Source: Rhodanobacter glycinis (GTDB lineage Bacteria; Pseudomonadota; Gammaproteobacteria; Xanthomonadales; Rhodanobacteraceae). From it: a stretch of 64,000 bases of DNA. The notes below the pieces were generated by a model, which was not told where the DNA came from, did no database searches, and saw only the letters and a list, made by a program, of their open reading frames with translations. Where the stretch lies: contig NZ_FOSR01000002.1 of the NCBI RefSeq assembly GCF_900114325.1, positions 1-64,000 on the forward strand, written 5' to 3'. Positions 1 through 64,000 of this stretch are shown one piece after another. The position numbers were made by a program, and so were the translations under genes. The first letter of the stretch is position 1. Each line of letters opens with the position of its first letter.

Positions 1-28
1 GCTGAAGATCTCCAGCGGCGGGGGGCGA

Positions 29-57
29 ATACTAGGCACCACCCCGCTTTTTGGCAA
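29..57 (-). promoter_or_regulatory. Sigma-70 promoter reading out of the left edge
   Basis: On the minus strand a -35 hexamer TTGCCA (52-57) is followed by exactly 17 bases and a -10 hexamer TAGTAT (29-34). The bases after the -10 box are a GC-rich discriminator, as in stringently controlled rRNA and tRNA promoters. The transcribed gene lies beyond base 1, so its identity is unknown; a stable-RNA operon is an inference from promoter style alone. Confidence 0.5.
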
Positions 58-259
58 GCACTTTCGTGAAGTTTTTTTCTTCTTCCACGCAAGTCATTGA
101 GCATGCTCGCTTCGTCTCTTCCGCAACAACCGTGTCGCTCGCCCGCCACGGTCAGGACGCCGTGAGACGCACCGGCATGACGCGGGCTGGAAGAGTCGCG
201 GTCTTGCCGCGAGGGCCCGGCGCTACACTCGAGCGATCATCAGCTGTCGGACACCCATC

Positions 260-721
260 ATGTCGAAGCGACCGATGCTTTCCCTGCTACTTGCGATGGC
301 GGCATGCGCCTGCGCACATGCGAAGCAGCCAGATGCGCCCACGGCATCTGCCACCCTGCACGACACCCGCATCACGGTGGAGTTGGCCACGAATGCGGCC
401 AGCCGCGAGCATGGTCTGATGGGGCGCACCCGGCTTGCACCGGACCACGGCATGCTGTTCGTGTTTCCCGACACGCAGCCGCGCTGGTTCTGGATGAAGA
501 ACACGCTGATCCCGCTCGACATCCTCTATTTCGACGGCCACCGCAAGCTGGTGTCGATGCAGCTGGATGTGCCGCCGTGCAAGGCTGACCCGTGTGCCAC
601 CTATCCCAGTGACATGCCGGCTCGTTATGTACTGGAGTTGGCCGCGGGCGAAGCGAGGCACATGGGTGCGCGGGTGGGCGACGTGCTGGCGATCGACGCC
701 GACCTCGGCGCAGTGCGCTGA
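260..721 (+). CDS. DUF192 family exported protein
   Basis: A 153-residue protein with an N-terminal signal peptide (hydrophobic stretch about residues 5-20, ending Ala-His-Ala) and then one DUF192 domain. The family hallmarks are visible: REHGLMGR near residue 48, GMLFVFP, and FWMKNTLIPLDILYF. Members are small periplasmic or secreted proteins of unknown biochemical role; nothing here assigns a reaction. A Met-Ala-Ala-Cys tract near the cleavage site is a poor lipobox, so I favour a soluble periplasmic protein. It stands alone, and its 3' end overlaps a small antisense gene. Confidence 0.85.
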   Translation: MSKRPMLSLLLAMAACACAHAKQPDAPTASATLHDTRITVELATNAASREHGLMGRTRLAPDHGMLFVFPDTQPRWFWMKNTLIPLDILYFDGHRKLVSMQLDVPPCKADPCATYPSDMPARYVLELAAGEARHMGARVGDVLAIDADLGAVR

Positions 722-846
722 ACCGGCGCGGCGGCCGGGAGTGGCTTCTGCGCGTCAGCCAGCTCGATATGGAAGGGGATCAGCGCCGACAGATCCAGCT
801 TGTCCAGCGCGTCCCAGTCGTCCTCGAAGGGAATGAACTGCTGCAT
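625..846 (-). CDS. Small hypothetical protein downstream of rubredoxin
   Basis: A 73-residue reading frame beginning MQQFIPFEDDWDALDKL, preceded by a strong Shine-Dalgarno (GAGGAGG ending four bases before the ATG). The first 40 residues look like a genuine acidic small protein. The remaining 32 are antisense to the end of the DUF192 gene and are low-complexity, so the functional part may be only the N-terminus. It lies about 100 bp downstream of the rubredoxin gene on the same strand and could be co-transcribed with it. No function can be assigned. Confidence 0.45.
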   Translation of the reverse strand: MQQFIPFEDDWDALDKLDLSALIPFHIELADAQKPLPAAAPVQRTAPRSASIASTSPTRAPMCLASPAANSST

Positions 847-947
847 GATGCCTCCTCGTGCCGTTGGCGGAACTCGGTAGCATCAAAGCAAACGGCCCGG
901 CCACCACGCTGATGGAATCGGGCCGTTTGCGGGCATGCCGGGGGCAT

Positions 948-1142
948 TCAGTCGATTTCGACCATCTCGAAATCTTCCTTGGTCGCGCCACAATCCGGGC
1001 ATGTCCAGGTGTCAGGCACGTCTTCCCAGCGCGTACCTGGTGCAATGTCTTCCTCGGGCACGCCCAGCGCCTCGTCATAGATGTAGCCGCAAACCACGCA
1101 CATCCATTTGCGCAGGGTGGTATCGGTGGTGCTCGGACTCAT
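948..1142 (-). CDS. Rubredoxin
   Basis: A 64-residue rubredoxin, a small electron carrier with one iron bound by four cysteines. Both CxxC knuckles are present: C15-V-V-C18-G-Y and C48-P-D-C51-G, with the conserved aromatic and acidic linker between. The start is placed at MSPSTTDTTLRKW because upstream residues look nothing like rubredoxin; there is no clear Shine-Dalgarno. It is divergent from thiE across an 86-bp gap. The redox partner cannot be told from context. Confidence 0.92.
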   Translation of the reverse strand: MSPSTTDTTLRKWMCVVCGYIYDEALGVPEEDIAPGTRWEDVPDTWTCPDCGATKEDFEMVEID

Positions 1143-1228
1143 TAGCAGTGTCGCTTGATCGGTGTGAATGCGCCATTCTCGCAACTCATCCCTTTCGGCG
1201 AAAGCCTCCACACCCCATCTTCCGCAGC

Positions 1229-1861
1229 ATGACCCCATTTGCCACTCGCGGCTTGTATGCCATCACCGACGGTCCGCGTGACGACTTGCTCGATGTCGTC
1301 ACCCAAGCGCTTGCCGGCGGTGCGCGCCTGCTGCAATACCGCGACAAGACCACGGACCATGCCCGGCGCCGCGCCGAAGCAAGCGCCCTGCAGCGGCTTT
1401 GCCGTAGCTGTGGCACGGCGTTGATCGTGAACGACGATGTCGCGCTGGCCCAGGCCATTCACGCCGATGGCGTGCATCTGGGCAGGGAAGACGGCGAGCT
1501 GGCTGCTGCCCGCGCTGCACTGGGCAGCCAGGCCATCATCGGCGTCTCCTGCTATGACTCCATCGATCGTGCCCGCGCGGCGGTTGCCGCCGGCGCCGAC
1601 TACATCGCGTTCGGTGCGTTCTTTCCGTCCCCGACCAAGCCCCATGCCCCACGCGCCACGCCCGAGCTGCTGCGACAGAGCGCCACGTTTGGCGTGCCGC
1701 GGGTGGCGATCGGCGGAATCACGCCGGACAATGCCCCCTCGCTGGTTAGCGCCGGCGCGGATTTCCTGGCCGTGATTTCGGCGGTCTTCCGTGCGCCCGA
1801 TGTCCGCGCCGCCGCGCAACGCTTTGCCCATTTCTACCCATCTGATCGAGATCCCCGATGA
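1229..1861 (+). CDS. thiE: Thiamine-phosphate synthase
   Basis: A 210-residue TIM-barrel enzyme that joins HMP-pyrophosphate to the thiazole phosphate to make thiamine monophosphate in the cytoplasm. Family motifs are visible: LYAITD at the start, [45 protein letters not shown] and VAIGGI. The ATG at 1229 gives the canonical N-terminus; the frame stays open upstream but is not thiE-like. The stop overlaps the hemL start by four bases (ATGA), so the two are translationally coupled. A thiC gene with a TPP riboswitch lies 33 kb away; none is visible in front of thiE. Confidence 0.93.
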
Positions 1862-3141
1862 GCACCAACCACGAACTCTTCCAGCGCGCCCTACCCCTGA
1901 TGCCCGGCGGCGTGAACTCGCCGGTACGCGCGTTCAAGTCGGTCGGCGGCGAACCGTTCTTCACCGCACGCGCCGACGGCGCCTATCTGTGGGACGTGGA
2001 AGGCACACGCTACATCGACTACGTGGGTTCATGGGGACCGATGATCGTCGGCCACAACCACCCGGCCGTGCGCGAAGCGGTGGAGCGGGCGATCAGGAAC
2101 GGCCTGTCGTTCGGCACGCCGTGCGCGGCCGAGGTGACGATGGCCGAAACCATCACCCGACTGGTGCCGTCGATGGAAATGGTGCGCATGGTGAACTCGG
2201 GCACCGAGGCCACCATGTCGGCGATCCGGCTTGCCCGCGGCGCCACCGGCCGCGCGCGGATCGTGAAGTTCGAGGGCTGCTACCACGGCCACGGCGACAG
2301 CTTCCTGGTGAAAGCCGGCTCCGGTGCGCTCACCTTCGGCGTACCCACCTCGCCAGGCGTGCCCAAGGCGAATGCCGACCTCACCCTCACCCTGCCCTAC
2401 AACGACCTAGACGCCGCCAAAGCCCTGTTCGCCGAACACGGCCAAGACATTGCCGGCCTGATCATCGAGCCGGTTGCCGGCAACATGAACTGCATTCCGC
2501 CGAAGGACGGTTACCTGCAAGGCCTGCGCACCCTGTGCACGCAATACGGCGCCTTGCTGATCTTCGACGAGGTGATGACCGGCTTCCGCGTGGCACTGGG
2601 CGGGGCGCAGGCGCTGTACGGCGTCACGCCCGACCTCACCACCTTCGGCAAGATCATCGGCGGCGGCATGCCGGTGGGTGCTTACGGTGGTCGGCGCGAC
2701 CTGATGGAACAGATCGCCCCGGCCGGCCCCATCTACCAGGCCGGCACGCTCAGCGGCAATCCGGTAGCGATGGCCGCGGGACTGGCGATGCTGGAGCTGA
2801 TCCAGGCGCCGGGTTTCCACGACACGCTGGCCGCGCGTACGCGACTGCTTGCCGATGGCTTCCAGTCGGTCGCCGACGGCGAGGGCGTGCCGTTCAGCAC
2901 CAACCGTGTCGGCGGCATGTTCGGCCTGTTCTTCAGCGCGCAGAAAGTGGAAAGCTTCGCGCAGGCGACCGCCTGCGACACGGCGCTGTTCAACCGTTTC
3001 TTCCATGGCATGCTGAAGCGCGGCGTGTATCTGGCACCCAGCGCCTTCGAGGCTGGCTTCATGTCCAGCGCCCACTCCGACCAGGACATCGCCGATACCT
3101 TGCAGGCCGCACGCGAAGCGCTGCGCGAGGCGAAAGGCTGA
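1858..3141 (+). CDS. hemL: Glutamate-1-semialdehyde 2,1-aminomutase
   Basis: A 427-residue class-III aminotransferase fold enzyme that converts glutamate-1-semialdehyde to 5-aminolevulinate, the last step of the C5 route to haem and sirohaem. The PLP lysine is K265 in TFGKIIGGG. Also visible are the N-terminal [11 protein letters not shown], the PLP-phosphate region [15 protein letters not shown] and the [11 protein letters not shown] segment. Length matches the family. It is coupled to thiE by a 4-bp overlap and ends in front of a long hairpin shared with a convergent gene. Confidence 0.96.
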
Positions 3142-3144
3142 TCC

Positions 3145-3181
3145 GCGGCGAGCGTCACCCGACATGGGTGGCGCTCGCCGC
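3145..3181. terminator. Hairpin between convergent genes
   Basis: A 16-bp stem with one T-G mismatch (arms 3145-3160 and 3166-3181) around a five-base loop sits between hemL and the convergent glyoxalase gene. No T-run follows on either strand, so it may act as a transcript-end stabiliser or a weak bidirectional terminator. Confidence 0.5.
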
Positions 3182-3186
3182 AACGC

Positions 3187-3606
3187 TTACCAGTTGCCGG
3201 TATTCGGCATCGAGGCCCACGGTTCCTGCGGTGGCAGATGGCCGTCCTGCAGCAGTTCGACCGAGACCAGGTCGGGAGAGCGCACGAAAGCCATGTGGCC
3301 GTCACGCGGCGGCCGGTGGATGGTGTAGCCCATCGACTGCAGGCGCGCGCAGGTGGCGTAGATGTCCTCCACCCGAAATGCCAGGTGGCCAAAATTGCGC
3401 GCGCTGCCGTAATCCTCGGTCGAACCCCAGTTCCAGGTCAGTTCGACTTCCGCCTCGGGGCTTTCATCCGCGGCAAGGAAGATCAGCGTGAACTTGCCTT
3501 CGGGCACCTCCTTGCGGCGCACTTCGCGCAGGCCCAGGCCCTCGCAATAGAAACGCAACGAGGCGTCGAGATCGCGCACGCGCACCATGCTGTGCAGATA
3601 TTTCAT
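3187..3606 (-). CDS. gloA: Glyoxalase I-type VOC protein (lactoylglutathione lyase)
   Basis: A 139-residue vicinal-oxygen-chelate protein resembling the short, nickel-type glyoxalase I, which isomerises the methylglyoxal-glutathione hemithioacetal to lactoylglutathione. The four expected metal ligands are present: H5 (LHSMVRV), E55 (VELTWNWG), H74 (NFGHLAF) and E117 (SVELLQ). The region before the last ligand is shorter than in E. coli GloA, and the C-terminal tail is Pro/Trp-rich. It is a stand-alone gene convergent with hemL. Confidence 0.85.
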
Positions 3607-3765
3607 GGGGATTCACCGGTGACTTCGATGGGGGCTGCCATGATACCAACCCCGCCGAACATCAACCCTGCAAGCGCTGACGCGACACCCCGGCCAGCGT
3701 GTCGCCATCGGCGATCAGCCGACGGGCTCCCGCTGCAATCTCGCCGAGCAGGCAGCCCGCCGCGC

Positions 3766-5001
3766 TTACGCCGCGACGAAAGCGGTCAATGCCGCACGCA
3801 GGCGCTTGAGGCCTTCGGCGATTTCCTCGTCACCGATCGTCAGCGGCGGCACGAAACGCAGCACGTCCGGGCCAGCCTGCAGCAGCAGCAGGCCGTGGGC
3901 GGCGGCGTGATCGAGAATCTCGCCGGCCCTGCCCTTGTACGCCGCGGCCAACACGGCACCGATCATCAGGCCGCGCCCGCGCACCTCGTCGAACAGGTGC
4001 AGATCGTGGTTGATCCGGGCAAGTCCCTCGCGCAAGTCGTTCGCCTGCCGCTCCACGTTCATCAGCACTTCGGATGACGCCAGCTTGCGCAGCGCCACCC
4101 GCGCCACCGCTGCGGCCATCGGGTTGCCACCAAAAGTGGTGCCGTGCGCGCCGTACTGCATCACCTCGGCCACCTTCGGACCGGCCAGCATCGCGCCGAT
4201 CGGGAAACCGCAACCCAGCGCCTTGGCCAGGGTCACGATATCCGGCTTCACATGATCGTGGCTGTGCGCGAACAGCGCGCCGGTGCGACCCATGCCGCAC
4301 TGAATCTCGTCCAGCACCAGCAAGGCCTCATGCGCATCGCACAATTCGCGCACGCGCTTGAGGAAACCGGGTGCCGTCGGCACCACGCCGCCTTCGCCCT
4401 GCACCGGCTCCAGCATTACCGCGGCGACATCGCCTGCGGCAAAGGCCGCTTCCAGCGCCTCGGCGTCATTGAATGCGAGATAGCGGAAACCTTCGGGCAG
4501 TGGCTCGTAGCCAGCCTGATACTTGGGTTGCGCGGTAGCTGTGACGGTGGCCAGCGTGCGTCCGTGGAACGAGCCCTTGAAGGTGACGATGACCCGCCGC
4601 TCCGGCGGCCGCCCCTGCGCTGCGGCCCACTTGCGCACCAGCTTGATCGCCGCCTCGTTCGCCTCGCCACCGGAATTGCACAGGAACACGCGCTCGGCGA
4701 AATCCGACGCATTCACCAGCTCCTCGGCCAGGCGCAGCGGCGGCTCGGTGTAGAACACGTTGCTCGCGTGCCACAGCTTGCCCGCCTGGGCGGTCAACGC
4801 TTCCAGCAGGTCCGGGTCCTGGTGGCCCAGTGCATTCACCGCGATGCCGGCGCCGAAGTCGATGTAGTCGCGGCCGTCGGTATCCCACACGCGCGCACCC
4901 TTGCCATGGTCGAGCACCAGCTCGCGCGGCTTGTACACCGGCAGCCAGTAGCGCTTGCCGAGGGCGGTGAGGGATGACACGGACGAATCCTGCGAATGCA
5001 T
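3766..5001 (-). CDS. argD: Acetylornithine aminotransferase family protein
   Basis: A 411-residue class-III PLP aminotransferase. Visible features are the phosphate-binding NSGGEANEAAIKLVR, the HGRTLATV segment, the LVLDEIQCGMGRTG cofactor aspartate and the Schiff-base lysine K260 in TLAKALGCG. Best fit is ArgD, which transaminates N-acetylglutamate semialdehyde to N-acetylornithine in arginine biosynthesis. ArgD-type enzymes can also act on succinyl-diaminopimelate or succinylornithine, and sequence alone cannot exclude this. It is divergent from the amyloid operon across a 342-bp gap. Confidence 0.88.
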   Translation of the reverse strand: MHSQDSSVSSLTALGKRYWLPVYKPRELVLDHGKGARVWDTDGRDYIDFGAGIAVNALGHQDPDLLEALTAQAGKLWHASNVFYTEPPLRLAEELVNASDFAERVFLCNSGGEANEAAIKLVRKWAAAQGRPPERRVIVTFKGSFHGRTLATVTATAQPKYQAGYEPLPEGFRYLAFNDAEALEAAFAAGDVAAVMLEPVQGEGGVVPTAPGFLKRVRELCDAHEALLVLDEIQCGMGRTGALFAHSHDHVKPDIVTLAKALGCGFPIGAMLAGPKVAEVMQYGAHGTTFGGNPMAAAVARVALRKLASSEVLMNVERQANDLREGLARINHDLHLFDEVRGRGLMIGAVLAAAYKGRAGEILDHAAAHGLLLLQAGPDVLRFVPPLTIGDEEIAEGLKRLRAALTAFVAA

Positions 5002-5104
5002 GGTGTGCTCCGGGCATCACCGCAACGGCCATGCCATGGGAAAACGTGAATCAGCGAGTGTTGCGCATCCTAGCCAGCCCCCCGTCGAAACACCAGATTC
5101 CACC

Positions 5105-5152
5105 GCAACACCTGTTGCATGGCACACCGGGTGTATCAGCACCGTTACACCC
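5105..5152. promoter_or_regulatory. Candidate upstream activator sites (two palindromes)
   Basis: GCAACA-CC-TGTTGC (5105-5118) is a perfect 6-2-6 palindrome. GGGTGTA-N10-TACACCC (5129-5152) is a perfect 7-10-7 inverted repeat. Both lie 145-190 bp upstream of the sigma-54 promoter, where enhancer-binding proteins usually sit. Assignment to the activator encoded at 10717-12045 is inference. Confidence 0.4.
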
Positions 5153-5296
5153 CCGGGCAGCCCGCGCAACCACAAGGCTCCAACCGCCATGTCGGCAAGC
5201 TTCGTCGCCGCGGATGTAACACCGCGCAACGCGCCACGCCCGGGACAACAACGCAACAACGGCCCGCAAACCCTTGTCCTGCCCCATTTGCTCTCG

Positions 5297-5313
5297 TTGG
5301 CACGTCGATTGCT
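5297..5313 (+). promoter_or_regulatory. Sigma-54 (RpoN) promoter of the amyloid operon
   Basis: TTGGCACG-N4-TTGCT matches the -24/-12 consensus YTGGCACG-N4-TTGCW at every defined position, with the invariant GG at 5299-5300 and GC at 5311-5312. Transcription would begin near 5324, about 20 bases before the first start codon at 5344. A sigma-54 activator gene closes the same cluster. Confidence 0.85.
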
Positions 5314-5343
5314 GAGTCAGGTCCAGGGATTGAGGAACGCTCC

Positions 5344-5892
5344 ATGGAATTTCGCACTCGCCATCAGTTGAACATCGGTACGGGCCGTTTCCCCGGGCGG
5401 TTGATCGCACTGGCCATCGCCCTGCTGCCTTCCGCCATGGCATTTGCCGGCGACGATCTCGGCGCACGTGCCGGCGTGAAGGCCAAGCCTGGCGAGATTG
5501 TGCTGTTGCGCGACGTGGCGACGCGCCCGGCCTATCGGCAACCGCTGTCGCCAGGTATGGCCCTTATCGTCAATCCGTCCCCACGCCAGCAGATCGACAA
5601 CTCGCTCGGACTCGGCCAGGGCGAACTCTCCGACGCGGATGTCGCCAACCTCGGCGCCACGCCGCGACAAGGCAACACGGCGATCGGTCGCGTGCTTGAT
5701 CGGGCACTTGGCACGAACCTCGGCCATTCGGCCAGTGGCAATAGCGGCATGGTGGCCCGCAACGGCGTGAGCAATGTGGTCGACGGTTCGACCGGGTCGA
5801 TCGGCCCCGCCACCCGGGGCATCGGCGAGCAAGTCACCAGCGCACTGTCGCAATTGCCGCTGTCGACCGCCGCAGCCGGCATCGGGCATTGA
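5344..5892 (+). CDS. FapA-position exported protein of the amyloid operon
   Basis: A 182-residue protein with a signal peptide ending near residue 35 (Ala-Phe-Ala). The ATG at 5344 is preceded by GAGGAAC at good spacing. The mature protein has a conserved-looking segment GEIVLLRDVATRPAYR followed by LSPGMALIVNPSP and a Gly/Ser/Asn-rich tail with GNSGMVARNGVSNVV and GSTGSIG. It is the first gene of the operon, where Pseudomonas has fapA, which encodes a periplasmic chaperone-like protein that limits subunit aggregation. Assignment as a FapA counterpart rests on position, size and export, not on a recognised domain. Confidence 0.6.
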   Translation: MEFRTRHQLNIGTGRFPGRLIALAIALLPSAMAFAGDDLGARAGVKAKPGEIVLLRDVATRPAYRQPLSPGMALIVNPSPRQQIDNSLGLGQGELSDADVANLGATPRQGNTAIGRVLDRALGTNLGHSASGNSGMVARNGVSNVVDGSTGSIGPATRGIGEQVTSALSQLPLSTAAAGIGH

Positions 5893-5903
5893 GGTTGCGG
5901 ACG

Positions 5904-6560
5904 ATGCACGCGCACCGCACCTTCGCAATGCTCGCACTGCTGTTGCTGCTGACCTGCAGCGTGGCTTACGCCGGCGACGACGGCAAAGCCGATGGCGCCA
6001 GCTATGCGTCGATGCTCGGCTATCTCGACAACAGCCGCATCGGCGGACAAGCCTTCCAGGGCGTGAGCGGGGCCACGGCCATCAACCTGTCGGCCGGCAC
6101 GCTCAACCAGCAATCCAATCTGCGTGCGTTCGCCGTGGGCGCCACGGCACAGACGATGATCCGGGTGCGACAGTTGCAACGTGGCGACGTGACCGCCGCA
6201 CCACTGGATGCCAGCGCACGCATCGGCGATCACGCGTTCGAAAACGGGCGCGGCATCGTTTCCATCAATCAAGCCAGCGGCAACGGCAACGCCGAATTCA
6301 ACGCCGTCAGCACCGCGCTGGCATCACCGGGCATACGCGAGGCGACGGACAGTTCCCTGTCCGCATCCGTCTCTGCGTCTGCAGGGGGGCAGCCCCCCGC
6401 CAATCCAGGCAGCACGTCGCCGAAAGGGTCGCGCAGCGTCGCGGTCGAATCGTCCGCCATGCATGGATTTCGGGGTTTGCTGCAACTCAACCAGATCGCG
6501 GGATCGGGCAACGCCACCAGCAACAGCTTGTTGCTCTCGGCCACGTCCGCCCCGCGTTGA
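5904..6560 (+). CDS. FapB-like minor amyloid subunit
   Basis: A 218-residue exported protein (signal peptide to about residue 26, Val-Ala-Tyr-Ala). ATG 5904 is preferred over a TTG at 5889 because GAGG lies nine bases upstream. It contains three spaced degenerate repeats with the pattern G-x-x-x-[IL]N-x-x-[AS]G-x-x-N-x-x-x-N: ATAINLSAGTLNQQSN, GIVSINQASGNGNAEFN and GLLQLNQIAGSGNATSN. These resemble the repeat units of Fap fibre proteins, separated by a Ser/Pro-rich linker. Position between a FapA-like and a FapC-like gene suggests a nucleator or minor subunit. Confidence 0.65.
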   Translation: MHAHRTFAMLALLLLLTCSVAYAGDDGKADGASYASMLGYLDNSRIGGQAFQGVSGATAINLSAGTLNQQSNLRAFAVGATAQTMIRVRQLQRGDVTAAPLDASARIGDHAFENGRGIVSINQASGNGNAEFNAVSTALASPGIREATDSSLSASVSASAGGQPPANPGSTSPKGSRSVAVESSAMHGFRGLLQLNQIAGSGNATSNSLLLSATSAPR

Positions 6561-6598
6561 GCGCAGTCGCTAGTCAAAACATGAACTGAGGAAACACC

Positions 6599-7498
6599 AT
6601 GAACGCAAACATGAAACGGACCCTGATGGCTCTGGCAGTTACCGCCCTGTTCGGCACCTCTGCGGTGTATGCGCACAACGACGACCACGGCAAGGGCAAT
6701 TCGCACAGCAACAGCGTGACGATCAGCAAGCATGTCTCGCTGGGCTCGGACGTGAGCATCAGTGGCGATCCCAAGCTGAGCGGTGCATTGAACATCAACG
6801 CAGCGGCCGTGGCGATCGAGGAAGGCTCGCAATCCAGCGTCGGCAACGCGGTGCTGAACCAGGATGCCACCAGCAACACCAGCACGATCAATGGCAAGGT
6901 GGGCAGCAAGAGTTCCGGCAACATCGGCGCGAACGTCGCATCCGGCGACAACAACGCCCAGGCCAACTCCGCCGCGATTGCCGCGGCCGGGGCGGGGGCA
7001 GGTACCAGCACGCTCTCGACCCAGAACTGCACCAGCCACGACTGCAACAACGGTGGCGATCCGTCCGCCAACTCCGGCGGCATGGCTGATGCCGAAGCGT
7101 TTGCCGACCAGGCGGCCGCCTTCGACATGAGCGGCAACGCGGGCACCACCAACAGCTCGCATGTCGGCGGCAACGCCTTCAAGGGAGCCTCGGGCAACAT
7201 CGGCGTCAACGTGGCATCCGGCGATGACAACCAGCAGTTGAACGGCCTTGCGGCATCGACCACGCTGAACAACGTGTACGCCACGGCTACCGCATCGACC
7301 GACCAGCATTCGCTCGGCAATTTCACTGCCAACGAAGCCGGCGGCCTGAACTACTGCGACGAGCAGAGCACCACGAACACGGCCAGCCTGTCAGGCAGTG
7401 CCTTCGCCAATGCCAGCGGCAACATCGGCGTGAACGTGGCGGCCGGCACCGGCAACATGCAGGCCAACACCCTGTCGATGGCCGTCGCGGGCCAATAA
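6599..7498 (+). CDS. fapC: FapC-like major functional amyloid subunit
   Basis: A 299-residue secreted protein: signal peptide 1-25, then a low-complexity Asn/Ala/Gly/Ser-rich sequence with three near-identical cores. They lie at about residues 106-124, 198-215 and 273-290, each SGNIG-[AV]-NVA-[SA]-G followed by N-x-Q-x-N. This is the imperfect-repeat architecture of Pseudomonas FapC, whose repeats form the cross-beta fibre. Linkers are unequal (about 75 and 58 residues). Three cysteines (C144, C149, C253) fall in the linkers rather than in a single C-terminal CxxC. Start ATG 6599 follows GAGGAAAC. A GC-rich hairpin follows the gene. Confidence 0.8.
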   Translation: MNANMKRTLMALAVTALFGTSAVYAHNDDHGKGNSHSNSVTISKHVSLGSDVSISGDPKLSGALNINAAAVAIEEGSQSSVGNAVLNQDATSNTSTINGKVGSKSSGNIGANVASGDNNAQANSAAIAAAGAGAGTSTLSTQNCTSHDCNNGGDPSANSGGMADAEAFADQAAAFDMSGNAGTTNSSHVGGNAFKGASGNIGVNVASGDDNQQLNGLAASTTLNNVYATATASTDQHSLGNFTANEAGGLNYCDEQSTTNTASLSGSAFANASGNIGVNVAAGTGNMQANTLSMAVAGQ

Positions 7499-7567
7499 GG
7501 ATCAACGCCGCCGAACGCGGCAACGAGGGCGGTATCCCGGCACTCCTTTGCCGGGGCACCTGTGGAG

Positions 7568-7600
7568 CCCCCGGCCCGGCCCCTGCGGGCCGGGGGTCTT
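7568..7600 (+). terminator. Intra-operon hairpin after the amyloid subunit gene
   Basis: A perfect 11-bp GC-only stem (arms 7568-7578 and 7586-7596) with a seven-base loop is followed by TCTT, 69 bases after the fapC-like stop and before the next gene on the same strand. The short T-run suggests an attenuator or a 3' end that protects the upstream message, so the structural subunit would be made in excess over the export genes. Confidence 0.6.
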
Positions 7601-7622
7601 CCCTTGCACCAGGATGTCCGTG

Positions 7623-8324
7623 ATGCGACACCTCGAACCACTCCTTGCCCTGCTGGGCCTTGGCCTTGCCTGCAGTGCCGGTGTACGTGCCGGAAACGTG
7701 CGCTTCGATGGCGTGCTGCCCAACGGCGCCCCGTATATCAGCCATGTCGAGAGCATGCAGGAATCGCGCTATCGCTACATGGTGCGCCAGCACACCGACT
7801 ACAGCTGTGGCGCCGCGGCACTCGCCACCATCCTGCGCTATGCCTACGACCTCAACGTGGATGAGACCACGGTGATCCAGGGCATGATGGGCGTGGCCAA
7901 CCCCGCGATCGTCAGGCAACGCGGCTTTTCGATGCTCGACATCAAGCATTACGTGGAAGCGCTTGGCATGCGCGGCCACGGTTATCGCGTCGACGAGGCG
8001 CGTTTGCGTACGCTGCGCATCCCGGCGCTTGTGCTGATGAACGTCAACGGCTTCACCCATTTCGTGGTGCTGAAGCAGGTGCGCGACGGAAGCGCGGAAC
8101 TGGCCGACCCCATGCTCGGCAATCGCAGCGTGCCGCTCGCCGATTTCATCAAGAGCTGGCCATCCCGCGTCGTGTTCGTGGTGATCGGCAGCGATTTCGA
8201 CCGCAACACCGTGTTGTTGCGTCCACTGGACAAGCCCAGTGCGCGCGCCTTGTTCGCTCGCCAGGGACCGGTCACCAATGCCGAACTGCTCGACTTCGGC
8301 TTCACCCAAGCCGATCTTTTCTGA
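7623..8324 (+). CDS. fapD: FapD-like C39 family peptidase
   Basis: A 233-residue exported papain-fold protease of the C39 bacteriocin-processing type. The catalytic triad is visible: C62 in DYSCGAAALATILRY, H146 in GFTHFVVL and D162 in ADPMLGN. In Pseudomonas, FapD is the C39-like protease of the fap operon, thought to act in subunit processing or secretion. ATG 7623 is chosen because AGGA lies eight bases upstream and it opens a good signal peptide (LLALLGLGLACSAG); an ATG nine bases earlier lacks a ribosome site. It is followed 11 bases later by the next gene. Confidence 0.85.
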   Translation: MRHLEPLLALLGLGLACSAGVRAGNVRFDGVLPNGAPYISHVESMQESRYRYMVRQHTDYSCGAAALATILRYAYDLNVDETTVIQGMMGVANPAIVRQRGFSMLDIKHYVEALGMRGHGYRVDEARLRTLRIPALVLMNVNGFTHFVVLKQVRDGSAELADPMLGNRSVPLADFIKSWPSRVVFVVIGSDFDRNTVLLRPLDKPSARALFARQGPVTNAELLDFGFTQADLF

Positions 8325-8335
8325 GGACGCCCGCC

Positions 8336-9100
8336 ATGAACGGCAAGCATTTTCTTGTGACGATGATCGGCGTGGGCTTGCTCCACTGGGGTGCCCCGGC
8401 GTTTGCCGCCGATACCCACGGCCACCGCAGTTTGCAGGAAGTCTCCGACACCGACCTCGGCGCCATGCGCGGCCGCTACACCATCGGCAACAATGCGGTG
8501 GCGTGGTTCGGCGTAAGCATGATCTCCACCTGGCGCAGCAGCACCGGCCAGCTATTGCAGGGCACGCTCACGCTGGGCATGGATTTCAGGCATGACCAAC
8601 CGCAAGTCAGTTTCACCCCCACGGTAAGCATCACGGCCGCCCAAGCACTACCCGCGGGCTCGCCCAACGACCCGAACCGCAGCGCAAGCAACCAAGGCCT
8701 GGCCAATATCGGGGGTATGGTGCAAAGCGTGCAGGTAGCCGGCGACGGCAACCTTGCCAGCAACCTGACCAGCCTGGTCATCCGCGACGGCGGCACGCCG
8801 CCAGGCGGCAGTTCCGGCAGCGGTATCCCGCTCGGCACGAGCGCCGATGGCGCCACCGTCAGTGCCGGCTACGCCAACGGCGTGGCGCAGGTGCTGCTCG
8901 ACATTCCCGGTCAAGGCAGCCTGCGGCAATGGATACAGCCCGGCAGCCTCGGCCAGAGCGTGCAGCTCACCTCCGACAACCAGTGGGTGAGCAACACCAT
9001 GCAGATCGAACTGATCCGCCAGACGACAGCCGGCAACCTCCAGCTCATGCAAGGCGTGACGCAAGCCCTCGGACTCACCCGAGGCATCGGCAACCGCTGA
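8336..9100 (+). CDS. FapE-like exported protein
   Basis: A 254-residue protein with a signal peptide ending Ala-Phe-Ala-Ala near residue 24, then VSDTDLGAMRGRY, an acidic-plus-LRGRY-type motif common near the start of mature Fap-linked proteins. Next comes a beta-rich region with alternating polar and hydrophobic residues, then a Gly/Ser-rich segment around residues 160-180. No enzyme motif is seen. Its place between the C39 peptidase and the outer-membrane channel corresponds to fapE, a minor extracellular fibre component in Pseudomonas. Ribosome site GAGGA lies nine bases before the ATG. Confidence 0.65.
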   Translation: MNGKHFLVTMIGVGLLHWGAPAFAADTHGHRSLQEVSDTDLGAMRGRYTIGNNAVAWFGVSMISTWRSSTGQLLQGTLTLGMDFRHDQPQVSFTPTVSITAAQALPAGSPNDPNRSASNQGLANIGGMVQSVQVAGDGNLASNLTSLVIRDGGTPPGGSSGSGIPLGTSADGATVSAGYANGVAQVLLDIPGQGSLRQWIQPGSLGQSVQLTSDNQWVSNTMQIELIRQTTAGNLQLMQGVTQALGLTRGIGNR

Positions 9101-9146
9101 GGATCGCACCGCCCGGCGATTCTTCCGCAACAGGGGAACCATCATC

Positions 9147-10520
9147 ATGCAAAGAAAACTCCTGGTCACCACGGTGACCTGCAGCTTGTCCATCGGCATG
9201 CCCGCTTGCGCCCTGGCCCAGCAGACCCAGGCCGCGCAGGCCACACCGTCGGCGCAAGACCGGAACGACGTCCAGGCACTCAATCGCGAACTGCAAACGC
9301 TGAAGGCAAGCTACGCGCAGCAGGTACGCCAACTGCGCGAACTGGACATGCAGGTGCAGGCACTGCAGGCACGGATCGCCGGCAAAACCGCAGCCATCCC
9401 GATACCCGCCGTGGCGTCCGCTTCCGGATCGACCACACCCAACCCGTCGCCGCCGCAAAACACCATCAAGCCACAAGCCAACGCAACCGCCGCGGAAAAC
9501 GGACAGGCCGGTAGCCACGCCGCCGAGCAACAGGCCAGGCAAAGTCCATCCACGCGCAGCCTGCAGGATGCCCTGCAGCAGAACACCTCGGTCTTCACGC
9601 GCAAGCTGACGATCGAAAACGGCCTCACCTACGCCTGGTACGACCGCAAGCAACTCACGCTCAACGGCTTCCTGGCGCTGGATGCCATCTTCCTCGGCAA
9701 TATCGCGCTGCAAGACGTGAAGTCCGATCTGCTGACCTACGACCTGACCACGCGCTACGGCGTCAGCCAGCGCATGACGCTGAGTCTGGATGTGCCCTAC
9801 CTCGCGCGCCGAACCGCCTATTTCCAGGGAGGTGCCGGTGGTTCGGCCGCGGCCACCCAGGAGGAAGCCACCGATGGCAAGGGCATCGGCGACGTCAGCT
9901 TCAGCGCCAACTACGAGCTGTTCACCGAGACGGCGCATCGCCCGGGTACGGTATTGACGTTCGGTGTCGTGGCGCCCACCGGGCGCGCGCCCTACGGCAT
10001 CGACTGGAGTACCCCCGGCGGCCCGGGCAGCGACAATGCCACCCATGGAAAATTCGCCGTGCCGGTACGGCAGCCGACCGGCAACGGACTGTGGCAGGCC
10101 ACGTTCGGCGTCTCGGTGGTCAAGACGATGGATCCGGCCATCGTGTTCGCCAACCTGGCCTACACGCATGCGTTCCCGCGCAGCTTCGCGGACATCGACA
10201 CCGACCCGCAGACCACCACCCCCGGCAGCGTGAAACTGGGCGACGCCTACACGTATGGCGCGGGCGTGGCGTTCGCCTTCAACGAACGCACCAGCCTCAG
10301 CCTTTCTTTCAGCGACAAGCTCAGCGCCAAGGCCTCGTTGCGCGCGCCGAAGGGTCGCTGGGCCAAGGTGACCGGCAGTGACGCCAATGCCGCTGCGTTC
10401 AACATGGGGGTGACGTACGCTCTCAGTCGCCATACGACACTGGTCACCATGCTGGGCATCGGCCTGACACCGGATGCGCCCAACTTCACCCTGACCTTCA
10501 AGATTCCCTACACCTTGTGA
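9147..10520 (+). CDS. fapF: FapF-like outer-membrane amyloid secretion channel
   Basis: A 457-residue protein in the FapF layout: signal peptide to about residue 25, a coiled coil at about 38-80 (RELQTLKASYAQQVRQLRELDMQVQALQ), a Pro/Ala/Gln linker to about 145, then a beta-barrel of alternating strands ending in FTLTFKIPYTL. In Pseudomonas, FapF trimers export FapB, FapC and FapE across the outer membrane, with the coiled coil in the periplasm and a plug gating the pore. It is the last gene of the plus-strand operon; a long palindromic element follows. Confidence 0.82.
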   Translation: MQRKLLVTTVTCSLSIGMPACALAQQTQAAQATPSAQDRNDVQALNRELQTLKASYAQQVRQLRELDMQVQALQARIAGKTAAIPIPAVASASGSTTPNPSPPQNTIKPQANATAAENGQAGSHAAEQQARQSPSTRSLQDALQQNTSVFTRKLTIENGLTYAWYDRKQLTLNGFLALDAIFLGNIALQDVKSDLLTYDLTTRYGVSQRMTLSLDVPYLARRTAYFQGGAGGSAAATQEEATDGKGIGDVSFSANYELFTETAHRPGTVLTFGVVAPTGRAPYGIDWSTPGGPGSDNATHGKFAVPVRQPTGNGLWQATFGVSVVKTMDPAIVFANLAYTHAFPRSFADIDTDPQTTTPGSVKLGDAYTYGAGVAFAFNERTSLSLSFSDKLSAKASLRAPKGRWAKVTGSDANAAAFNMGVTYALSRHTTLVTMLGIGLTPDAPNFTLTFKIPYTL

Positions 10521-10554
10521 GACATGGCCAGGCCATCATCCGGCATGGCCGACC

Positions 10555-10718
10555 AGGAGCGTGGGCGGTAGAAACTTTCGAGGCGAAAAAGTGGCTGTGT
10601 GAGGACAGATTTTCGACGATTCGCCGGCCCATAGTGGTTCTATGGGCCAAGAAGCGACGGACATATGGACCACGCAGCCACTTTTGCAGCCCGGAAGATT
10701 TCTGCCGCCCACGCTCCT
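10555..10718. repeat. 164-bp palindromic element
   Basis: The two halves are near-complete reverse complements. AGGAGCGTGGGCGG at 10555-10568 pairs with the same word reversed at the right end (10705-10718), and AAAAGTGGCTG at about 10587-10597 pairs with CAGCCACTTTT near 10676-10686. At the centre is a perfect hairpin, GGCCCATAG-N5-CTATGGGCC (10625-10647). The right end overlaps the first bases of the stop codon of the convergent activator gene. It contains no open frame of note; it may be a MITE or REP-type repeat that also serves as a bidirectional terminator. Confidence 0.7.
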
Positions 10719-12045
10719 AGCGCATTTCCGCCAGCGCCAGGCGATGCTTCTTGCACAAGCGGTACACGGTGACGCGCGACACCTTCAACCGTCGCGCGCA
10801 CTCGCTGATGTTGAAACGGCTGGCGCGCAGGCACGCCACCACCGTCTCGCGCTCCACCTCCACCCGGGCCCGGTCAAGCCCGGCAAGCGGTGACGGATCG
10901 GTGGCGGACAGATCGAGATCGGCCACGCTGATCAGTGCGTCCTCGGCCAGCACGGCGGCGCGTTGCACGCGATTGAGCAACTCGCGCACATTGCCGGGCC
11001 ACGCGAACCCGCGCATCGCCTGCAAGGCCGAGCGGCTGAAGCCGCGCGCCAGGCAACGATGCTGTGCCCGGAAACCTTCGAGGAACTGCTGTGCCAGCAA
11101 CTCCATGTCATCCTCGCGTTCGCGCAAGGCGGGCATGCGCAGGCGCAGCACGTTCAACCGGTAATACAGGTCTTCGCGAAAGCGGCCCTGCGCCACCGCC
11201 TTTTCCAGATCCACATGGGTCGCCGCCAACACCCGTACGTCGGGCCGGATCGGCTGGGTGGAACCGACCCGCTCCAGCGTCCCTTCCTGCAACAGGCGCA
11301 GCAGGCTGGTTTGCGCCTCCGCCGGCAGGTCGCCGACTTCATCGAGAAACACGGTGCCACCCGCCGCCGCCTCGAAGCGCCCGGCATGCCGCGCATTCGC
11401 GCCGGTGAATGAACCGCGCTCGTGGCCGAACAACTCGGACTGCACCAGGTTCAGCGGCAGGGCGCCGCAGTTGATCGCCGCAAACGGTCGCTCGCGGCGC
11501 GACGACTGCTGATGCAGCGCGCAGGCGGCCAATTCCTTGCCGGTCCCGGTTTCGCCGGTAATCAACACCGGCAGGTCCACCGGCGCGTACTTGAGGATGC
11601 TGGCCATCACCAGCTGGATGGCCTGGCTGTGCCCGGTGAGGCCGGCCACGCAGGGCATCATGACGGCCCAGCGACCGTCGCGAATCGCCTGCAACGTCGT
11701 CGACAACTGCTTCATCTCGAACGGCGCGGTGAAGGATGCCGTACAGGCCGAAAGCACCGGTTGCACCAGCGGGTCCTGCACCTGATCGGCGTCCGTCATC
11801 AGCAACAGCCACGGCAGCCAGGGATGGTCGGCAACCAGGTTGCGCAAGGCCGGCAACACTTCGGCATCGCATCGTCGCAGATCGGCGATCGCTACCACGA
11901 TGTCGCCGTGGCGCATGCCGATGCCGTTGCCGTCCTGCGCGTCGGTAACCCGCACGCGCCAACCCGCCTGCGCCACGCCATCGACCTCTCCCGCCGACGG
12001 CTGCCCGAACCACACCACGCAATGTTGGGGTGTCTTGCTGGCCAT
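10717..12045 (-). CDS. Sigma-54-dependent transcriptional activator (probable regulator of the amyloid operon)
   Basis: A 442-residue enhancer-binding protein. Residues 1-130 form a divergent receiver-like sensory domain without a recognisable phospho-acceptor aspartate, somewhat like VpsR-type regulators. The AAA+ domain (about 135-375) has Walker A GETGTGKE (164-171), the sigma-54 contact loop as GSFTGA (211-216), Walker B FLDE (233-236) and RFREDLYYRLNV. The C-terminus is a Fis-type helix-turn-helix (about 412-433, ECARRLKVSRVTVYRL). Start MASKTPQ follows AGGGGGC. It converges on the Fap-like operon, which has a consensus sigma-54 promoter, so local control is a strong inference. Confidence 0.88.
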   Translation of the reverse strand: MASKTPQHCVVWFGQPSAGEVDGVAQAGWRVRVTDAQDGNGIGMRHGDIVVAIADLRRCDAEVLPALRNLVADHPWLPWLLLMTDADQVQDPLVQPVLSACTASFTAPFEMKQLSTTLQAIRDGRWAVMMPCVAGLTGHSQAIQLVMASILKYAPVDLPVLITGETGTGKELAACALHQQSSRRERPFAAINCGALPLNLVQSELFGHERGSFTGANARHAGRFEAAAGGTVFLDEVGDLPAEAQTSLLRLLQEGTLERVGSTQPIRPDVRVLAATHVDLEKAVAQGRFREDLYYRLNVLRLRMPALREREDDMELLAQQFLEGFRAQHRCLARGFSRSALQAMRGFAWPGNVRELLNRVQRAAVLAEDALISVADLDLSATDPSPLAGLDRARVEVERETVVACLRASRFNISECARRLKVSRVTVYRLCKKHRLALAEMR

Positions 12046-12168
12046 GCTTGCCCCCTGTCCCTGTTTCCGCGATCCATCCGGCGAGACCGCCGGACGGCTG
12101 CGAATCCCGGCATAACTCCCACCCCGCACAGGGTGGTTTGCCTTTGACGATGCATTCCAAACATGTCA

Positions 12169-12192
12169 AAAGTGTGATGTACATCACACTTT
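12169..12192. promoter_or_regulatory. CRP/Clp-type operator
   Basis: A perfect 24-bp palindrome centred at 12180/12181 contains the canonical TGTGA-N6-TCACA core flanked by symmetrical A and T runs. It lies about 135 bp upstream of the sigma-54 activator gene, and on that strand a TTGACA hexamer overlaps its edge (12164-12169). In Xanthomonadales such sites are bound by Clp, a CRP-family protein that responds to cyclic di-GMP in Xanthomonas. Which ligand applies here is inference. Confidence 0.75.
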
Positions 12193-12249
12193 ATACACCC
12201 GCATTCCCTCCGTATGCCAGCGCCTCACGCAAGGGGGCAACAGCCGGAA

Positions 12250-13068
12250 TCAGTCCAGGAACAGGTCCGGCAACAGGCGGGAACCCGCCTGCACGGCGTA
12301 ATGCCCGAAGTCGGTGACGCCGGCCTCGCGCAGCACTTCGTCGTCGATGGCGAAATGACCGGTGTAATCGCGGGCGGGGCGGGTCAGGATGGCGTGCGCG
12401 GCATCGGCCACGATGTCGGGGGTCCGGCAATGTTCGGGCTTTACCCCGTCGATCATCCCGATCGCCGCGGTGGCGATCACCGTACGCGGCCACAACGCAT
12501 TCACCGCGATGCACAGCGGCGCGAACTCGGCGCTCATGCCCAGCACGCACAGGCTCATGCCGTACTTGGCAATGGTGTAGGCGGTGTGCGGCGCAAACCA
12601 TTTCGGGTCGAGGTTCGGCGGCGGCGAAAGCATCAGCACATGCGGATTGGCCGCTTTTTTCAGGTACGGCAAGCAAGCCTGGGTGACCAGGAAGGTGCCG
12701 CGGGTGTTGACCTGGTGCATCAGGTCGAAGCGCTTCATCGGCGTGTCTTCGGTACCGGCCAGCCAGATCGCGCTGGCATTGTTCACCACGATGTCGATGC
12801 CACCGAAATGCTCCGCCGCCTGGGCCGCTGCGGCATGCACCTGCTCCTCATCCCGGATATCCGTCTTCAACGCCAGCGCGTTGCCGCCCGCGGCCTCGAC
12901 CTCGGCCGCCGCCGTGTGGATGGTGCCTGGCAATTTCGGATTGGGCACGCCGCTCTTGGCGGCAATCGCCACGTTGGCGCCATCACGCGCCGCGCGTAGC
13001 GCAATGGCCAGGCCGATGCCACGCGAGGCACCGGTGATGAACAGGGTTTTGCCAGCCAGGGTTTGCAT
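12250..13068 (-). CDS. SDR family oxidoreductase (HSDL2-like)
   Basis: A 272-residue short-chain dehydrogenase/reductase with the cofactor motif TGASRGIG (residues 13-20), NNAS and the catalytic YxxxK as YTIAK. The segment SPPPNLDPKWFAPHTAYTIAKYGMSL is typical of the hydroxysteroid dehydrogenase-like 2 subgroup, which keeps a long form of the family. The substrate is unknown. Ser in the usual SDR catalytic position is part of the SPP motif. It is followed by the CRP-type operator of the next gene and stands apart from its neighbours. Confidence 0.85.
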   Translation of the reverse strand: MQTLAGKTLFITGASRGIGLAIALRAARDGANVAIAAKSGVPNPKLPGTIHTAAAEVEAAGGNALALKTDIRDEEQVHAAAAQAAEHFGGIDIVVNNASAIWLAGTEDTPMKRFDLMHQVNTRGTFLVTQACLPYLKKAANPHVLMLSPPPNLDPKWFAPHTAYTIAKYGMSLCVLGMSAEFAPLCIAVNALWPRTVIATAAIGMIDGVKPEHCRTPDIVADAAHAILTRPARDYTGHFAIDDEVLREAGVTDFGHYAVQAGSRLLPDLFLD

Positions 13069-13155
13069 GCCAGGTTCCGTCGCCGAGGATGAACGCCCAG
13101 TCTACGCGGGACGATGGCCACCGCCACGCGCGCAGCCCGAAGCGATCGGTGGCGC

Positions 13156-13758
13156 TCAGGCTTTCTGGAAACGCGGCAGGATATCGCGCAGTTCGGCCAG
13201 GCGATGCAGGGGGTCGACCAGCTCCAGCATCCGCTGCTGTTCGTCCCCCGCCAACGGCAGCAGCTCGGCCAGGCGGAAACCCAGCCAGCTGGCGTCTTCG
13301 TAGGCCTCGCGCGGCGCATCCTTCCATTGCGGCGCCATCGTCTCGATCAGCCGCTCAAGAATCGTTTGCAACAATGCAAACTCCACCGGCACCAACTGCG
13401 CCAGTTCCTCCGGCAGCCATTCCACGTCGCCGCGCAACTGGCCGTCGGCGCGCACCCGCGTACGGCTGACGCGAAAGCGCCGGCTGCCTTCGGCGGAAAT
13501 GCCGAGCAAGCCGTCCGCACCATGGTGGAAATCGGTAATCCGCGCCAACGTCCCCACCGCAGCCGGAACCGCCGGCGCGCCCACCTCGTGGCCTTCCAGG
13601 ATCAGGCACACGCCAAAGCCGCAATCGTTGCGCGTGCATTCGCGCACCAGGTCCAGGTAGCGCGGTTCGAAGATGCGCAGCTGCAACTGGCCGCCCGGAT
13701 ACAGCACGCTGGACAGCGGGAACAGGGGCAGTTCGACGAGGTTGGAAGGGCCAGCCAT
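13156..13758 (-). CDS. LON peptidase substrate-binding domain protein
   Basis: A stand-alone LON N-terminal (substrate-binding) domain of about 200 residues without the ATPase or protease modules. Typical features are LVELPLFPLSSVLYPGGQLQLRIFEPRYLDLV near the start, FGVCLI, VGTLARITDF and SRRFRV. Such proteins are common in proteobacteria but of uncertain role, perhaps adaptor-like. The start is set at MAGPSNLVELPLF; an ATG 28 codons upstream is possible, and neither has a clear ribosome site. It is divergent from an ABC exporter. Confidence 0.8.
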   Translation of the reverse strand: MAGPSNLVELPLFPLSSVLYPGGQLQLRIFEPRYLDLVRECTRNDCGFGVCLILEGHEVGAPAVPAAVGTLARITDFHHGADGLLGISAEGSRRFRVSRTRVRADGQLRGDVEWLPEELAQLVPVEFALLQTILERLIETMAPQWKDAPREAYEDASWLGFRLAELLPLAGDEQQRMLELVDPLHRLAELRDILPRFQKA

Positions 13759-13917
13759 CGGCCAAGTGTATCCGTCGACGACATGCCCCGTCCCGGCAGC
13801 GTTCACGCTTCCGACTCGGGCCGGAGGCTGTCCACCGGACATGCAGCACGCGCAAGACTGGACGCCGACCGGGCGCCGGCGTCACATTGGCGACTTCCAG
13901 CCAAAGGGAATTCGGAG

Positions 13918-14853
13918 ATGCCCGTGCTTGACCAGGAATCGACACTCGCCACCGATCTCGCTCGACCGCCATCGACCGATACCGCGCCGGTGGTTCGCGT
14001 GCGTGCGCTGCGCAAATCCTTCAAGAAGCGCGAGGTGCTGTGCGGCATCGACTGGGACGTGCCGGCCGGTCGCGTGATCGGCCTGCTCGGCCGCAATGGC
14101 GCCGGCAAGACCACCCTGCTGCGCTGTCTGCTCGGTCTGTCACCGATCGATGGCGGCAACGTGGAACTGTTCGGCGAACCGATGACCGAGCCGGGTGGCG
14201 AACGCATGCACCGCATCGGTTTCGTGCCGCAGACTTTCGACCTGTTCCCGTGGATGAAAGTGCGCGCCTACCTCGACTTCACCGCGGCGTTCTACGCGAA
14301 CTGGAACCACGCGCTGACCGACCGCCTGCTCGCCGACTGGCAACTCGACCCGAAGCAGAAGATCGGCGAGCTGTCGCAGGGCCAGCGGCAGAAGCTGGCG
14401 ATCGTGCGCGCGATCGCGCCCGAGCCCGACTTGCTGGTGCTGGACGAACCGGTGGCCAGCCTCGACCCGCAGGCGCGCCGCGCCTTCATGGGCGAGCTGC
14501 TGGAACTGATGCGCCAACCGGGCAAGACGGTGATCTTCTCCACCCACATCACCGCCGACCTGGAACGCGCCGAGGCCGACATCACCTTGCTGCGCGACGG
14601 CGCGATCCAGTTCACCCGCCCGCTGGCCGAACTGCGCCAGCGGATGCGCCGCGTGGTACTCAGCCGTCCGGGCGGCTGGACCGAAGCGCCGGTAGTCGCC
14701 GGCCTGCTCAAGGCCACGGTGAAAGGCGGTGAGGCGCAATTACTGGTGGAAGATCCGAGTGTGGAAAGCCTGCACGCGCTGGCCGAACGCGAAGGCGCCG
14801 AGCTGCGCATCGAAACGCCCACGCTGGAAGACCTGTTCGTGGAGCTGGCATGA
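13918..14853 (+). CDS. ABC transporter ATP-binding protein
   Basis: A 311-residue ABC ATPase with Walker A GRNGAGKTT, Q-loop FVPQTFDLFPWM, signature variant ELSQGQRQKL, Walker B LLVLDEPVASLDP and the H-loop STH. The domain layout, with about 90 extra C-terminal residues ending in TPTLEDLFVEL, is that of the exporter-type (CcmA/GldA-like) ATPases. The gene overlaps the permease gene by four bases (ATGA), so the pair forms one transporter. The substrate is not evident. Confidence 0.9.
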   Translation: MPVLDQESTLATDLARPPSTDTAPVVRVRALRKSFKKREVLCGIDWDVPAGRVIGLLGRNGAGKTTLLRCLLGLSPIDGGNVELFGEPMTEPGGERMHRIGFVPQTFDLFPWMKVRAYLDFTAAFYANWNHALTDRLLADWQLDPKQKIGELSQGQRQKLAIVRAIAPEPDLLVLDEPVASLDPQARRAFMGELLELMRQPGKTVIFSTHITADLERAEADITLLRDGAIQFTRPLAELRQRMRRVVLSRPGGWTEAPVVAGLLKATVKGGEAQLLVEDPSVESLHALAEREGAELRIETPTLEDLFVELA

Positions 14854-16265
14854 AGGCGGTCTGGCAACTGTGGCTGCAGCCGTGCCGGCAGACCACGCTG
14901 ATCGCGGTGCTGGTTCAGCTGATGTGGTTGGGTGGCGCGGTGGCGCTGGGCTTGATGCCGGCCATGGGCAATGCCGCCGCTTCGGGCGCCGCGATACTGT
15001 TCGGCGGTGGCACGTGGCTGTGGTTCATGATGATCGGACAGTGCCTGCGCGGTCTGTGCCGACCGGAAAGCTTCCTGCTGCCGGATTTCCGCCGCCACTT
15101 GGCCTGGGGCGGCGCGCTGGAACTGGCGCAATGGGTGCTGCTGCCGACCCTGGCTGCGGCTGTGCTCGGCGCACCACACGTGTGGCTGGCCGGTACGCTG
15201 ATCCTGTTGCTGGCGGCGATCGGACTGGCCTCCGGCACCGAGCGTTACATCAACCTGATGATCTGGGGCGTCTTCGTGCTGGCCGGCTGGAAGCCCGGGC
15301 TGGCGTCGCAAATCGCGCGCGCGGCCGCTGCATCGCCATTGACGATACCGCTGCTGTTGCTCGTGGCGGTGCTGCTCGTACGGCTGACGCTGCGATCGAT
15401 GCTGCGTATCGAGGATCGCGAGGCAGATGTTTCGCCGCTGTCGAACACCCAGCTCGGACGCTCGCGCATGCGCCCCGTGGACGGCAGACCGGCGCGCCGC
15501 GGCAAACTGACCAAGGTCATCACTGCCTGGTTCGACGGCACCTCGCAACGCGCGATGGAATCCGCACTGGCCCGCTATCGGCAGCGGCCATCGTGGCGAT
15601 TGCGCGCAGTGTTGGTGCGCCGCCTGCTGCTGCCACACGACAATCCGCAGGCAATCGCGCTGCGCCTGTTGCTGGTGGCGGTGATCGTGTCGTTCTACGT
15701 CATTGCGGTGATGCATCGCCAGCGCTTCAACGCCGAGATCGTCGGCGCCTACGCCATCCTGCTGTGCCTGTCACGCTTCCCCCAACTGGGCCGCGGCATG
15801 CGCCGGATGCAACCGAACCTGGCCGACCTCTACCTGACGCTGGCCCCGCAAACCCGCGCGGATTACCAGAAGACGCTGATCGACGCGCTGCTGATCCTGG
15901 TGCCGATCAGCGTGCTCAGCGCGCTGGCGTACACCGCGCTGGGGGTGGTACTGGTGCACGCGACCGAGCCGGCACGCATGCTGGTCGACGCCGCCATCGT
16001 GGCGGCACCGGCCAGTCTGGTCGCGCTGGCGGTACACCTGATCGGTCCGGAAGGCACGTTGGGCCGTTCGTTGGTCGACATCGTGGTGACACTCGGCGCG
16101 ATGGCCGTGTACTGGGGTGGCTACTGGCTGCTTGGCGCGCTCGGCTTCGCCCTCGGCGGTCTCGTGTTGGTGATCGTCACGATGAGTTTCGGCTTGACCG
16201 TATGGGTTGCCGCGCAACGCGAATACCAGCGCCGGCCGCCATGCTTCGACGCGCCGCTGACTTGA
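14850..16265 (+). CDS. ABC transporter permease, unassigned family
   Basis: A 471-residue integral membrane protein with about ten hydrophobic segments in two sets separated by a long polar cytoplasmic stretch (roughly residues 190-260, rich in Arg). It is translationally coupled to the ATPase upstream. I do not recognise a named permease family motif. A single gene with two membrane halves would fit an exporter working as monomer or dimer with two ATPase copies. A good terminator follows. Confidence 0.75.
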   Translation: MKAVWQLWLQPCRQTTLIAVLVQLMWLGGAVALGLMPAMGNAAASGAAILFGGGTWLWFMMIGQCLRGLCRPESFLLPDFRRHLAWGGALELAQWVLLPTLAAAVLGAPHVWLAGTLILLLAAIGLASGTERYINLMIWGVFVLAGWKPGLASQIARAAAASPLTIPLLLLVAVLLVRLTLRSMLRIEDREADVSPLSNTQLGRSRMRPVDGRPARRGKLTKVITAWFDGTSQRAMESALARYRQRPSWRLRAVLVRRLLLPHDNPQAIALRLLLVAVIVSFYVIAVMHRQRFNAEIVGAYAILLCLSRFPQLGRGMRRMQPNLADLYLTLAPQTRADYQKTLIDALLILVPISVLSALAYTALGVVLVHATEPARMLVDAAIVAAPASLVALAVHLIGPEGTLGRSLVDIVVTLGAMAVYWGGYWLLGALGFALGGLVLVIVTMSFGLTVWVAAQREYQRRPPCFDAPLT

Positions 16266-16274
16266 TGCTTTTCT

Positions 16275-16303
16275 CCCTCTCCCCAAAGGGGAGAGGGGGT
16301 TTT
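16275..16303 (+). terminator. Rho-independent terminator after the ABC transporter
   Basis: A 10-bp stem CCCTCTCCCC / GGGGAGAGGG (16275-16284 and 16288-16297) with an AAA loop is followed by GGTTTT. It lies between the permease stop and the convergent mpl stop. Confidence 0.75.
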
Positions 16304-17762
16304 AGATGCCGAGCAACTCGACAAACCGCCGTGGCGCACCCTCGAAACCACCGTTGGACATGAACACCACGTGGTCGCCGGACTTTGCTTCACTACGCAG
16401 CGCTGCGAGCAACGCGTCGACGCTCGGCTCGGTGCGGCCACGCCCCGCCAGCGCATCGGTGACGCGATGCGCGTCCCACGGCAGTTCCGGGCGATGCAGG
16501 AACACCACGGTATCGGCGTCGGCCAGTGACGGCGCCAGTGCGTCGGCATGCGCGCCCAGTCGCATCGAATTGGAGCGCGGCTCCAGCGCCACCAGGATGC
16601 GCGCCTCGCCCACGCTGGCGCGCAAGCCGGCCAGGGTGGTGGCGATGGCGGTGGGGTGATGCGCGAAATCGTCGTACACGCGCACGCCGTGCACCTCGCC
16701 CACCACTTCCATGCGCCGCTTCACGCTGGCGAAGTCGGTGAAGGCCGGCAACAGCGCGCGTGGATCGGCACCGGCGGCCGTCGCCGCGGCCAGTGCGGCC
16801 AGGGCATTCATCACGCTGTGATGTCCGAGCAGCGACCACTGCACTTCGCCGACCAACTCGCCACCACGACTGACCTTGAAGGCCGAACCATCGGCTTCGA
16901 TCAGCTCGGCCTGCCAATCGCCGCGACCGATACCGAAGCTTTCCACCGGCGTCCAGCAGCCCATCGCCAGCACTTCGGCGAGGCGCTCGTCGTGCGCGTT
17001 GACGATCAGCCGGCCATTGCCCGGCACCGTGCGCACCAGGTGATGGAACTGGCGCTGGATCGCCGCCACGTCGGGGAAGATGTCCGCGTGGTCGTATTCG
17101 AGGTTGTTGAGGATCGCGATGCGCGGACGGTAGTGCACGAACTTGCTGCGCTTGTCGAAGAACGCGGTGTCGTATTCGTCCGCCTCGATCACGAACGGGG
17201 AAAAACCGGGGTCGGGGTCAAAACCGGGGTCAGAGTCAGTTTTCCGAATTCCTCGGTGAGAGTCGGATCGTGCAGAAAACTGACTCTGACCCCGATTTTG
17301 ACCCCGGTTTTTCCCCAGCCGCGCGGACACGCTGAAGTTGCCGGGCACTCCACCAATCAGGAAACCCGGCGCCATGCCGGCGCTCTCGAGCAGATGCGCC
17401 AGCAAGCTGCTGGTGGTGGTCTTGCCGTGGGTGCCGGCCACCGCCAGCACTTCGCGCCCGGCCAGCACGGTCTCGCCCAGCCACTGCGGACCGGAGATGT
17501 AGCGCAGCTGCGCGTCAAGCATGTATTCCACTGAAGGGTTGCCGCGCGTCATCGCGTTGCCCACCACCACCAGGTCCGGCGCCGGCTTGAGGTGTTCGGC
17601 GGCGTAGCCGTCCATCAGGCGAATGCCCAGCCCTTCGAGCTGCGTGCTCATCGGCGGATAGACATTGGCGTCGGAACCTTCGACGGTGAGTCCAAGCTCG
17701 CGCGCCAGTGCGGCGACGCCGCCCATGAAGGTGCCGCAAATGCCAAGGATGTGCAGACGCAT
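16302..17762 (-). CDS. mpl: Murein tripeptide ligase Mpl with an in-frame repeat insertion
   Basis: A Mur-ligase family enzyme that recycles the released tripeptide by attaching it to UDP-MurNAc. Visible are HILGICGTFMGG at the start, ATP loop GTHGKTT (110-116), GGVPGNFSVSARLG, VIEADEYDTAFFDKRSKFVHY and DDFAHHPTAI. At 486 residues it is about 30 longer than E. coli Mpl. The excess is a Gly/Arg/Asp-rich tract, K151 to about F187, between ARLG and SPFVIEADEYD, encoded by a palindromic repeat (17197-17316). The frame is intact and the flanking catalytic motifs are normal, so the protein may still work. Confidence 0.93.
   Translation of the reverse strand: MRLHILGICGTFMGGVAALARELGLTVEGSDANVYPPMSTQLEGLGIRLMDGYAAEHLKPAPDLVVVGNAMTRGNPSVEYMLDAQLRYISGPQWLGETVLAGREVLAVAGTHGKTTTSSLLAHLLESAGMAPGFLIGGVPGNFSVSARLGKNRGQNRGQSQFSARSDSHRGIRKTDSDPGFDPDPGFSPFVIEADEYDTAFFDKRSKFVHYRPRIAILNNLEYDHADIFPDVAAIQRQFHHLVRTVPGNGRLIVNAHDERLAEVLAMGCWTPVESFGIGRGDWQAELIEADGSAFKVSRGGELVGEVQWSLLGHHSVMNALAALAAATAAGADPRALLPAFTDFASVKRRMEVVGEVHGVRVYDDFAHHPTAIATTLAGLRASVGEARILVALEPRSNSMRLGAHADALAPSLADADTVVFLHRPELPWDAHRVTDALAGRGRTEPSVDALLAALRSEAKSGDHVVFMSNGGFEGAPRRFVELLGI
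17197..17316. repeat. Palindromic repeat copy 1, inserted inside mpl
   Basis: A 120-bp inverted repeat: left arm 17197-17244, right arm 17275-17316. The inner part of each arm is the 19-mer GGGGTCAGAGTCAGTTTTC or its complement, as in two intergenic copies (22482-22549 and 24790-24856). This copy has longer arms than the others, with repeated ACCGGGGTC units. Its length is a multiple of three and it contains no stop in the mpl frame. Confidence 0.9.
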
Positions 17763-17972
17763 GACAGTGAGTTCCTTCGTACCGCTTCTTTGCTCTTCCC
17801 GTTCCCGCCGGGAGGGGCGGAGGCGAAAATGCGGGACTCTCGCGGGCTTTCAAAAAAAAGCGGAAAGAAGGCTTGGAAACGAGGTAGCCCCCGCTTCGCC
17901 CGATCCTCGCCTCGCAGCTCTGCAGTCGGCGCCATTCATGGCGCCTCCTCGCGGGGAGAGGAGAAAGCAGCC

Positions 17973-18557
17973 TCAGCCGTTGGCCGCGGCAGATTCGCCT
18001 TCCAGCGCGCGGCGCACCCGCGCGGTGACGTCGGCCAGCTCGCCCACGCCATCCACCACCTGCAGCTTGCCGCGGCGGGCATAAAAATCAGCGACCGGCG
18101 CGGTCTGCTCAGCGTAGATGGCCAGGCGCTTGCGCACGGTGTCGGGGTTGTCGTCGGCGCGGCCTTCCGCCTTGAAGCGGATTTCGCAGCGACCGATGAT
18201 CGCCTCGTTCGGCACCTCCAGCTTGATCACCGCATCCAGCGGCTGGCCGATGCGGGTCAGCAGATGGTCGAGCGCGTCGGCCTGCGCCAGGTTGCGCGGG
18301 TAGCCGTCGAGGATGAAGCCGGTGGTGGCATCGGGCTGGGCCAGGCGTTCTTCCAGCATGGCAAGCAGGATGTCGTCGGAAACCAGTTGGCCGGCATCCA
18401 TCACCGCCTTGGCCTTGAGCCCCGTGGGCGTACCCGCAGCGACCGCTGCACGCAGCATGTCGCCGGTGGAAATATGGGGAACGCCCAGATCGCTTTTGAG
18501 GCGAGCCGCCTGGGTTCCCTTGCCTGAACCGGGTGCACCGAGTAGCACGAGTCGCAT
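17973..18557 (-). CDS. adk: Adenylate kinase
   Basis: A 194-residue nucleotide kinase that interconverts ATP plus AMP and two ADP. P-loop GAPGSGKGTQ (residues 7-16), the AMP-binding STGDMLRAA and FILDGYPRN motifs, and DDNPDTVRKRL are all clear. The LID region is the short, zinc-free type (RFKAEGRADD), which explains the length of under 200 residues. The start MRLVLLGAPG is preferred because GCGGAG lies five bases upstream. It is divergent from the PPi-dependent phosphofructokinase. A 210-bp gap to mpl holds a small hairpin (17928-17945) but no gene. Confidence 0.96.
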   Translation of the reverse strand: MRLVLLGAPGSGKGTQAARLKSDLGVPHISTGDMLRAAVAAGTPTGLKAKAVMDAGQLVSDDILLAMLEERLAQPDATTGFILDGYPRNLAQADALDHLLTRIGQPLDAVIKLEVPNEAIIGRCEIRFKAEGRADDNPDTVRKRLAIYAEQTAPVADFYARRGKLQVVDGVGELADVTARVRRALEGESAAANG

Positions 18558-18725
18558 ATGGCTCCGCATTGCCGGCAGCATGCCGACGATTCCATGAAAA
18601 ATGGAGCCCACGGTAGCGTTTGCGGCCAGTTATAGTCAAACGATGATCGCGCCATAGCGCGCTGGCACGGCCGCTGGCGCCCATCCGCGCGATACTGTTG
18701 CGCCATCTTTCGGAGATCTGCCGCC

Positions 18726-19994
18726 ATGCCCTCACGCCAACCCGTCCAAGGCAAATTGCTGTACGCCCAGTCCGGCGGCGTCACCGCCGTGATCAACGCC
18801 ACGGCAGCCGGGGTGATCGAGGCGGCCCGCGCCAGGGGAGTGAAGGCTTACGCGGCCCGCAACGGCATCCTCGGCGCACTGCATGAGGACCTGATCGACA
18901 CCTCGAAGGAATCGAAGAGCGCCATCACCGCGCTGCGCCACACTCCGGGCGGCGCGTTCGGCAGCTGCCGCTACAAGCTGAAATCGCTGGACGACAACCG
19001 CGCCGAGTACGAGCGCCTGATCGAGGTGTTCCGCGCCCACGACATCCGCTGGTTCCTCTACAACGGCGGCAACGATTCGGCCGACACCGCGCTGAAGCTC
19101 TCGCAGATCGGCAAGACGCTGGGCTACGACATCCGCTGCATCGGCGTGCCCAAGACGGTGGACAACGACCTGGCCGTCACCGACTGCTGTCCCGGCTTCG
19201 GTTCGGTGGCGAAATACACCGCCATCTCCACCCTGGAAGCCAGCCTCGACGTGGCCTCGATGGCCGAAACCTCAACCAAGGTATTCATCCTGGAAGTGAT
19301 GGGCCGCCACGCCGGCTGGATCGCCGCCGCCGCGGGTCTCGCCGGCGAAGGCGCCGATGCACCGCCGCATCTGATCCTGTTCCCCGAAAACGTATTCGAC
19401 GAAGCCGCGTTCCTGGCCAAGGTGAAAGCCACGGTGGAACGCGTGGGCTGGTGCACCGTGGTGGCTTCCGAAGGCATCCGCAATGCCGAGGGCCGCTTCC
19501 TCGCCGAAGCCGGCACGCGCGACGCCTTCGGCCACAGTCAGCTCGGCGGCGTGGCCCCGGTGCTGGCCGCCCTGGTGAAGGACAAGCTCGGCTACAAATA
19601 CCACTGGGCGCTGCCCGACTACCTGCAGCGTTCGGCACGACACGCCGCCTCGCAAGTCGATGCCGAGCAGGCGTATGCCGTCGGCAAGGCGGCCGTGGAG
19701 TACGCGCTGGCCGGCATGAATTCGGTGATGCCGGTGATCGTGCGTACGTCCGACGCACCGTATCGCTGGAAGATCGAGCCCGCACCGCTGGCGAAGGTCG
19801 CCAATCGCGAGAAGAAGATGCCGAAGGGCTTCATCAGCCGCGACGGCTTCGGCATCACTGCAGCGGCACGGCGTTATCTGGCGCCGCTGATCGCCGGCGA
19901 GGCGCCGTTGCCGTACGGCAAGGACGGGCTGCCGCGTTACGTGCGACTGAAGAACGCGGGAGTGCCGACCAGGCTGCCTGCGTTCGGGCGCTGA
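18726..19994 (+). CDS. Pyrophosphate-dependent 6-phosphofructokinase
   Basis: A 422-residue phosphofructokinase that uses PPi rather than ATP to phosphorylate fructose-6-phosphate reversibly. The specificity-defining residues are the PPi type: GGNDS at 114-118 with Asp where ATP enzymes have Gly, and PKTVDND at 142-148 with Lys. MGRHAGW, the substrate site, is also present. Length fits the class of short PPi-PFKs found in Xanthomonadales and methylotrophs. Neighbours adk (divergent) and, a few kilobases on, hppA and ppa suggest a pyrophosphate-linked energy economy. Confidence 0.93.
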   Translation: MPSRQPVQGKLLYAQSGGVTAVINATAAGVIEAARARGVKAYAARNGILGALHEDLIDTSKESKSAITALRHTPGGAFGSCRYKLKSLDDNRAEYERLIEVFRAHDIRWFLYNGGNDSADTALKLSQIGKTLGYDIRCIGVPKTVDNDLAVTDCCPGFGSVAKYTAISTLEASLDVASMAETSTKVFILEVMGRHAGWIAAAAGLAGEGADAPPHLILFPENVFDEAAFLAKVKATVERVGWCTVVASEGIRNAEGRFLAEAGTRDAFGHSQLGGVAPVLAALVKDKLGYKYHWALPDYLQRSARHAASQVDAEQAYAVGKAAVEYALAGMNSVMPVIVRTSDAPYRWKIEPAPLAKVANREKKMPKGFISRDGFGITAAARRYLAPLIAGEAPLPYGKDGLPRYVRLKNAGVPTRLPAFGR

Positions 19995-20020
19995 TCAGAA
20001 TCTCGAACCCGCGCTCTTTT

Positions 20021-20100
20021 GTAGGAGCGCACCCTGTGCGCGAATGCTCTTGCTGGATGGAGCCTGTTGAAGAGCATTCGCGCACAGGGTGCGCTCCTAC
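20021..20100. repeat. Perfect 31-bp inverted repeat of the GTAGGAGCG type
   Basis: Arms 20021-20051 and 20070-20100 are perfect complements of 31 bases around an 18-base loop. The outer word GTAGGAGCGC belongs to a class of palindromic repeats widely scattered in Xanthomonadales and Pseudomonas genomes. It sits between the convergent PPi-PFK and MutS-like genes and may end both transcripts. Confidence 0.85.
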
Positions 20101-20130
20101 ATGGGGCCGGCAAGGCTTCGACCATGCGCG

Positions 20131-21867
20131 TCAGGCCGCGCTCTCGCGATCGCGATCCTTCTGCCACTGCTGATCCTGCATCGAATAATCCATGGCTGCG
20201 GCGACGATGCGTTCGGGGAAGTCCATCCGCGCCAGCACGCGGATCGCGTTTCGTTCGCGGCTGGCTCCCGGCCTCAACCGGTAGTCGAAAAAGCCCTCGA
20301 TCTCGGGGTTTTCGCGGAAGTGGCAAAGTGCGTAGTGCTGCTTGAGGGCGGGCTGCAGCTCGACATCGTGCGTGGTCACCAGCACCAGCGCATGCCGCGC
20401 CAGATGTTCCAGCACGGCCCGGGCCAGCGCCACGCGCTCGCATGTGTTGGTGCCGCGGAACAATTCATCGATCACGAACACCGGATGGCCACCTTTCTCC
20501 GCCGTCGTGATGAACGAACGGATCGCCTCGACCTCGGCGAAGTAATGGCTCTTGCCGGATTCCACCGAATGCTCGCTGCGGATCGACGTCATCACCTGAG
20601 TCAGCGGCAAAGTAGCTTCCGACGCCAGGCAGAAACCCATGGTCCGGCCCAGGATGAGGTTGATCGACACCATCTTGATGAAGGTGGTCTTGCCGGCCAT
20701 GTTCGAGCCGGTGATCAGCAGCGACTGGCCATCCAGTTCCAGTGAATTGCTGACCGGATGCGCTATCAGCGGATGGTAACCATCGACTATCCGCAGCAAC
20801 GCACGATCCGCGATCGTCGGCTGGCAATGGGTCGGGTATTGCTGGAGATACGAGGCCGTGGCGATCGCCGCGTCGAGCTCGCCGATCAGCTCGAAGGTCG
20901 ACGCCAGCGCCGGGCGGATCTTCGCAAACCGTCCGATCGAAAAGGCGTATGCAATCGGCTCGGCCAGAAAGAGCAGGGTCAGCCACATCGGTATGCCCAG
21001 TTCCTCCAGCGCCTTTTTCTGCAGCAACGCCATCCAGCGCAATGCGCCAAGCGCCTGCGTCCGCTGCGGGGCTTGATCCGCCAATTGTTCCAGCGGCGAC
21101 AACCCCGTGCCGCGCAAGCGGGCAAGGCCATTCCCTACCCGCAGCATGCGCACGCAGGACTTCAAGGTGGCCGTGTTGCGGAAGATGCGCCACATCGACC
21201 GATACGCAATGACGGCATTGACGGCCAGCATGCCCAGCCAGATCCAGATCGGCCACGCCAAGGCGATGGTTGCGGCCAGCACGGCGATGGAGGCCAGTCC
21301 CCACAGCGCCAGCAGCCAGCGGTGTTTCGGTGGCGCCGGTTCCGGCCCGAAGACAAAGTCGGCGATATTGGCGTGGGTTTCCTCCTTCAACGCCATCAGC
21401 TGCTGCTGGATCTGTTCGCGCAAGGCCTGCTCCGAACGCAGTCGATCGCACAGCGCATAACGCCGGGCGGATTCGTCCGCCGTTCGCGCATACGTACGCA
21501 ACTGCTTGAACAGCACCTGGCTGCCGATCGGCGTCAGCGTGGTATCGAAGCGGGCGAAGATCCGCGGAAACTCCAGGTCGCCCCAGGTGCGATCGTCGAC
21601 ATGCACTGCATCCGGCGCATCGCGCACCCGGTCGAAGTACCAGCTGGCAAGAAAGCTTCGCTCCCCGGCACCCGGCTGCCCCCAGTTCGCATGCAGCTCG
21701 CGTTGCAACTTCCGGCCCGGCAGGAGGCGATCGATGAGCTCGTCACGGCATTGCATGCCCAGTACCAGCAGACTCATGGCGTGAACTGCCGTGGCGCCAC
21801 GCTGTTGATATGCGGCTTCATTCGATTCCCCCTCCATGTCAGCGTGAATGGCGGCGGCCATCGACAC
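20131..21867 (-). CDS. Membrane-anchored MutS-like ATPase
   Basis: A 578-residue protein with the MutS C-terminal ATPase domain: Walker A TGSNMAGKTTF (386-396), SEHSVESGKSHYFAEV, Walker B VFVIDE (463-468) and GTNTCERVALA. It lacks the mismatch-recognition and connector domains of MutS. In their place the N-terminal half has two adjacent hydrophobic helices at about 184-224, and possibly another at 293-312, so it is probably anchored in the inner membrane. Substrate and role are unknown; canonical mismatch repair is unlikely. The start is uncertain (no clear ribosome site). Confidence 0.85.
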   Translation of the reverse strand: MSMAAAIHADMEGESNEAAYQQRGATAVHAMSLLVLGMQCRDELIDRLLPGRKLQRELHANWGQPGAGERSFLASWYFDRVRDAPDAVHVDDRTWGDLEFPRIFARFDTTLTPIGSQVLFKQLRTYARTADESARRYALCDRLRSEQALREQIQQQLMALKEETHANIADFVFGPEPAPPKHRWLLALWGLASIAVLAATIALAWPIWIWLGMLAVNAVIAYRSMWRIFRNTATLKSCVRMLRVGNGLARLRGTGLSPLEQLADQAPQRTQALGALRWMALLQKKALEELGIPMWLTLLFLAEPIAYAFSIGRFAKIRPALASTFELIGELDAAIATASYLQQYPTHCQPTIADRALLRIVDGYHPLIAHPVSNSLELDGQSLLITGSNMAGKTTFIKMVSINLILGRTMGFCLASEATLPLTQVMTSIRSEHSVESGKSHYFAEVEAIRSFITTAEKGGHPVFVIDELFRGTNTCERVALARAVLEHLARHALVLVTTHDVELQPALKQHYALCHFRENPEIEGFFDYRLRPGASRERNAIRVLARMDFPERIVAAAMDYSMQDQQWQKDRDRESAA

Positions 21868-22069
21868 ACGCGAAACTCGATGATGGGGTCACTCTGGCGA
21901 AATCCCACCTCCCTCGCGAAAACCCCATGCAATCAAGAACCTGCAGGCCGGCCTCAAAATATCCTGACTCTCGCATGAAAATACGCTGCACGGCGCGCAA
22001 CTGCCGTTCAGCCATGGATTCCTACGCTGGCTGCATCGGGCACCATGTTGCCCGCTGACGGAGACGACC

Positions 22070-22465
22070 ATGAACAAGACACTACGCAACCTGGGCATCG
22101 CGCTGGTTCTTTGTGGCGCCAGCAGCCTGGCATTGGCTGCTCCGGCTCCCTACGACCATGACCACGGCCATGATCATGATCACCATGGGCACTACGACCA
22201 CCGCGACCACGACCACCACGACCGCGGATACGGCCATTACGACCACCACGACCGCGGCCGTCATGAAGGCTGGCGCCGCAGCGAGCGCTGGCACCGCTGG
22301 GAGCGTGGCCGTCGCTATGGCGGCCCGGTCTACGTCGTCCGCGATTACGGTTACTACCACCTGCGCCGGCCGCCGCGCGGCTATCACTGGGTGCGCGGCG
22401 ATGCCGACAACTACCTGCTGGTAGCCATCGCCACCGGGATAATCCTGGACATCGCCACGCACTGA
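22070..22465 (+). CDS. RcnB-like His-rich periplasmic protein
   Basis: A 131-residue protein with a signal peptide ending near residue 24 (Ala-Leu-Ala-Ala), a His/Asp/Tyr-rich tract (about residues 28-65, repeated DHDH and YDHHDRG units) and the C-terminal RcnB-type domain with RRPPRGYHWVRGDADNYLLVAI ending in a hydrophobic stretch. RcnB of E. coli is a periplasmic protein for nickel and cobalt balance. The His tract here fits metal binding, but metal and function are not shown. Ribosome site CGGAG lies upstream of the ATG. Confidence 0.8.
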   Translation: MNKTLRNLGIALVLCGASSLALAAPAPYDHDHGHDHDHHGHYDHRDHDHHDRGYGHYDHHDRGRHEGWRRSERWHRWERGRRYGGPVYVVRDYGYYHLRRPPRGYHWVRGDADNYLLVAIATGIILDIATH

Positions 22466-22481
22466 GGCGCGTCGCCGCCAC

Positions 22482-22549
22482 GGGGTCAGAGTCAGTTTTC
22501 CATGCGATGGCGCTTTCGCGAGAGGCCCCAGAAAACTGACTCTGACCCC
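22482..22549. repeat. Palindromic repeat copy 2
   Basis: GGGGTCAGAGTCAGTTTTC (22482-22500) and its exact complement (22531-22549) flank a 30-base centre with a minor internal hairpin. It is intergenic, between the RcnB-like gene and hppA. The 19-base arms are identical to those of copies at 17226-17275 and 24790-24856. Confidence 0.9.
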
Positions 22550-22653
22550 AGTCCCATCCGCTGCGCCGCACAACAGGCTGCACGGCAAGGTCTGCCTATA
22601 CTCGTGACGGCCGCCCGTTTTGGGCGGCCGTCACAACTCATGGGGAGGCACCG

Positions 22654-24738
22654 ATGCTGCAGCAATACGGCTTGTGGATCGCGTTGGCTTGTGCGGTCGT
22701 GGCAATCATCTACGGGGCAATCTCGACACGCTGGGTGCTGGCGCAATCGCCAGGCAACCCGCGCATGCAGGAGATCGCCGCCGCCATCCAGGAAGGCGCA
22801 CGCGCCTATCTCAATCGACAATACGGCACCATCGCCATCGCCGGCGTGGTGCTGTTCGTGCTGATCGGCTTCTTTCTCAACTGGGCGACGGCGATCGGTT
22901 TCGCCATCGGTGCGCTGCTGTCCGGCGCCACCGGCTACATCGGCATGAACGTATCGGTGCGTGCCAACGTGCGCACCGCCGAGGCGGCGCGCAGTGGCAT
23001 CAGTGCCGCGATGAACGTGGCGTTCCGCGGCGGCGCGATCACCGGCATGCTGGTGGTGGGCCTGGCCCTGCTGGGCGTGGCCGGCTACTACATGATCCTG
23101 CCGCACTTCGGCTATACCGGCGAGCGCGCACTGCACGCGCTGGTGGGGCTGGCCTTCGGCTCGTCGCTGATCTCGATCTTCGCGCGCCTGGGCGGTGGCA
23201 TCTTCACCAAGGGCGCCGACGTGGGCGCCGACCTGGTGGGCAAGGTCGAAGCCGGCATTCCCGAGGACGACCCGCGCAATCCCGCGGTGATCGCCGACAA
23301 CGTGGGCGACAACGTGGGCGACTGTGCGGGCATGGCCGCCGACCTGTTCGAGACCTACGCGGTGACGGTGATCGCCACCATGCTGCTGGGCGGACTGGCC
23401 TTCACCCGCAATCCCGATGCAGTGCTGTATCCGCTGGTGCTGGGTGCAGCCTCGATCATCGCCTCGATCATCGGCACCTTCTTCGTGCGGGTGAAGCAAG
23501 GCGGCGGTTCGATCATGGGCGCGCTGTACAAGGGCGTGCTGGTGTCGGCGGTGCTGGCGGCGATCGCGTTCTGGTTCATCACCCGCGCGCTGTTCCCGCA
23601 GGGCCTGACCGGCGACGACGGCAACCTGATCGCCGGCAACGCGCTGTTCGGTTGCGCGTTGATCGGCCTGGTCCTGACCGGTCTGATCGTGTGGATCACC
23701 GAGTACTACACCAGCACCGACTACAAGCCGGTGCGGCACATCGCACAGGCATCCACCACCGGCCACGGCACCAACATCATCGCCGGCCTGGGCATCTCGA
23801 TGAAGGCCACCGCGTGGCCGGTGCTGGCGATCTGCGCGGCGATCTGGGGCGCCTACCATTGCGGCGGCCTGTACGGCATTGCCATCGCGGTGACCGCGAT
23901 GCTGTCGATGACCGGCATGATCGTGGCACTGGACGCCTACGGCCCGATCACCGACAACGCCGGCGGCATTGCCGAAATGGCCGAACTGCCCGCCGAAGTG
24001 CGCAACATCACCGATCCGCTCGACGCCGTGGGCAACACCACCAAGGCGGTGACCAAGGGCTACGCGATCGGCTCGGCGGCACTGGCCGCGCTGGTGCTGT
24101 TCGCCGACTACACGCACAACCTCGACGTGGCGGCGCGCGCCAGCGCCACCGCGGCCGGCGTGGCGTACCAGCCGTTCACCTTCGACCTGTCCGACCACAT
24201 GGTGATCATCGGCCTGCTGATCGGCGGCCTGATTCCCTACCTGTTCGGCGCCATGGCGATGGAAGCGGTCGGCCGCGCCGCCGGTGCGGTGGTGGAAGAA
24301 GTGCGCCGGCAGTTCCGCGACATCGCCGGCATCATGGAAGGCACCGGCAAGCCGCAATACGACAAGGCGGTGGACATGCTGACCAAGTCGGCGATCCGGG
24401 AAATGATCATCCCGTCGCTGCTGCCCGTGGTGGTACCGATCCTGGTCGGCCTGATCCTGGGGCCGAAGGCGCTGGGCGGTGTGCTGATCGGCACGATCGT
24501 CACCGGCCTGTTCGTGGCCATCTCGATGACCACCGGCGGCGGCGCCTGGGACAACGCCAAGAAATACATCGAGGATGGCAACTTCGGCGGCAAGGGATCG
24601 GAGGCGCACAAGGCCGCCGTCACCGGCGACACCGTGGGTGACCCGTACAAGGACACCGCCGGTCCCGCGGTGAACCCGCTGATCAAGATCATCAACATCG
24701 TGGCGTTGCTGATCATTCCGCTGCTGGCGGTGCACTGA
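22654..24738 (+). CDS. hppA: K+-independent proton-translocating pyrophosphatase
   Basis: A 694-residue membrane pyrophosphatase with about 16 hydrophobic segments. It couples PPi hydrolysis to H+ export across the inner membrane. Catalytic signatures include [44 protein letters not shown] and [18 protein letters not shown]. The subclass is set by [10 protein letters not shown], with Lys at 464 and Thr at 467, the residues of K+-independent enzymes (Ala in the K+-dependent class). Ribosome site GGGGAGG is strong. Palindromic repeats flank the gene on both sides. Confidence 0.96.
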
Positions 24739-24789
24739 ACTCGTTGGGCAACGGGGCCGGGGCCGAACGGTACTGGCCCCGGGAAAACC

Positions 24790-24856
24790 GGGGTCAGAGT
24801 CAGTTTTCGACGTTTCCGGCGAAAATCCTGGTGTATGGAAAACTGACTCTGACCCC
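24790..24856. repeat. Palindromic repeat copy 3
   Basis: GGGGTCAGAGTCAGTTTTC (24790-24808) and its exact complement (24838-24856) surround a 29-base centre. It lies between hppA and the S9 peptidase gene. The left flank GAAAACC resembles the extended arm of the copy inside mpl. Confidence 0.9.
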
Positions 24857-24885
24857 ACTCGCTCGTCAACCGGCAAGGACTCTCC

Positions 24886-27006
24886 ATGACCTCGAAGACT
24901 TCCCTCTGGCTCGCGCTGGCGCTGGGCGCCACACTGGGCGGCATGACTCCGACCCACGCAGCCACCACCGGCGCCCAAGCGACCAGCGACGATCCCTATC
25001 TGTGGCTTGAAGCCACCCACGCGCCACGCGCGATGGATTGGGTGAAGGCGCAGAACACGATCACCGAAAAGGCCTTTGCCAGCTCGCCCGAGTTCACCCA
25101 CACCTACGACCAGGTGCTGCAGGTGCTCGACTCGGACGCACGCATTCCCTACGTCGAGCGCATGGGCGATTTCCTGTACAACTTCTGGAAGGACAAGACG
25201 CACCCGCGCGGCGTCTGGCGCCGCACCACGCTGGCCGAGTACCGCAAGGCCGAGCCGAAGTGGGACGTGCTGCTGGACGTGGACGCATTGAACAAGGCCG
25301 AGGGCAAGCGCTGGGTGTTCAAGGGCGCGCAATGCCTGAAGCCGGCCTATACGCGCTGCCTGATCTCGCTGTCGCCGGACGGTGGCGACGCGGTGCAGGT
25401 GCGCGAATTCGACACCGCCACGCGCGCGTTCGTGAAGGGTGGCTTCGAGCTGCCCGTCGCCAAGACCCAGGTCGGCTGGATCGACCAGAACCACCTCTAC
25501 GTCGGCACCGATTTCGGCCCCGGCTCGATGACCAAGTCGAGCTACCCGCGCATCGCCAAGGAGTGGACGCGCGGCACGCCACTTTCGTCCGCCGTCACCA
25601 TCTACGAGGGCAAACCCACCGACCTGGCCGTCGGTGCCTACCACGACCGCACGCCGGGCTTCGAACGCGACTTCATCACCGTCGCCAAGGATTTCTTCCA
25701 CACCGAAAACTTCCTCCGCAAGGGTAACCAGCAGGTGAAGCTGGACATTCCCAGCGACGCCAGTTTCGACGCGCATCGCCAGTGGTTGCTGGTGCAGACG
25801 CGCTCGCCGTGGACGGTGGGCGGCACAACCTGGCCATCCGGCGCCCTGCTGGTAACGAAGTTCGACGACTTCATGGCCGGCAAGCGCCACTTCACCGCCC
25901 TGTTCGAACCGGATGCGCACACCGCGCTGTCCAGCTACGCATGGACCCGGCACCATCTGATCCTCGACGTGCTGAATGACGTGAAGAGCCGCCTCGACGT
26001 GCTCACGCCGCAGGACACCGGCGCATGGCCGAGCAAGGCATTGCCCGGGGCGCCCAGCTTCAGCACGGTCAGCGTGGTCGACACCGATCCGGACCACAGC
26101 GATGAGTACTGGCTTTCGGTCACCGGCTTCCTTACCCCGTCGTCGCTTGAACGCGGCGTGCTGGGCAAGCACCAGGCCGAGACGATCAAGCACGAGCCGG
26201 CGTTCTTCGATGCCGCGAAATTCGACGTCAGCCAGCACTTCGTCACCTCGAAGGACGGCACCCGCGTGCCCTATTTCGAGATCGCGCCGAAGGACATCAA
26301 ACTGGACGGCAGCAACCGCACGCTGCTGTACGGCTATGGCGGCTTCGAAGTCTCGCTGTTGCCGTTCTACAGCGGCAGCATCGGCCGCGCGTGGCTGGAG
26401 CGCGGCGGCGTCTACGTCATCGCCAACATCCGCGGCGGTGGCGAGTACGGTCCGCGCTGGCACCAGGCCGCGTTGAAGGCGAATCGACCCAAGGCCTACC
26501 AGGACTTCGCCGCGGTGGCCGAAGATCTGGTCAAGCGTGGCGTCACCTCGGCGAAGCACCTCGGTGCCGAAGGCGGCAGCAACGGCGGCCTGCTGATGGG
26601 CAACATGCTCACCGAGTATCCGCAGTTGTTCGGCGCGATCGCCTGCGAAGTGCCGCTGCTGGACATGAAGCGCTACACCCACCTGTCCGCCGGTGCGTCG
26701 TGGATCGCCGAATACGGCAATCCGGACGATCCAAAGCAATGGGCCTTCATCAAGACCTTCTCGCCGTACCAGAACGTCAAGCTCGGCGAGAACTATCCGC
26801 CGGTGCTGTTCTACACCACCACCAGCGACGACCGCGTCGGCCCGGCCCAGGCACGCAAGATGGCCGCGAAGATGGAAGGCATGGGCTACAAGAAGGTGTG
26901 GTTCTACGAAAACACCGAAGGCGGCCACGGCGCCGGCGCCGACAACAAGCAATCGGCACACATGCACGCGATGGTCTACGACTTCCTGTGGAACGAGTTG
27001 AAGTAA
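24886..27006 (+). CDS. Prolyl oligopeptidase family serine peptidase (S9)
   Basis: A 706-residue exported peptidase: signal peptide to about residue 25, DDPYLWLEATHAPRAMDWV typical of the N-terminus, a beta-propeller to about 430, and an alpha/beta-hydrolase domain. Catalytic residues are Ser in GAEGGSNGGLLMG, Asp in TTTSDDRVGP and His in EGGHGAGAD. YGYGGFEVSLLPFYS and RGGGEYGPRWH complete the fold. It probably cleaves short peptides after proline or a related residue in the periplasm. Ribosome site AAGGA lies upstream of ATG 24886. A strong terminator follows. Confidence 0.93.
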   Translation: MTSKTSLWLALALGATLGGMTPTHAATTGAQATSDDPYLWLEATHAPRAMDWVKAQNTITEKAFASSPEFTHTYDQVLQVLDSDARIPYVERMGDFLYNFWKDKTHPRGVWRRTTLAEYRKAEPKWDVLLDVDALNKAEGKRWVFKGAQCLKPAYTRCLISLSPDGGDAVQVREFDTATRAFVKGGFELPVAKTQVGWIDQNHLYVGTDFGPGSMTKSSYPRIAKEWTRGTPLSSAVTIYEGKPTDLAVGAYHDRTPGFERDFITVAKDFFHTENFLRKGNQQVKLDIPSDASFDAHRQWLLVQTRSPWTVGGTTWPSGALLVTKFDDFMAGKRHFTALFEPDAHTALSSYAWTRHHLILDVLNDVKSRLDVLTPQDTGAWPSKALPGAPSFSTVSVVDTDPDHSDEYWLSVTGFLTPSSLERGVLGKHQAETIKHEPAFFDAAKFDVSQHFVTSKDGTRVPYFEIAPKDIKLDGSNRTLLYGYGGFEVSLLPFYSGSIGRAWLERGGVYVIANIRGGGEYGPRWHQAALKANRPKAYQDFAAVAEDLVKRGVTSAKHLGAEGGSNGGLLMGNMLTEYPQLFGAIACEVPLLDMKRYTHLSAGASWIAEYGNPDDPKQWAFIKTFSPYQNVKLGENYPPVLFYTTTSDDRVGPAQARKMAAKMEGMGYKKVWFYENTEGGHGAGADNKQSAHMHAMVYDFLWNELK

Positions 27007-27310
27007 GTCGCCGCCGAGAGGCAGCACACGCGCGAGCCGGCTCGATGCCGGCTCGCGTCGTTTTCAGGCGAAGCCTCGGCTACCCGTCGACGGAATGCTT
27101 CCAGCCGCTGCACTGGCATGCATCTTGTTCGGCATCTTTTTCGGGATGGATGGCTGCACAGCCGCTCGATTCCAGCAGCATTTGATGCCGCCTGGTGCAA
27201 GCAGACACGCCTAGTGCACGGTTTTTCGAAGGACCACGCTGAAGTAAGCTGGTCTGCGCACGAACGGCGTTGCGGCGCCGCCCCATCATCTGCAGGCCAT
27301 CCGCTTTCCC
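27007..27310. other. Gap of 304 bases
   Basis: It holds the terminator of the S9 peptidase gene at its left end. I see no credible gene or repeat in the rest; the short frames here have no ribosome site and no recognisable product. Confidence 0.5.
27031..27064 (+). terminator. Rho-independent terminator
   Basis: A perfect 11-bp stem (27031-27041 with 27047-27057) and five-base loop are followed by TCGTTTT, just after the S9 peptidase gene. Confidence 0.8.
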
Positions 27311-28168
27311 ATGCGCTCCCACACCCCGATCACTCCCGAACTGCGCCAGTGGATCCTCGAGACCACCCGCACCGGCCACAGCCTCGGCGACGTGCTGCGC
27401 TTGATGCACGACAGCGGCTATTCGCAGCACGACAGCCGACGCATCGTCGCCGCCGTGCTGGACATGCCGATGACCGCGTTGGAAGCACGTCTGCGCCCGC
27501 ACCGCCCGAACGGCGCCCACGTCCTTCTGCCGGACGGACCACATGTCGTGATTGGCGAGCGCAGTGTGCGCGTGATGCTGGCCGCCGAAACGCCGCCGCT
27601 GCGCGTGTTCGATGGCTTGCTGTCCGACGACGAATGCGCGGCGCTGATCGAACTGGCCAAGCCGCGCCTGCAACGCGCGCGCACCGTGGCGGAGGATGGC
27701 GCCCAGCAGATCGACGAGCATCGCACCAGCGACGGCATGTTCTTCGGGTTGGGCGAACAACCGCTGATCGAGCGTATCGAGGCGCGCATCGCCGCCCTGC
27801 TCGGCATGCCCGTCGACCACGGCGAGGGCCTGCAGGTGCTGCACTACCTGCCGGGCCAGCAATACGAGCCACACCAGGACTGGTTCGATCCCACCCAGCC
27901 CGGCTACGCCGCGATCACCGCCACCGGCGGCCAGCGCATCGCCAGCCTGGTGATCTACCTCAACACGCCCGACGCCGGCGGTGGCACCGCGTTCCCCGAG
28001 ATCGGGCTCACCGTCACCGCCCTGCGCGGTTCGGCCGTCTGTTTCACCTACGAAAGTGGCGACGCGGCCTCGCTGCACGCCGGCCTGCCGGTGACCCGCG
28101 GCGAGAAATGGATCGCCACCAAGTGGCTGCGCGAACGGCCTTACCGGGAACCTGCCGGCCCACGTTGA
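27311..28168 (+). CDS. Prolyl 4-hydroxylase-like 2OG-Fe(II) oxygenase
   Basis: A 285-residue protein whose C-terminal two thirds form a 2-oxoglutarate/Fe(II) dioxygenase domain. Ligands are visible: H188 and D190 (EPHQDWF), distal H256 (SLHAGLPV) and the 2OG-binding lysine K266 (GEKWIATKW). LVIYLN and GGGTAFPE match the prolyl 4-hydroxylase alpha-subunit family. The first 95 residues contain a helical segment of unknown purpose. The target, a protein prolyl residue or a small molecule, is unknown. It lies upstream of ppa with a 102-bp gap. Confidence 0.88.
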   Translation: MRSHTPITPELRQWILETTRTGHSLGDVLRLMHDSGYSQHDSRRIVAAVLDMPMTALEARLRPHRPNGAHVLLPDGPHVVIGERSVRVMLAAETPPLRVFDGLLSDDECAALIELAKPRLQRARTVAEDGAQQIDEHRTSDGMFFGLGEQPLIERIEARIAALLGMPVDHGEGLQVLHYLPGQQYEPHQDWFDPTQPGYAAITATGGQRIASLVIYLNTPDAGGGTAFPEIGLTVTALRGSAVCFTYESGDAASLHAGLPVTRGEKWIATKWLRERPYREPAGPR

Positions 28169-28270
28169 ACTGCGCTGCGGCACCGGCATTCAGCCTCTGC
28201 TGCTGCAACGCAACAGCCAGTGGCGTATCCTTGCGGTTTTTCCTCCACCGAAATCGCGCAAGGACAATCC

Positions 28271-28807
28271 ATGGGTCTGGATCAGGTCAAAGCCGGCCGC
28301 AACGTGCCGGACGAAATCAACGTCATCATCGAAATCCCCAAGGATGCCGAGCCGGTCAAGTACGAAGTCGACAAGGAATCGGGCGCGATCTTCGTCGACC
28401 GCATCCTGTCCACGCCGATGCGCTACCCGTGCAACTACGGCTACGTGCCGGGCACGCTGGGCGGCGACGGCGATCCGCTGGACGCGCTGGTGATCCTGCC
28501 ACTGCCGCTGACCGTGGGTTCGGTGATCCGCTGCCATCCGGTCGGCATGCTGAAGATGACCGATGAAGCCGGCAGCGACGAGAAGCTGGTGGTGATCCCC
28601 TCGCCCAAGGTGTTCCCGGGCTACGCCCACATCAACGACATGAAGGGCGTCTCGCCGCACTGGCTGGAGCGCATCGGCCACTTCTTCGAGCACTACAAGG
28701 ATCTGGAGAAGGGCAAGTGGGTGAAGGTGGAGGGCTGGGTCGGCGCCGACGAGGCGAAGGCCGAAATCACCGCCGGTATCGCGCGCCACGTGGCAAACAA
28801 GGCGTAA
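28271..28807 (+). CDS. ppa: Inorganic pyrophosphatase (family I, soluble)
   Basis: A 178-residue cytoplasmic enzyme hydrolysing PPi to phosphate. The family I signature is clear: active-site YPCNYGYVPGTLGGDGDPLDALV with its metal-binding aspartates, then KYEVDKESG and HFFEHYKDLE. Start at MGLDQVKAGRNVPDEIN follows AAGGAC. It is the third PPi enzyme in this 10-kb stretch and, being soluble, would compete for PPi with HppA and PPi-PFK. A terminator hairpin follows. Confidence 0.96.
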   Translation: MGLDQVKAGRNVPDEINVIIEIPKDAEPVKYEVDKESGAIFVDRILSTPMRYPCNYGYVPGTLGGDGDPLDALVILPLPLTVGSVIRCHPVGMLKMTDEAGSDEKLVVIPSPKVFPGYAHINDMKGVSPHWLERIGHFFEHYKDLEKGKWVKVEGWVGADEAKAEITAGIARHVANKA

Positions 28808-28828
28808 TCCCCGTACCCGGGTGAATCC

Positions 28829-28861
28829 ACGGCGCGTCGCTGCAAGGCGGCGCGCCGTTTT
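28829..28861 (+). terminator. Terminator after ppa
   Basis: The 8-bp stem ACGGCGCG / CGCGCCGT (28829-28836 with 28851-28858), extended by inner CGC-GCG pairing, is followed by a short T-run. The converging LysR gene ends at the same place. Confidence 0.65.
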
Positions 28862-29835
28862 CATGCGCCGCGCTTGGCGGATGCCGGTCGTCCTGGTCGC
28901 ACGGGCTGCGCCGTGCGTGTCGCCGGACCACGTTCCCACGGCGACGGATCGCCAAGCCGCTCGGCCAGAAAGTCCACGAACGCGCGCACCCGTGGCGGCA
29001 CCAGGCGACGCTGCGGCATCACTGCGTGGATGCCGGTCGTGGCGATCGGATAGTCCGGCAGCAGCACCTGCAACTCGCCACGGGACAGTTGCTCGTGGAC
29101 ATGCCAGACCGAATGCATCGCGATGCCGAGCCCGGCCATCGCCGCATCCCGCAACAACGCACCCTGGTTGCTCTCGAAGCGCCCCTGCACCCGCTGGACG
29201 ATCTCGCGCCCCCGGCGGTCGCTGAAATGCCAGATGTCTTGCCGTCCCTGGCTGCCGACCAGCAGCAGGCAATCGTGTGTCGCCAATTCGGCCGGCGTAC
29301 GTGGCGTGCCATGTCGTTGCAGGTAGTCCGGCGATGCGCACAGCACGCGCCGGTTGCTCGCCAGCTGGCGCGCCACCAGGCCGGAGTCGCCCAGCGCGCC
29401 GACGCGGATGCCCAGGTCGAACCCGGAGCCGACCAGGTCCACGATCTGGTCGTCGAGATTCACGCTGAGCTTCACGCGCGGATGCAAGGCCAGGAATTCC
29501 GGCAGCAGCGGCGAGATGTAGCGGCCCCCGAATGCGGCCGACATGGTCACCCGCAGCGTACCGCTGACTTCGGTGGCGCTTTGGCGCAGGCCGCCGGTGA
29601 GCGATTCCAGGTCCTCCACCAGCGCCCGGCCCTGCTCGGCCAGCAGCATGCCTTCGGGCGTCGCGTGCAACCGACGCGTGGTCCGGTGCAACAGGCGCAC
29701 GCCCAGTTCGCGCTCCAGCCGCTTCAGGCGCTGGCTGGCCACCGCCACCGACAGGTCGAGGCTGCGCGCGGCCGCACTGATCGAACCAAGATCGAGCACG
29801 CGCAGGAACAGCCTGAGGTCACCGATACGGTCCAT
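28861..29835 (-). CDS. LysR family transcriptional regulator
   Basis: A 324-residue LysR-type regulator: winged helix-turn-helix in residues 1-60 (SISAAARSLDLSVAVASQRLKRLERELGVRLLHRTTRR) and a substrate-binding domain of the CrgA/DsdC-like group. The ATG at 29835 is preferred over a TTG three codons upstream, because the latter falls in the inverted repeat likely to be the operator. It is divergent from an MFS exporter, which it probably controls. The effector is unknown. The C-terminal tail is basic and Pro-rich. Confidence 0.9.
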   Translation of the reverse strand: MDRIGDLRLFLRVLDLGSISAAARSLDLSVAVASQRLKRLERELGVRLLHRTTRRLHATPEGMLLAEQGRALVEDLESLTGGLRQSATEVSGTLRVTMSAAFGGRYISPLLPEFLALHPRVKLSVNLDDQIVDLVGSGFDLGIRVGALGDSGLVARQLASNRRVLCASPDYLQRHGTPRTPAELATHDCLLLVGSQGRQDIWHFSDRRGREIVQRVQGRFESNQGALLRDAAMAGLGIAMHSVWHVHEQLSRGELQVLLPDYPIATTGIHAVMPQRRLVPPRVRAFVDFLAERLGDPSPWERGPATRTAQPVRPGRPASAKRGA

Positions 29836-29839
29836 GACT

Positions 29840-29856
29840 ATCAATTATTTGTTGAT
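29840..29856. promoter_or_regulatory. LysR-type operator (ATCAA-N7-TTGAT)
   Basis: A 17-bp perfect-arm inverted repeat in an AT-rich island between divergent lysR and MFS genes fits the usual LysR box of dyad symmetry containing T-N11-A. It directly abuts the lysR start, as expected of an autoregulatory site. Confidence 0.55.
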
Positions 29857-29934
29857 AATGATTAGCCATGTTGATGGTTTTTGAATAAAAGGCAAATCCT
29901 TAAGCTGGCGCCTCGTTTCTTCAGGATTGCCGCC

Positions 29935-31143
29935 ATGCACTCCCCTCCCGCCCGACCACGCACCCCGTTGGCGCTGTATGCGCTGACCGCGGGCGCCTTC
30001 GGCATCGGCACCACCGAGTTCGTGATCATGGGCTTGCTGCAACAGGTCGCCGCCGACCTGCACGTCAGCATCAGTGCCGCCGGCCTGCTCATCTCCGGCT
30101 ATGCGCTGGGCGTGTTCGTGGGCGCGCCGCTGCTGACCCTGGCCACCCACCGCATGCCGCGCAAGGCCGTGCTGCTGGCGCTGATGGCGATCTTCACGCT
30201 GGGCAACCTGGCCTGTGCCATCGCGCCAAACTACGCCACGCTGATGGCGGCGCGGGTGCTCACCTCGCTGGCCCACGGCACCTTCTTCGGCGTGGGCGCG
30301 GTGGTGGCCACCTCGCTGGTGAGCGAGGATCGCAAGGCCTCGGCGATCTCGATCATGTTCACCGGCCTGACCGTGGCCACCTTGCTTGGCGTACCGGCCG
30401 GTGCCTGGCTGGGCTTGCATTTCGGCTGGCGTTCCACGTTCTGGGCGGTGGCCGTCATCGGCGTGCTCGCGGCCAGCGTCGTCGCCCTGCTGGTGCCGCC
30501 GGAAAAAGGCGATGCCACGCCGATGGCGCTGCGCGCCGAATGGCATGCGATCAGCCGAGCGCCGGTGCTGCTGGGCCTGGCGATGACGGTACTGGGTTTT
30601 GCCGGGGTGTTCCTGGTGTACGCCTACATCGAGCCGCTGCTGACCCGCGTCACCGGCTTCGCGGATACGGCGGTGTCGCCGATCCTGCTGGTGTTCGGGG
30701 TCGGCATGATCGCGGGCAACATGCTGGGTGGACGCCTGGCTGATCGCCACCTGCCGTCCTCGCTGCTGGTCACGTTGGCGGCGTTGGTGGTGGTGCTTGG
30801 CGCAATGGGTTTCGTGCTGCACGACAAGACGCTGATGGTGCTGTTCGCCGGCCTGCTCGGCGTGGCGGCATTTGCCACCGTGTCGCCCTTGCAGCTCTGG
30901 GTGCTGCAACAGGCGGCCGGCGCCCCCAGCCTGGCGTCCAGCCTCAACATCGGCGCGTTCAACCTGGGCAATGCGCTGGGTGCGTGGCTGGGCGGCGTGG
31001 TGATCGCGCACGGCGCCGGCCTCACCGCGCTGCCGTGGGCCGCTGCGCTGGTGGGCGTGGCCGGATTCGCACTGGCGCTGTACGCGCTGCGCAACGCGCG
31101 CGCGGCGCGGCTGACGGCCACGGTAGCCTGCCCGCAAGCCTGA
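29935..31143 (+). CDS. MFS exporter (DHA1 family)
   Basis: A 402-residue major-facilitator protein with 12 hydrophobic segments. The first helix carries ALTAGAFGIGTTEFVIMGLL, a hallmark of the arabinose/purine-efflux (AraJ/NepI/YdhP-like) drug:H+ antiporter-1 group. The RVLTSLAHGTFFGVGAVVA segment is in helix 4. ATG 29935 is chosen because CAGGATT lies upstream; the frame runs further but is not exporter-like. It is divergent from the lysR gene. The natural substrate is unknown. Confidence 0.88.
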   Translation: MHSPPARPRTPLALYALTAGAFGIGTTEFVIMGLLQQVAADLHVSISAAGLLISGYALGVFVGAPLLTLATHRMPRKAVLLALMAIFTLGNLACAIAPNYATLMAARVLTSLAHGTFFGVGAVVATSLVSEDRKASAISIMFTGLTVATLLGVPAGAWLGLHFGWRSTFWAVAVIGVLAASVVALLVPPEKGDATPMALRAEWHAISRAPVLLGLAMTVLGFAGVFLVYAYIEPLLTRVTGFADTAVSPILLVFGVGMIAGNMLGGRLADRHLPSSLLVTLAALVVVLGAMGFVLHDKTLMVLFAGLLGVAAFATVSPLQLWVLQQAAGAPSLASSLNIGAFNLGNALGAWLGGVVIAHGAGLTALPWAAALVGVAGFALALYALRNARAARLTATVACPQA

Positions 31144-31314
31144 CCCGCCTCTGCCCGAATCATCGCAGAGCACGTGCATGGCATGTCACTCTGCAGTCAC
31201 CACCAGCAACATCGTGCCGCTCTATCCCTACTACGCTTGCTGCAACGATTCGTTCGTCGAACGCGATCCGCCACCGATGAACGCCATCCATCCCGCCCCC
31301 ACGGAGTCGAACCC

Positions 31315-32331
31315 ATGAAAGCCGTCGCCCTCACCCGTTACCTGCCCATCGACGATCCGCAATCGCTGCTCGACGTGGAGCTGCCGCAGCCGCAACCCGG
31401 CGAACACGACCTGCTGGTGCGCGTGGAAGCCGTGTCGGTGAATCCGGTCGACACCAAGGTGCGTTCGCCCAAGCCGCAGGTCGAGGCGCAGCCGAAGGTG
31501 CTCGGTTACGATGCCGCCGGCGTGGTCGAGGCCGTGGGCAGCCGCGTCGAGGGTTTCCGTCCCGGCGACCGCGTGTATTACGCCGGCGACATCACCCGCT
31601 CGGGCAGCAATGCCGAGTACCACCTCGTCGACGCGCGAGTGGCGGCGGTGGCGCCACGCTCGCTCGATGCCGCGCAGGCCGCTGCGCTGCCGCTTGTCGC
31701 GATCACGGCGTGGGAACTGCTGTTCCAGCGCATGCCGTTCGACAGCGAACACGGCGGCAAGGGCAAATCGTTGCTGGTGATCGCCGGTGCCGGCGGCGTC
31801 GGTTCCATCGCGATCCAGTTGGCGCGACGCGCCGGTTTCACCGTGATCGCCACCGCCTCGCGCCCCGAAACCGTGGCCTGGTGCAAGGAGATGGGCGCGC
31901 AGCACGTGATCAACCATCGCGAACCGCTGGCAGCACAACTGCAAGCCCTGGGCTTTGCGCAGATCGACGCGGCCATCAACCTGGCCGACACCTCACGCTA
32001 TTGGGACGTGCTCGGCGAACTGCTGATCCCGCAAGGCCATGTCGGCCTGATCGTGGAGCCGTCGGAGGCGCTGAAGATCGGCGATCCGTACAAGTTCAAA
32101 TGCATCGGAATCCACTGGGAAATGATGTTCGCGCGTCCGCGCTTCAAGACGCCGGACATGGCCGAACAGGGACGCATCCTGGCCCGCGTGGCCGAGCTGA
32201 TCGATGCCGGTGAACTGAAGAACATCCAGCGCGAGCAACTGGTGCCGATCAACGCAGCCAATATGCGCGAAGCGCATCGCCGGCTGGAGTCGGGCAGCAC
32301 GATCGGCAAGCTGGTGCTGGCCGGCTGGTAA
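31315..32331 (+). CDS. Zinc-independent alcohol dehydrogenase/quinone oxidoreductase-like protein
   Basis: A 338-residue medium-chain reductase: GroES-like N-terminal domain (about 1-125) and Rossmann domain with GAGGVGSIAIQLARRAG (about 155-172). The catalytic-zinc and structural-zinc cysteines of true alcohol dehydrogenases are absent, as in the zinc-independent subfamily related to quinone oxidoreductase. VLGYDAAGVVEAVG and SVNPVDTKVR are typical. NADPH-dependent reduction of enals or quinones is the likely chemistry. Ribosome site ACGGAG lies upstream; an upstream extension of the frame is unlikely to be translated. Confidence 0.87.
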   Translation: MKAVALTRYLPIDDPQSLLDVELPQPQPGEHDLLVRVEAVSVNPVDTKVRSPKPQVEAQPKVLGYDAAGVVEAVGSRVEGFRPGDRVYYAGDITRSGSNAEYHLVDARVAAVAPRSLDAAQAAALPLVAITAWELLFQRMPFDSEHGGKGKSLLVIAGAGGVGSIAIQLARRAGFTVIATASRPETVAWCKEMGAQHVINHREPLAAQLQALGFAQIDAAINLADTSRYWDVLGELLIPQGHVGLIVEPSEALKIGDPYKFKCIGIHWEMMFARPRFKTPDMAEQGRILARVAELIDAGELKNIQREQLVPINAANMREAHRRLESGSTIGKLVLAGW

Positions 32332-32342
32332 CCGCGAAAAAT

Positions 32343-32374
32343 CCCGGCGGGGCGGTTTGAGCCGCCCCGCCGGG
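32343..32374 (-). terminator. Strong terminator, mainly for the ferritin-like gene
   Basis: A perfect 13-bp GC-rich stem (32343-32355 with 32362-32374) and six-base loop. On the minus strand it is followed by ATTTTTCG, so it best ends the ferritin-like transcript, while also separating the convergent oxidoreductase gene. Confidence 0.8.
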
Positions 32375-32394
32375 CTGTCATCGACAGAACGCGA

Positions 32395-33009
32395 TCAGCT
32401 GCGCTTGTGCGCGGCGGTCTTGCCGCCGGTGGTCTTGCGCTGCGGCGCCGACTTGGCCGGCTCGCCCTTCTTGCCCAACTGCTCCAGCAAGGTGTTCATG
32501 TCCTCGGCGTGCTCTTCCTCCATCGCCAGGATGCTTTCCAGCACGCGGCGCGTGGTCGGATCGGCACTGCCGACGTAGTCGATCATCTCGCGGTAGCTGT
32601 CGATGGCGATGCGCTCGGCGACCAGGTCTTCCTTGATCATGTCGACGATATCCTCGCCTTCCACGTAGTCGGAATGGCTGCGCGAGAGCAGGCCCTCGGG
32701 CGACAGGTTGGGCTTGCCGTCGAGCTGGGTGATGCGTTCGGCGATCAGGTCGGCATGCCCCTGCTCCTCGTTGGCATGCTGCAGGAACTCTTCCTTGATC
32801 GCCTGCGAATGGATGCCCGAGGCCATGTAGTAGTGGTACTTGTAGCGCAGCACGCAGACGATCTCGGTGGCCAGCGCGTGGTTGAGCAATTTGATCACGG
32901 TGGTGCGGTCGGCCTTGTAGCCGGCCGTCATTGCGCCCTTGTCGATGTCCTGGCGCGCACGCTTGCGGATGTTCTCGATATCGCTGACGAAGGGCTTGGC
33001 TTTCGGCAT
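32395..33009 (-). CDS. Ferritin-like (bacterioferritin/Dps-related) protein
   Basis: A 204-residue four-helix ferritin-like protein. Di-iron ligand patterns recur: ATEIVCVLRYKYHY in the first helix, EEFLQHANEEQGHADLIAERI in the second, EDLVAERIAIDSYREMI in the third and ESILAMEEEHAEDM in the fourth, that is, E, ExxH, E, ExxH. The last 30 residues are Lys/Arg-rich with KTTGGKTAAHKRS, suggestive of DNA or nucleic-acid contact. Role: iron or peroxide handling. Ribosome site AGGAG. Length exceeds bacterioferritin (about 160) because of both tails. Confidence 0.87.
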   Translation of the reverse strand: MPKAKPFVSDIENIRKRARQDIDKGAMTAGYKADRTTVIKLLNHALATEIVCVLRYKYHYYMASGIHSQAIKEEFLQHANEEQGHADLIAERITQLDGKPNLSPEGLLSRSHSDYVEGEDIVDMIKEDLVAERIAIDSYREMIDYVGSADPTTRRVLESILAMEEEHAEDMNTLLEQLGKKGEPAKSAPQRKTTGGKTAAHKRS

Positions 33010-33180
33010 GGCTGGCTCCTGCGGGCTGGGTCGGACAGCGACGCTTGGCCGCTGCGGATGTGAAGTCCGCACAGCCTAGAAACAGCGGTGGAAAGGCCAG
33101 GTGAAGGAAAGCCGCCGCAAAATGCCCCGGCCACTTCCTGACATGCATCAGGGCGATCGGGCGCCGGCTGCGGGAGACTG

Positions 33181-34185
33181 ATGGCCATCCTTCCCGGCAC
33201 GCGTCTCATGTCCAGCCACTCTTCCATTCACGACGGCAGCAAGTTCATCAGCCCGCAGGGCACCCGTGCAATCAAGGGCGGCATTCGCCCGAACGCCGGC
33301 AGCGGTTTGCCGGACGTGGAGCGCAAGCCGCCGTGGTTGCGCATCAAGCTGCCCAGCGGGGCACGTTACGAAGCCGTGCACGAGATCGTGCGCAGCCACA
33401 AGTTGAACACCGTCTGCGCCGAGTCGAAGTGTCCGAACATTGCCGAATGCTGGGGCCGCGGCACGGCCACGCTGATGCTGATGGGTTCGGTATGCACGCG
33501 CGCGTGCCGGTTCTGCTCGGTCAGCACCGGCAATCCGCAGGGCTGGCTCGATCCCATGGAGCCGCTGCAGGTCGCCGATGCGGTGGCCTTGATGGGACTG
33601 AAGTACGTGGTACTGACCTCGGTCGACCGCGACGACCTGCCCGATGGCGGCGCCGCCCATTACGCCGCTTGCGTGCGGGCAATCCATCAACGCTCGCCGC
33701 AAACCGCGGTGGAAGCGTTGACGCCCGATTTCGCCGGCAACCATGACGCGGTGGCCCACGTGCTCGACGCCGGCCTGACCACCTATGCACAGAATCTGGA
33801 GACGGTGGAGCGGCTGACCCATCCGGTGCGCGATCCGCGCGCCGGTTACGCGCAGACGCTGGACGTGCTGGCGTTCGCCAAGCGGCACGCGCCGCAGACG
33901 CTGACCAAGACCAGCCTGATGCTGGGCCTGGGCGAGACCGACGCCGAGATCGAACGCACGCTGGACGATATACGCGGTGCCAACGTCGACGTGGTTACCC
34001 TGGGTCAGTACATGCGTCCCAGCCCGCATCATCTCGCGGTGCAGCGCTTCGTCACCCCGGACGAGTTTCGCGAGTACCGCCAGCTGGCGCTGGGCAAGGG
34101 CTTCGTGGAAGCGGTCGCCGGACCGCTGGTGCGTTCGAGTTATCGCGCCGAACGCGTGCTGGAGCACAACAACCTGGGGCTGTAA
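33181..34185 (+). CDS. lipA: Lipoyl synthase
   Basis: A 334-residue radical-SAM enzyme that inserts two sulfurs into octanoyl groups on 2-oxoacid dehydrogenases. It has both iron-sulfur sites: the auxiliary cluster cysteines C79, C84 and C90 ([12 protein letters not shown]) and the SAM cluster C105, C109 and C112 (CTRACRFC). The C-terminal RSSY holds the conserved serine. The N-terminal 45 residues are longer than in E. coli. Start 33181 follows GGGAG. lipB is not in the window. Confidence 0.96.
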
Positions 34186-34243
34186 CCCGCGCGCGACGGG
34201 GCAGCCGATTTTCGGATGTCGGACGACATCAGGAGGAACTGCC

Positions 34244-34438
34244 ATGTACGTCTCGCTGCCGCAACACGTTCCCCGCCACACACTGGTCAGCCCCGCACCC
34301 GTTGCCACCGCCCCCGTGCCGGATGACGCCGCCGCCGTGCGTGCGCGCGAGCAGCGTATCGACGCCGAACTCGCGCAGAGTTTCCCGGCCAGTGACCCGC
34401 CGAGCTGGGTGCACGGCACGGTATCGGCACAGGACTGA
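34244..34438 (+). CDS. Small protein with SFPASDPPSW motif
   Basis: A 64-residue protein beginning MYVSLPQHVPRHTL, preceded by a strong ribosome site (AGGAGGAAC, seven bases before the ATG). The N-terminal half is Pro/Ala-rich and probably unstructured. The C-terminal half has REQRIDAELAQSFPASDPPSW, a short motif seen at the end of many small proteobacterial proteins of unknown function. It is 25 bases upstream of an AhpD-like gene, so the two probably form an operon. No function is assigned. Confidence 0.75.
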   Translation: MYVSLPQHVPRHTLVSPAPVATAPVPDDAAAVRAREQRIDAELAQSFPASDPPSWVHGTVSAQD

Positions 34439-34463
34439 ACGTCGACTTTCGAGGAGAACCACC

Positions 34464-34805
34464 ATGGACCATACGATGTATCCGCCGTCGAGCGCGGAGC
34501 TGGCGCGCATGCGCCGCGAACTGGCACCCAAACCGCTGGAGGCGTTCAAGGCATTCAGCGCGGCGGTCTTTGCCGACGGCGCACTGCCGAACGTCACCAA
34601 GCAACTGATCGCGGTGGCGGTGGCGCACGTCACCCAATGCCCGTACTGCATCAAGGGGCATACCGCCGAGGCGCTGAAACAGGGCGCCAGCGAAGCGCAG
34701 ATCATGGAAGCGATCTGGGTGGCCGCCGAGATGCGCGCCGGCGGCGCCTACGCCCATTCGACGCTGGCCCTGGACAGCATGCGGCACGCGCACGGCGAGG
34801 ATTGA
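34464..34805 (+). CDS. Carboxymuconolactone decarboxylase / AhpD-like protein
   Basis: A 113-residue alkylhydroperoxidase-like protein with the AhpD core: C59-P-Y-C62 followed by H66 (CPYCIKGH), in the helix that carries the redox-active cysteine pair. Small members of this family act as peroxidase/disulfide reductases or, without cysteines, as decarboxylases; the CxxC here favours the redox role. Start MDHTMYPPSS follows GAGGAG. Its partner is the upstream SFPASDPPSW protein. Confidence 0.85.
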   Translation: MDHTMYPPSSAELARMRRELAPKPLEAFKAFSAAVFADGALPNVTKQLIAVAVAHVTQCPYCIKGHTAEALKQGASEAQIMEAIWVAAEMRAGGAYAHSTLALDSMRHAHGED

Positions 34806-34897
34806 CACGCCGCGCGCGCCGTCACATGCCCGATCGGCCACGCCGCGCGCGCAGTGCGCCGAGCCTTGCCGCACAGGCGGCCGGCCTTTCGCCGCCA

Positions 34898-36962
<2,065 letters not shown>

Positions 36963-37111
36963 GCCACCATTCAAGCATGAAAGCACCGGGATAATCGAGT
37001 GCGGCCACCCGAACCGGCGGCGGCAATGCCATCAAGTGATTCGGGCGCGGCTGACGCTTGAAAGCCCGCGGCAGGCGAGCCACCGCGACGACCACGCCAC
37101 CCGCCAGTCAA

Positions 37112-37762
37112 TCAGCGCGGCTGATAAGCGCGCAGGAACATGTCCACGCCGGCGCGCGCATTGGCCTCGATTTCCGCGGCGTAACTTTCGTCGCACTCCA
37201 CGCAACCGAACATGCGCCGCATCATCAGGTTGCCCTTGATCAGCGCCATGAATTGCACGGCGGCACGCGGCACGTCGGCAATCTCCAGTTGGCCAGCGTC
37301 AACCGAGTGTTGCAGCAGGCGTTCCATCAGGGCGTGCGTACGCATCGAGCCCTCTTCCCACATCAGCCGGCCGTAACGGGGATTGCCCTGGCGACAATCG
37401 CTGAGGATGGCGCGGAAGGTGCCGACGGTCTGCCGGTCGCAGTCGAGGCTGGCATGTGCCTGCGCCACGCGCAGCAAGGTCTCGCGAACGTCGGCGGCGG
37501 GTTCGAAGCGGTAGGTGTCTTCCGGCAGCAGATCCTGGATATGCGAACGGATCACTTCGCGGAACAGGTTGTCCTTGTCGCCGAAGTGGCTGTAGACGGT
37601 GAGCTTGGACACCCCGGCCTCGGCCGCGACGGCATCCATGCTGGTGCCGGCGAAGGCGTTGTGGATGAACAGCGACTTGGCCGCTTCAAGAATAGCCGCC
37701 CGCTTCTCCATGTCCTTGGGGCGGCCGGGCCCGTGCGGCTTGGTTTGCGGGATCGAGTTCAT
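37112..37762 (-). CDS. TetR/AcrR family regulator
   Basis: A 216-residue TetR-type repressor: helix-turn-helix in residues 20-65 (AILEAAKSLFIHNAFAGTSMDAVAAEAGVSKLTVYSHFGDKDNLF) and a helical C-terminal ligand domain of the AefR-like type with several cysteines (CRQGN, FGCVECDESY). The ligand is unknown. It is divergent from a small gene, with a perfect inverted repeat in the gap that may be its operator. Confidence 0.88.
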   Translation of the reverse strand: MNSIPQTKPHGPGRPKDMEKRAAILEAAKSLFIHNAFAGTSMDAVAAEAGVSKLTVYSHFGDKDNLFREVIRSHIQDLLPEDTYRFEPAADVRETLLRVAQAHASLDCDRQTVGTFRAILSDCRQGNPRYGRLMWEEGSMRTHALMERLLQHSVDAGQLEIADVPRAAVQFMALIKGNLMMRRMFGCVECDESYAAEIEANARAGVDMFLRAYQPR

Positions 37763-37771
37763 GGAAGCACC

Positions 37772-37827
37772 TTCACAAATCGGGGATTCGACTTTATTAT
37801 ACGGCAGAGTTCAATTATTTGCTGAAC
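37772..37827 (+). promoter_or_regulatory. Promoter and candidate TetR operator
   Basis: A -35 TTCACA (37772-37777), 17-base spacer and -10 TATTAT (37795-37800) read toward the small gene at 37846. An inverted repeat GTTCA-N9-TGAAC (37809-37827) begins where transcription would start, in a position to block it. Binding by the adjacent TetR protein is inferred. Confidence 0.5.
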
Positions 37828-37845
37828 GCTACCCACTACGTATTT

Positions 37846-38196
37846 ATGGCCACTGCCGCAGAACTTGTCCTCAGCGCAACCTATCGCGAAGCCCAGCGTA
37901 CACTGGCCGCATGGTTGGAGCGCAACCACCGCGAAGCGCGACGCACTGCCTTTGCCGCGCGCGCCGCTGTCGCGGGCCTGACCGCCGTCGAGCGGCACCG
38001 TCTCGCGCGCTGGCTGGCATGGTTGTGTGCCTCGACCGGGCAGCGCGGTGCCGCGCCGCTGGTGCGCATCCATCATCTCGATGGCGCCCTGGGCGATGCC
38101 ACGGCCGCCGCAGTGACCCAGCTTCCCGGTGGTTTCGCGCCAGCCCGCAGCCTTCCGCGCGAGCATTGGAGCATGCCCACGCGGCTGGGGGCATGA
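37846..38196 (+). CDS. Hypothetical protein divergent from tetR
   Basis: A 116-residue Ala/Arg-rich protein beginning MATAAELVLSATYREA with codon use like its neighbours. It is mostly helical in character (AWLERNHREARRTAFAARAAVAGL) with no signal peptide and no family I recognise. The start could also be nine codons upstream. The divergent TetR gene and the intervening operator-like repeat suggest it is the target of that regulator. Confidence 0.5.
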   Translation: MATAAELVLSATYREAQRTLAAWLERNHREARRTAFAARAAVAGLTAVERHRLARWLAWLCASTGQRGAAPLVRIHHLDGALGDATAAAVTQLPGGFAPARSLPREHWSMPTRLGA

Positions 38197-38321
38197 CTTG
38201 CGTCAGGTCGCCGCGATGACTTCCGGCACTTCGTGCGGCCCCGGTCAGGCCGCAGGCTAGTCATTGTCGGGACAGGTCACAAACCCTTATCCTATCTGAC
38301 CTTTTTCGATCCGTACGGGAC

Positions 38322-38990
38322 ATGAGCACAATGGCGATGAACTTCGATCAGGCGCGAATCAACATGGTGGAAAACCAGGTGCGCCCCTGGGAAGTGCTCG
38401 ATGCCCGCGTGCTCGAGGTGCTCGGCCGCGTGCGCCGCGAGGATTTCGTTGCCACCGAACACCAGCAACTGGCCTTCGCCGACCTGTGCCTGCCGCTGGG
38501 CCATGGCGAAGTGATGATGAAGCCGGTGGTGGAAGGTCGCGTACTGCAGGCACTGGAGTTGAAGCCGGAGGATCGCGTGCTGGAAATCGGCACCGGCTCG
38601 GGTTTCCTTGCCGCCTGCATGGCCAGCCTGGCCGGCTCGGTGGTCAGCGTGGACATGCATGCCGACTTCACCGCCACGGCCGGTGAGCGCCTGCGCGCGG
38701 CCGGCATCGGCAACGTCGAGCTGGCGACCGGCGAAGCCGTCATCGAGTGGCAGCCGCAAGGCCAGTTCGATGTTGTGGTGGTCACCGGAGCGGTGTCCAG
38801 CGTTCCCGAACGTTTCTTCGGCTGGCTCAAGCCCGGCGGCCGTCTGCTGGCCGTGCGCGGCGAATCGCCGGCGCAACAGGCCGTACTGATCACCCGCGAA
38901 GGCGAAGGCCGTTTCCGCGAGGAAACCCTGTTCGAGACCGACCTGCCGTACCTTGCCCACGCCAAACCGCCCCGCCCCTTCGTTTTCTGA
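38322..38990 (+). CDS. Protein-L-isoaspartate O-methyltransferase-like protein
   Basis: A 222-residue SAM-dependent methyltransferase of the PCMT family: EIGTGSGFLAACMASLAG is the SAM loop, with MVENQVRPWEVLD at the start and GGRLLAVRGE late in the fold. It resembles the divergent Pcm homologue often found immediately upstream of tolC in Xanthomonadales. The PCMT motif region around residue 60 is altered from the classical form, so repair of isoaspartyl residues is not certain. Three possible ATGs lie within 16 bases. tolC starts 31 bases downstream, suggesting one operon. Confidence 0.82.
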   Translation: MSTMAMNFDQARINMVENQVRPWEVLDARVLEVLGRVRREDFVATEHQQLAFADLCLPLGHGEVMMKPVVEGRVLQALELKPEDRVLEIGTGSGFLAACMASLAGSVVSVDMHADFTATAGERLRAAGIGNVELATGEAVIEWQPQGQFDVVVVTGAVSSVPERFFGWLKPGGRLLAVRGESPAQQAVLITREGEGRFREETLFETDLPYLAHAKPPRPFVF

Positions 38991-39021
38991 TTTCCGATCC
39001 CCGACCCCACGAGGCGAACCC

Positions 39022-40356
39022 ATGCGCTTGAAGCTTCTGACCCTTGCCCTGACCCTGGCTGCAGTGTCCCTGCCCAGCCATGGCGAGGACCTGATGGACG
39101 CATACCGTCAAGCGCGTGCCAACGACCCCGTGCTGGCGCAGGCCGATGCGCAGCGCCTGGGCACCCATGAAGGCATCAACCAGGCACGCTCGGCGCTGCT
39201 GCCGCAGATTTCGGCCGGCGCCAAGCTCAGCCAGGCCAGCTCGGGCGGTTCGTTCAACGCCGGCCTGGAAGGTGATGGCCGCGGCCACACGCGTGATCGC
39301 AGCATCTCCGCCACGCTGACCCAGAGCGTGTTCAACCTCAGCCAGATCGCCAACCTGCGCGCCGCCCATTCCAGCGCCAGCGCGCAGGACGAGCTGTATG
39401 CCGCGGCCGAGCAGAATCTCTACGTCCGCGTGGCCACGGCCTACTTCAACGTGCTGACGGCGGAGGATCAGCTGTCCTACGCCCAGGCCAACGAGGACGC
39501 GTACAAGCAGCAGTACGAGCAGGCCGACCAGCGCTTCAAGGTCGGTCTCTCGGCGATCACCGACGTCTACCAGGCCAAGTCCTACTACGAAGGCGCCAAG
39601 GCCCAGACGCTGGGTGCCCAGAACACCCTGGACGATGCGCGCGAGGCGCTGACCCAGATCACCGGCAAACCGGTAGGGACGCTGAAAAAGCTGCGCGACG
39701 AGCTGCCGTTGAAGGCCCCGGTGCCGGCCGATCCGACGGCATGGGTGCAGAAGGCCCTGCAGAACAACCCCAACGTGTTGTCGCAGCAGGACAACGTCGC
39801 CGCCGCCGACCACAGCATCAACGCCGCCCGCGCCGGCCACCTGCCCACGCTCAGCGCCTCGCTGTCGCGCGGTAAGGACACCACCTGGCTCGAACACGGC
39901 TCTGCCGCCGGCATCGCCGGCAACGGCCGCTACGGCACCACCGTCGGCCTGACCCTGACCGTGCCGATCTTCTCCGGTGGCTACACGCAGTCCGTGGTGC
40001 GCCAGTCGATCGACCAGCGCGATTCGGCGCAGGACTCGCTGGAAAGCCAGCGTCGCCAGGTCCGCCGTGCCACGCTCAACTACTACCGCTCCGTGCTCGC
40101 CGGGATCAGCCAGGTGCAGTCGGGCAAGGCCGCGGTGGAATCCGGCGAGAAGGCGCTGGACGCCACTCGCGCCGGCTTCCAGGTCGGCACGCAGACCATG
40201 ACCGACGTGCTGCTGGCGATCCAGACCCTGACCTCGGCCGAGAGCACCTACTCGCAGAACCGCCACCAGTTCATCCTGGACAAGCTGCTGCTGGAACAGG
40301 CTGCCGGCACCGCCGACCTCAAGGATCTGGAAAAGATCAACGCACTGCTGCAGTAA
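39022..40356 (+). CDS. tolC: TolC family outer-membrane efflux channel
   Basis: A 444-residue protein: signal peptide 1-21 (LTLALTLAAVSLPSHG), then two homologous halves of long alpha-helices and short beta-strand pairs. EDLMDAYRQARANDPVL opens the first half. Typical TolC features are YFNVLTAEDQLSYAQ, RFKVGLSAITDVYQAKS and, in the second half, GFQVGTQTMTDVLLAIQTL. Trimeric TolC forms the exit duct for drug efflux and type I secretion. It is co-oriented with the Pcm-like gene 31 bases upstream. A palindromic terminator follows. Confidence 0.93.
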   Translation: MRLKLLTLALTLAAVSLPSHGEDLMDAYRQARANDPVLAQADAQRLGTHEGINQARSALLPQISAGAKLSQASSGGSFNAGLEGDGRGHTRDRSISATLTQSVFNLSQIANLRAAHSSASAQDELYAAAEQNLYVRVATAYFNVLTAEDQLSYAQANEDAYKQQYEQADQRFKVGLSAITDVYQAKSYYEGAKAQTLGAQNTLDDAREALTQITGKPVGTLKKLRDELPLKAPVPADPTAWVQKALQNNPNVLSQQDNVAAADHSINAARAGHLPTLSASLSRGKDTTWLEHGSAAGIAGNGRYGTTVGLTLTVPIFSGGYTQSVVRQSIDQRDSAQDSLESQRRQVRRATLNYYRSVLAGISQVQSGKAAVESGEKALDATRAGFQVGTQTMTDVLLAIQTLTSAESTYSQNRHQFILDKLLLEQAAGTADLKDLEKINALLQ

Positions 40357-40389
40357 GTCGCTGGCGCGCATCGCGCCGCCTCGACGTTG

Positions 40390-40429
40390 CAACGAAACAG
40401 GCCGGGCGCAAGCCCGGCCTGTTTCGTTG
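40390..40429. terminator. Bidirectional terminator
   Basis: A perfect 18-bp stem (40390-40407 with 40412-40429) closed by a GCAA tetraloop sits between the convergent tolC and waaA genes. The stem ends in CTGTTTCGTTG on either strand, giving a partial T-run in both directions. Confidence 0.75.
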
Positions 40430-40467
40430 TGGCGCGGCCCTTCCGGCCGCCCTGCCGGAAGCGACGG

Positions 40468-41772
40468 CTATTCCTCCAGCAAGCCATCCACCAGCCGCAT
40501 CACCCGACCCACGGCACCGCGCTCGCTGTCGAACACCATCCGCGCGCGTCGCCCCATGCGTTCGCGCCGCGCGCGATCGCTCAGCAGGCCCAGCACCTTG
40601 GCGGCAAGATCGGGGCCATCGGCCACGCGCTCGCCGCCGCCTTCACGGACCAGGGTCAACGTGATCTCCTCGAAGTTGTAGGTGTTCGGGCCTACCAGCA
40701 CGGGCCGCGACAAGGCCGCCGGCTCCAGCACGTTGTGCCCCCCGATCGACGCCAGGCTGCCGCCCACGAAGGCCACGTCGGAAGCGGCGAAGAACGGCAT
40801 CAACTCGCCCATCGAATCGATCACGAAGACCCGGTGCGCGACACCGGGCACGCCGTCGGCGCTGCGCGAGGCGGTGGCGAAGCCGAGGCCGCGCGCCGCA
40901 TGCTCGACCATCCGGAAACGCTCGGGGTGCCGTGCCGCGATCAGCAACAACGCATCCGGCAGGCGTTCGAGCACCTTCAGGTGCGCCTCCAGTGCGGCCT
41001 GCTCCTCGCCTTCGTGCGTGCTGGCGGCAATCCACACCGGCCGCAATCGTCCCCACCCCTGGCGCAACTCCTCGCCAATGCGCACCGCATCGTACGGCAC
41101 CGGCATGTCGAACTTCAGGTTGCCGCTGATCGTGATCAGTTCGGGATCGGCGCCCAGCAGGCGATAGCGCGCCGCATCGGTGCGCGATTGCGCCGCCACC
41201 CGCACACCACGCAACGCCGAGCGCAACAACGGCATCAAGGGTCTGTAGCCGCGCAGCGAGCGTTCGGACAGGCGCGCATTGACGATCATCAGCGGAATCC
41301 CGCGCCCGCGGCAGGCAAAATACAGGTTCGGCCAGATCTCGGTCTCCACGATCAGCGCCAGACGGGGGCGCAGGCGTTGCAGGAAGCGCTCCACCGCGAA
41401 TGGCAGGTCGTAGGGCAGGTAGACGTGGAACACCTCGTCGCCGAACAGCTGGTGCACGCGCGCCGAGCCGGTCGGCGTCACCGTGGTCACCACCAGCGGC
41501 GCGTGCGGATAATCCGCGCGCAACGCCTTGACCAGCGGCTCGGCAGCATTCACCTCGCCCACCGACACCGCATGCACCCACAGGCAGCCGGGCATTCCCG
41601 CCGGTGGCTCGAACACACCGAAGCGTTCCGGCCAGCGCCGGTGGTAGTTGCCATAGCGCATGCCCCGCGTCAGCAGCCGCAACACGATCAACGGCGTGAC
41701 CAGGTACATCACCAGTATGTAGAGATAGCGCAACACGAACTCCCTGACTGACGCGGCAGTATACGAGAGCAT
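40468..41772 (-). CDS. waaA: Kdo transferase
   Basis: A 434-residue GT30 glycosyltransferase that adds Kdo to lipid IVA on the inner face of the inner membrane. An N-terminal membrane anchor (VLRYLYILVMYLVTPLIVLRLL) precedes the GT-B fold. The catalytic Glu is E73 in SVGEVNAAEPL. NARLSERS, GNLKFDMPVP and VGGSLASIGGHNVLEPA are family signatures. The ATG at 41772 gives eight residues ahead of the usual start; a GTG at VLRYLY is an alternative. It is divergent from the LpxL-type acyltransferase across 54 bp. Confidence 0.94.
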   Translation of the reverse strand: MLSYTAASVREFVLRYLYILVMYLVTPLIVLRLLTRGMRYGNYHRRWPERFGVFEPPAGMPGCLWVHAVSVGEVNAAEPLVKALRADYPHAPLVVTTVTPTGSARVHQLFGDEVFHVYLPYDLPFAVERFLQRLRPRLALIVETEIWPNLYFACRGRGIPLMIVNARLSERSLRGYRPLMPLLRSALRGVRVAAQSRTDAARYRLLGADPELITISGNLKFDMPVPYDAVRIGEELRQGWGRLRPVWIAASTHEGEEQAALEAHLKVLERLPDALLLIAARHPERFRMVEHAARGLGFATASRSADGVPGVAHRVFVIDSMGELMPFFAASDVAFVGGSLASIGGHNVLEPAALSRPVLVGPNTYNFEEITLTLVREGGGERVADGPDLAAKVLGLLSDRARRERMGRRARMVFDSERGAVGRVMRLVDGLLEE

Positions 41773-41826
41773 GCCTGCGGGGCCAGATCCGGCGCGTTCT
41801 CGTCCCGCTTTGCCGCCTCCACTACA

Positions 41827-42762
41827 ATGGGGCCGATGCCCGGCATGCCACGCCCCACCTTCTCCCGTTCCCTGCTCGCCCCGCGTCACTGGCCGGCCTG
41901 GCTGGGCGTGGGCGCGCTGCACCTGATCGCCCGCCTGCCGCGACCCGCGCTGATGGGATTGGGGCGACTGCTCGGCGCCATCGTGCAACGCTTTCCGTCG
42001 CCACGCCGGCGCATCGCCGAAGCCAACATCGCGCTGTGTTTCCCCGAGCTGGATGCCGCTGCCCAGGCCGCCCTGGTCGACGCCCACCTGCGCGACATCG
42101 GCCTGATGATGGTGGAATTCGCACTCGGCTGGATGGGTTCGAAGCGCGCCATCGCCCGCACGCCAATCACCCTCGAGGGCTTGGAGCACCTGGAAGCCGC
42201 CCGCGCCGAGGGTCGCGGCGTGCTGCTGGTTGGCGGTCACTTCTCGCACCTGGAGCTGTGCGCCCGGCTGGTCTCGCAGCGCATCCGCATCGCCGGCATG
42301 TATCGGCGCATGGACTCGACCGTGTTCGAATGGGCCGTGTTGCGCGCGCGCCTGGACTACGCCGATGCGATGTTTGACAAGGACGACATCCGGGGCACCG
42401 TGAAGTACCTGCGCAGCGGCGGTACGCTGTGGTACGCGCCGGACCAGGACATGCGCAGCAAGGACAACGTGTTCGTGCCGTTCTTCGGAATCCCGGCGGC
42501 CACCATCACCGCCACCCACCACCTGGCACGCATGGGCAACGCCGTGGTGATCCCGTTCTTCCATCGCCGCCTGCCCGGCAATGCCGGCTACGCATTGCGT
42601 CTGGGTGCCCCTCTGGAAAACCTGCCCAGCGCCGACGTGCTGGATGACACCGCCCGCGTCAACGCCTGCATCGAGCAGATGGCGCGCGCCGCCCCCGAGC
42701 AATACCTGTGGGTGCACAAGCGCTTCAAGACCCGGCCGGAAGGCGCACCGGACGTGTATTGA
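41827..42762 (+). CDS. Lipid A biosynthesis acyltransferase (LpxL/HtrB family)
   Basis: A 311-residue membrane-bound acyltransferase that adds a secondary acyl chain to Kdo2-lipid IVA. The catalytic HX4E motif is H138-FSHL-E143, in VGGHFSHLELCARL. The N-terminal hydrophobic region (about 22-52), YRRMDS and YAPDQDMRSKDNVFVPFFG are typical. LpxL, LpxM and LpxP cannot be separated by eye. It is divergent from waaA, as in several related genomes. Confidence 0.92.
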   Translation: MGPMPGMPRPTFSRSLLAPRHWPAWLGVGALHLIARLPRPALMGLGRLLGAIVQRFPSPRRRIAEANIALCFPELDAAAQAALVDAHLRDIGLMMVEFALGWMGSKRAIARTPITLEGLEHLEAARAEGRGVLLVGGHFSHLELCARLVSQRIRIAGMYRRMDSTVFEWAVLRARLDYADAMFDKDDIRGTVKYLRSGGTLWYAPDQDMRSKDNVFVPFFGIPAATITATHHLARMGNAVVIPFFHRRLPGNAGYALRLGAPLENLPSADVLDDTARVNACIEQMARAAPEQYLWVHKRFKTRPEGAPDVY

Positions 42763-42841
42763 AATACTGAACCGCTGATGACCCCGCGTTGCCCGTGACA
42801 GGCCAGCGTCAGCGTCGACCGCTAGAAAGTGCGACAGGCCC

Positions 42842-43795
42842 ATGGAGGTGCCATCCCCAATGTCGCTACCGTATTTCCGCCGTTCACTGCATGCCCGCCG
42901 CGATTGGAGTGGCGGCCTGGTCAAGCGCGCCCTGACGGCATCCAAGTATGTATTCCGCTGTGCCCTGCACTGGCGGCACCAATCCGCATGGTTGCGATTC
43001 CTGCATGAGACGCCGCGCATGTCGGCCATGCTCCCGCACGACTCGCGCCTGCACGAAAGGCCGCTGCACGCCTACATCAACCGCTTGCTCCCGCTGGCGC
43101 GTCGCTACGCCATCATCGAAAGCCACTACCGTTATCTCCTGGCGCATTGGCCTGCGCACCTGATCGATCGGGTGTACCGCGAAGGCGCGGCCTCGCTGGG
43201 TCGGCTCGTGCTCAAGAACGACAGCGTGGCCGAACTGCAGTTGCGCCGCCCGTTGGGCCGCGGCCGCGAAGGCGAGCTGGCGCTCTATCTGCTCGACGCC
43301 GAGGGGCGCCCCCTGTCGTCGGTGATCTTTACCCTTGCCGACGAAGGCCGCACCGTGTTGATCGGCTGCCTGCAAGGTGCCGCGGCCGGACTGGGACGGG
43401 AGGCCGTGCGCGAATTCACCAAGCAGGCACACGGCCTGCGCCCGAAAAACCTGCTGCTGTCGATGCTGTACGCGCTGGCCCAGGCCATCGGCGCATCGCA
43501 AATGCTCGGCGTCGGCAACCGTGCCCATCCGTTTTCGCGCAACAAGGGCAAGATCAAGGCGGACTATGACGGCTTCTGGGCCGAGTGTCTGGCCCAACCC
43601 CGCCCGGACGGCTTCCACGCCTTGCCACTGCACGAGCCCGCCCGCGACGAAAGCCTGGTGGAAAGCAAACACCGCTCGGCCTTCCGCAAGCGCGAAGCCC
43701 TGCGGCACACGGCATGCAGCCTGCTCGTCCAGGCCGTGAATGGCACCCGCCAGGACGCTGCAAACACCGAGTACGGGCCGTCAGTGGCGGCTTGA
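42842..43795 (+). CDS. DUF535 (VirK/YbjX-like) protein
   Basis: A 317-residue protein of the DUF535 family, which includes VirK and YbjX, proteins linked to envelope integrity and resistance to antimicrobial peptides. Typical segments are HYRYLLAHWP, ELALYLLDAEGRPLSSVIFTL, IGCLQGA, REFTKQAHGLRPKNLLLSMLYALAQ and ADYDGFWAE. No enzyme motif is evident. Its position among lipopolysaccharide genes fits an envelope role. Its 3' end overlaps the convergent glycosyltransferase gene by 15 bases. Confidence 0.85.
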   Translation: MEVPSPMSLPYFRRSLHARRDWSGGLVKRALTASKYVFRCALHWRHQSAWLRFLHETPRMSAMLPHDSRLHERPLHAYINRLLPLARRYAIIESHYRYLLAHWPAHLIDRVYREGAASLGRLVLKNDSVAELQLRRPLGRGREGELALYLLDAEGRPLSSVIFTLADEGRTVLIGCLQGAAAGLGREAVREFTKQAHGLRPKNLLLSMLYALAQAIGASQMLGVGNRAHPFSRNKGKIKADYDGFWAECLAQPRPDGFHALPLHEPARDESLVESKHRSAFRKREALRHTACSLLVQAVNGTRQDAANTEYGPSVAA

Positions 43796-44551
43796 CCGTG
43801 ATTCGCGCCGCCGTGCCTCGTGCAGCTTGGCGTATTTCAGGAACGCGTAGAACGCGCCGGTGACGCTGGCGATGAAGCCGGCCCAGCCGTTGAGGAAATA
43901 GCGCTTCACCAGGTACTGGCGCAGGAAGAACAGCGGCGGATACAGCACCATGCGCAGGCCGGTGAAGCGCTGACCCTTGCGCAACTTGTACGCCACCATG
44001 CCCGAGGTGTAGCGGTTGATCTTTTCCACACGGGTGGCGATGTCGCCGTCGCCATCGTTGACGAAATCCGCGCGGCGCAACGTCCTGGTCGGACCGCGCA
44101 CTTCCACCGCAGCATGCACGTCCACGTCGTTCATGCCGCCACGGCGGCGGTCGAACAGGCGCAAATGGCCGTTGCGATGGCTCCAGCGATGCTGCACCGT
44201 CCAGAACATCCGCTCGCGTCGCGGCAGGCGGAAACCGGCGTGCCGCGGATCGACCAGTGCCTGCTCGATCACCGCACGCGTGCCCGGTGACAGGATCTCG
44301 TCCGCATCCAGGTTGAGGATCCAGTCGTGGCTGGCCATGTCGATGACGCGCTGTTTCTGCGGGCCATAGTCGTCGAACGGGTGCGTCGCCACGCGCGCGC
44401 CGTGTCGCCGTGCAATCGCCACGGTGTCGTCGCTGGAACCCGAATCCAGCACCACGATCTCGTCGGCCCAATCCACCTCGCGCAGGCAGGCGTCCAGGGT
44501 GTCGGCATTGTTGAAGGTGATCAACACCACCGACAGCGGCTCACGCGGCAT
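43781..44551 (-). CDS. Glycosyltransferase family 2 (WaaE/KdtX-like)
   Basis: A 256-residue GT2 enzyme: SVVLITFNNADTLDACL at the start, LDSGSSDDT, the metal-binding DAD at 82-84 (LNLDADEILSP) and a hydrophobic C-terminal region (MVLYPPLFFLRQYL, GWAGFIASVTGAFYAFL) that likely associates with the membrane. This is the layout of WaaE/KdtX, which adds glucose or a similar sugar to inner-core LPS. MPREPLSVV is the chosen start, with GGAG eight bases upstream. It overlaps the end of the O-antigen ligase gene by 11 bases. Confidence 0.88.
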   Translation of the reverse strand: MPREPLSVVLITFNNADTLDACLREVDWADEIVVLDSGSSDDTVAIARRHGARVATHPFDDYGPQKQRVIDMASHDWILNLDADEILSPGTRAVIEQALVDPRHAGFRLPRRERMFWTVQHRWSHRNGHLRLFDRRRGGMNDVDVHAAVEVRGPTRTLRRADFVNDGDGDIATRVEKINRYTSGMVAYKLRKGQRFTGLRMVLYPPLFFLRQYLVKRYFLNGWAGFIASVTGAFYAFLKYAKLHEARRRESRSSRH

Positions 44552-45866
44552 CGCGATGCTCCAAGGGAAGTGCTTTCTTGAAAAGTTCGGCATGGATGCC
44601 GGGCTCTGCTTTGCCGGCAGGGATGCCGGCAACAAACAAACCTGCACACCACAGTGCCAGCAGCCAGGCGAACAACAATCCCCACCACGCCGAATAGAAG
44701 GCCAAATGGCTGTTCAACGGGAACAGCATCACGCCCAGCGCCAACGTCGCCGGAAACGCGTGCATCCGCGCAGCCGTTCCCGCCTGACGCCACGCGCGCA
44801 GGGCCCATGCCAATCCGGCCAGCCACAGCAGCAGGCCAACCACGCCGGTGCCAGCGAGGACCTCCAGCATCCACTGGTGCGGATGGCATGCCCCCTGACC
44901 CACGCCACACGATTCGGCCACCACGAAGTGGTCGTTCGCCGGCGCGTAATGCGGATAGGCGTAGCGGAAGCCACGCACGCCCACGCCATTGAACGGATGC
45001 GCCGCGATCATCCGCGCGCTGACCCGCCAGATGTCCAGCCGTCCGGTCAACGCCGCATTCAGGCCTTGCTCGCCGCCATGGAACACGTCCAGCGTGCGCT
45101 GCATGCGGGCATCGAAACGCGCCGACGTCTTCCACGCCACGCCACCCGCCAGCACCAGCAGCACGGCACCAGCGGCGCACAACCCGAGGAAGCGCCGTGT
45201 CGTGCCGGCCTCGCGCCAGGCAAACGCCAGCGCCACCAGCGCGTAACACAGCCACGCCGAGCGCGAGCCGGCCAGCAACACCGGCCCCAGCAACAGCAGG
45301 AACGCCACCAGCAAGCCGCGCCCGCCCCAACGCATCCGCGCCGCCCACAGCGCGAACGGCGACAGCACGGCCAGCGTGGGGCCGAACTTCAGATCATTGC
45401 CGAACAGGCCGGTGAGGTATTCGCCGGTGGCCACACCACGCGGACTCCAGCCCGTCACGATCTGCAGCCACGCCACCAGCACCCACAACGCCAGCACCAC
45501 GGCCACGCCGGCGTACAGCGCATACAGGCGATCGGTGCGACGAATCACCAGGCAGGCGTACAGTCCCAGCGGCACATAGCGCAGCAGACCGGCCACGCTG
45601 GACCAGCTTTTGGCCGGCGCCACCGCGTCGAACGCCGACCACAGCGCCGCCCCGACATACGCGGCCAGCAATACCAGCAGCAGGGTGGCCCCGCGCCGGT
45701 CGCGCCACGGCGCCATCCCATGCCGGCACTGCCACAGCAGGCCGATCAGGCACAGCAAGGTGCCCAGCTCGGCGCTACGCCCGAACGGCAGCAGTGCTAC
45801 CACCAGCCAAAACGGCGTCAGCGGCGAGCACAGGATGGCCCTGGACGTGGCGGCGAAGGAAGTCAT
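44541..45866 (-). CDS. O-antigen ligase family membrane protein
   Basis: A 441-residue polytopic membrane protein with about 12 hydrophobic segments and a long periplasmic loop, of the Wzy_C/WaaL family. Loop motifs are present: HPFNGVGVRGFRYAYP and ACHPHQWMLEVLAGTGVVGLLLWL, with the conserved His of the ligase. It would transfer undecaprenyl-linked O-polysaccharide to lipid A-core or polymerise a glycan. Arg in SRSAWL is also conserved. It is translationally close to the WaaE-like gene. Confidence 0.88.
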   Translation of the reverse strand: MTSFAATSRAILCSPLTPFWLVVALLPFGRSAELGTLLCLIGLLWQCRHGMAPWRDRRGATLLLVLLAAYVGAALWSAFDAVAPAKSWSSVAGLLRYVPLGLYACLVIRRTDRLYALYAGVAVVLALWVLVAWLQIVTGWSPRGVATGEYLTGLFGNDLKFGPTLAVLSPFALWAARMRWGGRGLLVAFLLLLGPVLLAGSRSAWLCYALVALAFAWREAGTTRRFLGLCAAGAVLLVLAGGVAWKTSARFDARMQRTLDVFHGGEQGLNAALTGRLDIWRVSARMIAAHPFNGVGVRGFRYAYPHYAPANDHFVVAESCGVGQGACHPHQWMLEVLAGTGVVGLLLWLAGLAWALRAWRQAGTAARMHAFPATLALGVMLFPLNSHLAFYSAWWGLLFAWLLALWCAGLFVAGIPAGKAEPGIHAELFKKALPLEHRDAA

Positions 45867-45958
45867 GCGGAGCCCGAATGAGATACCCGGGCATTGTAGG
45901 GGAGCTACTCAGCGTGCACGTCGCGCCGAAGCCGGTAGCCTGGCAAGCGGATACCGAC

Positions 45959-47083
45959 TCAGCCGGCCACGTCGGTATACAAGGCCAGCACGGCGGCCTG
46001 CATGTCGTCCAGACGGTAGCTCTGCAGCGGCGCGATCGGTGGCGCCACGCGCAACAGCTCGGCGGCGCGTTCCACCAGCCGCTCGCGATCGCCCGGTACC
46101 ACGCGGCCGGCGGGGTACAGTTCGGCCAGCAATTCACCCACGCCACCGTGCGCATAGCCCAGCACCGGACGGCACAGCGACAAGGCCTCGACCACGGTGC
46201 GACCGAACGATTCGGGCTTGTTCGACAACTGCAGGATCAGTGCCGAAGTCGCGTAGATATCGCGCACGTCGGTGCGCGGCGGCGTCATCACCACCTTGTC
46301 GGCGACATCGCAGGCATGCACCAGATCCTGCAGTTCCCGGGCATAAGCCTCGCGGCCGGGCTCGATCACGCCCAGCAGCAGCAGGCGCGTGTCGATGCCA
46401 CGGTGCTTTAGCGCCGCGACCAGCTCGATCGCATCGTGGTGCCCCTTCAGCCGCGTGCCGCGCGCCGGCAGCGTCAGCAGCGGCGCGCCCGCCAGGCTCG
46501 GATACTCGTTGAAGAAGGCCTTGCGCCAGGCATCATCCGGGCGATGACCATAGGGAAACGCCTCCGGGTCGATGCCACGCGGAATCACCTTCACGCGGGC
46601 CGGATCGAGCCACGAATAATGGCTCAGCACGTAATCGCGCAAGGTCTGCGACACCACCACCACGCGCTCGCCGCGCAGCAGGATCGCGCTATAGGAGCCG
46701 GGCGAGTTCAGCCCGTGCACGGTGGTGACGAAGTGCGGCCGCGGCGTCAGGCCGCGAATCGCCCACCAGCCCAGCCATGCGGGCAGGCGCGAGCGCGCGT
46801 GCACGACGTCGGGCTTCAGTTCGCGCAACGTACGACGCAGCGCGCCGATCCGCCCCAGGGTACGCAGGGATTTGCGGCCGATATCCAGCGTGATGTGTTC
46901 GCTGCCTTCGGCTTCCAGCTGGCTGGCCAGCCGCCCGCCGGCCGAAATCACCACCGAGCGATGTCCCGCCTGCACCAGCGCGCGCGCCACTTCCAGCGCC
47001 GAACGCTCCGCGCCGCCTGAATGCAGCGCGGGCAGCAGCTGGACAACGGTCAGCGTTCGGATAGGCGTGGCCATGATCGACAT
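45959..47083 (-). CDS. Glycosyltransferase family 4
   Basis: A 374-residue GT-B glycosyltransferase with the GT4 pattern: TVVQLLPALHSGGAERSALEVARAL near the start and the EX7E motif as PESFGRTVVEALSLCRPVLG near residue 300. Start MSIMATPIR is preferred because AGGGG lies three bases upstream; another ATG is nine bases on. Likely an LPS core or exopolysaccharide sugar transferase. It lies upstream of the O-antigen ligase gene on the same strand, with a 92-bp gap. Confidence 0.85.
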   Translation of the reverse strand: MSIMATPIRTLTVVQLLPALHSGGAERSALEVARALVQAGHRSVVISAGGRLASQLEAEGSEHITLDIGRKSLRTLGRIGALRRTLRELKPDVVHARSRLPAWLGWWAIRGLTPRPHFVTTVHGLNSPGSYSAILLRGERVVVVSQTLRDYVLSHYSWLDPARVKVIPRGIDPEAFPYGHRPDDAWRKAFFNEYPSLAGAPLLTLPARGTRLKGHHDAIELVAALKHRGIDTRLLLLGVIEPGREAYARELQDLVHACDVADKVVMTPPRTDVRDIYATSALILQLSNKPESFGRTVVEALSLCRPVLGYAHGGVGELLAELYPAGRVVPGDRERLVERAAELLRVAPPIAPLQSYRLDDMQAAVLALYTDVAG

Positions 47084-47180
47084 CGGCCCCTGATTGAACA
47101 TCTTCATCCCTGAACACAAGCAGTAATCGTGCCGTCACGCCCGTCAGTTCGGCGCAAGCCGTGCGTCGACCCGGTCGGGA

Positions 47181-47390
47181 TCAGTCGCGCAGCGTGTAAT
47201 GCGCGCCACAGTAAGGACAAGTGCTCTCGCCGCCGTCATCGACGATCGGCAGATAGACCTTCGGGTGGGCATTCCACAGGGCCATGCCGGGCATCGGGCA
47301 GGACAACGGAAGATCCGCGCGCGTCACTTCGTAACGATTTTCGGCACTTGCCGGGATCGGCTTTGCTGCCGCGGGAAGAGGACCCGACAT
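47181..47390 (-). CDS. Small zinc-finger (CHCC) protein
   Basis: A 69-residue protein with the zf-CHCC domain: C31, H42, C58 and C61 (LSCPMP, NAHPKVYLPI, STCPYCGAHY). The eukaryotic counterpart is the NDUFS6/NUMM subunit of respiratory complex I; bacterial versions are short and of uncertain role. The first 20 residues are low complexity. No partner is evident from the neighbours. Confidence 0.88.
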   Translation of the reverse strand: MSGPLPAAAKPIPASAENRYEVTRADLPLSCPMPGMALWNAHPKVYLPIVDDGGESTCPYCGAHYTLRD

Positions 47391-47567
47391 GGGCTGGGCT
47401 CCGAACAGGACTGGGGCCGACGATCATAGCAGGCCGAGGCCTTCGCCAGCGCCCCGTGGCAGGCCTCGGATGGCTACCCGAGCCCGGAAAGACACTCGCC
47501 GGACCTGGCAACGCGAAGGCCCGCATCGTCGCCGACACGGGCCTTCGGAAACCGCCAGGTACCAGCC

Positions 47568-48152
47568 TTACTTCGCCTTCGGCACCGAGCCCTCAGTGGT
47601 GATGCGCAACTGGATCTCGTTGCTGACCATCGGCACGTAGGCGCCCACGCCGAAGTCCTTGCGCATCAGCGTGCCGGTGGCATCGAAGCCGATCGACTGC
47701 GCCTTGCTCATCGGGTGCGGGCCCACCTTGTTCAAGGTGGCATCCAGCGTCACCGGCCGGGTCACGCCGTGCACGGTGAGGTTGCCGGTGACCTTGAAAT
47801 GGGTCGCGTCCACCGGCTGCACGCGGGTGCTCTTGAAGGTGATCACCGGATACTTCGCGGCATTGAAGAAGTCCGCTTCCTTCAGGTGCTTGTCCAGCGC
47901 CGGCACGTGGGTATCGAGCAGGCTCATCGGCATGCTCACGTCGACCGACGACTTGGCCGGATCCTGCGCGTCATACACCAGCGTGCCTGCGGAGATGCCC
48001 ATGTCGGCGGTGGGATGGGAATAGCCGAAGTGGCTCCAGCTGAACAGCACCATGGTGTGGCTCGGGTCCAGCTTGTAGGTCACCGGTGCGGCCTGCACCG
48101 ACAACGCGGCACCGAGCAACCCGGCCAGAAGTACATAACGAAGCGTGCGCAT
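47568..48152 (-). CDS. YceI family periplasmic protein
   Basis: A 194-residue lipocalin-like protein: signal peptide 1-21, then a YceI domain with YKLDPSHTMVLFSWSHFGYSHP, DADFFNAAKYPVITFKST-like ADFFNAAKYPVITFKST and GNLTVHGVTRPVTLDATL. Family members bind polyprenoid chains and are thought to carry isoprenoids or quinones in the periplasm. It is 14 bases downstream of the MgtC-like gene and probably in its operon. Confidence 0.92.
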   Translation of the reverse strand: MRTLRYVLLAGLLGAALSVQAAPVTYKLDPSHTMVLFSWSHFGYSHPTADMGISAGTLVYDAQDPAKSSVDVSMPMSLLDTHVPALDKHLKEADFFNAAKYPVITFKSTRVQPVDATHFKVTGNLTVHGVTRPVTLDATLNKVGPHPMSKAQSIGFDATGTLMRKDFGVGAYVPMVSNEIQLRITTEGSVPKAK

Positions 48153-48166
48153 GGGAATCTCCAGAA

Positions 48167-48880
48167 CTAATCAGCGGGGGGATGCACCGTGCCCGGTGCG
48201 GGTTCGAGCAGCACGGCCTGCAAGCCTTCCAGCTTGCGCAATTCCTCGGCCAGTGCCAGCAATTGGGTGTCGCGCACGGCGGTATCGAACAGCAGGTCCA
48301 GACGGTCCTCGCCATCCTCGTGCCGGCGCAGGATCATCTTGCGCAGTGGCAGATGCTGGCGGGCGACCAGCGCCTCCACCGCCGCCAGCGGGGCCGCGGC
48401 TCCCAATCGCAGGCGCAACCGCGGCACGCCACGCAGGCGACGCGCGAACAGGCGTCGCTCCAGCGGCTTCAGCGCGGCCAGGATCAGCCAGATCACCGCC
48501 GTGGCCATCGCCGCCGCCAGATACAGACCGCTGCCGGCAGCCAGGCCGATCGCCGCGGTAGCCCACAAGCCGGCCGCCGTGGTCAGGCCACGCACCACCT
48601 GTTCGCGTTGCAGGAACAAGATGGTGCCGGCGCCGAGAAAGCCGATGCCGCTGACCACCTGCGCCGCGATGCGCGACGGATCGAGCACCACGTGCTCATG
48701 CATCAGCACATCGTTGAAACCGAACGCCGACACGATCATCGCCAGCGCCGCGCCCACGCTCACCAGCATGTGCGTGCGCATGCCGGCGGCCCACTCGTGG
48801 CGTTCGCGATTGATGCCGATGACCGCGCCAAGCACGGCCGCCAGCGCCAGGCGCCACAGCATGTCGAGTGGGCTGATCAT
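48167..48880 (-). CDS. MgtC/SapB family protein
   Basis: A 237-residue inner-membrane protein with the MgtC N-terminal region: GAVIGINRERHEWAAGMRTHMLVSVGAALAMI, then GIGFLGAGTILF and LTTAAGLWATAAIGLAAG. The four hydrophobic segments and conserved Asp/Arg/Glu residues fit. The C-terminal cytoplasmic part ends with an ACT-like fold (ILRRHEDGEDRLDLLF). MgtC proteins are linked to magnesium adaptation and, in pathogens, survival in host cells; the precise role here is unknown. Four bases separate it from the upstream gene. Confidence 0.87.
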   Translation of the reverse strand: MISPLDMLWRLALAAVLGAVIGINRERHEWAAGMRTHMLVSVGAALAMIVSAFGFNDVLMHEHVVLDPSRIAAQVVSGIGFLGAGTILFLQREQVVRGLTTAAGLWATAAIGLAAGSGLYLAAAMATAVIWLILAALKPLERRLFARRLRGVPRLRLRLGAAAPLAAVEALVARQHLPLRKMILRRHEDGEDRLDLLFDTAVRDTQLLALAEELRKLEGLQAVLLEPAPGTVHPPAD

Positions 48881-48884
48881 CGAC

Positions 48885-49478
48885 TCATTCGACCCGGCAG
48901 GCCTCGTCGAACGTCAGCCGCGGGCTGCGCGGGAACAGGTCGCGGCTGGCATCGCCGTAGCCGATATTGATCATGAAATTGGAGCGGATCTGCGTGCCGG
49001 CGAAGAACGCCGCGTCCACGCCGGCGTTGTCGAAGCCGGACATCGGCCCGCAATCCAGCCCGATCGAGCGGGCGGCCAGCATCAGGTAAGCGCCCTGCAG
49101 CGAGGCATTGCGAAACGCGGTGATGTCGATCAGCGGCTGGTTGCCGTCGAACCAGCTCTTCGCATCCGCATGCGGGAACAGCTGCGGCAGCTTCTCGTGG
49201 AAGGCGTGGTCGGTGGCGACGATCGCGTTCACCGGTGCCGCCATGGTCTTGGCGCGGTTGCCGTCGGACATCAGCGGCGACAGCTTTTCCTTGGCCGCCT
49301 TCGACTTCACGAACACCACCCGCATCGGCGACGAGTTGGCGCTGGTCGGGCCGAACTTGGCCAGATCGTAGAGCTGGTGCAGTTGCTCGTCGCTGACGTC
49401 CTTGGGCAGCCACGCATTGAAGGTGCGGGCTTCGCGGAACAACTGGTCGAGGGCGGTATCGGAAAGCAACTCGCTCAT
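48885..49478 (-). CDS. Nitroreductase family protein (RutE-like)
   Basis: A 197-residue flavin reductase of the nitroreductase fold. [45 protein letters not shown] and FMINIGYGD match RutE, which reduces malonic semialdehyde in pyrimidine degradation. No other rut genes are nearby, so a general malonic semialdehyde or nitro-compound reductase is as likely. First gene of a three-gene minus-strand run (rutE-like, mgtC-like, yceI). Confidence 0.87.
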
Positions 49479-49609
49479 GGGTATCCTTTGCTGGCTTGGC
49501 GTTATCGTGGCGCAACGGCACCAGTGTAAACGCAGGCGCCATCCGGCAGGGTCTCGACAGGGGAACGCAGCGTGCCATTCGCGGAAACAATGCCAGCGGT
49601 TACCTCCGC

Positions 49610-50608
49610 ATGCTGAACCCGCGCCACGAGTGCTGGGCGATCACCGACCATGCCGCCGGCAACCAGCGCCAGGCGCTGGCGCTGGCCGAGCGGATGGACA
49701 TGCCGGTACGCCATCTGGTGCTGGAACCGCGCGCGCCGTGGTCCTGGTTCGCCCCGCGCCTGCTGCCCGGCAGCGACCGCGCATTGCCGCTGGCGCAACG
49801 CGTCGCCTTCGCGCCACCGTGGCCGCGACTCGCCATCGGCTGCGGCCGCAGCGCCGCACTGTTCACGCGGATGCTGCGCGAGCTGTCCGGTGGCCGCTGC
49901 CACACCGTGCAGATCCTCGACCCGCGCATCGACCCGGCCCACTGGGATACGGTGATCGCCCCGCGCCATGATGGGCTCACCGGCCCCAATGTGCTGAACC
50001 CGCTGGGTTCGCTGAACGGGGTCGACGACGACTGGCTGGCCGATGGCCGCGAATCCTGCCCGCAATTCGACGAACTGCCGCAGCCGCGCAGCGGTGTGCT
50101 GATCGGCGGTCCACGTCGCGGCATCGCCATCGACAGCGGCTACGCCGGACGCCTCGCCGAGCGCCTGCGCGCACGCTGGCAGCACGAAGGCGGCAGCCTG
50201 CTGGTACTCGCCTCGCGGCGCACCCCCGATGCGGTCATGGACACGCTGCGTACTGCGCTCGACGGTATCCCCGGCCTGCGCTGGGCCGGCCCCGACGACG
50301 GCCGCAACCCCTACCCCGGTGTGCTCGGCTGGGCCGATCGCCTCGTCGTCACGCCCGATTCGGTGAACATGCTCAGCGAGGCCTGCGCCGTCGGTTGCCC
50401 GGTCGAGACACTGGTCGACGCGACCTTGCCGGCGAAACTGGAGCGTTTTCACCGGTCGCTGCATCAGGCCGGCCTGTTGCACGCATTGGGTGACCCTGTC
50501 CCGGCCTCGCAACCGCCATTGCGCGAAACGGCAGATATCGCGGCCCAATTACGCAAGCGCCTGGCAGCATCGGCACCCGGCCACGACGACCACCAGCCTC
50601 GGCGGTAA
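49610..50608 (+). CDS. Mitochondrial-fission ELM1-like protein
   Basis: A 332-residue protein of the ELM1/DUF1022 family: [22 protein letters not shown] at the start, [38 protein letters not shown] and [22 protein letters not shown]. The fold is GT-B-like, resembling glycosyltransferases, but bacterial members have no proven reaction. ATG 49610 is preferred; the frame is open upstream, and no ribosome site is clear. It lies between the rutE-like gene (divergent) and glnE (convergent). Confidence 0.83.
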
Positions 50609-50657
50609 CGATCAGGTCGGCAGACGTCCTGAGCGGGTAGACGGCCTGGCCACGCCT

Positions 50658-53507
50658 TCAGTCGAACGCGAAACCCAACGCACGAGTCACACCCGTCACT
50701 TCCTCGCAAAGGCCTTCCAGCGCGGCATCGCGGGGCGCGACGCGCGAACGCAGGTCCAGCGTGCAGGCCAGCGCACGTTGCAACAGCTCGGCGTGGACCC
50801 GCACCAGCGTGGCCGCTTGCGTGGCATCCAGCAGGCCGGCATCGCGACACGCCGGGATCAGCCGTGCATTGGCGGTGACGCCGAGCAATTGCGGCTGCTG
50901 CGCGGCATGTGCCAGCACCAGGCCTTGCAGGGCGAATTCGATGTCGAGCAGGGTGCCGCGGCCTTGCTTCAGATCGAGCCGAGCGGTGTCCGAACGATCA
51001 CGTTCGGCGCGCCAGCGGCGACGCATCTGGCTTACCGCATCGAACACGGCGGTCGCCTCGCGTGGCACTGCCAGGATGTCGCGGCGCACCCCGGCCAGCG
51101 CGGCATTGAGCACGGCATCGCCGGCCACCGGCCGCGCGCGCAACAGCGCCTGGTGCTCCCACGTCCATGCCCGGCTTTGCTGGTAGGCGATGAAGGCATC
51201 CAGGCTGCCGACCAGCAGGCCCTTGGAACCATCCGGGCGCAAGCGCGTATCCACTTCGTACAGTCGCCCGGCGCGGGTCTGCACGGTCAGCCAGTTCATC
51301 ACGCGCTGGGCCAGCCGCTGGTACCAGCGCGAGCCTTCCAGCGGGCGCGGACCATTGCTCATCGCCTGCGTGCGCTTGCCGTCGTAGACGAACACCAGAT
51401 CGAGATCGGAGGCAAAGCCCAGTTCCTCGCCGCCGAGGCTGCCGTAGCCCAGCACGGCGAAGCCGGAGCCTTCGCCCGGCAGGCGGCCGTGTTGCGTCAC
51501 CAGTTCGCGCTCGGCCAGCGCGGTGACGGCAATGATCACCGATTCGGCCAGCATCGCCAGCCGTCGCGCCGTGGCGACCGCATCGGCACGACCGTCGTTG
51601 AAGGCCAGCCCCAGCCGGAACGCGATGGACGACTTGAATTCGGTGATGCGTTCCAGCTCGGCCTCGGCCTCGCGCTCGTCCAGCGTGGCCAGCACGCGGG
51701 TGAGCTCGGCGCCGATGTCGGAACGCTTCAGCGGCAGTTGCTCGATGCGCGGATCGAGCACGTCGTCCAGCAGCAGCGGCTGCGCGATCACTCGCTCGGC
51801 CAGGAAGGCGCTGTCGGCGAACAGCTTGGCCAGCCGCTTGCGCGCCGCCGGCTGCTCCTCCAGCAACGCCAGATAGGATGAACGCCGCGCCACGGCCTGG
51901 GTCAGACGGCACAGGCGCAGCAGGCACGGCACCGGCGCATCGGTGGCGCGCGCGGCGGCAAGCAACTGCGGCATCAGGCGATCGAGTCGTTCGCGCGAAC
52001 GCGCCGACATGGCGCGCACCGGCGAGGCTTTCGGCAGTTTCAACAGCGCTTCGGCCGCCTCCGGCCCGGGCACGAAACCGCTGGCTTCCAGCGTGCCGGC
52101 ATCCAGCTCCTCGTCGCAGGCCTGCCGCCACAAGGCGGCATCCTCGGCCGGCACGCTGGCGGTGCGGCCACCTTGCGGCATCAGCACCGCGGCGAACTCG
52201 TTGGCGACGATCTCGCGATGCTTTGCCAGCTCCTCGGCCAGCGGCTCCCATGCCGGGTAATCCAGCCCGCGCGCAATCCGCTCGCGGCTCAGCGCATCGT
52301 CCGGAATGTCGTGGGTCTGCGCGTCGCGCAGCATCTGCACGCGGTTTTCCAGCTTGCGCAGGAACACATAGGCCTCGCGCAATACCTTCGCCCGCGCCGA
52401 AGGCAGGTGGCCGCGCGCCTCGCACGCCGCCAGCGCAGGCAGCAGGCCGCGCACGCGCAGGCTCGGCTCGCGCCCACCGCGGATCAGCTGGGTCAGCTGC
52501 ACGATGAATTCGATTTCGCGGATGCCGCCGGGCCCGAGCTTCAGGTTGTCGGCCAGGTCCTTGCGGACGACTTCCGCGTCGATCAGCGACTTCATTTCGC
52601 GCAAGCCGGCAAAGGCGGTGTAGTCGAGGTACTTGCGATAGATGAACGGGCGCAGCAGTTCCTGCAGCTCCTTGCCGGCGTGCTGGTCGCCGGCCACCGG
52701 GCGGGCCTTGATCCAGGCGTAGCGTTCCCAGTCGCGGCCTTCGCGCTGGTAGTACTGCTCCATCGCGCTGAACGACAACGCCAGCCGGCCGGCATTGCCG
52801 AACGGGCGCAGGCGCAGGTCGACGCGCGCGCAGATGCCGTCGGCGGTGGGTTCGTTGAGCAGGCGCACCAGTTGCCGCCCCAGCCGCACGAAGTACTCGC
52901 CGTTGTCGAGCACGCGCGCACCATCGCTCTGGCCGCCGTGCGGGTAGACCAGTACCAGGTCGATGTCGGAGGAGAAATTCAACTCGCTGCCGCCGAGCTT
53001 GCCGAAGCCGACGACGATCAGCCGCTGCACGCTGCCGTCACGGCCGCGAGCGTGGCCGAAGCGCGTCGCCAGCAGCCGTTCGGACCAGCCCAGCGCCAGC
53101 GCCAGCAAGGCCTCGTACAACACGCTGGTGGCCGACAGGGTTTCCGGCAACTCGTCCAGTCCGTTGACATCGCGAAACACCAGCCGCAGCGCCTCGGCGT
53201 GACGGAAGCGGCGCAACGCCGCCAGCGTGGGAATCTCGTCCTCCGGCAACTTCAAGGACTCGATGCGCGCCGCGGCGTCCGCATTGGAGCGCAATCGATC
53301 CAGCCCTTGCGGTGACAGCAAAGCCGGCTGGTTACGCCACACTTCGAAGGCGAAATCGCTGGCCATCAGCGTGCGCCGGATACGCTCGGCCACGCCGGCG
53401 TCGTCGTGCAACGGCACGCCGGCCGCGCGGCAACGCGCGGTCAGCTCGGCGTAACGGTCATCGATCAGGGTGCGCAAGGCGCTGGACTCGGAAGACGGCT
53501 GGGTCAT
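50658..53507 (-). CDS. glnE: Bifunctional glutamine synthetase adenylyltransferase/deadenylase
   Basis: A 949-residue enzyme that adds AMP to, or removes it from, glutamine synthetase according to nitrogen status. There are two nucleotidyltransferase domains. The N-terminal one (deadenylase) has VVGFGKLGGSELNFSSDIDLVLVY; the C-terminal one (adenylyl transferase) has VLGYGSLGGEELGFASDLDLVFVY. In each, the DxD metal-binding pair is intact. The intervening regulatory domain is normal in length. The ATG at 53507 gives the canonical start. It is divergent from cysJ. Confidence 0.95.
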   Translation of the reverse strand: MTQPSSESSALRTLIDDRYAELTARCRAAGVPLHDDAGVAERIRRTLMASDFAFEVWRNQPALLSPQGLDRLRSNADAAARIESLKLPEDEIPTLAALRRFRHAEALRLVFRDVNGLDELPETLSATSVLYEALLALALGWSERLLATRFGHARGRDGSVQRLIVVGFGKLGGSELNFSSDIDLVLVYPHGGQSDGARVLDNGEYFVRLGRQLVRLLNEPTADGICARVDLRLRPFGNAGRLALSFSAMEQYYQREGRDWERYAWIKARPVAGDQHAGKELQELLRPFIYRKYLDYTAFAGLREMKSLIDAEVVRKDLADNLKLGPGGIREIEFIVQLTQLIRGGREPSLRVRGLLPALAACEARGHLPSARAKVLREAYVFLRKLENRVQMLRDAQTHDIPDDALSRERIARGLDYPAWEPLAEELAKHREIVANEFAAVLMPQGGRTASVPAEDAALWRQACDEELDAGTLEASGFVPGPEAAEALLKLPKASPVRAMSARSRERLDRLMPQLLAAARATDAPVPCLLRLCRLTQAVARRSSYLALLEEQPAARKRLAKLFADSAFLAERVIAQPLLLDDVLDPRIEQLPLKRSDIGAELTRVLATLDEREAEAELERITEFKSSIAFRLGLAFNDGRADAVATARRLAMLAESVIIAVTALAERELVTQHGRLPGEGSGFAVLGYGSLGGEELGFASDLDLVFVYDGKRTQAMSNGPRPLEGSRWYQRLAQRVMNWLTVQTRAGRLYEVDTRLRPDGSKGLLVGSLDAFIAYQQSRAWTWEHQALLRARPVAGDAVLNAALAGVRRDILAVPREATAVFDAVSQMRRRWRAERDRSDTARLDLKQGRGTLLDIEFALQGLVLAHAAQQPQLLGVTANARLIPACRDAGLLDATQAATLVRVHAELLQRALACTLDLRSRVAPRDAALEGLCEEVTGVTRALGFAFD

Positions 53508-53596
53508 GCCGTCATTATGCCGGCTCGCGCCCCTGCCCCGCTGGCCTGCCGTGCGGGCGAACGCCCTGACCGGACAGCCAGCGCCCATGAGGACCC

Positions 53597-53674
53597 GGCA
53601 TAACCGCATGCCATCCCATCCTTTCCGGCCAGCCGAAGGCCCGCCTAGCATGCTCTTACGAATGGACGTCCAAA
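53597..53674. promoter_or_regulatory. Candidate sulfur-regulon sites upstream of cysJ
   Basis: GGCATAACC (53597-53605; complement GGTTATGCC, like a CysB TTATnCC half-site) lies 91 bases before the cysJ ATG. GACGTCCAAA (53665-53674), within a TGGACGTCCA palindrome, lies 22 bases before it. Both words recur between cysB and cysG. Function is inferred. Confidence 0.4.
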
Positions 53675-53696
53675 CGCCCGCAACAAGACCATCGTC

Positions 53697-55523
53697 ATGA
53701 CCGCCGCCCCGCTTTCCCTGCTCTCCGAAGACAAGCAGCAACTGGCCAACCGCCTCGCCGAGGGGCTGGATGCGCCTTCGCTGCACTGGCTTTCGGGCTA
53801 TCTCGCCGGCCTGGCCGCGCTGCGACCCATCGGCAAGGCGGCCGGCAATGAAAGCGCGCCGCGCAAGGCCGTGGACGCACAGGCGCGCCTTACCGTGCTG
53901 TACGGCAGCCAGACCGGCAACGCCAAGCGCGTGGCCGAACAGTTGGCCGAGCGTGCCACCGCGGCGGGGCTGGAGGTGCGCCTGCTGCGTGCCGATGCCT
54001 ATCCACTGCAGGAGCTCAAGAAGGAACGCCTGCTGTACGCGGTAGTCAGCACCCACAGCACTGGCAACGAGGTTGAACCACCGGACGATTCGCGCGGCTT
54101 CTTCGAGCACCTCGAAAGCCGGCGCGCGCCGCGCCTGCCCGAACTCAGCTACGCCGTGCTGGCGCTGGGCGACACCAGCTACCCGGACTTCTGCGGCATC
54201 GGTCGACGCCTCGACGAACGGCTGTCAGCGCTGGGCGCCACCAGCCTGTTCGCACGTGGCGAAGCGGACGTGGATATCGAGACGGTGGCCACGCCCTGGG
54301 CCGACAACGCCCTGGAGCAGGCCCGTACCTTGTTGAAACTGGCCCCGGGCCAGCCGTCGCCTGTGCCGACCAGCGGCGTGGTGACCCCGCTGCATCCGGC
54401 CCGCCAGGCGTGGTCGCGCCAGCATCCCTTCCACGCCGAGGTGCTGGCCAACCAGCGCATCGTCGCCAGCGACAGCGGCAAGGACGTACGCCACATCGAG
54501 CTGTCGCTGGAAGGCAGCGGCCTCACCTACCAGCCCGGCGACGCGCTCGGCGTGTGGCCGACGCAGTCACCCACGCTGGTCGATGCCGTGCTGGCGACGC
54601 TGGGCCTGGATGGCAACCGGGAGGTGGATTTCAACGACGAACGCCTGCCGCTGCAGCAATGGCTCGGCCAGCGCCGCGAACTGACCGGCCTGACCCGGCC
54701 TTTCCTGATCGCACATGCCGAGCGCGGCGACCACGCTGCCCTCAAGGCCCTGCTGCAGCCCGATGCACGCGCCGAACTCGGCGCCCTGCTCGACGGCACG
54801 CCCCTGCTGGACCTGTTGCGCCGCTATCCCACCGCGTGGGACGCCGATGCCCTGGTCGCGGCGCTGCGCCCGCTGGCGCCGCGCATGTACTCCATCGCCT
54901 CCAGCCTGAAGCAGGTCGAAAACGAGGTGCACCTCACCGTCGACCGACTGCACTACCGCAGCGACGGCGAGGAGCGCTGGGGCGTGGCTTCGCATCATCT
55001 GTCCGCACTGGACGAAGGCGACACGGTACCCGTATTCATCGAAGCCAACGACCGCTTCCGGCTGCCGGCCGAGCCGTCGCGCGACATCATCATGATCGGC
55101 CCCGGCACCGGCGTGGCGCCGTTCCGCGCCTTCGTGCAGGAACGCGCCGCCGCTGGCGCCAGCGGCCGCAACTGGCTGTTCTTCGGCAACCCGTACCGGC
55201 GCACCGACTTCCTGTACCAGCTGGAATGGCAGCAGGCGCTGCGCAACGGCACGCTGAGCCGGCTCGACGTGGCGTTCTCGCGCGACCAGGCGGACAAGGT
55301 CTACGTGCAGGACCGCCTGCGCGAGCAGGGCCGCGAGTTGTGGGCGTGGTTGCAGCAGGGCGCGCACCTCTACGTCTGCGGCGATGCCAACCGCATGGCC
55401 CCCGACGTGCATGCGACCTTGCTCGACATCGCCGTGGCACACGGCGGCAAGTCGCACGAAGACGCCGAAACCTGGCTCAGATCCCTGCTGGACGAAGGCC
55501 GCTACGTCCGCGACGTGTACTGA
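53697..55523 (+). CDS. cysJ: Assimilatory sulfite reductase flavoprotein (alpha) subunit
   Basis: A 608-residue diflavin reductase that passes electrons from NADPH through FAD and FMN to CysI. Domains in order: an N-terminal flavodoxin domain (VLYGSQTGNAKRVAEQL at about 64-80; FMN), a connecting domain, then a ferredoxin-reductase FAD/NADPH module with RMYSIASS, GPGTGVAPFRAFVQER and YVCGDANRMAPDVH. The C-terminal aromatic residue is Tyr608, stacking on FAD. It is followed by cysI after 70 bases. Confidence 0.95.
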   Translation: MTAAPLSLLSEDKQQLANRLAEGLDAPSLHWLSGYLAGLAALRPIGKAAGNESAPRKAVDAQARLTVLYGSQTGNAKRVAEQLAERATAAGLEVRLLRADAYPLQELKKERLLYAVVSTHSTGNEVEPPDDSRGFFEHLESRRAPRLPELSYAVLALGDTSYPDFCGIGRRLDERLSALGATSLFARGEADVDIETVATPWADNALEQARTLLKLAPGQPSPVPTSGVVTPLHPARQAWSRQHPFHAEVLANQRIVASDSGKDVRHIELSLEGSGLTYQPGDALGVWPTQSPTLVDAVLATLGLDGNREVDFNDERLPLQQWLGQRRELTGLTRPFLIAHAERGDHAALKALLQPDARAELGALLDGTPLLDLLRRYPTAWDADALVAALRPLAPRMYSIASSLKQVENEVHLTVDRLHYRSDGEERWGVASHHLSALDEGDTVPVFIEANDRFRLPAEPSRDIIMIGPGTGVAPFRAFVQERAAAGASGRNWLFFGNPYRRTDFLYQLEWQQALRNGTLSRLDVAFSRDQADKVYVQDRLREQGRELWAWLQQGAHLYVCGDANRMAPDVHATLLDIAVAHGGKSHEDAETWLRSLLDEGRYVRDVY

Positions 55524-55593
55524 ATCCCCACTTTGCCGAAAGGCCATCACGGCCGGCGCCCAACGCCAGCCGCCTCCCCATGAAGCCCGCGCC

Positions 55594-57297
55594 ATGACCG
55601 ACAAGCCCCTTTCCGCGATGGAACAGCTCAAGGCCGACAGCCGCTACCTGCGCGGCACCATTGCCGAGAGCCTGGCCAATCGCACCACCGGTGCCATCAG
55701 CGATGACGACACCAAGCTGCTGAAGTTCCACGGCAGTTACATGCAGGACGACCGCGACCTGCGCGACGAACGCCGGCGCCAGAAACTGGAGCCGGACTAC
55801 CAGTTCATGGTGCGCGTGCGCCTGCCCGGCGGCGTGCTGACGCCGCGGCAATGGCTGGACCTGGACCAGCTGGCCCGCGCCCACGCCAGCAGCGGCCTGC
55901 GCATCACCACGCGGCAGACCTTCCAGTTCCACGGCATTGCCAAGGAACATCTGCGCGACATGATCGGCGGCATCAACGACACCGGCCTGAGCACCCTGGC
56001 CGCCTGCGGCGATGACGTGCGCAACGTGATCTGCTCGGTCAACCCGCGGCTGTCCCCGGCCCACGCCGAGGCGTACGACTGGGCGCTCCGAATCATGCGC
56101 CACCTGGAGCCGCGCACTTCGGCCTACAAGGAACTGTGGGTCGACAAGCTGGAACGTACTAGCGACGGCAGCCAGGACAGCGAACCGCTGCTGGGCAAAA
56201 CCTACCTGCCGCGCAAGTTCAAGATCGGCATCGCCATCCCGCCGTACAACGACATCGACGTGTTCGCGCAGGACCTGGGCCTGATCGCCATCCTCGACGA
56301 ACACGGCCAGTTGGCCGGCTTCAACCTCGCCCCCGGCGGCAGCATGGGCGCGAGCGCCGGCAACCCGGCCACCTACCCGCAGCTGGGCGACCTGATCGGC
56401 TTCGTCGAACCCGGGCAGATTCTCGACGCGTGCTGGCATGCCATCGCCGTGCAACGCGATTTCGGCGACCGCGTCGAACGCCTGCATGCGCGCCTGAAGT
56501 ACACCATCGACGACCGCGGCCTGGACTGGTATCGCAACGAACTGCAATCACGACTCGACTTCCCCCTGCAAGCACCGCGCGACTACCACTTCGAGCACAA
56601 CGGCGACCGCTACGGCTGGACCGAAGGCAGCGACGGACGCTGGCACCTGACCCTGCAGATTCCCAGCGGTCGGCTGCTGGACACGAAAGGCCACACGCGC
56701 CAAACCGGCCTGCGCGACATCGCCCGCATGCACACCGGCGAATTCCGCATGACCTGCGACCAGAACGTGATCATCGCGGACGTGGCCGCAGCCGACCGGG
56801 CCGCCATCGATGCGCTGGTGGAACAACACGGCCTGGATGACTACAAGCGCGCCAGTGGCGTCCGCCAGCACGCCATCGCCTGCGTGGCGCTGCCGACCTG
56901 CGGCCTGGCCATGGCCGAAAGCGAACGCTATTTGCCGACCATCCTGGACCGGCTGGAAACCGTGCTGGACAAGCACGGCCTGCGCGACGAACCGATCCAC
57001 TTCCGCATGTCCGGCTGCCCCAACGGCTGCTCGCGTCCGTACCTCGGCGAGATCGCCCTGATCGGCCGCGCCGTGGGCCGCTACGACCTGCGCCTGGGTG
57101 CCGATCATCGCGGCGAGCGGCTCAACGCCCTCTACCGCGAAAACATCGACGAAGCCGCCATCGTCGCCACGCTGGACGAACTGTTCGGCCGCTTCGCCAG
57201 CGAGCGGCAAGGCGATGAACGCTTCGGCGATTTCATCGCCCGCACCGGCGTGGTCGAACCGCCACGGCGCCGGCCAGCACTGGACTTCGCGTCATGA
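55594..57297 (+). CDS. cysI: Assimilatory sulfite reductase haemoprotein (beta) subunit
   Basis: A 567-residue enzyme that reduces sulfite to sulfide by six electrons at a sirohaem coupled to a 4Fe-4S cluster. Ligand cysteines are all present: C430 and C436 (CVALPTC), C475 and C479 (CPNGC), the last bridging to sirohaem. The basic substrate pocket [10 protein letters not shown] is intact. The start at [13 protein letters not shown] fits the family. It overlaps cysH by four bases (ATGA). Confidence 0.96.
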
Positions 57298-58001
57298 GCG
57301 TGCGGGCCGTCGACACCTCGCAGTTCGACGGCGCCGAGCGCATGCTCGAATCGCTGGATGCCGTCGAGCGCGTGCGCTGGGCGCTCGAACACCTGCCCGG
57401 CCCTTACGTGCTGTCCTCCAGTTTCGGCGCACAGGCTGCGGTCATGCTGCATCTGGTGACCCGGCAACGGCCGGACATTCCGGTCGTGGTCATCGATACC
57501 GGCTACCTGTTCCCCGAGACCTACCGCTTCATCGACCAACTCACCGAGCGACTTCAGCTCAACCTGCACGTGGCCCGTCCTTCGCTGTCGCCCGGTTGGC
57601 TCGAAGCCCGCCATGGCCAGTTGTGGAAGGACGGGCGCGACGGCATCGATCGCTACAACCGACTGGCCAAGGTGGAGCCGCTGCGCGAAGCGCTGGACCA
57701 GCTCGGCGCCGGCACCTGGTTCGCCGGCCTGCGCCGGCAACAATCGCACAGCCGCGCGGATGCCCCGGTGCTGGAGCGCCGCCATGTGCGCTGGAAGGTC
57801 CATCCCATCGCGGACTGGACCGACCGCGACGTGGGCATGTACCTCAAGCGCCACGAGCTGCCTTATCACCCGCTGTGGGACCAGGGCTACGTGTCGATCG
57901 GCGACACCCACACCACGCGCCGCTGGGAACCGGGCATGCGCGAGGAAGACACCCGCTTCTTCGGCCTCAAGCGCGAATGCGGCATTCATCTGGACGTCTG
58001 A
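57294..58001 (+). CDS. cysH: Phosphoadenylylsulfate (PAPS) reductase
   Basis: A 235-residue enzyme reducing PAPS to sulfite and PAP with thioredoxin. The catalytic cysteine is C229 in [22 protein letters not shown] is the PP-loop, with [12 protein letters not shown] and [14 protein letters not shown]. The two cysteine pairs that hold the 4Fe-4S cluster of APS reductases are missing, so PAPS is the substrate and an APS kinase is required, but it is not in this window. Coupled to cysI by a 4-bp overlap. Confidence 0.95.
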
Positions 58002-58006
58002 ACGCC

Positions 58007-58561
58007 ATGCATGACCACACTCGCGAGCACGCACCGCGCTGGATTCTGCGCCCACGCCAGCAACGCTGGCTGGAACGCCTGCTGGACAACGAACTGGCTC
58101 CGTTGCACGGTTTTCTCGGCCGCGCCGACTACGACAGCGTGCTGGCCGCGATGCACCTGGCCGACGGCACGCCGTGGCCGTTCCCGGTGACACTGGACGT
58201 GGACGAAGCCTTCGCCGCCACGCTCGACGCAGGCGCGCGCATCGCGCTGTGCAGCCCGCATGGCGAACCACTCGCACGGCTCGACCTCAGCGACATCTAC
58301 TACCCGGATCATTTGCGCGAGGCGCGTCTGTTGTACGGGCACATGGATCGCCGGCATCCGGCGATCGTGCAGCTGTTGCGGCATACGGGGGCGGTTTATC
58401 TGGGTGGACGGGTACACAATTGGCGCGGTGTTGCGGCACCGCGGAGGCCGCTTGATGACGCCGTTGGAACGGTGTCCTCGTCGCACGATTTGTGGGGTGG
58501 CAATGGAAGCCTCCATGCGATCGAGCCGGTGGGGGCCTGCGTGAGTCATTTGCTGCACTGA
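58007..58561 (+). CDS. Stand-alone ATP-sulfurylase PUA-like domain protein
   Basis: A 184-residue protein six bases downstream of cysH. Residues 13-140 match the N-terminal PUA-like domain of Sat-type ATP sulfurylase: ELAPLHGFLGRADYDSVLAAMHLADGTPWPFPVTLDVDEAFA, then a segment ending DIYYPD, HMDRRHPAIVQLL and VYLGGRV. The catalytic domain with its QTRNP and HxxH motifs is absent. After VYLGGRV the last 45 residues are unlike any part of Sat and have a different codon flavour. It might be a decayed sat gene or an independent accessory protein; the intact reading frame and good codons in the domain favour expression. Confidence 0.72.
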   Translation: MHDHTREHAPRWILRPRQQRWLERLLDNELAPLHGFLGRADYDSVLAAMHLADGTPWPFPVTLDVDEAFAATLDAGARIALCSPHGEPLARLDLSDIYYPDHLREARLLYGHMDRRHPAIVQLLRHTGAVYLGGRVHNWRGVAAPRRPLDDAVGTVSSSHDLWGGNGSLHAIEPVGACVSHLLH

Positions 58562-58597
58562 CTCGCTACTGCTGCGAACTTGCCTGATCGCCAGATG

Positions 58598-58618
58598 GCT
58601 CGCCTGTGGCGGGCTTTT
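58598..58618 (+). terminator. Terminator of the cysJIH operon
   Basis: A 7-bp stem (58598-58604 with 58608-58614, one T-G pair) and three-base loop are followed by TTTT. A similar hairpin, with CTTTCGAG after the stem, is repeated about 48 bases downstream. Confidence 0.6.
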
Positions 58619-58681
58619 GCTCGTTCTGACGTGGTCGGTGGGTGGCTCGCCTGCGGCGGGCTTTCGAGCGCCTACCGGCGC

Positions 58682-59108
58682 CCGAGTTACCTCTCTTTGC
58701 TGGCCCAAAGAGACGTAACCCAGAGAAATGGCCTATGGGACCCGCCGACCCTACAAGCCTTGGCGATCGAGGTGTTTGGAACTTGCGTGGCTCTTCCTGT
58801 TACACGGGCGGCCACACCGCGCCGTCACCGAAAACTGAGGGTTAGGAAGAGCAGGGGCGTGTGGTCGAGCTTGGCGCTGTGGTGTGCGGCTTTTTCATCC
58901 CCCTTCGAGAAGCGGCGCACGGCGGAGGATCAGGCCCGCAGGGTGGCCGGCAGGGATGCCGGCCAGTTCGACGCCAGGGCAGGAAGCCCTGTCGGCGAAC
59001 CCCGCAGCCGGGCGCGGACCCGCCGGCTCGTAGAGCCGGTGGGCGCGAACGCAGGGTGCCCCTCTCTTGGGTTACTTTCTCTCGGGCAAGCGAGAGAAAG
59101 TGACTCGG
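58682..59108. mobile_element. MITE-like element with 45-bp terminal inverted repeats
   Basis: The left end (58682-58726) and right end (59063-59108) are imperfect inverted repeats, CCGAGTTAC... and its complement ending ...GTGACTCGG. Each end is itself an internal hairpin built on CTCTCTTTG/CAAAGAGA-type arms. The interior carries shorter hairpins such as GCCGGCAGGGATGCCGGC. It has no transposase. Similar GAGTTACTTTCTC-type sequences recur in intergenic regions of Xanthomonadales, from memory rather than a search. Confidence 0.6.
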
Positions 59109-59251
59109 CCACCGGCAGGTGGTCGAAACCCCGGCACCATAGGTGACGGCAGGTTGCCGAAACCATGGGTCAAGACGCGCCGCCCGCAAGCCGTGCGCAA
59201 CACGTAAACCCCACCCTCCACGAATACTGCCGCCACGCGGCAGAACTCACC

Positions 59252-60259
59252 TCAAGCCGCGTGCAACGCCGCCGCACGCTTGCCGCGCCGGCCGGTCTCG
59301 CGCCACAGTGGCGCTTTCGGCCATGCCGGCTCGGCGTGACCGGCGACGACGCGGCGAAGTTCGGCTTCGTCGAGTTGCGGGGCGACCAGCGTGGCCAGTT
59401 GCGCGACGTAGCTGCGCAGCACGCGATCACGACGCAGGACCAGCCAGCTGGTGCACTCGGGCAGCAGCGGGTCGATGTCGAGCACCACCAGTTCGCGCGC
59501 ATCGGCATCGCCCAGCGCCATCTCGGCGAGGATACCCACGCCCAGGCCGGCCAGCACGTAGGTCTTGATCAGGTCGGCATCGGCCGAGGTGCAGGCAATG
59601 CGCGGCTCGATGCCGACCGAGCTGAAAGCCCGGCGCAGCGAGGAATCCGGTTGCAGCGAGGATTCGTAGCTGACCAGCGGCAGATCGGCCAGGTCGGCCA
59701 GGCGCAGCGGTCGCTTCAGGCGTGCCAGCGCATGGCCGCGCGGCACGATGGCGCGTCGATGCCAGCGATACAGCGGTACCGCGATGCCGCCTTCCGGCTG
59801 CGCGCCGCTGGTGCTGACGATGGCCAGGTCGACCTCGCCGCTTTCAAACAGGCTGATGACACGACTCTCGCCCTGCGGGCGGATGTGCACGCTCAGATCG
59901 GGATACTGCTGCTTGAGCCGTGCAATCGGCTCGGGCAACACGAAGCGGGCCTGGGTGTGCGTGGTGGCCAGTGCCAGCTCGCCGTGCGATTCCTCGCGCA
60001 GGTTCGCTGCCAGCGCGCGGATGTTGTGCGATTCGTTGAGGATGATGCGCGCGCGCTCCAGTACCTGGGCACCGGCGGGCGTGATCGTGTCCAGGCTCTT
60101 GCCGCGACGGGTGAACACCTGGAAACCGAGTTCGCCTTCGAGTTGCTTGAGCTGCTTGCTGATGCCCGACTGGGTGGCGTAGACGTTCTCCGCCGCGAGC
60201 GTGATGTTGAGACCGGCGTCGGCGATGGCGACGATGTAGCGCAGTTGGGTGAGCGTCAT
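59252..60259 (-). CDS. cysB: CysB-type LysR regulator
   Basis: A 335-residue LysR protein with the CysB/Cbl pattern: MTLTQLRYIVAIADAGLNITLAAENVYATQSGISKQLKQLE (winged helix-turn-helix), VFTRRGKSL and a sulfate/acetylserine-binding domain with the segment TTHTQARFVLP. CysB activates sulfate assimilation genes when N-acetylserine accumulates. It is encoded between cysJIH and cysG, and a T-N11-A operator lies in the divergent gap. Length is close to E. coli CysB (324). Confidence 0.92.
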   Translation of the reverse strand: MTLTQLRYIVAIADAGLNITLAAENVYATQSGISKQLKQLEGELGFQVFTRRGKSLDTITPAGAQVLERARIILNESHNIRALAANLREESHGELALATTHTQARFVLPEPIARLKQQYPDLSVHIRPQGESRVISLFESGEVDLAIVSTSGAQPEGGIAVPLYRWHRRAIVPRGHALARLKRPLRLADLADLPLVSYESSLQPDSSLRRAFSSVGIEPRIACTSADADLIKTYVLAGLGVGILAEMALGDADARELVVLDIDPLLPECTSWLVLRRDRVLRSYVAQLATLVAPQLDEAELRRVVAGHAEPAWPKAPLWRETGRRGKRAAALHAA

Positions 60260-60580
60260 GATGTCCTGCCTTGGGGTGTACGTGGATGGCGAGCGTCAAT
60301 GCACGAAGCACGACACGGACAGGGCATGTTTTCCGCCGAACGAATCTGCTTGATGTTGAGCATGACCAATCTCCACACACCGGCACCATGCCGGGTCGAC
60401 TGCACGCGACCTTAACACACGAATGTTTTGGACGTCTATCCATCCATTCGAATACGTCGGAAGTCATGCACCACCACATCATGCCAGGTCGGCATAACCT
60501 CGGTCGCAGCCATCATTTCCAGCCAAACCCCGGCACCGTTAGCGTGAATCCATCCTTCCCGACACGTGCCCTCGACCGCC
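60260..60580. other. Divergent regulatory gap cysB/cysG
   Basis: A 321-base region with no gene. It contains ATGCC-N5-GGCAT (60481-60495), which has LysR-type T-N11-A spacing, and two words shared with the cysJ upstream region: GGCATAACC (60491-60499) and TTTGGACGTC (60427-60436). Confidence 0.6.
60481..60499. promoter_or_regulatory. LysR-type box in the cysB-cysG gap
   Basis: ATGCC-N5-GGCAT is a perfect 5-bp dyad with T and A eleven bases apart, the classical LysR signature. It overlaps GGCATAACC, which recurs upstream of cysJ at a similar distance from the start codon (81 bases here, 91 there). Control by the adjacent CysB is inferred. Confidence 0.5.
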
Positions 60581-62032
60581 ATGCCGCTTTATCCGCTCTT
60601 CGCCGATCTTGTCGACCGCCCCGTCCTGGTGGTGGGTGGCGGCGTGGTAGCCGAGCGCAAGGCCGAGGCATTGCTGGCCGCCGGCGCCCGGGTGCGTGTC
60701 GGCGCCCCCGCGCTCACCGCCACCCTGCACGAGTGGGTCTCGCAGCAACGCATCACCTACCTGCCGGGCCGCTATCGCAAGGAATGGCAGAACGGCGCAT
60801 GGCTGGTGATCGCCGCTACCGGCGACCCGTGGCTCAATGCGCGCATCGCTGCCGAAGGCACCGCGCGGCGACGACTGGTGAACGTGGTGGACGATCCCGC
60901 GCTGTCCAGTTTCCAGGTGCCGGCGGTGATCAACCGCGCGCCGTTGCAAGTAGCCATTTCCACCAACGGCACGGCACCGGTGCTGGCACGGCGGTTGCGC
61001 GAACGCATCGAGAGCTTGCTCGACCCCGCATTGGGCCCGCTGCTGCAACTGGCCCAGCGCTACCGTCCGCATATCCGCCAGCGTCATCCGGACATGGCCC
61101 ATCGCCGACGTTTCTATGATTGGCTGCACGATGGCCCGGTCCGCAATTTATTGCGTGCCGCGCAACCCGCCCTGGCCGAACATGCCTTGCAGGTGGCGCT
61201 GGATGCCGCATCGACACCCGCAGCGGTCGGCTCGGTGGTGCTGGTCGGCGCCGGCCCCGGCGATCCCGGCTTGCTCACCTTGCGCGCGCTGCGTGCGTTG
61301 AACGAGGCCGACGTGATCCTGCACGACGCCCTGGTGTCGCCCGCCGTGCTCGAACTGGCCCGGCGCGATGCCGCGCGCATCGCCGTGGGCAAGCGCGGCG
61401 GTGGCACGCATACCGCGCAAGATGCCATCCACGCGCTGCTGCTGGAGCACGCCCGCGCCGGTCGCCGCGTGGTTCGACTGAAGGGCGGCGATCCGTTCGT
61501 GTTCGGTCGCGGTGGCGAGGAACTGGAATTCCTGCAACGCCATGGCATCGCCTTCGAAGTGGTGCCCGGCATCACCGCGGCCGTGGCCTGCGCCGCCTTC
61601 GCCGGCGTGCCGCTGACTCATCGCGAACACGCCCAGTCGGTGCGCATGGTGACCGCGCACTGCCGCGATTCGCTGGACACGCTGGACTGGGCGGCGCTGG
61701 CCCGGGAACGCCAGACGCTGGCGTTCTACATGGGCGTAGGCCAGCTCGACACCGTGTCGCGGAAACTCATTACGCACGGACGTGCGGCATCGACGCCCTT
61801 CGCGCTGGTGGAAAACGGTTCGCTGCCGCAGCAACGCACGCTCACCGGCACGCTGGACGAATTGCCCGCGCTGGCACGCCAGCATGCCATCGCCGCGCCT
61901 GCGTTGCTGATCATCGGCGAAGTCGCGGCACTCGCCCATCGCCTGCACTGGCATGGCGAGCTGCTGGAAAGCTGTCGACGCCCCGCCCGCTCGTCCCACC
62001 AGCCGTCCGCCGCCCTGGCCGACGCTGCCTGA
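60581..62032 (+). CDS. cysG: Sirohaem synthase (CysG, multifunctional)
   Basis: A 483-residue fusion. The N-terminal half is the dehydrogenase/ferrochelatase ([44 protein letters not shown]). The C-terminal half is the uroporphyrinogen III methyltransferase ([57 protein letters not shown]). Together they make sirohaem for CysI. ATG 60581 is preferred over GTG 60566. It is followed by a peroxiredoxin gene after a 47-bp gap, and is divergent from cysB. Confidence 0.95.
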
Positions 62033-62079
62033 TCCATCCGCATCCCGCATCCCGCAATCGCTCGTCGAAGGAGACCATC

Positions 62080-62736
62080 ATGAGCCTGCAACTGGGCGAT
62101 ACCGCCCCCGACTTCACCCTCGATTCCACCGAAGGCCAGATCCACCTGCACGATTACATCGGCAAGCAGTGGCTGGTGTTCTTCTCGCACCCGAAGGATT
62201 TCACCCCGGTGTGCACCACCGAGCTGGGCGCCTTCGCCCGCCGCAAGGGCGAGTTCGCCCAGCGTGACACCAAGCTGCTTGGCCTGTCGGTGGATTCGGT
62301 GGCCGACCACAAGGGTTGGTCGAAGGACGTCGAGGACGTCACCGGCGCCGCGATCAACTATCCGCTGCTGGCCGATACCGAGCTGAAGGTGGCGAACCTG
62401 TACGGCATGATCCACCCCAAGGCCGACCCCAAGGTCACCGTGCGCACGGTGTTCATCATCGATCCGCAGAAGAAAGTGCGCCTGACCCTGACCTACCCGC
62501 CGAGTGCCGGCCGCAATGTCGACGAGGTGCTGCGCGTACTCGACTCGCTGCAGCTCACCGACGGCCGCAAGCTCACCACGCCGGTGGACTGGCAGCCGGG
62601 CGACGACGTGATCATCGCGCCGTCGGTCTCCGACGAGGACGCCCGCAAGGAATACCCGCAGGGCTGGAAGACCCTCAAGCCCTACCTGCGCCTGCTGAAG
62701 GTGACGGACGCGCTCAAGAAAGCCGTCAACGCCTGA
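62080..62736 (+). CDS. 1-Cys peroxiredoxin (Prx6 type)
   Basis: A 218-residue peroxiredoxin with the peroxidatic cysteine C45 in HPKDFTPVCTTELG. There is no resolving cysteine in the C-terminal part, which is the long form of Prx6 with the PPSAGRNVDEVLRVLDSLQL segment. It reduces peroxides in the cytoplasm. Ribosome site GAAGGAG lies upstream. Its place directly after cysG suggests co-expression with the sulfur genes, linking peroxide defence to sulfide or cysteine supply. A strong terminator follows. Confidence 0.94.
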   Translation: MSLQLGDTAPDFTLDSTEGQIHLHDYIGKQWLVFFSHPKDFTPVCTTELGAFARRKGEFAQRDTKLLGLSVDSVADHKGWSKDVEDVTGAAINYPLLADTELKVANLYGMIHPKADPKVTVRTVFIIDPQKKVRLTLTYPPSAGRNVDEVLRVLDSLQLTDGRKLTTPVDWQPGDDVIIAPSVSDEDARKEYPQGWKTLKPYLRLLKVTDALKKAVNA

Positions 62737-62776
62737 TCCAACCCTGCTTCAGCCGCGTCCCGCAACGGGCGCATTC

Positions 62777-62810
62777 GGGCCGGCGTGCCATGCGCCGGCC
62801 CTTCTTTTTT
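62777..62810 (+). terminator. Rho-independent terminator after cysG-prx
   Basis: The 9-bp stem GGGCCGGCG / CGCCGGCCC (62777-62785 with 62793-62801) with a seven-base loop is followed by TTCTTTTTT, a textbook intrinsic terminator. Confidence 0.92.
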
Positions 62811-62867
62811 GGGTAGACGTGGAAGAAATGAAGTCACGCGACTCGTCATGCCCCCGTGCTTTTTCTT

Positions 62868-63184
62868 GTCATCCCGGCGAAGGCCCACTGCTGTCCGGAA
62901 TAAAAATGCGCGATGCGTGGAAGGCCCCGAGCAGTACAACTTTGCAACCATTGAGTTTGCATGAGACCCAAATTTCAGAGTTATCGACCACGCCCCGTCT
63001 CGTCATCCCAGCGAAAGCTGGGATCCAGTTAAGATGCTGTGCGAAGCACACTCAACTTCTTGTTTTTGTGTGCTTCGCACGCATGTTCGACTGGATTCCA
63101 GCTTTCGCTGGAATGACGGATTCGGCTGCCGTCATGCCTTCGCAAAATTATTCCGGACAGCAGTGGGCGCAGGCCGGGACGACG
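62868..63184. repeat. Nested palindromic repeat element
   Basis: Outer arms: CCCACTGCTGTCCGGAATAA (62884-62903) and its exact complement (63148-63167), extended by GTCATCCCGGC-like flanks on both sides. Inside lies a second palindrome: CGTCATCCCAGCGAAAGCTG (from 63001) pairs with CAGCTTTCGCTGGAATGACG (to 63118), enclosing a third, GTGCGAAGCACAC / GTGTGCTTCGCAC, around 63039-63080. It appears to be one mobile palindrome inserted into another. Confidence 0.8.
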
Positions 63185-63313
63185 GCCAAGGCCAATAACC
63201 TGGAATCACCCGACCGATGAACCCGGGGCAACACGCGATATTCACCTGACAACGCGTTCATGTCGCCCGCGTTACAGTCCGCAGCTTGCCTGCGACCAGG
63301 CCACCGGACCGCC

Positions 63314-64000
63314 ATGACGACACGCCTCGCCCTTCCCCAGTCCCGCCTTGCCCGACTCGCCCTGTTGGTCGCGGTAGCCATCCTCTTCGTCCTGCTCACC
63401 GGCTTGATCGACGGGCACAAGGGCGTGGCGCCGTTGCGATTGCTGATCCAGCCGAAATTCCCGCTGGCCAACGCCTTGCCCGGGCTGCTGCTGGGCGGCC
63501 TGTTGCTGCTGCTGAGCCGACGCCTGTTGTGGTCGTTCGGGCTGGCGTACCTGCTGCAGGCCGTGCTGTATGGCGTCAACGCGCTGAAGGTGGAAAACCT
63601 CGGCACGCCGCTGATGCCGGCCGACTTCCGCATGGTCGGCCAGTTGCGCAAGGGCGGCTTCCACCTGCTCGCCGGTTATCTGCCGCACAGCCCATGGCCG
63701 TACCTGGCCTTGCTGGCCGGCCTTGCCGCAATCATCGCGTTGTGGCACTTCGAGCCGCCGCTGTTCGCGCGCCGCACCCGCGGCAAGCGGCTGGTCGGTG
63801 GCGCCGTGCTGGCCGTCACGCTGGGCAGCCTGCTCGCCGGCAGTTCGGCCTGGGCCGGTTTCTACAACGGTCGCACGCTATGGCTGGAACCGTGGTCGGC
63901 CGCTTCCACCACCATCCACTCGGGGCTGGTCAGCTCGTTGCTGATGTTCCACATCCAGTACGGCCACGCCAAGCGCAAGGCCGATCCGGCCGCGGTGAAA
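63314..64000 (+). CDS. LTA synthase/sulfatase-type membrane protein (5' part)
   Basis: The reading frame opens at ATG 63314 and runs without a stop to the window end (229 codons seen). The visible part is a membrane domain with about five hydrophobic helices: VAILFVLLTGLIDG, LPGLLLGGLLLLLS, a loop with VENLGTPLMPADFRMVG, YLALLAGLAAIIALW and GGAVLAVTLGSLLAG. The NALKVENLGTPLMPADF segment is typical of proteobacterial LTA-synthase-family phosphoglycerol transferases, whose catalytic sulfatase-like domain would follow beyond base 64000. Likely role: glycerophosphate decoration of an envelope glycan. Confidence 0.75.
   Translation, partial: MTTRLALPQSRLARLALLVAVAILFVLLTGLIDGHKGVAPLRLLIQPKFPLANALPGLLLGGLLLLLSRRLLWSFGLAYLLQAVLYGVNALKVENLGTPLMPADFRMVGQLRKGGFHLLAGYLPHSPWPYLALLAGLAAIIALWHFEPPLFARRTRGKRLVGGAVLAVTLGSLLAGSSAWAGFYNGRTLWLEPWSAASTTIHSGLVSSLLMFHIQYGHAKRKADPAAVK

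Follow-up and report, generated by a model that had tools for sequence, protein, structure and literature searches.

The window analysed here, that is, the whole stretch of 64,000 nucleotides from Rhodanobacter glycinis, contains a predicted complete operon for a Fap functional amyloid, a convergent gene for a sigma-54 activator and several putative regulatory elements (Table 1). A sequence-only reading of this DNA had proposed a sigma-54 box, six Fap-like genes, a convergent sigma-54 activator gene and a CRP-type palindrome, and all of these were borne out by pattern scans and profile searches. In searches against the Fap families the six genes were recovered in the order fapA to fapF; since every score was below the corresponding NCBIfam equivalog cut-off, the window's proteins appear to be a divergent branch. 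FapF was also matched to the FapF crystal structure. The weakest assignment by sequence was that of FapA, which is supported mainly by its position and by synteny in relatives. The enhancer palindrome and the structured RNA listed in Table 1 had gone unnoticed in the sequence-only reading.

Table 1. Features of the fap locus, with positions in the window
Feature	Position	Strand	Evidence
Enhancer palindrome UAS1, TGTATC-N6-GTTACA	5132..5149	+	Exact
Possible second enhancer half-site UAS2 (TGTAAC...)	5215..5232	+	Weak
Sigma-54 promoter box (-24/-12)	5298..5313	+	Exact match
fapA, chaperone-like, weak by sequence	5344..5892	+	NCBIfam FapA 32 bits (cut-off 110); position, synteny
fapB, amyloid subunit	5904..6560	+	NCBIfam FapB 94 bits
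fapC, major amyloid subunit	6599..7498	+	NCBIfam FapC 112 bits
Conserved three-hairpin RNA (fapC 3' UTR; candidate sRNA and attenuator)	7498..7602	+	Model R1 84.9 bits, covariation, folding z -3.2
fapD, C39 peptidase	7624..8324	+	NCBIfam FapD 237 bits; Peptidase_C39
fapE	8336..9100	+	NCBIfam FapE 85 bits
fapF, outer-membrane amyloid transporter	9147..10520	+	NCBIfam FapF 390 bits; 5o65 E 3e-81
VpsR/BrfA-type sigma-54 activator, convergent with fapF	10717..12129	-	VpsR domain 30 bits, Sigma54_activat 226 bits, lid, HTH_8
CRP/Clp-type palindrome 5' of activator	12173..12188		Exact TGTGA-N6-TCACA

Promoter, enhancer and activator of the fap operon

An exact search of the window for the sigma-54 pattern TGGCACN5TTGCW returned a sole match, TGGCACGTCGATTGCT, and with one mismatch allowed there were four sites against 3.0 expected. 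The CRP-type palindrome, TGTGATGTACATCACA, was unique in the window even at up to one mismatch, a tolerance at which 1.2 sites were expected from shuffles. Given that these one-mismatch counts are near chance, we rejected the notion that regulation is proven by motifs alone; the sigma-54 motif by itself is weak proof, and conservation was therefore used as the criterion.

A comparison of 45 non-independent loci, close relatives among them, supports a conserved enhancer and sigma-54 box, both kept 5' of fapA in relatives. The best sigma-54 box had 9-10 of the 10 key bases in 41 loci, and none was found in the other four (L081, L084, L085 and L086), which were left out of the enhancer count. Among the 41, the best match to UAS1 lay at -154 to -168 from the box in 39 and had at most one mismatch in 30, where none was expected from shuffles. 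At this strictness UAS1 was present in 17 of 18 Fap+ loci versus 13 of 22 Fap-less loci that carry the RNA described below. Allowing the half-sites to swap gave 18 of 22 for the latter group; one of the four remaining loci, L051, was represented by a truncated stretch, its genome having an exact UAS1. A TGTAAC-like site resembling UAS2 occurs at about -83 in many relatives and was not singled out by a statistical site scan of their loci. The composite pattern of enhancer and sigma-54 box was identified in 25 genomes of the family sample (147 genomes), with one site each and one match in the reversed control, and all 25 sites agree with the fap/RNA/activator locus of their own genome.

The translated activator gene contains a VpsR domain, a sigma-54 AAA+ domain, a lid and a Fis-type HTH, each above its Pfam cut-off, and reads GSFTGA at the place of the GAFTGA motif. 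Its match to the VpsR structure 7v2b spans residues 52-407, and the protein, with its VpsR domain, may bind c-di-GMP. The activator was detected in 76 of the 147 family genomes, comprising 47 that are Fap-less and all 29 that are Fap+; in the latter it is a convergent neighbour in 22, lies upstream on the same strand in four and is on another contig in three. A homologue was also found near fap in 11 of 13 further fap loci (convergent in just two), and an activator next to fap is recurrent across Gammaproteobacteria. These distributions support the prediction that the activator is part of the fap locus.

The sequence-only reading had known of no account from this family of a Fap operon coupled with a dedicated activator. 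As a general statement this is contradicted by BrfA of Pseudomonas fluorescens PF07, which the available portions of the published accounts describe as an RpoN-dependent fap activator encoded next to the operon on the reverse strand and as a c-di-GMP-responsive enhancer-binding protein, the operon itself having a -24/-12 promoter and requiring BrfA for expression (PMC9207406, PMC13101488). BrfA does not come from Rhodanobacteraceae, and to that extent the earlier statement stands, but the general novelty is gone: the pairing of fap with a sigma-54 activator of its own has already been reported from Pseudomonas. The window's activator can be likened to BrfA by position, as it is also adjacent to fap, on the opposite strand and downstream of fapF, like that of the 22 Fap+ family genomes noted above. 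The PF07 system differs in that the available portions of its accounts mention neither an operon RNA nor a CRP-type operator (PMC9207406, PMC13101488), and the terms 'CRP' and 'Vfr' are absent from the available text of PMC13101488.

Upstream of the activator gene, a CRP-type site with at most one mismatch was present in 27 of the 45 loci versus 0.15 expected; sites in the other 18 had 2-4 mismatches and were no better than shuffles. The best match of the genome's CRP-family protein is Xanthomonas Clp (PDB 3iwz, E 1e-81), with which it shares RE in the nucleotide-binding region where Vfr has RS. The activator gene is probably controlled by this Clp-like protein through the candidate site, and a cascade from Clp through the activator to the amyloid, as the sequence-only reading had proposed, may operate here.

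A predicted structured RNA between fapC and fapD

The fapC-fapD gap holds a predicted RNA of ~105 nt with hairpins P0 and P1 and a terminator-like hairpin P2, which model R1 identified as a single copy in the genome. Rfam searches with window positions 5000-12500 and five loci gave matches below gathering scores only, and a known Rfam family was rejected for the RNA on that basis. This structured RNA appears to be undescribed; in open-access full texts, nothing relevant to a fap-linked sRNA or to Fap in Rhodanobacteraceae was identified among the matches listed.

The alignment used to assess the structure (A1) comprised 40 copies, of which 35 were collected by pattern, with identical rows dropped, and five were added by coordinates and have slightly short 3' ends (L066, L068, L072, L073 and L074). 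It leaves out the Fap+ loci L081 and L084-L090 and the Fap-less locus L103, all of which lack the pattern. Five of the 44 exact-pattern hits in genome contigs (L156, L159, L163, L165 and L191) were rejected as members since they scored at most 35 bits or gave no match; the other 39 scored 65-120 bits. In A1, changes on both sides occurred in 16 of 32 pairs, and the number of cells with double changes was 65 versus 23.8 in shuffles, none of 500 being as high. One of five covariation measures was not extreme, namely the number of further pair types (34 versus 30.4; 28 of 500 shuffles as high). Hairpin P0 was paired in 76% of cells only, and the GGGCGGTA linker and the CCCCTG loop were invariant in all 40 copies. 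When only the 22 Fap-less rows were considered, 9 of 32 pairs still had double changes. By comparison of these copies the RNA has a conserved structure with compensatory changes, as would be expected of a small RNA.

In three Fap-less genus samples (11, 4 and 3 genomes) the RNA was 82-92% identical and the flanking spacers 15-66%, in values that count gaps, which lowers the scores of spacers that differ in length. The RNA had an identity of 0.92 versus 0.66 and 0.44 for its flanking spacers in one such sample, and of 0.92 versus 0.15 and 0.33 in another. Conservation of the RNA in Fap-less loci was about equal to, or above, that of activator coding DNA, and in a six-genus comparison it was not above it (0.71 versus 0.73). 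Many copies have a T-rich tail 3' of P2, and the T-content downstream of P2 was higher in Fap-less copies by statistics that ignore relatedness.

Retention of the RNA after fap loss and a second Fap-like operon

The RNA was detected in 45 of the 147 family genomes, in one copy each, and all 45 have the activator; 18 are Fap+ and 27 Fap-less. In the other Fap+ copies of A1 it likewise occupies the fapC-fapD gap, and in the 27 Fap-less genomes its distance from the 3' end of the activator gene, which is convergent with it, is 25-365 bp. A sigma-54 box was present in all 22 Fap-less loci with the RNA that were examined, and in L050, L057 and L197 it is no more than tens of bases away from the RNA. 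Three genomes have fap remnants flanking the RNA on both sides. On a tree from a quick search with 65 hand-picked rows of the activator protein, Fap presence changes 12 times, at least six of these changes being forced by well-supported branches. These comparisons document that the RNA has been retained after fap was lost. In two genomes (G015 and G039) no activator output other than the RNA was found.

Thirty-one of the 76 activator-bearing genomes gave no RNA match at E 0.01 (11 Fap+ and 20 Fap-less). Eight of the 11 Fap+ loci were inspected, and the hairpins in their fapC-fapD gaps are either simpler or of an unrelated kind; in seven inspected loci of the 20 Fap-less ones (genera g1, g2 and g4) no sigma-54 box was found with the patterns used. 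At class level (30 loci examined, the window's own included), a hairpin follows fapC in all seven loci with a recognisable fapC end, two of which have clear terminator U-runs.

A second, unlinked Fap-like operon has the same enhancer upstream in many relatives. Such an operon occurs in 25 of the 27 Fap-less genomes with the RNA and was not found in the window's own genome. As it is present in most of the Fap-less genomes with the RNA, this operon could by itself explain retention of the activator. The strict composite pattern gave no second site in any of the 147 genomes because the spacing is larger at the second operon. For the palindrome alone, 16 genomes yielded 28 sites versus 31 in the reversed control (forward counts, summed rows), and the six palindromes at second operons are a lead only because of their position upstream of a FapF-like gene. 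The 20 second-operon loci were hand-picked from weaker FapF-like hits, and these six were chosen for their known palindrome. At locus L249, the C39 peptidase and the FapF-like barrel weakly match the putative pilus system FilB/FilC (NF050078, NF050079), with scores of 126 and 35 that are lower than those for FapD (139) and FapF (150), all being below cut-offs. No NCBIfam family was found for the other L249 proteins, two of which were tried in Pfam and had none there. A plasmid search for FapF yielded further, distant relatives as well as a single Aeromonas record that lacks annotation at that place. The shared enhancer points to a single activator serving both surface-fibre systems; some lineages have retained both, others one or none.

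Candidate roles of the RNA

We favour, with moderate confidence, the interpretation that the fap operon is driven by a dedicated activator and that the RNA is both an attenuator and an independent sRNA of the activator's regulon. Transcription of fap would start at the sigma-54 promoter through the VpsR/BrfA-type enhancer-binding protein encoded convergently at the 3' end, which would respond to c-di-GMP and bind TGTATC-N6-GTTACA ~165 bp upstream, its own gene being probably under the CRP-family protein (Clp). Directly after fapC, the RNA would partly halt transcription, such that FapABC exceeds FapDEF. An sRNA would be freed from the fapC 3' UTR where Fap is present, and made straight from the sigma-54 promoter in relatives without fap.

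A precedent may be seen at glnA, which is controlled by sigma-54/NtrC and whose 3' UTR sRNA is reportedly GlnZ. According to the available part of the source, an sRNA is released from the glnA 3' UTR (PMC9731577), and the proposed likeness is that a regulated mRNA yields an sRNA through its 3' UTR. The window's RNA differs in that its family also stands alone behind a sigma-54 promoter, and no sequence relation is claimed. We speculate further, at somewhat less than even confidence, that the RNA represents a new family of sigma-54-dependent, c-di-GMP-gated sRNAs acting in trans, a second product of the operon that has outlived the amyloid in many Rhodanobacteraceae through repeated loss of fapABC and fapDEF with the RNA, promoter and activator spared. 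If true, a 'structural' biofilm operon would double as a source of regulatory RNA, and the repeated loss on both sides of a kept RNA would be a natural experiment separating RNA function from amyloid assembly.

It is possible, albeit unlikely, that the RNA acts purely in cis, as an intercistronic attenuator and protector of the mRNA 3' end that sets the FapABC:FapDEF ratio, and that it is a remnant or plain terminator in Fap-less genomes. The seemingly general occurrence of a hairpin after fapC at class level, the terminator-like P2 and the finding, in the available part of the PF07 account, that fapF is not induced together with fapA-E (PMC9207406) agree with such a role. However, the conservation of the whole element in Fap-less samples relative to its spacers, the invariant linker and loop and the double changes among Fap-less rows exceed the needs of a bare terminator.

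We consider it improbable that the locus is the self-contained Clp-activator-Fap cascade of the sequence-only reading and nothing further. Speaking for this are the CRP-type site kept upstream of most activator genes compared, the Clp-like protein and the absence of a second Fap-like operon from the window's own genome. 'Self-contained' proved too narrow, however, given that fap is missing from 47 of the 76 activator-bearing genomes and that the enhancer also precedes the second operon in relatives, and 18 of the 45 loci have no CRP-type site better than shuffles. Overall, that reading was partly supported.

Less probable again is that the RNA is kept as a terminator of the convergent activator gene or as a shield from antisense readthrough. 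Its proximity to the activator 3' end in all 27 Fap-less genomes would fit this, but in the window it lies ~3 kb away (7498-7602 versus 10717), other Fap+ copies in A1 sit in the fapC-fapD gap, and P0 and P1 are not needed for termination. Finally, that the element codes for a small peptide is hardly credible and was rejected, even with frame 2 stop-free in 32 of 40 rows, because the linker-to-P2-loop distance does not keep to one frame, with 16, 14 and 10 rows in the three, because start codons are not conserved (an ATG occurs just 5' of the linker in 15 of 40), and because the changes in the stems are compensatory.

The fap locus, its activator and upstream sites

The + strand of the window carries a complete fap operon downstream of a sigma-54 (-24/-12) box, with NCBIfam assignments of FapA (weak), FapB, FapC, FapD, FapE and FapF, the last also backed by a match to a solved structure. 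Motif and family searches found the whole layout described in the sequence-only reading, namely the box, six Fap genes, a convergent activator and an exact CRP-type palindrome.

Features of the fap locus in the window
Feature	Position	Strand	Location or orientation	Basis
sigma-54 box	5298-5313	+		motif match
candidate structured RNA	7498-7602		fapC-fapD gap	comparison of Fap-less and Fap+ loci
imperfect inverted repeat	10555-10718		between fapF and activator	
sigma-54 activator, VpsR type	10717-12129	-	converges on fapF	
CRP-type palindrome, exact	12173-12188		upstream of activator	

That reading also named no earlier description, in this family, of a dedicated activator coupled to a Fap operon. 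As a general statement this fails because BrfA of Pseudomonas was already published (PMC9207406, PMC13101488); neither paper concerns Rhodanobacteraceae. In P. fluorescens PF07 the fapA-F genes are followed by brfA, the "adjacent reverse gene", whose product is a regulator that depends on RpoN. Transcripts of fap fall when brfA is deleted, and 5'-RACE placed the start site of fapA at a -24/-12 promoter (PMC9207406). Later work in the same line describes BrfA as a c-di-GMP-responsive enhancer-binding protein that regulates fapA directly, and BrfA-type factors as widespread in Pseudomonas (PMC13101488).

Comparison across the family supported the proposed co-location of activator, fap and promoter. 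A close FapF (>400 bits) was found in 29 of 147 Rhodanobacteraceae genomes, all 29 of which have the activator (E <=1e-90). In 22 it sits next to fapF in convergent orientation, in four it is upstream in the same direction, and in three it is on a separate contig. A set of 13 more fap loci covered the order and class (12) and Aeromonas (one); 11 of them had an activator homologue nearby, convergent in only two. The enhancer and box were also kept in most loci. In 39/41 loci the position that best matched the enhancer palindrome UAS1 (TGTATC-N6-GTTACA) was between -154 and -168 relative to the box; 30/41 had <=1 mismatch (none expected), comprising 17/18 Fap+ loci and 13/22 Fap-less, RNA-bearing loci. 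The combined enhancer-promoter pattern occurred in 25/147 genomes, once each and always at the genome's own fap/RNA/activator locus, versus one match for the reversed control. The CRP-type site upstream of the activator was present with <=1 mismatch in 27/45 loci (0.15 expected) and absent from the other 18. The top-scoring of three cNMP-domain proteins in the window's genome most resembles Xanthomonas Clp.

The inverted repeat has 30-nt arms, 83% complementary and 104 nt apart, and one copy in the window; a similar stretch (translated, by eye) on another contig (L149) suggests that it is a dispersed repeat. In one relative (G107, L085 2700-17327) the fap operon and activator occur in two tandem copies.

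A candidate structured RNA between fapC and fapD

The fapC-fapD gap was the single stretch common to Fap-less and Fap+ loci. Forty copies could be aligned as three hairpins (P0, P1 and P2, the last of them long); the linker GGGCGGTA is identical in all 40, as is the P2 loop, CCCCTG. Both-sided changes occurred in 16/32 pairs and in 65 alignment cells, versus 23.8 in shuffles (0/500 as high); an example is L067, in which the P1 stem is rewritten. For four of five covariation measures no shuffle among 500 reached the observed value; the remaining measure, the count of further pair types, was matched by 28/500. Every measure dropped when partners were slid. Folding energies of five copies were below those of shuffles (z -3.0 to -6.1). 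Rfam returned no family at its gathering score for the window stretch and five loci.

The RNA model matched once in the window's genome and once each in 45/147 family genomes, all with the activator, of which 18 were Fap+ and 27 lacked fap. There was no match at threshold in 11 Fap+ genomes (g13, g24, g25) or in 20 Fap-less, activator-bearing genomes. At order level, weak copies (31-40 bits) occupied the same gap in four Fap operons of another family. Among named genomes, 39/44 exact-pattern matches scored 65-120 bits, mainly from Dyella and Rhodanobacter; Frateuria, Fulvimonas and metagenome bins, including one labelled Eremiobacteraeota, were also represented.

Among 30 class-level loci examined, the end of fapC was recognisable in seven, the window's own included, and all seven had hairpins after it. 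This makes a cis role for the RNA likely in any case; such hairpins are probably a general attenuator of Fap operons. Six loci of other Gammaproteobacteria (L204, L207, L209, L210, L212, L214) have strong hairpins in the fapC-fapD gap, two being clear terminators.

Retention of the RNA without fap

In each of the 27 Fap-less, RNA-bearing genomes a distance of 25-365 bp separates the RNA from the activator 3' end. A sigma-54 box precedes the RNA in 22/22 such loci examined; in L050, L057 and L197 box and RNA are only tens of bases apart. Remnants of fap flank it on both sides in three genomes (L096, the same locus as L171; L152; L189), and short FapC-like or FapF-like ends were seen by eye in L044, L055 and L056. 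On the activator tree the Fap state changes 12 times, at least six of them forced by well-supported branches.

Within Fap-less samples the RNA was 0.92 (g14, 11 genomes), 0.92 (g18, four) and 0.82 (g19, three) identical, compared with 0.15-0.66 for the spacers on either side (gaps counted), 0.56-0.60 for the enhancer-promoter stretch and 0.80-0.86 for activator coding DNA; across six genera, RNA and activator coding DNA were at 0.71 and 0.73. Fap-less rows alone had double changes in 9/32 pairs. T-content after P2 averaged 5.1 of 8 in Fap-less rows (22) versus 3.8 in Fap+ rows (18; p 6e-5, kinship ignored), as expected if readthrough need be allowed only where fapDEF exist.

Three loci of g11 and g12 were seen by eye to retain a box of sigma-54 type together with a short, diverged hairpin element; L103 scored 20 bits (E 0.04) with the RNA model. 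No box was found in the seven loci inspected from g1, g2 and g4. In G011 (L199, box at 4958) a Fap-less promoter is followed by a ~53-codon ORF (by eye) and then a hairpin element.

The promoter, enhancer, RNA structure and RNA retention are drawn from comparison of loci. In our best reading the activator would bind UAS1 and drive sigma-54 transcription of fapABC-RNA-fapDEF. Its ligand would be c-di-GMP, by analogy with BrfA and VpsR, and a CRP-family protein probably sets its level. P2 would reduce readthrough into fapDEF, and the RNA would remain as a small RNA; we infer that it is released and acts on targets, and regard it as a candidate small RNA of predicted production and action.

A second Fap-like operon

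The palindrome was searched for in 12 genomes that carry the activator and lack both Fap and RNA. In six of them a weaker FapF-like gene lay 3.2-3.6 kb downstream of it; taken by itself, the palindrome was no more frequent in these genomes than its reversed control. All 20 loci of such genes (L249-L268) encode a C39 peptidase, and 19 contain a sigma-54-type box that agrees with the motif at 9-10 of its 10 key bases. The palindrome (half-sites in any order, <=1 mismatch) occurred in 14/20 versus 0.04 expected, or 8/14 without the six loci chosen for a known palindrome. In 13 of the 14 loci with the palindrome, the box followed 226-250 bp further downstream. This operon (e.g., L249 1642-6060) is unlinked to fap and encodes the peptidase, a FapF-like barrel and unassigned proteins, one Gly-rich (L249). 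In L249, the only one searched against families, FapD-like (139 bits) and FapF-like (150 bits) matches were below cut-offs and the remaining proteins had no match.

The FapF-like protein is present in 25/27 RNA-bearing Fap-less genomes (absent from G015 and G039); in the window's genome the FapF search yielded its Fap alone. In G042, which has fap and the activator, an activator paralogue (214 bits) is convergent beside the FapF-like gene (L264 6352-8310), and this second operon has no enhancer palindrome. Within genus g2 the second operon adjoins the activator in G001 (L099 406-3004) and argD in G027 (L267 799-6050), as if it had occupied the slot of fap.
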